Shown here: piece after piece, positions 1-34,348 of the stretch
How the letters are laid out: the number at the start of each line of letters is the position of its first letter
Position numbering within the stretch: the stretch's first letter is position 1
Assembly (NCBI GenBank): GCA_025055115.1
Contig: JANWYJ010000052.1
Span: 1-34,348 of the forward strand
Reading direction: 5' to 3'
From: Gemmata sp.
GTDB lineage: Bacteria; Planctomycetota; Planctomycetia; Gemmatales; Gemmataceae
Length of the DNA: 34,348 nt
Notes under the pieces: model-generated
What the model was told of the DNA's origin: nothing
What the model saw: only the letters and a program-made list of their open reading frames with translations
Database searches by the model: none
Position numbers and translations under genes: made by a program

Positions 1-209
1 TGCAGCGTTTGAATCAGGATCAGGATCGGATTCGCAAGAATCTGCGGGACACGCCGCGGGATGCGGAGGTGTATGAGGTGTATTTGAAGAAGTTGTCGGC
101 GCAGGAGAAGGAGATTGACCAGTTGACGGACAAGCAGAAGAAGCTGATGGATGAGGAGTTCCAGGCCCGCAAGAAGTATGAAGACTTCCTCAGCAACATC
201 AGCGACTGA
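1..209 (+). CDS. C-terminal end of a coiled-coil protein (partial, 5' end outside window)
   Basis: An open frame enters from the left edge (first complete codon at 3) and ends at TGA 207-209, giving about 68 residues. It is strongly charged and helical, rich in Lys, Glu, Asp and Gln, with a heptad-like pattern (LSAQEKEIDQLTDKQKKLMD) typical of a coiled coil. The ending resembles the helical C-terminal tails of planctomycete DUF4139-type secreted proteins, but that is a recollection of style and not a proven match. The upstream domains are missing, so function cannot be given. It converges on the nagA-like gene, with a hairpin terminator between them. Confidence 0.65.
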   Translation, partial: QRLNQDQDRIRKNLRDTPRDAEVYEVYLKKLSAQEKEIDQLTDKQKKLMDEEFQARKKYEDFLSNISD

Positions 210-262
210 GAGCCTGTCGGGATAATCCCCTTTGCAACTGATCGTTTCTTCACCCTCGGCTT

Positions 263-288
263 CGGCCCACACGGCACAGTGTGGGCCG
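263..288. terminator. Rho-independent-type hairpin between convergent genes
   Basis: Perfect 10-bp inverted repeat: arm CGGCCCACAC at 263-272, 6-nt loop, arm GTGTGGGCCG at 279-288, then CGG and a short T run (293-296) on the + strand. It lies between the stop of the coiled-coil gene (209) and the stop of the nagA-like gene (295), so it could end transcription of the upstream + gene and perhaps both. Confidence 0.7.
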
Positions 289-294
289 CGGCTT

Positions 295-1488
295 TTAGAA
301 GACTTTCCCGCCACCGATGTAGACACTTTGTACGTTCAATCTGCGATCGAGAACGACAAGATCGGCCCGCTTTCCCACCTCCAGACTGCCGAGGTCGTGA
401 TCCACGCCCAGCACGCGCGCGGGTGTCAGCGTGGCCATGCGAATCGTCTCCGGCAACGGGATTCCTGCGCTGAAGTGCATCGTGCGCACCGCGTGGTCCA
501 TACCCATGACGCCCGAAGCCAAGGCGGAGCCATCGAGTGTTACCCCGACTCCGTTTTGTTTGCGGACGCGCTCGCCGCCGCCTTCAGCACCGAACCAGTA
601 TTCGCCATCGGGTTGATCGACAGCTCGCATCGCATCGGTCACGAGGGCCAAGCGATCAGGACCTTTCACCTTGTACGCCAGGCGTAACAACTCTGGGGCC
701 AGGTGTTGGCCGTCGGCAATCACTTCCGTGGTCAATTCCTCGAAGTAAAGGGTCGCTTCCATGACGCCGCCGCGCATGGGATAAGTTTGCGATTGCCGTA
801 GACGAGCACGGTCCGACATCGCGCAAAACAGGTGGTCGACATGCCGCACGCCCCACTCCACAGCGGCTTCCACTTGGGCAAAGGTCGCGTGGCTATGGCC
901 GATGTTGAAACGAACCCCACGCGTGCGATAGGTGCGAACCAGCCATTCGGTATTCGCAATTTCAGGAGCGATGGTCACGACCATCGGCAGGGTAGAGCGA
1001 TTCCGCAACAGCGGTTCAGAGTTGTCCGGCTGGGGGATGAGAAAGTCACGTTCGGGATGGCAGCCGCGTGCCGGCCGCGCGAAATACGGCCCATAGAGAT
1101 GACAACCGATAATTCGTGCCCCACCGGGTACTTCCCCCAACAGATATTGACAATTGTTCACAAACTGAACATATTGATCGTAACGGGCTACGGTGCTGGT
1201 GGGTGTCAGGCTCGTGGTCCCATGGCGAGCGTGGCACCGACAAATCGTGTGAAAGGCTTCCGCCGTACCATCCATGAAATCGGCTCCATCGCCCCCATGA
1301 ACGTGAAGATCGACAAACCCCGGTGCGAGGTACATCCCTTGCAAATCCAGGATTTCCGCCGAAGGTCCTGGCCGCAGCTCCGCGGGTCCCACCGCGCAAA
1401 TGCGGCTCCGATCCACCACCAACGTACCATCGGGCACAACCCGATCCGGCAGCACAAGTGTTGCATTGGTGAAAATCGTTGTCTTCAT
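295..1488 (-). CDS. nagA: N-acetylglucosamine-6-phosphate deacetylase-like amidohydrolase
   Basis: 397 residues from the ATG at 1488; a GTG directly before it could also start. The fold is the amidohydrolase superfamily TIM barrel: metal-binding DLHVHGGDG near residues 60-68, the GHSHA segment (about 197-201) and DHLFCAM (about 218-224) for the two later metal/substrate histidines, LVTDAM (about 282-287) with the catalytic Asp, and the usual C-terminal beta strand ending GSLEVGKRADLVVLD. NagA removes the acetyl group from GlcNAc-6-phosphate in amino-sugar and peptidoglycan recycling. One oddity: the GxHLEGP motif, whose Glu binds metal in E. coli NagA, reads GCHLYGP here (Tyr about residue 132). 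The substrate may therefore differ, or the metal site may be rebuilt. No nagB or sugar kinase is adjacent. Confidence 0.85.
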   Translation of the reverse strand: MKTTIFTNATLVLPDRVVPDGTLVVDRSRICAVGPAELRPGPSAEILDLQGMYLAPGFVDLHVHGGDGADFMDGTAEAFHTICRCHARHGTTSLTPTSTVARYDQYVQFVNNCQYLLGEVPGGARIIGCHLYGPYFARPARGCHPERDFLIPQPDNSEPLLRNRSTLPMVVTIAPEIANTEWLVRTYRTRGVRFNIGHSHATFAQVEAAVEWGVRHVDHLFCAMSDRARLRQSQTYPMRGGVMEATLYFEELTTEVIADGQHLAPELLRLAYKVKGPDRLALVTDAMRAVDQPDGEYWFGAEGGGERVRKQNGVGVTLDGSALASGVMGMDHAVRTMHFSAGIPLPETIRMATLTPARVLGVDHDLGSLEVGKRADLVVLDRRLNVQSVYIGGGKVF

Positions 1489-1567
1489 CACAGTCTCGCA
1501 GGATGATCATTAGCTTCCGGCGAAGGAACGACCCACGCACCGGCTGGGGATTAGTAAAACATCATTA

Positions 1568-1579
1568 GGGAGGAGGTGG
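1568..1579 (+). promoter_or_regulatory. Strong Shine-Dalgarno site for the SDR gene
   Basis: Purine-rich AGGGAGGAGGTG immediately before ATG 1581, with a second in-frame ATG at 1584. The long complementarity to the 16S tail fits either ATG and fixes the start to within one codon. Confidence 0.7.
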
Positions 1580-1580
1580 A

Positions 1581-2459
1581 ATGATGGCACGGCGCAATTT
1601 ACGGGGTTTGCGGGTTCTGGTGACGGGGGCTTCGCAAGGGATCGGTCGGGCGCTGGTGGTCGAGGCGGCGCGCCGGGGTTGCCGGGTGCTGGCCGCCGCC
1701 CGCTCTCAGCCGCTTTTGGAGGAATTGGCTGCGCAGGTCCGCTCCGCGGGCGGAATTGTGCAAACCGTGGTGGCCGATGTGACCAAACCCGAAGATCGGA
1801 CCGCAATGGTCGCCGCGGCCACACAACACTTCCACGGTCTGGATGTTCTCATCAACAATGCCGGGATCGGCGCCACAGGGCATTTCATGGACTCGGCCCC
1901 GGACATTCTTCGCAAGATTTTTGAAACGAATTTCTTCGGACTGACGGAAACCACGCGTGTCTTTTTGCCGCTTCTCAAGCAAGGGACGACCCCGGCGATT
2001 GTGAACATCTCGTCGGTGGTGGGGAAACGGGCCTTACCGGCTCGGTCGCTGTATTCCGCAAGCAAATTCGCCGTGATGGGCTTCAGTGAAGCCATCCGGG
2101 CCGAACTCGCCAAAGACAATATCGACGTGATCGTGATTTCCCCCGGCCTAACACAAACGAACTTCTCCAAAAATATGCTGGAACAGAAGGCCAAAATGCC
2201 CCTCGACCATCTCCGAGGCATGACCAGTGAAGAAGTGGCCGTCGCCACACTCCGCGCCCTCGAACGCGGTTCGCTCGATGTAACGCTCACCTTCCGCGGG
2301 AAATTGTTGGTTCTGGTGAATCGCTTCGCACCGTGGATCATTGATTTCTTCGCGAAAAAGAAAGTCCGCGAATTGTTCGCCGACGAAATTGCCGAGCGCC
2401 AGAAGAAACGCGCGGAAGCGGCCCAAGCCACGGCCGGGATCGCCCAAGCCACAAAATAG
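1581..2459 (+). CDS. Short-chain dehydrogenase/reductase (SDR), classical type
   Basis: 292 residues. The NAD(P)-binding Rossmann motif TGASQGIG is at 15-22, NNAG at 92-95, the catalytic Ser in NISS (about 142-145), and YSASK with Tyr158 and Lys162, so the classical SDR active site is complete. The segment RQ/AAARS after beta2 lacks an acidic residue at the NAD-type position, which leans towards NADP(H), by inference. The C-terminal 60 residues extend past the fold and end in a basic and Ala-rich tail that may be membrane-proximal, as in DHRS7-like proteins. The substrate cannot be read from sequence. The gene stands alone: nagA-like lies divergently upstream and the ComEA-like gene converges from downstream. 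Confidence 0.88.
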   Translation: MMARRNLRGLRVLVTGASQGIGRALVVEAARRGCRVLAAARSQPLLEELAAQVRSAGGIVQTVVADVTKPEDRTAMVAAATQHFHGLDVLINNAGIGATGHFMDSAPDILRKIFETNFFGLTETTRVFLPLLKQGTTPAIVNISSVVGKRALPARSLYSASKFAVMGFSEAIRAELAKDNIDVIVISPGLTQTNFSKNMLEQKAKMPLDHLRGMTSEEVAVATLRALERGSLDVTLTFRGKLLVLVNRFAPWIIDFFAKKKVRELFADEIAERQKKRAEAAQATAGIAQATK

Positions 2460-2552
2460 GCCGTTTGTTGGCTTCTCGGGCCGGCATGAACTTTTCCGAC
2501 ACCTCAGTTCCGGCTACGGAGAAACCTTATGCCGTCCTGATATGGTTGTTGC

Positions 2553-3227
2553 TCACCGAACTACCACGAAGGGGCGGAGTTTTTCGAGGGTTTTGGGACC
2601 AATGCCTTTGACGCGGTCCAGATCGTCGACTTGCTCGAAGGGTTGAATTGTGCGGGCGGTGATGATGTTTTGCGCCATGACGGGACCAATCCCTGGTAAG
2701 CGCTGGAGTTCGTCGGCACTTGCCGAATTCACATTGATCGGTGGCTCACCAGGTTGAATTTTCTTCACCCCCGACGCTCGCGGTCGTGGAAGGGCGGCTG
2801 CACCCCCCTGCTGAGAAGCCGCCGGCTTGGCCGCAGAGGCCGTCGGCACTTGATGCGTGCCAACGGTGACATGGTAGCGCACCTTCTCGAATATGAGGGG
2901 GCCGATACCGCGCACGTCCTGAAGTTGTTCGACCGATTGAAACACACCGTGCTGCCGCCGGTGGGCCACAATGTTCTCGGCTAGCTTCGGCCCTAAACCG
3001 GGCACTTGGGCCAGTTCTTTCTCATCGGCTGTATTGAGATCAATTCGGGCCAGGGCCAGTGGTTCGGTGGGGCGAGCGGCTGTGAGATGGTGGCCATATC
3101 CACGGTAGATGAGTAGCGCTAGCGCCACCACAACCAACACCGCCAAGAGGGTTTGCCCCCCTGGGGTTGTCGCGGGTGAGGACGCGGCGGGCGAAGCGGC
3201 TTCAACGGGCGTGTGCGCGGCTGGCAT
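2553..3227 (-). CDS. Membrane-anchored protein with two ComEA-type helix-hairpin-helix domains
   Basis: 224 residues from ATG 3227, chosen because AGGA precedes it and because longer starts would run into the methyltransferase gene. One membrane helix lies at about 26-43, after a short Ala/Pro-rich cytoplasmic part. Two tandem ComEA-like domains follow, at about 62-122 and 163-224. Each begins with an (I)xxNxA strand and carries two hairpins: VPGLGPKLA and VRGIGPL, then LPGIGPVMA and VKGIGPKTL. Such domains bind DNA without sequence preference. ComEA receives DNA in natural uptake, but many bacteria carry ComEA-like proteins whose role is unknown. A Pro/Ala-rich linker joins the two domains. 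No other competence gene is in view. Confidence 0.82.
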   Translation of the reverse strand: MPAAHTPVEAASPAASSPATTPGGQTLLAVLVVVALALLIYRGYGHHLTAARPTEPLALARIDLNTADEKELAQVPGLGPKLAENIVAHRRQHGVFQSVEQLQDVRGIGPLIFEKVRYHVTVGTHQVPTASAAKPAASQQGGAAALPRPRASGVKKIQPGEPPINVNSASADELQRLPGIGPVMAQNIITARTIQPFEQVDDLDRVKGIGPKTLEKLRPFVVVR

Positions 3228-3280
3228 AGGTGCGTTCCTGGCAGCGACATCTGCGGCAGAATCCGCACAACCGCGACATT

Positions 3281-4045
3281 CTAACACAATCGCAGGACAA
3301 TCACCATATACCGGCACCAGTTTTTTAACGACGGCCACCGGTTCAACAGTTGGGTATCGATACCATCCAGGACGCGGAGAAGTTGTGGCCAATGCCCCAG
3401 GCGACGAATCATGCCAAGCAGTTGGAATCCATATAACTCCATATGACCAAAGAGTTTGCGCAGTGGTTGGAGGTCACGAGCAGTCAGCGGTTGTTCGTCG
3501 GCGGTGCGATGTTTGCCAGGATAGGGCAACATCGCACGGGCGAAGCGCAAAAGCGGGTTCCCCCCCCACGGCTCGCACAAGACCGCGACTCCCCCCGGTT
3601 TCAGCACTCGCCGCAACTCGCGCCCGGCTTTCACCAAATCGAGATGATGAAGGATGGCATGCCCCCAAATCGCATCGAAGGTGGCCGCGGCAAACGGTAG
3701 CTCTTCACCGTTGGCGACCACACATTCCACCGCCACGCCATTGGCCAAGGCCCGTTGCCGGGCTTCATGGACATATCCGGGCGACAGATCGCACGCAGTC
3801 ACCAGCGCTCCTGCGCGGGCCATCGTGACAGCTGCCATACCGTGTCCGCAGCCATAGTCGAGCACATGCCGACCCCGGAGTTCGCCCAGTTGCCCGAAGG
3901 CGAAACGCACCCACGTTTCGTGATCGAGGTACCACTCCTGCGCAAATGTTAGCTGGGCCGCCCCAATGCGGAAACTTTCCGCCCGCTGGCAGGCTTGCTG
4001 ATCGTGAAAGATTCGCTCGGCGATGTGGCGCTCCGTGCCAACCAT
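3281..4045 (-). CDS. Class I SAM-dependent methyltransferase
   Basis: 254 residues, starting at ATG 4045 with AGAGGAA upstream. Motif I VLDYGCGHG is at 61-69, an acidic residue ends beta2 in VTACDLSPG, and the post-motif segments LPFAAATFDAIWGHAILHHL and VLKPGGVAVLCEP match the Methyltransf_11/25 group. The N-terminal approximately 55 residues are helical and may cap the substrate site. The C-terminal third is basic and aromatic (PSLKNWCRYMVIVLRLC), as in methyltransferases that act on lipids, quinones or sugars, but the acceptor is unknown. It sits 53 bp upstream of the ComEA-like gene on the same strand, so the two may be cotranscribed. Confidence 0.85.
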   Translation of the reverse strand: MVGTERHIAERIFHDQQACQRAESFRIGAAQLTFAQEWYLDHETWVRFAFGQLGELRGRHVLDYGCGHGMAAVTMARAGALVTACDLSPGYVHEARQRALANGVAVECVVANGEELPFAAATFDAIWGHAILHHLDLVKAGRELRRVLKPGGVAVLCEPWGGNPLLRFARAMLPYPGKHRTADEQPLTARDLQPLRKLFGHMELYGFQLLGMIRRLGHWPQLLRVLDGIDTQLLNRWPSLKNWCRYMVIVLRLC

Positions 4046-4504
4046 AGATCAATTCCTCTGACAGCACTGTGGGCAAAGTTTGCCCGAGAATCGTATACCC
4101 CCTCGGCGCGCAAAAGTCGATGCGTGGTGTCGTCCGCGGATGACATTCTCAAAAACCGGGGTGAGACCTGCAAGAACCCTCGGCCAGGCTGTGCCGTGCG
4201 AACCGGGGTCATCCTCAACAACGTCCGCGCAGCTGAAACAATCGCGAGCGATTGTGGTACCGAGTTGTGATGCGAACCAAGGTCATCCTCAACAACGTCC
4301 GGCTCCCGCGCGAAGATGCACTTCGCCGGGCGTTAGGCCCACTCACACCAGTTGGCGACGAGGTTCACTTCAACCCAGATTGGCCGACGGTGTTCTATCC
4401 CCACCAACTTCCACCCGGAGTCTCAATAAGGCGGGTGTACTTGGCGAGCGTTGTGGCTAAAACGCCAGCATCGAGTCCTTTTGCTGATCCAAGGAAGCCG
4501 TACC
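4046..4504. other. Divergent intergenic region upstream of lysS and the methyltransferase
   Basis: About 460 bp with no convincing gene. It must hold promoters for the two divergent genes, but I see no clear -35/-10 pair. The only structure I can point to is a 31-bp direct repeat, listed separately. Short open frames cross it, but they lack ribosome sites and recognisable protein features. Confidence 0.5.
4197..4301. repeat. 31-bp direct repeat, two copies, in the lysS leader region
   Basis: Copy 1 is 4197-4227 and copy 2 is 4271-4301. They share TGCGAACC at one end and GGTCATCCTCAACAACGTCC at the other, and differ only at two adjacent bases (GG versus AA). The offset is 74 bp. It may be a duplication remnant or a regulatory site pair; nothing in the sequence decides between these. 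Confidence 0.75.
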
Positions 4505-6067
4505 GTGGCCGACGAACGACACGATTTCTCGGAAATCCGTTTGGAAAAATTGCGTGCTCTCGAAGCCCTCGGCATTGATCCGTGGGGGCAGCGCTTCGAT
4601 GGTGTCATGCCGATTGCCGAGGTGGTGAAACTCGACGCCGATTTGCCTGAAGAGCAGCGGCCGCGTGTGCGGGTTGCCGGGCGTATCGTCAGCCGCCGGC
4701 AATCCGGGAAGCTCTACTTCCTGGACATTAAAGATTCCTCCGGCATACCGACAATTCGCGAACTCAAAAGCGAACGGGAAAGCGATGTTCAGGGGGTTCC
4801 CGACCTGACCAGCCGTATTCAGGTGATGGTCGGGCAAAAACAAGTCGGTGAAACCGGTTGGGCGATCGCACAGCTGCTCGATCTGGGTGACCTCATCGGC
4901 ATCGATGGCACCTTCGGCAAATCGAAGCGCGGCGAGCTATCGATCTTCGCTACCCAGCTGACGTTTCTCACCAAATCCCTGGAACCCCATCCCGACAAAT
5001 GGGGCGGGATGCAAGACGAAGATTACCGCCTGCGGCACCGCTACCTCGACCTCATCTACAATCCTGAAACACTGGACCGAGCCAAGAAACGGGTGAAGTT
5101 GATCCGCACCATTCGTCACTACCTCGACAACCTCGGCTTCCTCGAAGTCGAAACACCCACGTTGCACGCCATCGCCGGCGGAGCCGCCGCCCGCCCCTTC
5201 CAAACGCATCACAATGCCCTCGATATCGACCTCTACATGCGGATTGCCTTAGAATTGCCCCTCAAAAAGCTCCTTGTGGGGGGGTTGGACAAAGTCTATG
5301 AACTCGGCCGTGTTTTCCGCAACGAAGGCATCAGCCGCCGGCACAACCCGGAATTCACGATGCTCGAACTGTACCAGGCCTACGGTGATCTCTTCACCAT
5401 GATGGAACTGACTGAAGGGCTGATCGTCGCGTGTGTGGATGCCCTCGGCAGCAGCCGCCAGTTGCCCTACGGCGACGCCATTGTGAACTTCGCTCCGCCA
5501 TTCCAGCGGACCTCCTACGCCGACCTCTTCCACCGCCACGTCGGCTGCGACATGTTCGATGAAGTGGCCGTCCGCGCCGCCGCACGGGCCGCCGGGATCG
5601 CCCTCGAAACAACACCAGAACGCCCTGGAGAGGCGCGTGTCGCCAAAGAACACGATGTGCTGGTCCATGAATTATTTGAGGAAGTGGTGGAAGAACATCT
5701 CGAAGGGCCAATCTTCGTCTACAACTATCCCGCGTCGCTGTGCCCTCTCACCAAGCGTTCACGCAGCGACCCACGGATTGCCGAACGGTTCGAGTTGTAC
5801 GTCCGCGGGATGGAGTTAGCCAACGCCTACACGGAATTGAACGATCCAATCACGCAAGAACAAACGTTCTCGCGACAATTAGCCGGCTTATCGGAAGAAG
5901 ATTCTATGGCGAAAATGGATCGGAACTTTATCCGTGCTCTGCGACACGGAATGCCCCCCGCCGGCGGTCTGGGCATTGGCATCGACCGGCTGGTAATGCT
6001 TCTGACCAACACCCCAACGATCCGCGACGTCATCCTCTTCCCCCTTCTGCGCCCCGAGTCGAAATGA
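4505..6067 (+). CDS. lysS: Lysyl-tRNA synthetase, class II
   Basis: 520 residues from GTG 4505, chosen because AAGGAAG at 4491-4497 is spaced correctly and the protein then begins as LysS usually does (ADERHDFSEIRLEKLRAL). An N-terminal OB-fold anticodon-binding domain (RVRVAGRIVSRRQSGKLYFLD) occupies about residues 55-160. The class II core follows, with motif 2 beginning RVFRNEGIS at 269 and motif 3 GLGIGIDRL at 488-496. The length is normal. It charges tRNA-Lys with lysine in the cytoplasm. Downstream, after a 344-bp gap, is a LolC/LolD-type ABC pair, so cotranscription is uncertain. Confidence 0.96.
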   Translation: MADERHDFSEIRLEKLRALEALGIDPWGQRFDGVMPIAEVVKLDADLPEEQRPRVRVAGRIVSRRQSGKLYFLDIKDSSGIPTIRELKSERESDVQGVPDLTSRIQVMVGQKQVGETGWAIAQLLDLGDLIGIDGTFGKSKRGELSIFATQLTFLTKSLEPHPDKWGGMQDEDYRLRHRYLDLIYNPETLDRAKKRVKLIRTIRHYLDNLGFLEVETPTLHAIAGGAAARPFQTHHNALDIDLYMRIALELPLKKLLVGGLDKVYELGRVFRNEGISRRHNPEFTMLELYQAYGDLFTMMELTEGLIVACVDALGSSRQLPYGDAIVNFAPPFQRTSYADLFHRHVGCDMFDEVAVRAAARAAGIALETTPERPGEARVAKEHDVLVHELFEEVVEEHLEGPIFVYNYPASLCPLTKRSRSDPRIAERFELYVRGMELANAYTELNDPITQEQTFSRQLAGLSEEDSMAKMDRNFIRALRHGMPPAGGLGIGIDRLVMLLTNTPTIRDVILFPLLRPESK

Positions 6068-6411
6068 TCGCGCGGACCGGCGCTGAGGATGCATTCAAAC
6101 ATCACCAATGTCCGGTCGCTCGAACAGAGAAATTAGTATTTCACGTAAATACTGGTGTGGCAAGGATTTATCCAGCTGGTGGCCACACCCCCAGTCCTTA
6201 CGATCGACAGCAAGTGGTAAATTTTTCTTTTTTTTGCTTGACAACGCGAATTCATTGCGCAGGAGAATTGATAGGGTGTAATGCGGATGGGTCCGAAGCT
6301 CGCCTCCGGAAGTCTTCCTCCACTTCGCCTTTTCCAAACTCGCCAATCTTGCTAGAAGCACGGTAGATAGCTCTTAATGGCGAACAAGACCACCCTGCGG
6401 GAAGCGATACT
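6068..6411. other. Intergenic region between lysS and the ABC permease, with a possible -35 box
   Basis: About 340 bp without a credible gene. Composition becomes AT-rich here, with a long T-rich run at about 6221-6239 that runs straight into TTGACA (6238-6243). No good -10 hexamer stands 16-18 bp further on; the nearest TATAAT-like string, TGTAAT at 6277-6282, is too far away. It may hold the promoter of the ABC operon, or an activator-dependent one. No stem-loop terminator for lysS was found. Confidence 0.35.
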
Positions 6412-7878
6412 GTGTACAAGATTATATTGTGTGTGCGTTATTTACAAACGCGCTACCTTGCATTCATCTGCATTGTGAGTGTCATGCTTGGCGTAGCCAC
6501 ATTGATTGTTGTCAACGCCGTCATGAGTGGGTTCAGTACGAAACTCAAAGACCGGTTGCATGGGATCCTCTCGGATGTCGTCATCGACACGGAGCGAACC
6601 GATGGTTTTGAAGTTTTGGATGACAATGGTGATGCACTCACGCCGCAACAGATCATAGCACAGATGAAAAGCAACCCGATTCTCCGAGAGCGGATCGAAG
6701 CGGTCACACCGACGATAGAAACCTTTGCGATTCTGCAATTCCGCTACCGGGGTACGGTGATTGCCAAACCAGTGCGCGTGATTGGGATTGAGCCGCACAG
6801 CCGTGCTAAAGTTGGCGGATTCGCCGAGTATCTGGTCCGACAGAAAGGATCACGAACGCCGAGCTTTGAATTGACTGCGTCGGCCATTCAACGTCATGAG
6901 TGGAATCGTAAACAGTGGGAATATCACGATGCGAACATGTTGTCGCAGCCAGCCCAAATGAAGATCGAAGACCCCAATTCGATTCCACCGCCGAATCTGG
7001 AAATTGATAAAGGAATACCGCAGGCAAAAATCCATGGTGCCATCGTTGGTTATGCCATCGCCCACTTTCGTTATCGGGATGACAAAGGTCAAACCGTTGA
7101 GGAAGTGGCGCTCGAAGAGGGCGATGATATCATCATCACGACAGCCGGGGGGCAAGAACTAAAACCAGTCTGGGGCAGCTTTCTGGTTACTGACTACTTG
7201 AAAACGGAGATGAGCGAGTACGATCAGAGTTTTGTTTTCGTCCCGCTGGATCAGCTGCAACGAATCCGCGGTATGCTCGAGCGTGCCACAGCCTTCCAAA
7301 TCAAACTCCACAACTATGAACGTGATAAGGAAATTGTCACAAAGGAATTGAGAATGTTCTTCAGGAATTCTCCTGAGGTGCGCATCGCCACCTGGGAGGA
7401 ACACCAAGGGCCACTTCTAGCGGCGATTGATGTGGAACGTGGTATCCTCAATTTATTACTCTTCATGATTGTTGGTGTCGCCGGTTTCAGTATCCTGGCT
7501 ATTTTCACAATGATTGTAAGTGAGAAATACCGCGATATTGGGATAATGAAGTCCCTTGGTGCTAGCAACTGGGGTGTGCTGCAAATTTTTCTTGGCTACG
7601 GTATGCTACTCGGAATAGTCGGCTGTACATTCGGAACATTCTTAGGGATATGGATAACAAACAACATTAACGAGATCGAGGCTGCCCTGTCGAGTTTGAC
7701 GGGTCGGGCTGTTTTTCCGCGCGATGTTTACTACTTCAAAGAGATTCCAACAAATATCGACTCGATGACAATCTTAATGATTGACATGGGAGCCGTTGGT
7801 ACCGCCATGCTGTTTAGCTTGATTCCGGCATGGCGGGCTGCACGGCTTCAACCCGTGCGCGCACTGCGATTCGAATGA
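6412..7878 (+). CDS. LolC/LolE-type ABC transporter permease (FtsX/MacB family)
   Basis: 488 residues from GTG 6412, preceded by GGGAAG at the right distance. Topology is the LolC/MacB one: a membrane helix at about 16-36, a large extracytoplasmic domain of about 300 residues, then three helices near 345-370, 395-420 and 455-475, ending with the PAWRAARLQPVRALR(F)E segment typical of FtsX-domain permeases. The sequence IVSEKYRDIGIMKSLGAS is the cytoplasmic coupling region. LolCDE lifts lipoproteins from the inner membrane towards the outer membrane. The ATPase follows 76 bp later, and no second permease is present, so a homodimer is likely. GC content is clearly lower than in the flanking genes. 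Confidence 0.88.
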   Translation: MYKIILCVRYLQTRYLAFICIVSVMLGVATLIVVNAVMSGFSTKLKDRLHGILSDVVIDTERTDGFEVLDDNGDALTPQQIIAQMKSNPILRERIEAVTPTIETFAILQFRYRGTVIAKPVRVIGIEPHSRAKVGGFAEYLVRQKGSRTPSFELTASAIQRHEWNRKQWEYHDANMLSQPAQMKIEDPNSIPPPNLEIDKGIPQAKIHGAIVGYAIAHFRYRDDKGQTVEEVALEEGDDIIITTAGGQELKPVWGSFLVTDYLKTEMSEYDQSFVFVPLDQLQRIRGMLERATAFQIKLHNYERDKEIVTKELRMFFRNSPEVRIATWEEHQGPLLAAIDVERGILNLLLFMIVGVAGFSILAIFTMIVSEKYRDIGIMKSLGASNWGVLQIFLGYGMLLGIVGCTFGTFLGIWITNNINEIEAALSSLTGRAVFPRDVYYFKEIPTNIDSMTILMIDMGAVGTAMLFSLIPAWRAARLQPVRALRFE

Positions 7879-7954
7879 CGGTGTTTCAGGCTACTACAGA
7901 TGATGATTGGGACACTCTCGCAATCGAGAGAGAACTTTAGAGGAATCGTACATT

Positions 7955-8689
7955 ATGTTGATCGCGCGGGACATCAAAAAAACCTATCGTCGGCATGCTG
8001 TCGAGATTCGTGTACTCAATGGGTTAAATCTGGAAGTTCAGACTGGTGAATTTCTGAGTATCGTTGGCGCGTCCGGCTCGGGCAAAAGCACACTCTTGCA
8101 TCTTTTAGGGATTCTGGATACCCCTGATTCGGGAGAAATTCTTCTCGATGGCAAGCGTATTGATAGTTTGCCATCCAAAGAACGTGACCAGCTCCGCAAT
8201 CGAACATTCGGCTATATTTTTCAATTTTATCACCTTCTTCCAGAGCTATCGGCTCTAGATAACGTATTGATGCCAGCTTATATCGGTCACTCATGGGTGA
8301 GTTGGTGGCCAACACGCCGGCAGTGGCGCCGGCGCGCATACGAGTTGTTGGAAAAGGTTGGCCTCAGTCACCGTACGAAGCATCGCCCGCGCGAACTCTC
8401 CGGTGGCGAGATGCAACGCACAGCCATCGCCCGCGCTCTATTGATGAATCCACGCGTGCTATTAGCCGATGAACCGACAGGAAATCTTGATGCCGAGAGT
8501 GGTCGCGGCATCATGCAACTTCTCCGTGAAATCAACCGCGACGAATGTGTCACTATTATCATGGTCACCCATAACCTGGAAATCGTACCCATGACCGATC
8601 GTGTAGTGCGCATATCCAGCGGTCGAATCACTGATGACCCACCGTTACTTCAGCCCGTGCCAACGACGCCATTACTTCTTGCAATTTGA
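7955..8689 (+). CDS. LolD/MacB-type ABC transporter ATP-binding protein
   Basis: 244 residues from ATG 7955, which has AGAGGAA just upstream; an earlier in-frame start at 7907 lacks a ribosome site. Walker A is GASGSGKS (38-45), the Q-loop is in YIFQFYHLLPELSALDNV, the signature is LSGGE (148-152), Walker B is VLLADEPTGNLD (168-179), and the H-loop His is at 206. The Q-loop neighbourhood matches the MacB/LolD group that pairs with FtsX-type permeases. An insert at about 112-126 (WVSWWPTRRQWRRR) between the Q-loop and the signature is longer and more aromatic and basic than usual. It would power the permease encoded just upstream. Confidence 0.92.
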   Translation: MLIARDIKKTYRRHAVEIRVLNGLNLEVQTGEFLSIVGASGSGKSTLLHLLGILDTPDSGEILLDGKRIDSLPSKERDQLRNRTFGYIFQFYHLLPELSALDNVLMPAYIGHSWVSWWPTRRQWRRRAYELLEKVGLSHRTKHRPRELSGGEMQRTAIARALLMNPRVLLADEPTGNLDAESGRGIMQLLREINRDECVTIIMVTHNLEIVPMTDRVVRISSGRITDDPPLLQPVPTTPLLLAI

Positions 8690-8764
8690 ATATGGAAGAT
8701 TAAAATTTGTACTATCACGGTAAATGCTATTATTCTTCAACTCGTACCAATCGCAATGTAAGTC

Positions 8765-9613
8765 ATGTCATGGGTCTGGCTCAATGGTCAGCTTGTTGAC
8801 AAGCTGCATGCTTCTGTGAATGTCTTTGATCACGGATTTCTCTATTGCGATGGGGTTTGGGAACATCTGCGAATGATTCATTCCCAAATTATTGCTTATG
8901 ATGTTCACAGTCGTCATTTATTCCAAGCCGCTGCGGCACTGGGTATCGACATTCCGTATAGTCATTCCGAATTAGAATCTGCCATTCTTTCAACCGCTAC
9001 GGAGAATCAACGCACCAACGCCTATGTACGCATCATCGTGACGCGTGGGGTCGGTACCATCGGACCCGACCCACGCAAGTTAGACCCCCAGGTTATTATC
9101 ATTGTTGAAGAGTATCAGCCCTTTCCGCGTGAATTGTATGGCTACGGTCTGCATACAGTGATTTCCCCGTTGTCACTCGACCTTGATAATCCGGCTCACC
9201 GGTATCGCACCCTCAATCAATTGCATATAGTCCAGGCTAAACGATACGCTTTAACACATGGTTGTTTAGAAGCCTTATTTCCCACGCGCCAAGGTCATCT
9301 TGTCTGTTCAACGGAGGGGTGCTTATGGGCTGTACAACGGGGACAAATTATCGCTGCCGCTGGCCAACCCGAGAATGCCACGTTCGATTTCTTTCGTACC
9401 TGGCTGCATCGATCATCATGCACCACTCTAGAGCAAGCATTGACTCTTACCGAGCTTGTTACGATGGATGAAGTCTTTATCGTGGGGACGGCTTGTGGGA
9501 TTATTGGGATTGTCCGTATTGATGGAGCCACGATTGGGTCAGGTACCGAAGGCTCGGTCACTCGCAGCCTGCGCGATGATTTTGAACGTTTCACGCAGAC
9601 ATCGTCGCGATAA
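8765..9613 (+). CDS. Class IV aminotransferase-fold protein lacking the catalytic lysine
   Basis: 282 residues from ATG 8765. The family start is clear (VWLNGQLVD..., VNVFDHGFLYCDGVWEHLR at about 19-36), as is the middle (YVRIIVTRGVGTIGPDP). In branched-chain and D-amino acid aminotransferases and in aminodeoxychorismate lyase the segment KTLNYL holds the PLP-binding Lys. Here it reads RTLNQL, with Arg148 in that place. The EGxxxN(I/V)F segment, whose Glu touches the PLP ring nitrogen, is also altered (LVCSTEGCLW, Cys181 by ungapped alignment). It may be a pseudoenzyme, or it may use a different chemistry. It follows the LolD-like gene by 75 bp of AT-rich DNA and shares the lower GC of the ABC pair. 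Confidence 0.82.
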   Translation: MSWVWLNGQLVDKLHASVNVFDHGFLYCDGVWEHLRMIHSQIIAYDVHSRHLFQAAAALGIDIPYSHSELESAILSTATENQRTNAYVRIIVTRGVGTIGPDPRKLDPQVIIIVEEYQPFPRELYGYGLHTVISPLSLDLDNPAHRYRTLNQLHIVQAKRYALTHGCLEALFPTRQGHLVCSTEGCLWAVQRGQIIAAAGQPENATFDFFRTWLHRSSCTTLEQALTLTELVTMDEVFIVGTACGIIGIVRIDGATIGSGTEGSVTRSLRDDFERFTQTSSR

Positions 9614-9646
9614 CATAATCGCTACTACCACCGGGAGGCCGACACC

Positions 9647-10105
9647 ATGATTCACCTTCATCGTATTCTTGTGCCGACGGATTTCAGCGAATATGCTCGA
9701 CCGGCGATACGTTATGCTGCGGAATTGGCTCAGAAGTTTTCAGCGGAATTGATCCTGTTGCATGTTGTTCCCGACACAATCCTGGCCCTGCCGGATGCGG
9801 TCATGCCCACTCCAGCGCCTTTGGCCGACTTGGAGGCGATGGTCGCTTCGGGCAAGCAAGGTTTAGCTAACGTGATTGCTTCCGAACACTTGACGCATCT
9901 TCACCCGCGTGCGGAAGTACGGATTGGTTCACCCGCGGCCGAAATTATTGCTGCCGCGAACGATCTGAAGGCCGATTTGATCTGCATTGGCACACACGGT
10001 CGCACCGGACTTCTGCGCGTGTTGCTCGGCAGCGTTGCGGAGATGGTTGTGCGGCAAGCTCCATGTCCGGTCTTGACGGTCCGTCCACCGGTGGCAGCGG
10101 CCTGA
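9647..10105 (+). CDS. Universal stress protein, UspA family
   Basis: 152 residues from ATG 9647, with GGGAGG at 9633-9638. A single Usp domain begins RILVPTDFSEYARPAIRYAAELA and ends in the nucleotide-binding pattern G-2X-G-9X-G-S (Gly115, Gly118, Gly128, Ser129), so ATP binding is expected, as in MJ0577-type members. Usp proteins are cytoplasmic, dimeric and tied to stress survival; the specific partner is unknown. The stop codon abuts a 20-bp tandem duplication. The class III aminotransferase gene converges from the other side. Confidence 0.93.
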   Translation: MIHLHRILVPTDFSEYARPAIRYAAELAQKFSAELILLHVVPDTILALPDAVMPTPAPLADLEAMVASGKQGLANVIASEHLTHLHPRAEVRIGSPAAEIIAAANDLKADLICIGTHGRTGLLRVLLGSVAEMVVRQAPCPVLTVRPPVAAA

Positions 10106-10144
10106 TCTTCCACCATCGCCTTGAATCTTCCACCATCGCCTTGA
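10105..10144. repeat. 20-bp perfect tandem duplication at the usp stop codon
   Basis: ATCTTCCACCATCGCCTTGA occurs at 10105-10124 and again at 10125-10144 with no mismatch. It begins at the last base of the usp stop codon and lies in the gap between two convergent genes. Confidence 0.9.
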
Positions 10145-10177
10145 ACTTGTTGTCGCGTGCATCGCGGTGATGATCGT

Positions 10178-11545
10178 TCAAGCTCCCGTTGGCATATTCT
10201 GCGCGATCGGCTCTGCTGCCGCGGTGGGCGGTTTCGCGATTTCCACCGCCCCTAGGACGCCATCGAGGATCGTCAGCGCCGTTTGCACCTGCTGTGCCGA
10301 AACGCACAGGGGCGGGCAGAAGCGAATGGCCGCTTCCCCACAACCCAGCAACAACAACCCGTGGTGGAATGCGGTTTGAATGACTTTCTCGCGATAACCG
10401 GGCGAAGGCAGGTCAACGGCTGTCATCAGTCCGATTCCCCGGACGCCGCTCAGAACCGAGTGTTTTTGGGCAAGTTCCCGCAAGCCGGCTCGCAGTTGTT
10501 CTCCGCGGGCTGTGGCATTGGCCATGTATTCGCGTTCCAGCAGTGCGATGGTAGCTAATGCCGCACGACAGCTAACGGGGTTGCCACCGAAGGTGCTCGC
10601 ATGACTGCCGGGGGGCCAGTCCATCACGTGCGCCTTCGCAATGATCGCTCCCAAGGGCATGCCACTGGCGATGCCTTTGGCCGTGCAAATAATGTCGGGT
10701 TCGACACCATAGTGTTCTACGGCGAACATCTTCCCGGTGCGGCCCATGCCGGATTGAACTTCATCCACGACGAGCAAAATGCCGTGTTTGTCACACAATT
10801 GCCGCAAAGCGGGCAGGCATCCTGGGGCGATGGGATAATAGCCCCCTTCCCCTTGAATCGGCTCAACGAAAATAGCCGCGACTTCTTCCGGCGGGGCTGT
10901 GCGACGGAAGATCGTGTCTTCGAGTTCGGCGACAAGCCGGCATTTGTCGCGGCATACCCCCCCTTCGGGGCACTGCCGCGGGAAGTTGACATGGTGAATA
11001 TCAGGAACCAGTGGTGAGAAACCACGGCGGTGGACCAGCTTGGACCCCGACAGCGACATGGCCCCATACGTCCGCCCGTGGAAAGCCCCGAAGAAGGCAA
11101 CGGCGCGGTTGCGTTTGGTGTGCCACCGCGCCAGTTTCAATGCTCCTTCCAACGCCTCGGCTCCGCTATTGCAGAAGAAGACTTTCTTTGGCGTGGAACC
11201 GGGGGCGATGGTCGCAAGCTTTTCGGCCAGGTCGATTTGCGGACGGTAGTAGAAGTCGGTACCGCTCATGTGGATGAGCTTGGCGGCCTGATCCTGGATG
11301 GCCGCAACGATTTCTGGGTGGCAATGGCCAGTGTTGGTGACGGCGATACCTGCGGTGAAGTCTAGAAACAGGTTGCCGTCAACATCTTGGATGACACAAC
11401 CGCTGGCTTTGTCCACAAAAAGAGGATAGGCCGGCGTGTACGAAGGCGAAACGTATTTTTTGTCGCGGGCGAGTAGTTCTGCCCCATGCGGCCCCGGCAG
11501 CGGGGTGCGGATATCAGGAACCGTCAGGTGGTCGAACTGAAACAT
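10178..11545 (-). CDS. Class III (omega-amino acid) PLP aminotransferase, acetylornithine/GABA aminotransferase family
   Basis: 455 residues from ATG 11545, with GGAGGAG upstream. The PLP Lys is in CTAKGIASGMPLGAI (Lys290), the ring-contacting Asp is in VVDEVQSGMGRTG (Asp261), NSGAEA lies at about 126-131 and FHGRTYGAMSLSG at 155-167, so the enzyme looks intact. Family members include GABA, acetylornithine, ornithine and lysine-6 aminotransferases and some archaeal amino acid racemases; the substrate cannot be chosen from sequence. It precedes no pathway-specific gene but follows an aldehyde dehydrogenase by 41 bp on the same strand. Together these suggest amine to semialdehyde to acid breakdown of an omega-amino acid. 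Confidence 0.92.
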   Translation of the reverse strand: MFQFDHLTVPDIRTPLPGPHGAELLARDKKYVSPSYTPAYPLFVDKASGCVIQDVDGNLFLDFTAGIAVTNTGHCHPEIVAAIQDQAAKLIHMSGTDFYYRPQIDLAEKLATIAPGSTPKKVFFCNSGAEALEGALKLARWHTKRNRAVAFFGAFHGRTYGAMSLSGSKLVHRRGFSPLVPDIHHVNFPRQCPEGGVCRDKCRLVAELEDTIFRRTAPPEEVAAIFVEPIQGEGGYYPIAPGCLPALRQLCDKHGILLVVDEVQSGMGRTGKMFAVEHYGVEPDIICTAKGIASGMPLGAIIAKAHVMDWPPGSHASTFGGNPVSCRAALATIALLEREYMANATARGEQLRAGLRELAQKHSVLSGVRGIGLMTAVDLPSPGYREKVIQTAFHHGLLLLGCGEAAIRFCPPLCVSAQQVQTALTILDGVLGAVEIAKPPTAAAEPIAQNMPTGA

Positions 11546-11569
11546 CGTTTGGGTTCTCCTCCACCGCCT

Positions 11570-11597
11570 GGGTCAGGCCGGTTGGGTCAGGCCGGTC
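11570..11597. repeat. 14-bp tandem duplication across the aldehyde dehydrogenase stop
   Basis: GGGTCAGGCCGGTT at 11570-11583 is followed at once by GGGTCAGGCCGGTC at 11584-11597 (one mismatch). The second copy contains the aldehyde dehydrogenase stop codon (11587-11589, minus strand) and the first copy lies just beyond it. Confidence 0.85.
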
Positions 11598-13101
11598 CGC
11601 CGTCGATGGCCGTCGTCAGCCCTTGGGCCATTTTGATGTCGGTACCGTGATTGATGGTGATGGCGGTTTTGTGCGTCACCACGTCGATCAGTCCTGCAGC
11701 GCTGGGATGGCCGTTACCGCTTTTTTTGACGCCGCCAAAAGGCAGGTGCACTTCCGCCCCGATACTGGGGAGGTTGACATAAGCCATGCCGTAGTCGCAC
11801 TCGTCGCGGAAGAACCGCATCCGGCGGTAGCTTTCTGTAATGACGGCCATGGAAAGGCCATATTCGGTTGCGTTGTAAATCTGTGCGGCTTCTTCATCAG
11901 TTCGGAAGGGGATGAGGGCCACATGAGGCCCGAAAACTTCTTCGCGCAGCACGCGCGATTGCGGATTGGCTTCACTGAGATAAATAAACGGTTGCACGAA
12001 GCAACCTTTCGTGCCACATTCGGTGCCATCGAGGAGCACTTTGACGCCCTCTTGGCGTGCCAAGGCGTTGTAGCTTAAGACTTTCTCCACGGCTTGGCGA
12101 TTGACGAGCGGTCCCGCGAAATTTTTCGGGTCCAGCGGTTCGCCAAAGCGAAGCCGTTGGGCCTTGTCGGTGAAAGCTGTTGCGTAGCGTTCCATGAGCG
12201 ATTCGTGAACGATGATGCGGCTGGCGGAAACACAGCGTTGTCCGGTGGTTTTGAAAGCCGAGAGAATGCCGGCGTTGACAGCCAGATCGAAGCGGGCATC
12301 CTCACAGACGATCACCGCGTTCTTGCCACCCATCTCCGCGGCCACGATCCGATTGGGAATGCTGGCGGAAATTTCCTGAATCCGCTGACCGACCGCATAG
12401 CTCCCGGTGAAGCATACCACATTCACCCCCGGGTTGCGGACCAGCGCTTCACCTACCGTGCCCGAACCGTGGAGCAGATTGACAGTTCCCGGAGGAAAGC
12501 CGGCTTCCACAAACAGTTCGATCAGCCGTTGGCCCACCGCCGCAGTTTCCTCGCTGGGTTTGAATACGCAGGTGTTTCCTTCCAGCAAACTGGGTCCGAG
12601 CATCCACAAGGGGACCGCGAAGGGGAAATTCCACGGTGTAATGACCGCGACGACCCCCCAGGGCTTCCGCCGCACATAGGCATCTTTTTCGGCAATTTCG
12701 GAGGCGACCACTTCACCATAAACACCGTCGCGTCCTTTGCCGAAAACGTACTGCACCATGTGCAGCCCCTCGACGACCTCCGCGCGGCATTCGGTGATGT
12801 TTTTGCCGCATTCACGGGCCATCAGTTCGGCGAGGGCATCGGTTTCGCGTTTGATGAGTTGCGCTAAGCGGTCGAAGGCTTCCGCACGGATAATCCGCGA
12901 GGTTCGCCGCCACGCTGGGAAGGCCGCGCGGGCAGCCGCCACAGCGGCCTGAACCTCTGCGGCAGTAGCCTGGGGGAAGGTTCCGATCACTCCATCCAGA
13001 TTCGCCGGATTGCGACTGGTGAAATCGTCCCGAGAAGCCTGCCATTCGCCGCCGATGAGCAGGCGACCGGCTACCGGTGTGTAAGCCGTGGGAGAGGTCA
13101 T
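11587..13101 (-). CDS. NAD(P)-dependent aldehyde dehydrogenase (semialdehyde type)
   Basis: 504 residues from ATG 13101, which has AAGGAGA 7 bases upstream; a longer open frame exists but overlaps the divergent gene. ALDH landmarks are present: PWNFP (157-161) with the oxyanion Asn, the cofactor Lys in FKPSE (181), FTGS (231-234), catalytic Glu256 in AEMGGKN, catalytic Cys290 in TTGQRCVSAS, and EEVFGPH in the C-terminal third. It oxidises an aldehyde to a carboxylic acid. Its partner aminotransferase (gene starts 41 bp downstream) would produce such a semialdehyde, for example from GABA, ornithine or lysine. Assignment to succinate-, glutamate- or aminoadipate-semialdehyde is not possible by eye. 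Confidence 0.93.
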   Translation of the reverse strand: MTSPTAYTPVAGRLLIGGEWQASRDDFTSRNPANLDGVIGTFPQATAAEVQAAVAAARAAFPAWRRTSRIIRAEAFDRLAQLIKRETDALAELMARECGKNITECRAEVVEGLHMVQYVFGKGRDGVYGEVVASEIAEKDAYVRRKPWGVVAVITPWNFPFAVPLWMLGPSLLEGNTCVFKPSEETAAVGQRLIELFVEAGFPPGTVNLLHGSGTVGEALVRNPGVNVVCFTGSYAVGQRIQEISASIPNRIVAAEMGGKNAVIVCEDARFDLAVNAGILSAFKTTGQRCVSASRIIVHESLMERYATAFTDKAQRLRFGEPLDPKNFAGPLVNRQAVEKVLSYNALARQEGVKVLLDGTECGTKGCFVQPFIYLSEANPQSRVLREEVFGPHVALIPFRTDEEAAQIYNATEYGLSMAVITESYRRMRFFRDECDYGMAYVNLPSIGAEVHLPFGGVKKSGNGHPSAAGLIDVVTHKTAITINHGTDIKMAQGLTTAIDGGPA

Positions 13102-13149
13102 GGTGAATCTCCTTTCCGCTAGCGCATTGTACGCACCCACTTCAATGGG

Positions 13150-13178
13150 TGAAACTCGGAACTCCCATGGCGTATAAT
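13150..13178 (+). promoter_or_regulatory. Possible sigma70-type promoter for the LarA-like gene
   Basis: A perfect TATAAT stands at 13173-13178, 25 bp before the start codon at 13203. The hexamer 17 bp upstream, TGAAAC at 13150-13155, is only a weak -35. It lies in the short gap between the divergent aldehyde dehydrogenase and LarA-like genes. Confidence 0.4.
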
Positions 13179-13202
13179 GGACAACTGTTGTGAGGAAGAC
13201 AT

Positions 13203-14399
13203 ATGGTCCCCGCGATGGAATTGATGGTGGGCGAGGAGTCCTGGCGGTTGATGGTGGCCGCATCGCAAGCGGTTCAGCTGCATCAGCAACCCTACACACC
13301 GACCGACCGCACCCCGGCCCAATTGATCCAAGCAGCGCTTGAACATCCGTACCAGTTTGAGCCACTCCGCCGGGCACTGACACCCGATGATCGGGTGGCG
13401 ATTGTTATCGAACCGCGATTGCCGCATCTGGCTGAGATGCTGGCCGAAGTTCTTCGCTATCTGGGCCGTGTGGGTATTCCGCCGCAAGCCGTCACGGTGG
13501 TTTCTCCTCCTGGCTCGCCCGATGGTTGGATGCGCCAGCTGCCGGTGGAATTTGCCAGCATCACCACGGAAATCCACGATCCGATGGATGCTCGCAAGCA
13601 TGCCTATCTGGCGACCACCAAAGCTGGCCGCCGACTGTATCTGAACCGTTCCGTGGTTGAGGCGGATTTCGTCATTTTGCTGACGGGGCGGCGCTTCGAT
13701 CCGCATACCGGCTACGCGGGGGCGGAAGCGGCGATCTTCCCGGCCCTGTCCAACCACGAGACCCGGGCAGCCTTCGTGGGGCAATTCACGACCGGTCACC
13801 CGCAGTGGGTGGAAGGTGAAGCCGCCGAGATCGCCTGGCTTTTGGGAACGCCATTTTTCGTGCAAGTGATTGAAGATTCGGGGGATCGGATTCATGCCGT
13901 CATCGCGGGGTTACTGGCCAGTGGTGCTGAGGGCATCCGCCAGCAAGATGCGCGCTGGCGCAGCACGATCAGTCGCGAACCGGACACGGTCATTGCCGCC
14001 ATCGGTGGCGATCCTGCCGGCATCACGTTCTTGGACCTGGCGAAAGCCGTGGCGACCGCCGCCCGGGTCGTGCAAGCGGGCGGCCGGATTGGTTTGCTCA
14101 CCACCGCGGCTCCTCCCTTGGGGCCGGGAGCTGAACTGCTCCGCCGGCTCGATGGCCCCGAGGCCGCGAAAAAATCGTTGGCGGCCGAAAAACCCGACGA
14201 TTGGGCCGCCGCGGCCCTCTGGGCCTTCGCCGCGCGCCGCGCCAGCCTCTTTTTGGCCAGCGGCTATCCCGACCACGTGGCCGAAGAACTGTTCGCCACC
14301 CCCATCCACACCCCGCAGCAGGTGCAACGGCTGATTGATAGCAGTCAGTATGTGCTTCTGCTGCCCGACGCTCATAAAACAACCGTCAGTCTCCGCTGA
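13203..14399 (+). CDS. LarA/DUF2088-like protein (lactate racemase superfamily), divergent
   Basis: 398 residues from ATG 13203, with GAGGAAG upstream. The LarA-type N domain is suggested by LRRALTPDDRVAIVIEPRLPHLAEMLAEVL (about 56-85), and the C domain by the Asp-Pro-His segment and the following Gly-Tyr-Ala-Gly stretch (His168 to about 180). In nickel lactate racemases this stretch reads G(Y/F)xGGRK and its Lys carries the pincer nickel cofactor; here it reads GYAGAEAAIFP, so the Lys is absent (Ala176). The protein probably belongs to the large uncharacterised DUF2088 group and not to true racemases. No larB, larC or larE is near. A YgfZ-like gene follows 41 bp later, probably cotranscribed. 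Confidence 0.72.
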   Translation: MVPAMELMVGEESWRLMVAASQAVQLHQQPYTPTDRTPAQLIQAALEHPYQFEPLRRALTPDDRVAIVIEPRLPHLAEMLAEVLRYLGRVGIPPQAVTVVSPPGSPDGWMRQLPVEFASITTEIHDPMDARKHAYLATTKAGRRLYLNRSVVEADFVILLTGRRFDPHTGYAGAEAAIFPALSNHETRAAFVGQFTTGHPQWVEGEAAEIAWLLGTPFFVQVIEDSGDRIHAVIAGLLASGAEGIRQQDARWRSTISREPDTVIAAIGGDPAGITFLDLAKAVATAARVVQAGGRIGLLTTAAPPLGPGAELLRRLDGPEAAKKSLAAEKPDDWAAAALWAFAARRASLFLASGYPDHVAEELFATPIHTPQQVQRLIDSSQYVLLLPDAHKTTVSLR

Positions 14400-14440
14400 A
14401 TCATCCGTGCGCAGCTTCTTCTTACCTCACGAGTTGGGCC

Positions 14441-15463
14441 ATGGACCAGCAGATGCCGGATTACACCGCCGCCACCTCTACCGCGGCCCTCTTCGATCGG
14501 TCTTCGGCGGCCAAACTGATCCTGACCGGTCTCGATGCTCCGCTGTTTCTCCACAACCTCAGCACCAACGACATCCAGAACCTGCCCCTGGGCGGCGGAT
14601 GCGAAGCGTACTTCTGCGATCCCCGGGCTAAGGTGAAATTCCAAACCTGGATTTACCACATCCGCCTTGGCGATGGACAGCATGCTCTCTGGGTGGAGAC
14701 AACACCGGGTCGCCATGGTGCATTGGTACAGTATCTCAATCATTACCTCATTTCCGAGCAGGTCGAGATCGCGGATCGCACGAACGACTTCGCCCAGTTC
14801 CACATCGCCGGCCCGCAAGCGGCCAACGTGCTGGCACGCGCCTTAGGGGAACCGATCCCCGACTTGCCCGAATTCGCCCACATGGAGCGGACCTTCGGCC
14901 ACAACGCCACATGCCACATCCGGCGGCACGACCTGCTCGGCTACCCGGGCTTCGACATCGTCAGCCTTCGGGAGCGGGCCAACGGTGTCCAGCGTCTGCT
15001 GGTGGCCGCTGGCGCCGCCGAAGGAACACCAGAAACATTCGAGACACTGCGGATTGAAGCCGGTACCCCGATCTTCGGACCCGATATCGACGAGAACCGC
15101 TTTGTCATGGAGGTGGGATATGTGGCGCGGGCGGTCTGTTACACCAAAGGCTGTTTCCTCGGGCAGGAACCGATCGTGATGGCCCGCGACCGGGCTGGGC
15201 ACATCAACCGGGCCTTTCTTGGACTGAAGGTTCTCGCCGGCGGGCCGCTGCCTCTGGGCAGCCCGATCATGCACAATGGCCAGGCTGTTGGTGTCGTCAC
15301 CTCGAGCTGTTTTTCTCCCCGCCTGAATGCCCCGATCGCCTTGGCCTACTTGAAGTGGCAGCACCAAACACCCGGTACCCGGCTGGAAGCCACAACGCCC
15401 GCTGGCCCACAACCGGTGGAAGTCCTGGGGCTGCCCCCGGTGCGTTCCAACTCACCCCGTTGA
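14441..15463 (+). CDS. ygfZ: YgfZ/GcvT-like folate-binding protein
   Basis: 340 residues from ATG 14441. The hallmark KGCFLGQE is at 236-243, matching the K-G-C-(Y/F)-x-G-Q-E signature of YgfZ, and the flanking GCT-fold segments are present (LSTNDIQNLPLGGGCEAYFCDPR cut here to its core NDIQNLPLGGG; AGPQAANVLARAL; LRIEAGTPIFGPDID). YgfZ is a tetrahydrofolate-binding relative of glycine cleavage T protein that helps build or repair iron-sulfur clusters; aminomethyltransferase activity is not expected. It lies downstream of the LarA-like gene on the same strand. The small secreted protein gene converges on it, with a bulged stem-loop between. Confidence 0.87.
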   Translation: MDQQMPDYTAATSTAALFDRSSAAKLILTGLDAPLFLHNLSTNDIQNLPLGGGCEAYFCDPRAKVKFQTWIYHIRLGDGQHALWVETTPGRHGALVQYLNHYLISEQVEIADRTNDFAQFHIAGPQAANVLARALGEPIPDLPEFAHMERTFGHNATCHIRRHDLLGYPGFDIVSLRERANGVQRLLVAAGAAEGTPETFETLRIEAGTPIFGPDIDENRFVMEVGYVARAVCYTKGCFLGQEPIVMARDRAGHINRAFLGLKVLAGGPLPLGSPIMHNGQAVGVVTSSCFSPRLNAPIALAYLKWQHQTPGTRLEATTPAGPQPVEVLGLPPVRSNSPR

Positions 15464-15477
15464 CCGACCAACGGTGG
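15452..15477. terminator. Weak stem-loop at the end of the ygfZ-like gene
   Basis: CCGTTG at 15457-15462 pairs with CAACGG at 15469-15474, extended by CAC/GTG pairs across a 2-nt bulge. It overlaps the stop codon and lies between two convergent genes, but has no T run. Confidence 0.3.
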
Positions 15478-15496
15478 CTGGGTTGCCTGCGCGACG

Positions 15497-15844
15497 TTAG
15501 GGTGCCGGTACGACCGTGGCCACTGGGATTTCCACCATGTGCCGGCGTTGGACAGCCACTTCCACAGAGACTGGAAAACGAAGGCGCAGGCGCTCGGTGC
15601 ACGTGACCTCACACTGCCACGTCGCTTCGACTGCATGGCCAGACCCCAGCAACGGGTAGAGCAAGAGCGGACCGATCTTGACACCACTTTGAATCGTCTT
15701 CGTCAGCGAAATGTCATCGCGGCCCAGGATTTCGACGAACGGCAACGGGCTTTTCGGCAACGCCGCAATCACCTCGGCATCGCTAGGGGGAGCCAAGTGA
15801 AAGGGCGGTTGCCCCAGCGCAAAAAGAATACCAACGACGAACAT
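15497..15844 (-). CDS. Small secreted protein of unknown function
   Basis: 115 residues from ATG 15844, fixed by a very strong ribosome site (GGAGGTG, 5 bases before the ATG). A hydrophobic N-terminus, MFVVGILFALGQPPFHLAPP, looks like a short signal peptide or membrane anchor. The remainder is beta-rich with paired Cys in CEVTC, and ends ATVVPAP. No family is recognised. It is divergent from the PepSY gene (143-bp gap, probably a shared promoter region) and convergent with the ygfZ-like gene. Confidence 0.7.
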   Translation of the reverse strand: MFVVGILFALGQPPFHLAPPSDAEVIAALPKSPLPFVEILGRDDISLTKTIQSGVKIGPLLLYPLLGSGHAVEATWQCEVTCTERLRLRFPVSVEVAVQRRHMVEIPVATVVPAP

Positions 15845-15986
15845 CGTCACCTCCGTGAGTACAGATGGCACGTGTGTGGCAGCTTAACCGGCCGTGCTCT
15901 GACCGTCAATTGTGCCCCCCGTTGACCACAACCCCAACCTCACCGACAATCAACAAGAATGGTCGTTTCCCTCAAAATGAGCTGCC

Positions 15987-16496
15987 ATGACTTGGAATCC
16001 GCGTGTCTTTTTTCGGAAATCGCATCGGTGGGGTGCGGTCATCGTCGCCGCACCGTTTTTGTTGGTCTTGATCACCGGCATCCTGCTTCAATTGAAGAAA
16101 GAACTCCCGTGGGTACAACCGGTGACGAAGAAAGGACACGGTCGTGAACCCCAGGTGAGTTTCGACACGATTCTGGCCGCTGTCCGTGCTGTGCCCGAAG
16201 CGGATGTCAGGACGTGGGCCGACATTGATCGCCTCGATGTGCGGCCCAAAGATGGCATCGTGAAAGTCCAGTGCCAAAACCGCTATGAGGTCCAGGTGGA
16301 TTTCCAAACCGCGGAAGTTCTCCAAGTCGCCTATCGTCGCTCGGATGTGATTGAAAGCCTGCACGATGGCAGTTGGTTTCACGATGCCGCGAAGCTATAC
16401 GTTTTCCTACCCGTGGCCCTGATCGTCGTGAGCTTATGGTTCACGGGGATGTATCTGTTTGTGCTGCCCTATGGTGTGAAGTGGCGGCGGAGGTGA
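15987..16496 (+). CDS. PepSY-associated transmembrane protein (short form)
   Basis: 169 residues from ATG 15987. It begins with RVFFRKSHRWGAVIVAAPFLLVLITGILL, the first helix of PepSY_TM proteins (shortened here: KSHRWGAVIVAAP), followed by one periplasmic PepSY-like unit at about 55-115 containing VQCQNRYEVQVDFQTAEVL, then SLHDGSWF and a second helix at about 135-158. The SLHDG-F-H motif is typical of the family. PepSY_TM proteins occur in iron-siderophore reductases and protease-inhibitor contexts; this half-length, two-helix form has no assigned role. Its stop is one base before the next gene's start, so the two are translationally coupled. Confidence 0.78.
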   Translation: MTWNPRVFFRKSHRWGAVIVAAPFLLVLITGILLQLKKELPWVQPVTKKGHGREPQVSFDTILAAVRAVPEADVRTWADIDRLDVRPKDGIVKVQCQNRYEVQVDFQTAEVLQVAYRRSDVIESLHDGSWFHDAAKLYVFLPVALIVVSLWFTGMYLFVLPYGVKWRRR

Positions 16497-16497
16497 A

Positions 16498-16989
16498 ATG
16501 ACGGCACGTCGGTTCCTGATGCTACAGGTGTTGTTGGTTTGGCAGGGGGGATTTGTGTTCTATGCCGCGTTCGTGGTCCCCGTGGGAACGCAGCTGTGGG
16601 GAGCCGCAGCTCAGGGGGCTGTCACCGCACGGGTGACAGATGCTCTCAATGGGGTGGGGCTGATCGGGGTGGGGCTACTGGCCCTCGAAGTGGCTTACAG
16701 CCGCGACCCCCACCCCCGCCGGACCGTCTGTCGCTGGTCGGCATGGAGCATCGTGATGGTCTGTCAGTTCGTGTTGTTGTATCTGCATCAACTCCTGGAA
16801 GCCTTCATGGACGACGACCGCCGGGTGGTCATCGTGCAACCGCCGTTTTATCCGGTGCATCGGGTGTACTTGTGGGTGAGTACCATCCTCTGGTTGGCGT
16901 GTTGCCTGTGGTTGTGGTGGACATTGCGTGCCTGGACCGCGGAAGATCGAGCCGCCGACCATAAAGCCGCGTCGACCCAACCGTTCTGA
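16498..16989 (+). CDS. Four-helix membrane protein, unknown function
   Basis: 163 residues from ATG 16498; its ribosome site GGAGGTGA overlaps the end of the PepSY gene. Four predicted helices lie at about 8-28, 48-66, 82-102 and 120-145. The first (VWQGGFVFYAAFVVPVG) resembles the start of DUF4149/TMEM205-type proteins, but this is only a similarity of pattern. The tail is charged and cytoplasmic. Tight coupling to the PepSY protein suggests a two-protein inner-membrane unit. Confidence 0.7.
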   Translation: MTARRFLMLQVLLVWQGGFVFYAAFVVPVGTQLWGAAAQGAVTARVTDALNGVGLIGVGLLALEVAYSRDPHPRRTVCRWSAWSIVMVCQFVLLYLHQLLEAFMDDDRRVVIVQPPFYPVHRVYLWVSTILWLACCLWLWWTLRAWTAEDRAADHKAASTQPF

Positions 16990-17044
16990 ATCGGATGATC
17001 GTAGTACCGATCCGTTGCCGTTGGTGTTGCGAGGAGTCACTCTC

Positions 17045-18472
17045 ATGCGTGTTCTGCTCTGCCTGGCCCTGCTCAGCGGGCTGGCTCCAGCCCTGATCGC
17101 GGCTCATCCGCCGAACATTGTGTTATTGACCTGCGAAGACATTTCGCCCCATCTGGGTTGCTATGGCGATCCGGATGCGATCACCCCGAATTTGGATAAA
17201 CTGGCGTCCGAGGGAGCGCGTTTCACGCGGGCCTTCACACACGCCCCGGTCTGTGCTCCCAGCCGCAGCGGCCTGATCACCGGGCAATACCCAACCACCC
17301 TCGGTAGTCACCACATGCGCTCGAAGTTAGTAACCGCCCCGCCCATGTACACCGCCTATCTCCGCGAGGCCGGTTACACGATCTGTTGGCCGCAGGGCGG
17401 CGGCATCGGCAAAACCGACTTCAATTTCGATCCCCCCCCCGGCTGGTCCGATGTCACCGACGACTGGACGAAGCACCCGGAGAAACTGAAACAGCCCTTT
17501 TTCGCGGTGTACAACATCACCGTGACCCACGAAAGCCAAGCCCGTGCTCCGGAAGCTCAATACCAGAAGAATATCGCCCGTCTGAAACCCGCCGAGATCC
17601 GCGACCGTTCGCAAGTGAAGCTGCCGCCCTACTACCCGGATACGCCCGCGGTGCGCGAATGTGTCGGTAAATACCACGACAACATCACCGCGATGGACTA
17701 CATCATCGGCGATGTCCTGAAATTCCTCGACGATCAGAAGCTCCGCGACAACACCCTTGTCCTTTTCTTCAGCGATCACGGGGCCGGTCTGAGCCGTGCC
17801 AAACGTTGGCCCTACGATAGCGGGCTGCGTGTGCCGATGATCGCTCGTTGGCCAGGGAAGATTCCGCCGGGCACGGTCCGTGATGACCTCGTGTGTTTTT
17901 TGGACATCGCCCCCACCCTCATCACCCTCGCCGGAGGAAAAGTGCCGTCGCAGATGGTCGGCCGTGTCTTCCTGGGTGAAAAAACTCAACCCGCGCCTCG
18001 ATACGTCTTTGGTGCCCGCGACCGTATGGACGAAGCCTACGACCGCATCCGCACCGTGCGTAGCGAACGTTACCGCTACATCCGCAACTTCGAGCCGGAC
18101 CTACCCTACTTCCAATACATCAACTACATGGACGAAATGCCGATCATGAAAGATTGGCGTCGGCTGGCCTTCGCCGGAAAACTCAACGAAACGCAAAAGC
18201 TCTTCTGGTCACGGACGAAACCCCGGGAAGAACTTTACGACCTCGACAACGACCCTTACGAAATCCGCAATCTGGCCAACGCGGAATCACGCGCGCTTCA
18301 AAAAATCAAACAGGAAATGTCCGACGCCCTCGATCAATGGATCAAGGACACCAACGACCTGGGCGAAATCCCGGAAAAAGAACTCATCCGTCGCGGTATT
18401 GTTAAGGATGTGCTGACGACGGAATACGAGAACCGTATTAAGCTGCATCCGAAAACGCCCCCGGTACCGTAA
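17045..18472 (+). CDS. Secreted sulfatase (formylglycine-dependent, type I)
   Basis: 475 residues from ATG 17045, chosen for GAGGAG at 17031-17036 and because it exposes a signal peptide (MRVLLCLALLSGLAPALIAA). The sulfatase signature CAPSR starts at Cys70, which would be converted to formylglycine. Metal-site elements are NIVLLTCED (about 24-32) and FFSDHGAGLSRAKRWPYDSG in the middle. The PVCAPSRSGLITG context is like heparan N-sulfatase (SGSH-type) proteins abundant in planctomycetes, which remove sulfate from marine or animal polysaccharides. The exact sugar is unknown. No anaerobic maturase or FGE gene is in the window, and no other glycan gene is adjacent. Confidence 0.92.
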   Translation: MRVLLCLALLSGLAPALIAAHPPNIVLLTCEDISPHLGCYGDPDAITPNLDKLASEGARFTRAFTHAPVCAPSRSGLITGQYPTTLGSHHMRSKLVTAPPMYTAYLREAGYTICWPQGGGIGKTDFNFDPPPGWSDVTDDWTKHPEKLKQPFFAVYNITVTHESQARAPEAQYQKNIARLKPAEIRDRSQVKLPPYYPDTPAVRECVGKYHDNITAMDYIIGDVLKFLDDQKLRDNTLVLFFSDHGAGLSRAKRWPYDSGLRVPMIARWPGKIPPGTVRDDLVCFLDIAPTLITLAGGKVPSQMVGRVFLGEKTQPAPRYVFGARDRMDEAYDRIRTVRSERYRYIRNFEPDLPYFQYINYMDEMPIMKDWRRLAFAGKLNETQKLFWSRTKPREELYDLDNDPYEIRNLANAESRALQKIKQEMSDALDQWIKDTNDLGEIPEKELIRRGIVKDVLTTEYENRIKLHPKTPPVP

Positions 18473-18562
18473 GAACTACGCCCACCGGTGTATGCGCTTC
18501 CCCCAGCCCGGCGGTCCATCGCGCTTGCGCTCGGCGGGCCGATCTCGGCCATACGCAACGCC

Positions 18563-18604
18563 TGTGCGCAGAAAGCCATCCACTGTGCGCAGAAAGCCAC
18601 CCAC
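18563..18604. repeat. 21-bp tandem duplication after the sulfatase gene
   Basis: TGTGCGCAGAAAGCC plus six bases occurs at 18563-18583 and again at 18584-18604, with one mismatch (T/C) near the end. The second copy runs into the left arm of the hairpin at 18597-18634. Confidence 0.85.
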
Positions 18605-18634
18605 TTCAAGACATCCGTTTCCTGAAGTGGGTGG
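18597..18634. terminator. 12-bp perfect hairpin between convergent genes
   Basis: CCACCCACTTCA at 18597-18608 and TGAAGTGGGTGG at 18623-18634 are exact inverted repeats around a 14-nt loop. It lies between the sulfatase stop (18472) and the small lipoprotein stop (18639). There is no T run, so it may be a bidirectional or RNA-stabilising element and not a classical intrinsic terminator. Confidence 0.55.
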
Positions 18635-18638
18635 GGAA

Positions 18639-18839
18639 CTACTCTTCGTTCCCGCCCGATTTCGGGGCCGGTGCGGGAGCTGGTTTGATCACCGGGGCCG
18701 ATGCATGCGGATTCGTCGGCGGATGGATGGGATAATCGGCCGGATTGTACCCGCAATCGCATTTACCTCCCACATGGCGACAACCCAACGAAACCGCCAC
18801 GGCCGCGCAGGCCACCACGAACGCGAAATATCGACGCAT
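18639..18839 (-). CDS. Small Cys-containing lipoprotein or secreted protein
   Basis: 66 residues from ATG 18839; an ATG at 18851 is possible but its purine-rich stretch directly abuts the start. The N-terminus is a signal sequence ending VAVSLGC, an imperfect lipobox with Cys about residue 20. A short CDCGYNPADYP segment and a Pro/Ala-rich tail (PAPAPAPKSG) follow. Small CDCG-bearing lipoproteins are common in planctomycetes, with no known role. Confidence 0.6.
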   Translation of the reverse strand: MRRYFAFVVACAAVAVSLGCRHVGGKCDCGYNPADYPIHPPTNPHASAPVIKPAPAPAPKSGGNEE

Positions 18840-19240
18840 CACCGGAACCATCCTTGGCTAAAGGTCGCAGAACCACTCACGGCCACTGCCGGGCTAAGCC
18901 ATTGGAAACCGCAGCCCGAACCCGACAGTGGCACGGGAGGGTGAAACACAACGATGGCCCGCCTCCGTGCGCGAACCATCGTGGGCCAGCGGAGCTCCGG
19001 TTCCACCGGAATCACCGTCAGCATGGTAACTATCGACCACCACGGTTCACCGGGTTGACTGGTTTTTACACAATGTCCCGATTGCACACGCCAGGGGTAT
19101 TTCCCCGATCATGCCGATAGCGCTGAAAAATATCGGCCAATTCAGCGGTCGACGGGCCTCGTGCCCGTCAACCGCCGCGTGGGGTCACCCTCCGGGTGAA
19201 TCGGTATTTCCAAGATGACCAGAGCTAGGGTTGTGGCAAA
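18840..19240. other. Gene-free stretch upstream of the small lipoprotein
   Basis: About 400 bp with no supportable gene. It contains an imperfect hairpin (19146-19157 with 19163-19174, 12-bp arms with one mismatch, 5-nt loop) followed by a small one (19185-19190 with 19194-19199). Both lie just downstream of the Pro-rich lipoprotein gene's stop on the minus strand, and may be its terminator. The part nearest 18840 must carry the small lipoprotein's promoter, but I see no clear boxes. Confidence 0.45.
19146..19199. terminator. Two adjacent stem-loops after the Pro-rich lipoprotein gene
   Basis: Stem 1 pairs CGGTCGACGGGC (19146-19157) with GCCCGTCAACCG (19163-19174), with one mismatch. Stem 2 pairs TCACCC (19185-19190) with GGGTGA (19194-19199). 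Neither is followed by a T run on either strand. Confidence 0.4.
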
Positions 19241-19645
19241 TCAGTGATGGGGCGATTTCACGGGAATGCCCGGCTGACTCGGATAGGGGAGAATTCCGGA
19301 ACCCATATCCAGTGTCGGCGGTGGTGCAGGAACTGGAATCGCTTGCGGGGGGATGAGGCCGGAAGGGGCGGGCATATGCAACTCATCCCCACGAGTCGGC
19401 GGGGGCAGCGGAATCGCACCGCCACTCCCAGGAACTATCTGGGCTGGAACATCAGGCGGACAGGGTATCGGGTCGCCCGTGACCGCGTCGTAACACCCCG
19501 CGCGCTGACCGGCCGTCTGACACGGGATGTCGGGTCGCCGCAGAGCCAAGCCCCCCGCACGGTCTCCGCAACGCCAGGAGGCACAGCCGGAGAACGCTCC
19601 CGCCGACAACATCAGCCAAGTGATGAGCATCAACCGCCGGGCCAT
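19241..19645 (-). CDS. Proline-rich lipoprotein
   Basis: 134 residues from ATG 19645. The signal peptide MARRLMLITWLMLSAGAFSGC ends in FSGC, a near-lipobox with Cys21; two further Cys follow soon after (ASWRCGDRAG, DIPCQTAG). The rest is rich in Pro, Gly and Ala, with runs such as PLPPPTRG and PVPAPPPTLD, so it is probably an unstructured, cell-wall-spanning or surface tail. No catalytic feature is seen. Its start overlaps the end of a small ORF (19630-19875), which would suggest coupling if that ORF is real. Confidence 0.68.
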   Translation of the reverse strand: MARRLMLITWLMLSAGAFSGCASWRCGDRAGGLALRRPDIPCQTAGQRAGCYDAVTGDPIPCPPDVPAQIVPGSGGAIPLPPPTRGDELHMPAPSGLIPPQAIPVPAPPPTLDMGSGILPYPSQPGIPVKSPHH

Positions 19646-19875
19646 CGCCTCATCCCCACGGAATGGTGCAGCAGCCTGCCGCCGGTGTGTTCATCCTGAA
19701 TCGACTTGAGAAATTCTGCCATTTCCTCGCAGGAGGGCAACACACCCGGCGCCACAAAAGCCAGCGTTGTCAGAGTCGCCGCCAGCGCCGCTGGAGCAAT
19801 TGTGACAATCGGTGTATGCCGAAGAACAATCCTGCCCGGAACCTTGCTATTTCCCGTTACTCCTCCATCCGCCAA
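19630..19875 (-). CDS. Doubtful small membrane ORF between the binding protein and lipoprotein genes
   Basis: 81 residues if it starts at TTG 19875, which lies inside the end of the 898-residue gene. The only support is a plausible GGAA 7 bases upstream, a hydrophobic stretch TIAPAALAATLTTLAFVAPG, and a 16-base overlap with the next start, as in coupled genes. No homolog is recognised. If it is not real, the 211 bp between 19646 and 19856 hold nothing else I can see. Confidence 0.3.
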   Translation of the reverse strand: MADGGVTGNSKVPGRIVLRHTPIVTIAPAALAATLTTLAFVAPGVLPSCEEMAEFLKSIQDEHTGGRLLHHSVGMRRWPGG

Positions 19876-22553
19876 TAGGCGATTCCTTGGAAAAGCGTTG
19901 TGGGGTTGAGAACACGTGGACTGACGGGCTGATCGGTCAGGTCGGTGTAGATTTTGACGCGTTTGTGAACTAATAAGTGCCGGTCGAGCTGCCAGAGGGG
20001 AATGAAAGGCACCACTTCATTAAAAAGTCTGTGAACTTCTCCGGCTTTGGCCGCCAATTGCTGAAAATCCCGATAGCCCCGCAAGTCGCGTAGGAGGGCC
20101 TCCAAGCGTGTATCGGCTTCCTCAGTCGATTGTTTGCCAAAACCGAGCCAATTCCGTCCACCGCGGTCCGTGGCCGTAGAATCGAGGAAGGCTCCCAAAC
20201 CGAGAGGGTACCAATCGTCAGGATATTCAAACGGTACATACGCCAGGTCGTAACGGTGTTCCTCTTCGACGCGTAAAATCAGATCGCGTGGGGGTACCGC
20301 TTCGAGTTGAATAGTCAGTTTGCGCCCGGGCAGGTCGTTGAAGAGACTTTCGACCTGGGTTTTGATCATCTGGCAGGCTTGGGCGGCGAGGGCATCATTG
20401 GCCGGGTACGAGAGCGTCACGTTGTCGCGGGTGCTGTTGTCAGCCAGATACGCTTGCAGCCGGGTGAAAGCCCCGTCGCGATTGAGCAAGGGTATCGGTG
20501 TGCCGCTGGGACCTTTGGGGGTAGCCCATGATTTGGGTGGAAATGGCCCGGTCAGCGCGGTGTGGAATTTCGTTTTGGCACGAAACACCGCGTCGAGGAT
20601 GGCCTCACGATCAATAGCCAAGGAAATTCCTTGGCGGAGGAGGCTATTCTGCAAATACGGTCGGCGGTGGTTGATCGCCAGCAGGTAGATCCGACGATTG
20701 GTTTCAGCCGTGTAGGCTTGGACGATATTTGTGAGATTGGCCGCGGGATTGAGGAAACGATCCAACTCCGCGGTCGGAACATCGGTGAGGATGTGGAGGC
20801 GACCTTGTTGGAACCATTCCACAAGGTTTGGAACTTTGGCCGTTTCGACGAAGCGAATTTCGCGAATGTGGGGCAGATCGGCCCGGTCGCGCCAGCGGCT
20901 GTAGAGCGGATTGTCGATGAAGACCATTTCCCGGGGCGTATTGCCTATGGCTTTCGAGTTGCTGTAGAGGCGGTAAGGTCCAGTCCCAAAAGGACTTTCG
21001 GCAAAGACGGCGTCGTCGGGGGTTTTGCGGTTGGCGGTCAGCCACCGTGCTGGCAGAAGTTTGAAGGTCAACAGTGCTCGCGGATCGGGGTGGCCCTGGC
21101 GGAACGTGACCCGCAGCGTGGTCGTATCCAGGGGTGTGGGGAGTTCATCCATCCAGGACAGCATGTAGCCGCTCCAGGTGTGCTGATATTTCTGCATCCA
21201 TTTGACGGTTTCGACCACATCGTGCGACTCAAACCCGAATCGGCCGGAGGCATCCAGTTCGAACGACCGCAAAGCGATCTCGCGGCCGCCCGGAATGACC
21301 CGGGGCATAATCAGCGCCGCCCCAGGCCGGTAGTGCAACCCACCGTGACGATCGGGCACTTCCGTGAGCAAGCCTTCAAATAACAGCTCCACGGCTTGTT
21401 TTTCACTGTCGAGCCGTGCCGTCATGGGCGACATCCACACGGGATACTCGCGAACCCCCACCGAGAGCGTTTGGTAGCCGCTTTTGAGTTCGCGGAGCAT
21501 CTCCCGCAGCTCAGGAAGGGTGGGATCGAGGGCTGCCGCCCGATCGAGGGCCCGGGCCGCCCCTGCCAGATCGCCGGCTTTTTTTCTGGTCTGTGCGGTG
21601 CGGAAAGCGTCCTGAGCGAGACTGGTGAGCTTTTTGCGCATCTCCTTGATGGCTTCCCCCCCACCGCCGGGATAACGGGCTTCCAATTCATCGAGAATTT
21701 CCCGGGCCTTCACCGGCGCAGTGGGTTGGTCGCTGGCCAACAGCCGTTGCGCCTCCAGGATACGAGCAGCAGCCACTTCCGAGGCCACCCCGGCATCCCG
21801 CGGATAAGCCCGCAACAAACGCTGGCCGACCTCGCGCACAGTGGGCCAATCGTTGGCGGCCAGGGCCGTTTTTAACTGTAGTAAACGCACCTCCCGCAGA
21901 CGGTCGGCCAGAGGTTGGCGAATCTCGTCCCACCCTTTGCCTTTGCGAATGAGCCGTTCGCGGGAAAAATCGTGGAAGCGCAAAGCGGCCGCCAAAAGCT
22001 TCTCAGCCGCGGTCAGTTGCTCGGCCACCGTCAGCCCCTCTGGCCCCGCAGTTGTTCCGAAAGGCTTGTAGGCCAACAACTTATTCGCTTCGGTAACGAC
22101 AATTTCCTCAAAATACTCGACCCGCCGAACGATACTGCTATTGACCAACGCCGAACCCGTTTCCTGGCCTTCGGCATTCAGCAGCGTCACCGTCATTTCG
22201 GGCAGGGCATTGCCACGAGCGTATTCGATAGGCCGAATCGGCCCTTTGCCGCCTTTGGTATAAAGCCGGTCGAAGGGAACGGTATGCTTTTGATAAAGTT
22301 CCTTGAGGGTGGGATGTTTCGCCTCTTGGGCCGCATACAGTAATTCATCGAGGCGTAAGTGTGGCGGTGTGCCGGCGACCGCTCCGGGATTGTTCGAATC
22401 CTCGTCGTCGACGATGATCCGTTTCTTGACTCCGCCGCGGGGGTCCTCCTCTTCGGGCGGAAACTGACCGAAAGCCCCAATGGTCAAGGCCATGAGGCCC
22501 CCCAACCCCGCCGCAAGCCGCGACCAACCACACCAACGCCAAGCGGTTCGCAT
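19857..22553 (-). CDS. Extracellular solute-binding protein family 5-like, with a large N-terminal extension
   Basis: 898 residues from ATG 22553, with GAGGA upstream. A signal peptide (about 1-29) is followed by an acidic linker and a helical region to about 340, including a TPR-like AGDLAGAARALDRAAALDPTLPELREML stretch (core AARALDRAAALDPTLPEL). The SBP_bac_5 (DppA/OppA) fold then begins, with VELLFEGLLTEV, FGTGPYRLYS and LRQGISLAIDREAILDAVF as landmarks (each motif is typical of the family). Usual members are 500-600 residues and feed peptides to an ABC transporter, but no oppBCDF genes are nearby. It may bind peptides or signal molecules in the periplasm without transport. Confidence 0.82.
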   Translation of the reverse strand: MRTAWRWCGWSRLAAGLGGLMALTIGAFGQFPPEEEDPRGGVKKRIIVDDEDSNNPGAVAGTPPHLRLDELLYAAQEAKHPTLKELYQKHTVPFDRLYTKGGKGPIRPIEYARGNALPEMTVTLLNAEGQETGSALVNSSIVRRVEYFEEIVVTEANKLLAYKPFGTTAGPEGLTVAEQLTAAEKLLAAALRFHDFSRERLIRKGKGWDEIRQPLADRLREVRLLQLKTALAANDWPTVREVGQRLLRAYPRDAGVASEVAAARILEAQRLLASDQPTAPVKAREILDELEARYPGGGGEAIKEMRKKLTSLAQDAFRTAQTRKKAGDLAGAARALDRAAALDPTLPELREMLRELKSGYQTLSVGVREYPVWMSPMTARLDSEKQAVELLFEGLLTEVPDRHGGLHYRPGAALIMPRVIPGGREIALRSFELDASGRFGFESHDVVETVKWMQKYQHTWSGYMLSWMDELPTPLDTTTLRVTFRQGHPDPRALLTFKLLPARWLTANRKTPDDAVFAESPFGTGPYRLYSNSKAIGNTPREMVFIDNPLYSRWRDRADLPHIREIRFVETAKVPNLVEWFQQGRLHILTDVPTAELDRFLNPAANLTNIVQAYTAETNRRIYLLAINHRRPYLQNSLLRQGISLAIDREAILDAVFRAKTKFHTALTGPFPPKSWATPKGPSGTPIPLLNRDGAFTRLQAYLADNSTRDNVTLSYPANDALAAQACQMIKTQVESLFNDLPGRKLTIQLEAVPPRDLILRVEEEHRYDLAYVPFEYPDDWYPLGLGAFLDSTATDRGGRNWLGFGKQSTEEADTRLEALLRDLRGYRDFQQLAAKAGEVHRLFNEVVPFIPLWQLDRHLLVHKRVKIYTDLTDQPVSPRVLNPTTLFQGIAYWRMEE

Positions 22554-22736
22554 AGAGAATCCTCAGATTCACTCCCGTGCTATGTCGATCATATCATGCA
22601 CCATCGACCAACGGCAGTGGCCTGAGCGGACCTGGTGGCGGTGCTACTTTCCACCGCGACAACGCCCGGTTGCCAAGGGATCGATACGATATTCACAGAC
22701 CGTCGCTATCGTTCGCTAGACTGCGATGAGGTAACC

Positions 22737-23057
22737 ATGCTCCTCCGATTACTCGTTGTGGTTGGGTTATTTGTCCTCACTGGTTGGGCGTTGGCAACCG
22801 AGGTGACTCTGATCCACTTCGACAAAGAAGCCAAGCGAGTGACCGTGACGGACGGCGTGACGGAAAAAAGCTACAAAATCACCGAGAAAACGAAATTTAT
22901 CGCCGTGGATAAAAAAAGCGGGGCGACCAAAGACATCCCCTATGAACGCGCTTTGGAAGGGCTGAACAACCCGAAAGCGCAAGGCGTTCTCAAACTCGAT
23001 ATCGCGGTCAAAGACGGAGAACTCCTCGAAGCGAAAATGCCGGGGCGGAAGAAGTAG
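22737..23057 (+). CDS. Small secreted protein, unknown function
   Basis: 106 residues from ATG 22737, with GAGGT just upstream. A clear signal peptide, LLRLLVVVGLFVLTGWALA, precedes a compact, Lys-rich domain (EVTLIHFDKEAKRVTVTDG ... YKITEKTKFIAVDKK) with alternating strands, resembling small periplasmic beta-proteins. It ends in MPGRKK. Function unknown. It is divergent from the binding-protein gene across 183 bp. Confidence 0.7.
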   Translation: MLLRLLVVVGLFVLTGWALATEVTLIHFDKEAKRVTVTDGVTEKSYKITEKTKFIAVDKKSGATKDIPYERALEGLNNPKAQGVLKLDIAVKDGELLEAKMPGRKK

Positions 23058-23134
23058 CATTACATTCGAACCGGCTTGCGAAGAATTCGTGATCTTTCTA
23101 AGATGAGCCAAAACGCGGCGGATGAGGACATTCC

Positions 23135-23575
23135 ATGGCCAAAGATAAGAAAAAAGATGAGAAAAAATCACAGATCGTGGCTTTTAAGGTGGAAGATGAA
23201 TTGGCCGCGTTTCTCGACAAACTGCCCAACAAAAGCGAATTCATCCGCCGAGCCATCCTGGCCCAATTCAACATGACCTGCCCGCTGTGTACCGGTAGCG
23301 GGGTGGTGCCCTCGGGAATTCACACTCACTTTGCGGATGTCATCAAGCATAACTTGGCACGCCCCTGTGAGAAGTGCAAAAACCCGGTGTCGTTTCCTCT
23401 GTCAGCCGACAGCCTGCCCACCACCGACAAAGACCGTATCGAGCAATTCCTCAAAGGCGGACCGCTGTACTGCGCGAAATGCTACCCCACCATCCCACCG
23501 TGCGACGACTGCGGCTGGCACGTCATGATGGAAAAGGTCGCGGAGCATTTCAAAAAGGTCCACTCCCACGCCTGA
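23135..23575 (+). CDS. Ribbon-helix-helix plus zinc-ribbon protein
   Basis: 146 residues from ATG 23135. The first 45 residues form a charged start, then a ribbon-helix-helix-like unit, IVAFKVEDELAAFLDKL...SEFIRRAIL, as in CopG/Arc DNA-binding proteins. The rest carries eight Cys in pairs: 49/52, 78/81, 113/116 and 123/126, with His in GWHV and in the C-terminal HFKKVHSHA. This spacing suggests two zinc sites. It could be a metal- or redox-linked regulator; no target is known. It follows the small secreted protein gene by 77 bp. Confidence 0.75.
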   Translation: MAKDKKKDEKKSQIVAFKVEDELAAFLDKLPNKSEFIRRAILAQFNMTCPLCTGSGVVPSGIHTHFADVIKHNLARPCEKCKNPVSFPLSADSLPTTDKDRIEQFLKGGPLYCAKCYPTIPPCDDCGWHVMMEKVAEHFKKVHSHA

Positions 23576-23611
23576 CGCTCGCTTCAGGACTTCATCATCA
23601 CCAGAAAACCA

Positions 23612-23649
23612 CGAGCCGCGGCCGCTGACGGAACAGCGACCGCGGCTCG
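23612..23649. terminator. 16-bp hairpin after the zinc-ribbon gene
   Basis: CGAGCCGCGGCCGCTG (23612-23627) pairs with CAGCGACCGCGGCTCG (23634-23649), with one mismatch and a 6-nt loop. It lies between convergent genes. The second copy of the tandem repeat below has a shorter hairpin with 10-bp arms, also with one mismatch. Confidence 0.6.
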
Positions 23650-23719
23650 GCCACGGATGAACCTTCAAGCGGCCGCTGACGGAGCAGCGACCGCAGCTCG
23701 GCCGCGGATGAACCTTCAA
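23618..23719. repeat. 51-bp tandem duplication, two copies
   Basis: Copies at 23618-23668 and 23669-23719 are head to tail and differ at only three bases. Both begin GCGGCCGCTGACGG and end GGATGAACCTTCAA. The unit contains most of the hairpin, so the region between two convergent genes carries a doubled stem-loop. The metalloprotease stop is 13 bp beyond it. Confidence 0.9.
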
Positions 23720-23731
23720 GCCCCCGAGGGA

Positions 23732-26233
23732 TTATTTCTTCTCCAGGTTGAGCAGGGCCTTAATCTCGCTTTCCAAATCGGTAATGTGGGCCAAGCTGAG
23801 CGGTTCGGTCGTCTTGGACTTCGCTTGCTCCAACTGCTTGGCCAGTTGGGCCAACGTCAGTCGGGCGACCGCCCGCAGCTCACTGGTCGGACGCGACCCA
23901 CTGCCGCCCAAGCTCGGCACATTCCCCGGGGCCGAGGTGGCTCCGGAAGCCGGGGGTTGAAACTCGGCTTTGAGAAGATCGAGATAGGCCCGTTGCAACT
24001 GCCGCCGGAGCGGATCAATCTTGGGCGAATCCGTTTTCAGTTCGGCGAAAAGACCGTCTTGGAGGTCGGTCACTAACTCCACCACAGTATAGGCTTTCTC
24101 AGGGGTCAACAATTCGGCATCGGCGAGGCGAGCTAGGCGATCAGGGGCCAACAACGATGCCAGCAATTGGCGTTGTTGAGTGGCGATGCCGGCCGCCGCC
24201 CCGGTGTACTTGAATTGATTGATGATCCCAGGATTGAGCAACTTCGTGGGGGTCGTGAACGCGTGGTCGAGGAGGAATTTCACTGCTTCCTTTTGTTTGT
24301 CTTTGGGGACCCGCACGAAGGCCTCCCCACCGCGGCCCCCGAGCGTGCGGTATTCGACCACCCCGCCGACTTGCTTAGCCACCGCTGCGAACCACCGCCC
24401 CCGATGGCTGAGAATTTCCCCGTAAACGTCTTCCAAAAGCGAGAAGTCTTCGCCTTTTTCAGTGGTCGCCGGGAGCAAATGATCCATCACACGATCCAAA
24501 TTCTTCAGGCCCAGCGCTGTGGCTTGGACAGGATCGTTGCCGATGTTTTCCGTGAGCACGGTGGGGTCGACACGCGATGGGCCATCTTCACCCCCGAAGC
24601 GGAGGAAGGGATTGTCGATCTGCTTGGCCGCCCATTCATCAAGCGTTTTCTTTTCCTCCTCGGGAGTTTTGGCATTGGGAATCGGTTTATAGCCCCACTC
24701 GATCGCGAAGAAATCATACGGCCCTAACCCCGGAATGAGCTTTTTCGGGTCGATCTTATCTTCCGGTTGGGCGACGTAGTTGTAGCGGCCATACGACATG
24801 ATCGACGCGACATTCCCATACTTGGCGACAAACTGCGGATCACGCAGTTGACTGATGCTATAGGCCTGGCTGGCCCGGTGGTTGTGACGCAAACCGAGGG
24901 TATGCCCGACTTCATGAGCAGCCACATAGCGGAGCAATTCGCCCGTCAGTTCATCGGGCAGGGGGAATTTGCGAGCGCGCGGGTCTTGCGCTGAACACTG
25001 GACAAAATACCACATCTGAACCAGCTTGACAATATCGTGCCAGAAGATGATGTGGGCCGAAATGACCTCCCCGGAACGGGGATCGTGAACGTGTGGTCCC
25101 ATCGCGTTGGCCACAGGCTCGGCCACCCAGCGAATGACGTTATAACGGGCATCCTCCGGGTCCCAATTCGGGTCTTCAGCACGGCTGGGCGCGTCTTTGC
25201 AGATGATCGCGTTTTTGAAACCCGCTTTCTCAAACGCCGGTTGCCAATCCTCGACCCCCTTTTTGAGATAGGGTCGCCACTTCTCGGGAATCTCGTTGGC
25301 CAGGTAGAACACAATCGGTTTGACCGGTTCACTGACCTCCGCTTTCGGGTCTTTCTTCTCCAACCGGTAACGGTTGATGTATTGCTTGTTGACCGCCCAT
25401 TGTTTCGGGTGAGCGTAATCGGTGAACTCCTCGGTGAAGTACCCGACGCGGGGGTCAAAGAGCCGGCCCATCATCGGCGTTTCGGGGAGAATCACCAAAC
25501 TTTGATGAATGACCGCGGTGGCACTGCGTGCCGCCGGACCACTGCCGAAGGCCGGTGGCAGGCCCGGCCCCCCACCGCCACCGCCACCGCCGCGGAATGT
25601 GACCGTGGCCCGTGATTCGATATTCGTCGGGAACGCCCGAACCTCGTTCAAATATGAGCGGCTGGGGTCCGGCGTGCCGCCGCCACCGCCCGCCGCCCGA
25701 TTGAGCGGCAAATCCGGTAGACCACTGATGAGAATGTCGGAAACGTTGATCACCGCGGAGCGGTCTTTGCCTTCACATTCCACATTGAACGCCGCAACAA
25801 TCGAATCCGTAGCGGCCGCCTCCACCGAGGCTTGCACCGCCTTGCCATCAGAACGCTTGGCAAAGCCCACTTTCCACACATAAATCTTGTTGCCGCGACG
25901 CTCAAACTTCAGGACCGTATGTCCGAGCGTCGCCCCGCCCCAGCTACTGCCGCCAGGCCCTTTGGCCACTTCGGCATACCACAAAAACAGCCGCCCTAAC
26001 GCCTCTTGAGGAATCTCGAAATACACCTTGTCCTCATGACGGTGGACCGCAAATACCCCCGGCTGTGTTTTGAAGTCTTTGGTGATAACATCATCGTACT
26101 TTTTCAGCTCGCCAGCTTTGGATAATCCTTTGGGTAAAATCGGTTGTTGGCCAACGAGTGGCGAAGTGGCAAGCGATACGAGAGTGGCTAGCGCGGCGAC
26201 CCAGCCAACGCTCCACAACACACAAGTGCGCAT
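23732..26233 (-). CDS. Secreted zinc metalloprotease, DUF5117/DUF4953 family
   Basis: 833 residues from ATG 26233, with AGGTG upstream. A signal peptide (about 1-30) precedes a DUF5118/5117-like region (VYFEIPQEALGRLFLW...; VGYFTEEFTDYAHP). The metzincin-type HEVGHTLGLRH is at 440-450, followed by a Met-turn-like ASIMSYGRYNY. This HExxHxxGxxH pattern binds zinc, so the protein is probably an active peptidase. Two poly-Gly tracts (eight Gly in a row at the longer) sit before the catalytic region and look like linkers. A C-terminal domain of about 200 residues is helical and Leu-rich. Family members are common in planctomycetes and bacteroidetes and are exported, but substrates are unknown. Confidence 0.9.
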   Translation of the reverse strand: MRTCVLWSVGWVAALATLVSLATSPLVGQQPILPKGLSKAGELKKYDDVITKDFKTQPGVFAVHRHEDKVYFEIPQEALGRLFLWYAEVAKGPGGSSWGGATLGHTVLKFERRGNKIYVWKVGFAKRSDGKAVQASVEAAATDSIVAAFNVECEGKDRSAVINVSDILISGLPDLPLNRAAGGGGGTPDPSRSYLNEVRAFPTNIESRATVTFRGGGGGGGGPGLPPAFGSGPAARSATAVIHQSLVILPETPMMGRLFDPRVGYFTEEFTDYAHPKQWAVNKQYINRYRLEKKDPKAEVSEPVKPIVFYLANEIPEKWRPYLKKGVEDWQPAFEKAGFKNAIICKDAPSRAEDPNWDPEDARYNVIRWVAEPVANAMGPHVHDPRSGEVISAHIIFWHDIVKLVQMWYFVQCSAQDPRARKFPLPDELTGELLRYVAAHEVGHTLGLRHNHRASQAYSISQLRDPQFVAKYGNVASIMSYGRYNYVAQPEDKIDPKKLIPGLGPYDFFAIEWGYKPIPNAKTPEEEKKTLDEWAAKQIDNPFLRFGGEDGPSRVDPTVLTENIGNDPVQATALGLKNLDRVMDHLLPATTEKGEDFSLLEDVYGEILSHRGRWFAAVAKQVGGVVEYRTLGGRGGEAFVRVPKDKQKEAVKFLLDHAFTTPTKLLNPGIINQFKYTGAAAGIATQQRQLLASLLAPDRLARLADAELLTPEKAYTVVELVTDLQDGLFAELKTDSPKIDPLRRQLQRAYLDLLKAEFQPPASGATSAPGNVPSLGGSGSRPTSELRAVARLTLAQLAKQLEQAKSKTTEPLSLAHITDLESEIKALLNLEKK

Positions 26234-26279
26234 GAGAACACCTGATCGGGGTGAACAACAAGGTGGGATATCTGGGTAT

Positions 26280-26285
26280 ATTGTA
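26280..26285 (-). promoter_or_regulatory. Possible -10 box for the metalloprotease gene
   Basis: On the minus strand TACAAT (26285 to 26280) matches five of six bases of TATAAT and lies 47 bp before the start codon. No good -35 is seen 17 bp further up, so this is weak. The rest of the divergent gap 26234-26477 has a TTGACA at 26289-26294 on the + strand, without a partner box. Confidence 0.3.
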
Positions 26286-26477
26286 GGGTTGACAGCCGGA
26301 AAAAGCGATTGGTGCGGTGGAAAAGTCTTCCCCCTTTCCTCGTTACAATCGGAACGAAGCGAATTGCTCGGGTTCTTGCAGCCCTGGTGGGGTCAGCCGC
26401 AACCAAGCCGTTGCGCGGTGCGGTTCGATAACTTCATCAGCAGGTGTTGTCTGCTTGTTGTCGAGGAGTTGGCCGGC

Positions 26478-27353
26478 ATGACGCCGATGTACATATTGGC
26501 CTTTTGCGCTGCAGGTGCCGACATTTCCGCGAATGGTTACTCCGCACCGGCACTTCCCTCTCCCCCGTATGTATCGGACAAGCGCTGGCCGCCGATTTGG
26601 CAACCGGTGCAGCGCATGCGGGCCAAGGTGGCGGAACTCGCTCTGCCCGGCCGCGGACAACCTTCGCCGACCGGTTCGTATCTGTGGCAGCCATCGTATT
26701 GTGAAGATGCGCTTCTGCGCGGACCAGCACGGCCCTACACCCCCCAACCGGGCGACATTGTCATGAGTGCTGATGGTTCGCGCTTTTGGTTAGCGATGCA
26801 TCGTTTGGCCGGTACCAGTCACCCCACCCATTCGATGATCGTTTTCCGGATGCCCGATGGGAAAATGGGTATTCTCGAAGGCGGCCCCCACGACACCCTC
26901 AAATGCCGCGTGCTGGAGGCCCTTCCCCATATGTTGAGCTACGAACAGGAGGGTCGGGTGTGGGTGCGGCGTCGCGCCGAACCGCTGACCGCGGAACAAT
27001 CCGCGCGTCTCACGGAATTCGCAATGGCGGTCAACGAGCGCAATTTCGCCTTGGGCCGCCTCGCCGGGCAGCTTACGCCGTTTCGTTCACGTGGGCCACT
27101 TCGCACCGCCTTGGTCGGCAAGCCCCAGGGTTTGGATCGCCGCGGCTACTTCTGTAGCGAATTGGTGTGCGAAGCCTGCGTCTACGCAGGACTTCTCGAC
27201 CCGGAAACGACCCGCCCTTCAGCCACCTATCCGCGTGATCTGTTCATGGATCGTTCTCCCAACTGGTACCTCAACAAACACCTCAAACTCGCCCCCGCGT
27301 GGGACCCGCCGGCACGCTGGACCAGTTGGAACGTACCTGAGAACAATCCGTAA
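26478..27353 (+). CDS. Permuted NlpC/P60-type (YiiX/YaeF-like) cysteine amidase
   Basis: 291 residues from ATG 26478, with GAGGAG 9 bases upstream; the open frame extends further up but without support. A hydrophobic start (MYILAFCAAGADISA) may be a signal peptide. The permuted papain-like order is visible: PGDIVMS (91-97), then His118 in HPTHSMIVF, Glu134 in ILEGG, and late Cys226 in YFCSELVCEA. This fits circularly permuted NlpC/P60 enzymes, which cut peptide or amide bonds in cell wall or lipid-linked substrates. Its last codons (Glu-Asn-Asn-Pro) and stop lie inside a repeated sequence shared with the region downstream. Confidence 0.82.
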   Translation: MTPMYILAFCAAGADISANGYSAPALPSPPYVSDKRWPPIWQPVQRMRAKVAELALPGRGQPSPTGSYLWQPSYCEDALLRGPARPYTPQPGDIVMSADGSRFWLAMHRLAGTSHPTHSMIVFRMPDGKMGILEGGPHDTLKCRVLEALPHMLSYEQEGRVWVRRRAEPLTAEQSARLTEFAMAVNERNFALGRLAGQLTPFRSRGPLRTALVGKPQGLDRRGYFCSELVCEACVYAGLLDPETTRPSATYPRDLFMDRSPNWYLNKHLKLAPAWDPPARWTSWNVPENNP

Positions 27354-27534
27354 TGCCATGTCGGTAGGAAAGACCAAAGCTCGGCATGTTCTTTTTCTTG
27401 CACTGGCATCGAGAGAACAATCTTCTAGCACTGGCATCGAGAGAACAATCCCCCATGCCATGTCGGTAGGAAAGACCAGCGCCATCAGTATTCCGCGGCA
27501 GGTAGGAAAGACCAGCGCCATCAGTATTCCGCGG
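27339..27534. repeat. Nested set of three different direct repeats
   Basis: Unit A (38 bp): 27339-27376 and 27441-27478, three adjacent mismatches. Unit B (23 bp, exact): 27400-27422 and 27428-27450. Unit C (34 bp, exact): 27465-27498 and 27501-27534. The string GGTAGGAAAGACCA is common to A and C and appears three times. The pieces overlap one another, as if built by successive staggered duplications. The first copy of A includes the end of the amidase gene. Confidence 0.9.
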
Positions 27535-27729
27535 TAGGTTCGTCTGATATGATGAGAGAAGAATCGGCGCTGGCCTTCCTGGCCTTCAGAGCCGCGACGG
27601 CGCCGTCGGTTCGTCCCAACGCTCCCGCGATCTCCTGCGTGCAACTGCGGTTGACGGTATCGGCCCATTCGGGACAATACACCAGAACAGATAACAGGCC
27701 AGCGACGGCCGCGAAATGAGGACGCTTTG
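27354..27729. other. Intergenic region between the amidase and caspase/S41 genes
   Basis: 376 bp. The first half is the repeat set described above. The second half (27535-27729) has no clear gene, stem-loop or promoter boxes, apart from a small CTGGCCTTC/CTGGCCTTC repeat near 27570. A minus-strand open frame through the repeats has repeated LVFPTDMA-like residues, but it is only a product of the duplications. Confidence 0.5.
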
Positions 27730-30339
27730 ATGAAGACGTGTGTGAGGTTGTTTGCTTGGGCGTGCGTGGTGTTGCTCGCCATCGGATTCCAACCGCTCTG
27801 GGCGGCCGAGCCTCTCGGCGACAACGGGAAACCCCAAGGACCTTATGCCGTTGTCATTGGCGTGGGGTCATTCACCGATCCGGCGATTTCGCCACGCCCC
27901 AGCGCCGAGGCCGATGCCAAAGCCCTTCATGCGATGCTCACCGATCCCAAATATCTTGGCATCCCCGCTCATCGCGCCACTCTCCTTCTGGCCGCACAGG
28001 CCACTCGTGAGGCCATCATCAAAGCCATAGATACGGCCATCACCGCCACCGGGCCGGATGACCTGTTACTGATTGCTTTTTTTGGCCGCGGAACCTCGAC
28101 CGCGGACAAACCCTGCTTCTTCACGGCCGAAAGCACCGTCAAAGAACGGGCAAAAACCGCCTTGGTGGTCAGCGACCTCGAAGCCGCCTTCAAAAAGCTG
28201 AAAAAGCAACACGTCGCGATGTTCATGGATGTGCAATACAAAGGCGGCATCGACGCCGGAGGCGAAAAGATCGTCGAACCGAACATTCTCGAATACGCCA
28301 AACTGCTGTTTGGGGAAAAAGAGGACGACATCGCCCTGTCTCCGCCGAATCGGTTCATCGTCTACAGTCACCTGCCCAACCAAGATGCACTGACCATCGG
28401 CCAACACGGCCTGTTCTACACGGTGCTGTCCGCCGGCCTGGGCGGCAAAGCGGATCAGCCACCGTACAACGAAGGTTATGAATCGGATGGTCTGATTACG
28501 GTCAAAGAATTGGTTTCGTACCTGGAGAAGGAAATTCCCAACGCCGCTCGTACACATGGCAAAACCGATAAGGAGAAGGAAATTGCGCCGTTTATGGCCG
28601 GCGGGCTGACCAGTAAGTTCTGGATCACACGCAACCCCGCCGAAACCGACAAGATTCGCAAGCGGCTCGAAGCGATCGACACGCTGGCGCAATCGGGGCA
28701 ACTGCCCGCAGAATTGGCCAAGGAAGCGCACAGTCTCCTTGCCCGGATGCCCAAACTCCAATGGCAGCAGAACTTGCGCAAGGAGTATCAGAAACTTGCG
28801 GACGGAGGTTCGATTGACCGGCTAGAAACTGTTCGCAAAGGACTCCTCGAAAGCCTCAAGCTCTCCCCCGACGACGCCGAACGCTACGTCCGGCAAGTCT
28901 TGCCCGCAGTGCGACAAGTGGCCACGGAATACATTCGCCCCGTCTCGCATGGCGAACTGGTGGCCTATGGCCTGCGCGGGCTGTATCAAGAAGCCGATGA
29001 ACCGCTCCCGGCCGATCTGGCCGATGCCCTCAAATCGCCCAAGGATTTAGCCGACACCCGCCTCATTGAGTTGCTGCAAGAAGCTCGCCTGCGTCTGGGC
29101 AAACGCGAAGACCTCGACGGCGACAAAGCCGCCGACATCACCCTGCGGGCCATGCTCCAGGGCCTCAACGACCCCCACACCCTTTATTTGGACCGCGAAG
29201 AATGGCTTAGTTTCTCCAAGCAGCTCGAAGGCCGCTTCCCGGGCGTGGGGATCATCATTCGTCGCGATGCGGTGAAAGATTGCCTGTTGGTGGTCAGCCC
29301 AATCCTCAATAGCCCAGCGTTCAAGGCCGGGATTCGAGCCGGCGATCATATCACCGAAGTCCGCCTCGAAGTGGACAAACTCGGCAACCCACTGCCCGCC
29401 GACGCCCAACGGGTGTTCTCCACCAAGGGCATGAAGACCGATGATGCAGTCAAACTCATCACCGGCAAAGAAAAAACTCCGGTGACGCTCATCGTCGAAC
29501 GCGACGGAGAAAAACAACCGAAAGAATTCCGCATCCTCCGCGATTTCGTCATGGTCGAAACCATTCATGGCGTTGTCCGCAAAGACAACATGGAATGGTC
29601 GTATTATCTCGATCCCGAGTTGAAAATCGGTTACATCCGCATTGAAAGCTTCCTCTACACCATCGGCAATCAGGGAACTTACCCCGATTTGAAACGGGCC
29701 TTGGATTCCCTGAAGAAAACCGGCTTGAATGCCCTGATTCTCGACGTACGCAATAACGGCGGTGGTTCGCTGGCCGCGGTCATCGAGATGTGCGCCCTGT
29801 TCGTGGGTCGCGAACCGATCGTCAAGACCCGCTACCGCGATCAAACTGAGAACACCACCTACAGCGGCCGCATCGACGGCGATAAAAGCTACCCGATGGT
29901 CGTTCTCATCAACGGCTATAGCGCCAGTGCCAGCGAAATTCTCGCTGCCTGCCTGCAAGACCACGGCCGGGCTACCATCGTGGGTGAACGGAGCTTCGGC
30001 AAAGGAAGCGTCCAAGGGGTGAAAGAGTACAAACCGACAACCGGCCGGCTGAAATACACCGAAGGTCGGTACTATCCTCCCAGCGGTCGCAACATCGATA
30101 AAGTCGCCGCCGAACAAGACCCCGAGCTGAAAAAGCGCGACGAATGGGGTGTCAAACCTGATCCAGGCTTCGAGGTCAAACTCACCCGGGAAGAGCGGGT
30201 GGAGTGGAACGAATATGTCCGCGACCTGGCGGTGATTCCCCCCGCGGGGCAAAAACCGCCGACTGTCGATCTGAGCAAAGATAAACAGCTGCAAAAGGCC
30301 TACGAACACCTCAAGGAACTGGTGAAGAACAAACGCTAG
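27730..30339 (+). CDS. Exported S41 (C-terminal processing) protease with an N-terminal caspase-like domain
   Basis: 869 residues from ATG 27730, with GAGGA upstream; a TTG directly before it is less likely. Signal peptide about 1-26. Residues about 38-265 follow the caspase/peptidase C14 pattern (PYAVVIGVGSF, then DLLLIAFFGRG, then HVAMFMDVQYKGG). However, the catalytic His of the GHG motif is Arg120 and the Cys of DAC is Gln169, so this domain should be inactive. A helical stretch to about 480 is followed by a PDZ domain (GVGIII...AGIRAGDHITEV, about 505-600) and a complete S41 site: Ser733 in SASASE and Lys758 in FGKG, 25 apart as in CtpA. It probably cleaves periplasmic proteins from their C-terminal ends. 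Confidence 0.9.
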   Translation: MKTCVRLFAWACVVLLAIGFQPLWAAEPLGDNGKPQGPYAVVIGVGSFTDPAISPRPSAEADAKALHAMLTDPKYLGIPAHRATLLLAAQATREAIIKAIDTAITATGPDDLLLIAFFGRGTSTADKPCFFTAESTVKERAKTALVVSDLEAAFKKLKKQHVAMFMDVQYKGGIDAGGEKIVEPNILEYAKLLFGEKEDDIALSPPNRFIVYSHLPNQDALTIGQHGLFYTVLSAGLGGKADQPPYNEGYESDGLITVKELVSYLEKEIPNAARTHGKTDKEKEIAPFMAGGLTSKFWITRNPAETDKIRKRLEAIDTLAQSGQLPAELAKEAHSLLARMPKLQWQQNLRKEYQKLADGGSIDRLETVRKGLLESLKLSPDDAERYVRQVLPAVRQVATEYIRPVSHGELVAYGLRGLYQEADEPLPADLADALKSPKDLADTRLIELLQEARLRLGKREDLDGDKAADITLRAMLQGLNDPHTLYLDREEWLSFSKQLEGRFPGVGIIIRRDAVKDCLLVVSPILNSPAFKAGIRAGDHITEVRLEVDKLGNPLPADAQRVFSTKGMKTDDAVKLITGKEKTPVTLIVERDGEKQPKEFRILRDFVMVETIHGVVRKDNMEWSYYLDPELKIGYIRIESFLYTIGNQGTYPDLKRALDSLKKTGLNALILDVRNNGGGSLAAVIEMCALFVGREPIVKTRYRDQTENTTYSGRIDGDKSYPMVVLINGYSASASEILAACLQDHGRATIVGERSFGKGSVQGVKEYKPTTGRLKYTEGRYYPPSGRNIDKVAAEQDPELKKRDEWGVKPDPGFEVKLTREERVEWNEYVRDLAVIPPAGQKPPTVDLSKDKQLQKAYEHLKELVKNKR

Positions 30340-30354
30340 TGGTCGTCAGAAAAA

Positions 30355-30374
30355 CCTCGGGGTGCCTCCCGAGG
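30355..30374. terminator. Stem-loop after the S41 protease gene
   Basis: CCTCGGG (30355-30361) pairs with CCCGAGG (30368-30374) around a 6-nt loop, 15 bp after the stop codon. An A run lies before it, so the T run would be on the opposite strand; the stem is short. Confidence 0.45.
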
Positions 30375-30463
30375 CCGCCTTGTGCTTCGCTTCCTCTGGC
30401 GTCTGAACCAACTTGCGGTTCGCACAAACGCCCCATCGCCCAAGAGCGGTTTCTCAACGGAGA

Positions 30464-31591
30464 ATGCAGGTGATACGCGGGGTTTGGGTGATTGTCGCTT
30501 CCGGTTTGAGTCTCGTTGTCATGCCGGCCCAAGAAATGTCGGATAAAGCCGAAGTGTCGGATAAAGCCGAAACCCTGACCCGCGAACGGGCCTCAGCCTT
30601 CGCCCAACTGGCTCTCCGCGCTGTCCAGAAAGAATACCCGAACAAGCTGGGCCACGTCCTTCTCAACGCCAACGATGCGAAAACCCCCAAAGCCCTGCAC
30701 CCCGCCTTTTACGGTTGCTACGATTGGCATTCGGCCGTTCATGGCCACTGGATGCTCGTTCGGGTGCTGCGCACCTACCCCGACTTACCAGAAGCCGAAC
30801 AAATCCGCACGGTCCTCAATGAGCATCTGACGGCCGAGAACATCCGGGCGGAGGTCGCCTACTTTCAGCGGCCCGAAGCCCAATCGTTCGAACGGCCCTA
30901 CGGTTGGTCATGGCTTTTGAAACTGGCCGAGGAGCTATCCACCTGGGACGACAAGCAAGCCCAGAAGTGGTTTGCGAACGTGCGCCCCCTGGCTGAACTG
31001 ATCGCCAAGCGCTACCAGGACTATTTCCCCAAACAAACCTACCCCATCCGCGCCGGCGTCCATTCCAACACCGCCTTCGGACTGACCTTCGCCTACGATT
31101 ACGCCAAAACCACCGGCCACAAAAAGCTGCAAGAATTGATTGAAGAACGCGCGAAAACCTACTTTGGCCACGATACCGACGCCCCAGCGCGGTGGGAACC
31201 CGACGGTGCCGACTTCCTCTCCCCCAGTTTATGCGAAGCCGATCTGATGCGCCGCGTCCTGCCGGCCAATGAATTCCGGGAATGGTTCCACAAATATCTG
31301 CCCGGTGCGGCCAAGGGCGAACCAGCCACGCTGTTCACCCCAGCCACCGTCACCGATCGCCGCGATCCGCAATTGGTTCATCTCGATGGACTCAACCTCA
31401 GTCGGGCCTGGTGTCTCCGCGGTATCCTCACCGCACTGCCCCCCGATGATCCCGCCCGAGCCGCCTTAACCGCCGCAGCCGTCCGTCATGCCCAAGCGGG
31501 GCTGAAGCATGTCGCCAGCGGCGATTATGCCGGCGAACATTGGTTGGCCTCATTCGCGGTCTGGATGCTTTCCGTCCCTGCACCAAAATGA
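30464..31591 (+). CDS. DUF2891-family secreted protein
   Basis: 375 residues from ATG 30464; a GTG at 30470 is better spaced from GGAG and is an equally good start. The N-terminus (VIRGVWVIVASGLSLVVMPAQ) is a signal peptide. The DUF2891 pattern is visible: HPAFYGCYDWHSAVHGHWMLVR, FERPYGWSWLLKLAEEL and HSNTAFGLTFAYDYA (shown here as short core motifs YDWHSAVHGHW, RPYGWSWLL, HSNTAFGL), then HLDGLNLSRAWCL. The fold is probably an alpha/alpha barrel like glycan-processing enzymes, but no activity is assigned to the family. An in-frame 18-bp duplication (SDKAEV twice) extends the region after the signal peptide. Confidence 0.82.
   Translation: MQVIRGVWVIVASGLSLVVMPAQEMSDKAEVSDKAETLTRERASAFAQLALRAVQKEYPNKLGHVLLNANDAKTPKALHPAFYGCYDWHSAVHGHWMLVRVLRTYPDLPEAEQIRTVLNEHLTAENIRAEVAYFQRPEAQSFERPYGWSWLLKLAEELSTWDDKQAQKWFANVRPLAELIAKRYQDYFPKQTYPIRAGVHSNTAFGLTFAYDYAKTTGHKKLQELIEERAKTYFGHDTDAPARWEPDGADFLSPSLCEADLMRRVLPANEFREWFHKYLPGAAKGEPATLFTPATVTDRRDPQLVHLDGLNLSRAWCLRGILTALPPDDPARAALTAAAVRHAQAGLKHVASGDYAGEHWLASFAVWMLSVPAPK
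30537..30572 (+). repeat. 18-bp in-frame tandem duplication in the DUF2891 gene
   Basis: TGTCGGATAAAGCCGAAG at 30537-30554 is followed by the same 18 bases with a final A at 30555-30572. It adds six residues and keeps the frame, in the linker after the signal peptide. Confidence 0.85.
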
Positions 31592-32024
31592 CAGAACAGA
31601 ATGGTGACGAGAAAGAGGTTGTCGCGAACCCCCTGCCGCGTACCCCCCCGACGGTGGCTCGACTTCCGCATGCATGCTCTTGCGCGTTTCTTCCGCCGCA
31701 CGCCGTGACTGGCCTTCCCTCTACGTGTGTCGTGGGCACACCAAAAGTTTGTGGTCTGTGCGCAACGCCCCTTGATGGCGCATCGAAGATTTTCGTCTGG
31801 CAACCGATGCGTGGTGTTTTTTTTCAATCGCATGAAAAAACGGCCTGAGAATTTGGTGACGATTTTCCGCCGTAACGTGGTTTCTGTGCTAGGACAAAGA
31901 GTGGTGAGATGTGTTTGTGCGCATCGTGAGATGCGGTATTTCATCGTCGGCTAGGGAGGGTCGATGAGACTTTTTTGCGATCGGTCGGCACAAAGGCTGA
32001 CGCTCGCGTGTGGTGTGTATCATC
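31592..32024. other. Intergenic region before the kinase gene
   Basis: 433 bp with no convincing gene. It holds an AT-rich inverted pair near 31815-31841 (a T run and an A run around CAATCGCATG) that could act as a weak terminator, and a small hairpin (CGCATC 31920-31925, GATGCG 31930-31935). The kinase promoter was not recognised. Confidence 0.45.
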
Positions 32025-34348
32025 GTGCCCAAAACCGCAGTCGTTGCCGTCCCTGAAACCCTCCCTCGCCCCATCGCGGCCGCTGTGGCCGAAGCCGCAA
32101 TGGCTGCCCCTGGAGCCGAAGCTCCGGCCACCTATCGGCTGCCGGTGGCTGTCGAACACACGCCCCCGCCAGCACATCGCCATTTGGCCACCACCCCACT
32201 GCCCGCTGCCCCGATCAGCCCTTCCGTCTCGGAATGGAATAGCCACGATACCTGCGATATGGGGGGGCACCACCGCCATCCGCGTCCTGGTGAGACGATT
32301 TTAGGGTTCAAACTCATCCGTGAGTTGGGCCGGGGGGCGTTTGCCCGGGTTTATCTGGCCGAACAAGCTACACTGGCCAACCGGCAGGTCGCTCTCAAGA
32401 TCACGCATCGACCAACCCGTGAAGCCGAACGGCTTGCCCGCCTGCAGCATACCAACATCGTCCCTATTTACTCCATTCACGATGATGGCCAAACGCAAGT
32501 CATTTGTATGCCGTATCTGGGGCGCGTGACCATCGCCGATTTGATTCGCGCCTATCGGATCGATCAGCCTGCTCCGTCGTGCGGGAAGAAAAGCACCTCC
32601 GCCCGCGCGGCCCGAACAACATCCTTGACCTCGAAGAGTACAGCCTCCAAAGTCAGCACCACTGACTCGAAAAATCAAGCCACCGTCACTCCCCTCTGGA
32701 CCTGGGATTCGACCGAACCGCCCCCGATTATTGGCGATCCAATCGCCACGTTGCAGGTTCTGGCGCAATTGGCCGCCGGTCTGAGCCACGCCCACCAACG
32801 CGGAATCCTCCACCTCGACATCAAACCCGCCAACGTGCTTTTGGCCGATACGGGCGAGCCGATGCTGCTGGATTTCAACTTGTCGTTTGATACCGCCAAC
32901 CCCCATCGGGACCATGTGGGCGGAACAATGCCGTATATGGCCATCGAACAACTCCGCGACATGCGATGCCGCGGCCAAGCGGTCATTGATGAGCGAACCG
33001 ACCTCTACGCCTTGGGTGTGATGGCCTACGAAATGCTGACGGGGGAAGTTCCCTTCCCGACTCCCACCAACAGCATTCGCAACATCGACGCCATGATTGC
33101 CTTACGGCAGAAAGGACCGCCATCGATCCGCGCACGCAACCCGCGCGTAACTCCGGCCGTAGAAGCGATTGTGCGAAAACTGATGGCCCCTGAACCCGGT
33201 GAACGGTATCAAACTGCCGAGCAACTCCGTATCGACATTGAACGCCATCTCCACCATCGGCCGTTGAAGTATGCCCGAGAGGCCTCGCTGCGCGAACGGT
33301 TCTGGAAGTGGCGGCGCCGCAACCCCTGCCTGCCATTGCAACTGGCTGCCCTCGCAATGCTTCTCGTGACTTTCGGATTAGGCGGCACGGCCATGAATCA
33401 TGCCGCGACCAATGCCCGCCACCAAGCGATCCAAAAAGCACAACAAACCCAAGCGGTCCTCGACACACTCCGGCTAGACCTGACTCTGCTCAATAACACC
33501 CAAACCCGCGCCCGCGGTATCCGTAACGCCACCGAATTGCTAGCTGCTTACGGACTGCCCGAAGATCGCCATTGGCAAAAACGATCCATCGTCCGGCAAC
33601 TTCCCGAAGCTGAACAACGAGAGTTAATCGGCCATTTGGGTGAGGTGATGATTCTGTTAGCCCAAGCCAAATGGCAGCAGGCCCAGGGAGGCTCTGGCAC
33701 CCAGCGGGCCACTTGGCTGGCGGAAGCCTGGCAGCTGAACGTGGCAGCTCAAGACTGCTTCGACGCCGTCTCACGGCCCCCCGTGCTCGATCAGCAAGCG
33801 TTGCAGCTGGCCCCCCTTGTCGGCGAAAATTTCCAAGCCACCCCGGAAGAACAGCCGACCCACGACGATCCACGCTCCCGGTTCTTGGAAGCGGTGCTGC
33901 TCATCAACCGCGGATACTACGCCAGCGCCATTCCGCTTCTGGAACGGGTGATTGCCCAACAACCACAGCATGGAGCGGGCCAGTTCTTGCTGGCCTACTG
34001 CCGCCAACAGCTTGGTCAATACGAACGAGCGCTGGAACGCTACGACATCGCAAGCACCCTTCTGCCCAACGATCCGCGACCGGGCTACCAACGCGGTATC
34101 ATCTACTCCCAAACCCGCAAGCACGACTTGGCGGTGGCTGAATTCACCAAAGCCCTCACAATCGATGCTGAATTCGCCGATGCTTACCTCCGTCGGGCTT
34201 CGGAGGAGTATCGTCTCGCCCTCTGTGAACTATCGCCCCAAGGCAACAACCAGCGGAGACAAGAACTGCTGCGAACAGCCGAAGCCGACTTGACGCGAGC
34301 GCTGGATTTGGGAGCGCCGTCGGTCTCCGTCCGATTTCTCCGGGCCAA
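32025..34348 (+). CDS. Transmembrane Ser/Thr protein kinase with TPR-rich C-terminal part (partial)
   Basis: The frame is open from 32001 to the window edge; GTG 32025 is the assumed start, with weak support (GTG 32010/32013 and ATG 32100 are alternatives), giving 774 codons so far. From GTG 32025: glycine loop LGRGAFARV (101-109), Lys125 in VALK, an about 55-residue Ser/Thr/Ala/Lys-rich insert near 195-245, catalytic loop HLDIKPAN (263-270), DFN (283-285) in place of DFG, and GGTMPYMAIEQL. The canonical Arg of HRD is Leu here, while the Asp and Lys remain. A membrane helix (LPLQLAALAMLLVTFGLGG) follows the kinase, then a periplasmic or cytoplasmic helical region with TPR-like repeats, such as GYYASAIPLLERVIAQQPQH. 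It probably phosphorylates proteins in a signalling cascade; the 3' end is missing. Confidence 0.88.
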   Translation, partial: MPKTAVVAVPETLPRPIAAAVAEAAMAAPGAEAPATYRLPVAVEHTPPPAHRHLATTPLPAAPISPSVSEWNSHDTCDMGGHHRHPRPGETILGFKLIRELGRGAFARVYLAEQATLANRQVALKITHRPTREAERLARLQHTNIVPIYSIHDDGQTQVICMPYLGRVTIADLIRAYRIDQPAPSCGKKSTSARAARTTSLTSKSTASKVSTTDSKNQATVTPLWTWDSTEPPPIIGDPIATLQVLAQLAAGLSHAHQRGILHLDIKPANVLLADTGEPMLLDFNLSFDTANPHRDHVGGTMPYMAIEQLRDMRCRGQAVIDERTDLYALGVMAYEMLTGEVPFPTPTNSIRNIDAMIALRQKGPPSIRARNPRVTPAVEAIVRKLMAPEPGERYQTAEQLRIDIERHLHHRPLKYAREASLRERFWKWRRRNPCLPLQLAALAMLLVTFGLGGTAMNHAATNARHQAIQKAQQTQAVLDTLRLDLTLLNNTQTRARGIRNATELLAAYGLPEDRHWQKRSIVRQLPEAEQRELIGHLGEVMILLAQAKWQQAQGGSGTQRATWLAEAWQLNVAAQDCFDAVSRPPVLDQQALQLAPLVGENFQATPEEQPTHDDPRSRFLEAVLLINRGYYASAIPLLERVIAQQPQHGAGQFLLAYCRQQLGQYERALERYDIASTLLPNDPRPGYQRGIIYSQTRKHDLAVAEFTKALTIDAEFADAYLRRASEEYRLALCELSPQGNNQRRQELLRTAEADLTRALDLGAPSVSVRFLRA

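Follow-up and report, generated by a model that had tools for sequence, protein, structure and literature searches.

A dead caspase domain probably guides or controls the live-looking carboxy-terminal processing protease fused to it in a planctomycete order

Results

The window, that is, the whole stretch of 34,348 nucleotides analysed here, contains a gene on the plus strand (27730..30339, with the ATG at 27730 and the stop codon ending at 30339) for a fusion protein of 869 amino acids that joins a pseudo-caspase to a carboxy-terminal processing protease (CTP; S41A, PDZ-S41); the reading frame, its coordinates and its residues are as an earlier sequence-only reading had described them. The domains of this protein follow each other in the order export signal, caspase-fold domain, helical linker and PDZ-S41 CTP. 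In the window protein, with all features on the plus strand, a predicted Sec-type export signal (about residues 1-26; 27730..27807) precedes the pseudo-caspase domain (about residues 28-301; 27811..28632), which is supported by Pfam C14, an AF2 model, and Foldseek and VIA matches. A helical linker common to the fusions (about residues 303-477; 28636..29160), recognised from secondary structure and alignment, leads to the CTP core with its PDZ and S41 parts (residues 467-804; 29128..30141), which was identified by a TIGR00225 match and by CtpA/CtpB structures. The 101 rows from the order that were aligned are ORFs, not genomes (eight genomes have at least two profile matches, G431 through a split gene); three of them have no dyad column (L153_4251 being in a shifted frame) and six no S41 columns. 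Export of the protein, which had also been claimed, is predicted from sequence by a loose heuristic: 98 of 99 rows have a hydrophobic 10-mer before strand 1, and in 88 of 99 this stretch is followed by an AxA-like site.

Pfam C14 (caspase) matches residues 39-242 of the window protein with 28.2 bits (cut-off 21.4), and the NCBIfam caspase model NF047832 remains below its cut-off (55.6 vs 140). At E<=0.01, C14 is matched by 19 of the 28 named fusions, and L027, a fusion of the further family f5, has no C14 match at 0.001. The AF2 model of the domain, which takes in the caspase fold at residues 28-301, has a pLDDT of 90.8 (the full-protein model has a pTM of 0.73) and matches metacaspases, MALT1 and caspases with Z scores of 18-20, among them 6w8r (Z 20.2, rmsd 2.8 over 216 residues) and caspase-7 1k86 (Z 18.2). 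Foldseek returned 124 PDB matches to the domain model at E<=0.001, the best 50 of which are caspases, metacaspases, MALT1 and 3bij. Structure prediction thus agrees with the caspase fold that had been proposed from motifs. A p20 part only, with no p10, marks orthocaspases as opposed to metacaspases.

Alignment with dyad-keeping caspases of the phylum places residue 120 in the column of the catalytic His and residue 169 in that of the catalytic Cys, and when the profile is matched to yeast and Candida metacaspases, the residue-120 column stands opposite the His of 'SGHGG'. These positions are taken by Arg120 (28087..28089) and Gln169 (28234..28236) in the window protein. Among the 98 order rows that cover both, His is never found at 120 and Cys never at 169, while the rows of family f5 have His in 0/3 and Cys in 1/3. 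The earlier statement that both catalytic residues are replaced therefore holds for this protein, and no intact dyad occurs in the 98 order and 3 f5 rows, but the particular Arg/Gln pair is not a conserved one, being found jointly in only 17/98 order rows. The commonest pair is Gln/Asn (29/98), and across the order rows residue 120 may be Gln, Arg, Glu, Asn, Ser or Ala and residue 169 Asn, Gln, His, Ala, Asp, Ser, Thr or Tyr. Because both positions vary comparatively freely within the domain (ranks 140 and 183 by entropy, out of 260) and their S1-pocket neighbours are nearly fixed, the substrate clamp that the sequence-only reading had proposed is unlikely to be made of the substituted residues, and Arg120/Gln169 was rejected as a conserved clamp.

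Asp62 (27913..27915) and Asp167 (28228..28230; Cys minus 2), the first and second acidic S1-pocket positions of orthocaspases, are Asp in 98/98 and 97/98 order rows, respectively. Asp62 aligns with the Asp in the NDA motif of metacaspases, and we take the two residues to correspond to Asp95 and Asp211 of TbMC2. Residue 56 (Arg56; 27895..27897) is Arg or Lys in 97 of 99 order rows and in none of 33 other caspase ORFs of the phylum, in which Leu prevails (28/33); from its position and from the caspase-3 sequence, it is presumably the counterpart of Arg64 in that enzyme. PMC6426788 assigns a pocket role to the two acidic positions of orthocaspases, and Arg56 lies after strand 1 and before helix 1, in the region of caspase-3 Arg64 (PMC4626109). 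Moreover, Arg56, Arg140, Lys142, Glu251, Lys278 and Lys283 are invariant in the 28 named fusions and rare or absent in the 33 other caspases, although the larger set is looser at Lys142 (81/97), Lys278 (83/93) and Lys283 (85/97). Family f5 has Asp167 in 3/3 rows, Arg56 and Asp62 in 1/3 each and Arg140 in 0/3, so that the pocket argument is valid for the order and not for the whole architecture.

The CTP core appears live, with an intact Ser-Lys pair. The window protein matches S41 with 158.9 bits (residues 632-797) and TIGR00225 prc with 272.5 bits (cut-off 218.6). PDZ_2 and PDZ_6 stay below their cut-off in this protein (22.2 and 19.3 vs 27); PDZ_6 is found at E<=0.01 in 27/28 named fusions, and the whole core, PDZ included, matches CtpA/CtpB structures. 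The nucleophile Ser733 (29926..29928), the general base Lys758 (30001..30003) and the third CTP residue Gln762 (30013..30015) are spaced by 25 and 29 residues from the Ser, the same spacings as those of S300/K325/Q329, which an H. pylori CtpA mutant entry names in its title; this bears out the normal spacing noted earlier. The Ser and Lys are kept in 95/95 order rows that cover them, and Gln762 in 92/95. Three fusions retain the dead domain despite the loss of Gln762, an argument against its being strictly coupled to CTP catalysis.

Among the 102 genomes of the order, 91 match a caspase-plus-linker profile, which argues that the architecture is more than chance; of the 71 good genomes, 69 do so. 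All four active-site positions (the dyad and the S41 Ser and Lys) were read in a single row in 86 order genomes (93 rows), the other five of the 91 matching genomes being G020, G030, G431, G441 and G460. In family f5 the fusion is found in 3/3 genomes; profile A1 takes in the f5 row L027, and the strong score of G034 is thus by construction. The dN/dS of the dead domain (Nei-Gojobori) ranges from 0 to 0.126 in eight pairs, in four of which the caspase part has a dS of roughly 1 or higher, and it is below that of the CTP core in four pairs and above it in the other four. The dead domain, and with it the attachment, is under purifying selection, which excludes the single-gene decay that had been considered for this protein: no fusion row covering both positions carries both His and Cys, and this candidate was rejected on the profile matches, the absence of either dyad residue from the 98 order rows and the low dN/dS. 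In a tree of 51 S41 domains (21 without a caspase, 3 from f5 and 27 taken from the 101 order rows, 18 of the latter at random), the f5 fusions group together with support and so do the order fusions, with no supported joining of the two. The fusion clade also contains three paralogs without a caspase; in the two examined, L201 and L203, the CTP nucleophile is gone as well.

Caspase ORFs outside the fusions were collected only from loci L032-L060 and L200 at a profile E<=1e-15, with the other profile matches and those in G533, G679 and G711 left out; of these 33 ORFs, 4 are cut at the 3' edge and 5 at the 5' edge of their locus. His and Cys are both kept in 28/33, and S41 is matched in 0/33, so that this limited look yielded no intact caspase-S41 fusion. 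The comparison of flanks, confined to the two immediate neighbours in the genus loci L002-L017 (flanks of up to 1.5 kb), gave no conserved operon partner in common with the window: one of the window's neighbours recurs in the nearest relative only, and DUF2891 there and in one more locus. The kinase ORF of the window is matched weakly (26-37%) in 19 loci, of which two carry no fusion, as expected for an abundant domain. Upstream on the same strand, an aminotransferase ORF is present in 26/79 and a DUF3754 ORF in 17/79 loci, whose flanks differ in length; both, of which Pfam searches covered just the L121 members, are read as a housekeeping neighbourhood.

Discussion

Our results suggest, with a probability of about 0.5, that the pseudo-caspase is a built-in non-catalytic docking or regulatory module of an exported CTP, the dead caspase probably guiding or controlling the live protease. 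The architecture, its order-wide retention, the dead dyad, purifying selection, the intact Ser-Lys pair and the S1 Asp residues together with a basic residue 56 favour this reading, as do the six charged residues invariant in the 28 named fusions and the absence of the CTP nucleophile from the caspase-less paralogs L201 and L203. The pseudo-caspase would bind either the CTP or some ligand and in this way bring substrate to the PDZ-S41 unit or switch that unit. Its old S1 groove may take a partner, or the protein's own Arg56 may occupy the groove and leave a binding surface that acts by shape only. Against a docking or regulatory module stand a genomic context that offers no partner, a dN/dS of the dead domain above that of the CTP core in four of the eight pairs, the looser Lys142, Lys278 and Lys283 of the larger set, the scarcity of Arg56 and Asp62 (1/3 each) and of Arg140 (0/3) in f5, and the dead domain of the three fusions without Gln762.

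Among the alternatives, a purely structural role is possible though doubtful, in which the caspase fold would join the protomers of a CTP oligomer without any ligand and the linker would set their spacing. The caspase fold pairs in many caspases, and here it lies on the N-terminal side of the CTP core. In H. pylori CtpA, a hexamer, dimers are formed via the N-terminal domain (PMC12749690), but metacaspases, which are among the nearest structures, are described as monomeric (PMC12914765), and an assembly role leaves the near-fixed S1-pocket positions, as against the drifting dyad positions, unexplained. It is unlikely that the domain is a passive relic of an accidental fusion that lost its dyad and was kept because its loss would destabilise CTP export or fold. 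Variable dyad positions, caspase-less paralogs inside the fusion clade and a domain under weaker constraint than the CTP core in half of the eight pairs would be in line with a relic; the dN/dS of 0-0.126, the profile in 69/71 good genomes and the fixed charged residues that other caspases lack argue against it, and the paralogs L201 and L203 are without the CTP nucleophile as well.

Two further proposals concern the groove itself. It might have acquired another chemistry or small-ligand sensing, for example the binding of an ion or acidic peptide via Arg56, Arg140 and Lys142; this proposal draws on fusion-specific basic residues, with a putative groove proximity of Arg140 and Lys142, and is very unlikely, as no conserved new pair has arisen at 120/169, where the commonest, Gln/Asn, accounts for 29/98. 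Within the preferred reading of a docking or regulatory module, an improbable elaboration is that the near-invariant basic residue 56 fills the Asp62/Asp167 pocket as a P1 Arg mimic, and that an exported ligand or peptide displaces this plug and relays to the PDZ, by which the CTP would be turned on. If true, a serine protease would have a caspase-based receptor within its own chain, retained throughout a bacterial order.

Control by a non-catalytic module has precedents among CTPs. The PDZ-S41 core found here is shared with CtpA of Helicobacter pylori and Pseudomonas aeruginosa and with CtpB, the catalytic spacing with H. pylori CtpA, whereas the solved CtpA/CtpB chains are without a caspase domain. 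According to PMC12749690 and PMC11021448, either conformational switching or a separate adaptor determines CtpA/CtpB activity, and adaptors control CTPs. The notion that a CTP is served by a non-catalytic module is common to the fusion and to Prc-NlpI and CtpA-LbcA, although NlpI and LbcA are separate proteins and not a fused caspase fold, LbcA consisting of an adaptor domain and a TPR superhelix (same sources). Under the module reading, the pseudo-caspase would by analogy be a covalent counterpart of NlpI for Prc and LbcA for CtpA, and would add a possible mode of control in cis to the PDZ movement and separate adaptors already described in PMC12749690 and PMC11021448. Almost all good genomes of the order retain the fusion, and the tie of a dead bacterial caspase to a live-looking, assayable protease makes its role directly testable.

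The joining of a pseudo-orthocaspase to a protease has already been published, and a CTP fusion was not found in the literature searched, a weak negative given partial coverage. The terms 'S41', 'PDZ', 'tail-specific' and 'Planctomycet' have no occurrence in the main text of PMC6426788, nor do 'S41', 'PDZ' and 'Gemmata' in that of PMC3501461, and the 'S41' match in PMC7475262 is a DOI. In the published fusion, too, a dyad-less orthocaspase domain and a serine protease with an intact triad form a single chain. However, that protease is trypsin-like and not S41/PDZ, and is N-terminal instead of C-terminal; His alone is lost and Cys kept, whereas both are lost in our order rows, and a C-terminal DUF4384 is present. 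The cyanobacterial pseudo-orthocaspases YS/YN similarly lost the dyad and kept both S1-pocket Asp residues, but with Tyr/Ser or Tyr/Asn substitutions in place of the varied residues at 120/169 found here (PMC6426788). Likewise, cFLIP (PMC8195603) and T. brucei MC4 (PMC6426788) have a caspase fold without a working dyad that is tied to the control of a protease pathway, but they act within caspase/metacaspase systems, whereas the protease concerned here is a serine protease in the same chain.

Domain architecture and predicted fold

The + strand ORF at 27730-30339 encodes a protein of 869 aa in which Pfam places a caspase domain at residues 39-242 (28.2 bits, cut-off 21.4) and an S41 domain at residues 632-797 (158.9 bits). 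The NCBIfam model of the carboxy-terminal processing protease (CTP) subfamily, TIGR00225, scored 272.5 bits (cut-off 218.6), and the NCBIfam caspase model NF047832 remained below its cut-off (55.6 vs 140). When aligned with dyad-keeping caspases of the phylum, the catalytic His column fell on residue 120 (Arg) and the Cys column on residue 169 (Gln); in a profile alignment, the His of SGHGG in yeast-type metacaspases lay opposite the residue-120 column. Ser733, Lys758 and Gln762 match the spacing of S300, K325 and Q329 in H. pylori CtpA. The sequence-only reading had proposed this ORF, Arg120 in place of His, Gln169 in place of Cys and a normal Ser733/Lys758 spacing, all of which hold by profiles and alignments.

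An AlphaFold2 model of residues 28-307, built from an alignment of the window protein with 27 named relatives of 91 to 36% identity, reached a mean pLDDT of 90.8 and a pTM of 0.90. Foldseek returned 124 PDB matches at E<=0.001, and the best 50 of these were caspases, metacaspases, MALT1 and the bacterial structure 3bij. The caspase fold suspected earlier for residues 30-270 was borne out by VIA-align matches of the model to Arabidopsis metacaspase 4 (Z 20.2, rmsd 2.8, 216 residues), MALT1 (Z 19.4) and caspase-7 (Z 18.2). The mature protein was modelled too (pLDDT 88.9, pTM 0.73); there, helices spanning about residues 303-477 stand between the caspase domain and the PDZ-S41 core, which matched H. 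pylori CtpA (Z 32.6) and LbcA-bound P. aeruginosa CtpA (Z 32.3). The core fitted CtpB more closely in the active (Z 30.9, rmsd 4.7) than in the resting form (Z 22.6, rmsd 8.3), which may reflect a mere preference of the structure predictor.

Distribution of the fusion

Profile A1, which represents the caspase domain and linker and does not itself test for S41, matched at E<=1e-30 in 91 of the 102 genomes of the order, taken to be Gemmatales (69/71 good-quality genomes and 41/44 genera). In 86 of the 91, a row, i.e. an aligned ORF, covered both dyad positions together with Ser and Lys of S41 (93 rows in all), and the other five have a fusion gene that is broken or split or runs into a contig end. 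The fusion gene of genome G431 (L153) is divided between two frames (303 + 702 aa).

Class-wide, A1 at E<=1e-20 matched 98 of 397 genomes, namely 91 in the two families of the order, three in a further family, f5, and four others. The f5 genomes all contain the fusion (3/3), one of their sequences (L027) having itself been part of A1. Among the four others, G397 has two caspase ORFs (L032, L165) with His and Cys kept, L032 being without an S41 match, and in the remaining three the A1 match ends inside the caspase part. Among the matches listed for 392 genomes drawn from the phylum, a full A1 match occurred only in the window's own genome; the others stop at or before A1 position 352, apart from a linker match (353-435) in that same genome. 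Planctomycete titles (Gemmata, Gemmataceae, Fimbriiglobus, Planctomycetia, one Singulisphaera, one Isosphaera) are borne by 25 of 27 named records, and the other two are titled Bacteroidales and 'Bacterium'.

Active sites across relatives

ORFs matching A1 at E<=1e-30 were collected from 169 loci and, once repeats were removed, left 110 rows (101 from the order, 2 from f5 and 7 caspase-only homologues). None of the 98 order rows covering both dyad columns had the catalytic His or the catalytic Cys. In place of His stood Gln in 39 rows, Arg in 37, Glu in 9, Asn in 7, Ser in 5 and Ala in 1; in place of Cys stood Asn in 43, Gln in 17, His in 16, Ala in 9, Asp in 7, Ser in 4, Thr in 1 and Tyr in 1. 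The CTP residues were kept in the order rows covering them, Ser733 and Lys758 in 95/95 and Gln762 in 92/95. Two rows (L095 and L102) have a Cys one position ahead of the catalytic column, which we count against a clean dead-dyad picture. In f5, no sequence has His in the column (0/3), G039 having one a position later, and one (G034) keeps the Cys. Since G034 keeps it, the fusion architecture may derive from a caspase in which the Cys was not yet lost; the tree fits either one shared or separate fusion events for f5 and the order. Fusions at L143, L147 and L152 have Ala or Val at Gln762, with a second fusion copy in each genome.

Selection and constrained positions

The dead caspase domain is under purifying selection, since its dN/dS was 0 to 0.126 in eight close pairs (Nei-Gojobori), in four of them below the value of the CTP core and in the other four above it. 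Ranked by conservation over 93 complete rows and 260 domain positions, the dyad positions are weakly constrained (residue 120 rank 140, residue 169 rank 183), and Gly44 (rank 1), Asp62 (2), Gly121 (3), Gly249 (5) and Asp167 (7) are nearly fixed; basic positions follow with Arg140 (18), Arg56 (26), Lys283 (41) and Lys142 (54). Asp62 lines up with the Asp in the 'NDA' motif of metacaspases, and Asp167 stands two residues before the Cys column. We take these two to be the same positions as two Asp residues of TbMC2. In TbMC2, according to an excerpt of PMC6426788, these Asp residues accommodate basic substrate residues, and they are kept in pseudo-orthocaspases.

Position 56 is Arg in 90, Lys in 7, Asn in 1 and Gln in 1 of 99 order rows, vs Leu in 28, Gly in 2, Ile in 1, Ala in 1 and a gap in 1 of 33 other phylum caspase ORFs, 28 of which keep both His and Cys. 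With Asp62 and Asp167 near-fixed and position 56 basic where Leu mostly stands elsewhere, the fusions of the order retain an acidic pocket and have gained a basic residue that could plug this pocket or bind an acid. Caspase-3 Arg64 is placed past strand 1, where helix 1 begins (PMC4626109, in part), and Arg56 lies in the same region of the model, between a strand at 39-44 and a helix that starts at 59. Arg140, Lys142, Glu251, Lys278 and Lys283 do not vary among the 28 named fusions, and few or none of the 33 other ORFs have them; across the order, Arg140 (94/98 rows) and Glu251 (96/99) are near-fixed, and Lys142 (81/97), Lys278 (83/93) and Lys283 (85/97) are looser. In f5 (n=3), Arg56 and Asp62 each occur in 1/3, Arg140 in 0/3 and Asp167 in 3/3.

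Proposed role of the dead domain

The comparison of relatives shows what looks, by its residues, like a live exported CTP carrying a selected dead caspase domain. An excerpt of PMC6426788 describes one class of bacterial pseudo-orthocaspases in which a QC-dyad caspase domain is joined to a trypsin-like domain whose triad is intact, whereas the partner here is a CTP, and we found no report of a pseudo-caspase/CTP fusion in the literature searched. Low dyad conservation (64%) was reported for planctomycetes in 2012 (PMC3501461, in part). Because CTP adaptors are known to bring substrate to CTPs or activate them, as described for NlpI and LbcA in parts of PMC12749690 and PMC11021448, the pseudo-caspase might dock substrate or a regulator, or switch the PDZ-S41 unit.

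Three caspase-less linker-S41 paralogs (L201, L202, L203) are nested in the order's fusion clade. The 27-row fusion group is supported at 100/98 and the nearest grouping of the paralogs at 92/74; they sit on a long branch, and two of the three have unusual composition. In L201 and L203, Thr takes the place of the nucleophile Ser, and in L203 Arg further replaces Lys, so both are likely dead CTPs. The caspase domain and CTP catalysis were thus lost together in these two, perhaps in one event, which is a further hint at a role of the domain in the CTP. However, the dead domain is kept in three fusions without Gln762, which argues against a strict link to CTP catalysis.

Genomic neighbourhood

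No partner gene was found among the genes neighbouring the fusion in the window and at the relatives' loci. Directly upstream lies an ORF (26070-27353, +) without a Pfam match at 0.001 and with an 89% match in the nearest relative, G017, only; by eye, we presume a resemblance to permuted NlpC/P60 proteins of the YiiX type. Also near the fusion, a met-zincin protein (DUF4953/DUF5117/DUF5118; 23732-26233, -) is likely another protease, and an extracellular solute-binding protein of family 5 (SBP_bac_5) is encoded at 19857-22553 (-). Downstream follow a DUF2891 protein (30413-31591, +), found near the fusion at L002 and L104 too, and a Ser/Thr kinase-TPR protein (32010-34346, +) that runs past the window end. 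Elsewhere in the same genome, a second caspase-like ORF of 583 aa (L221:191-1942, - strand, contig C65) by eye also lacks the dyad, whose places are taken by the Arg of 'ATRG' and the Glu of 'DVES'.
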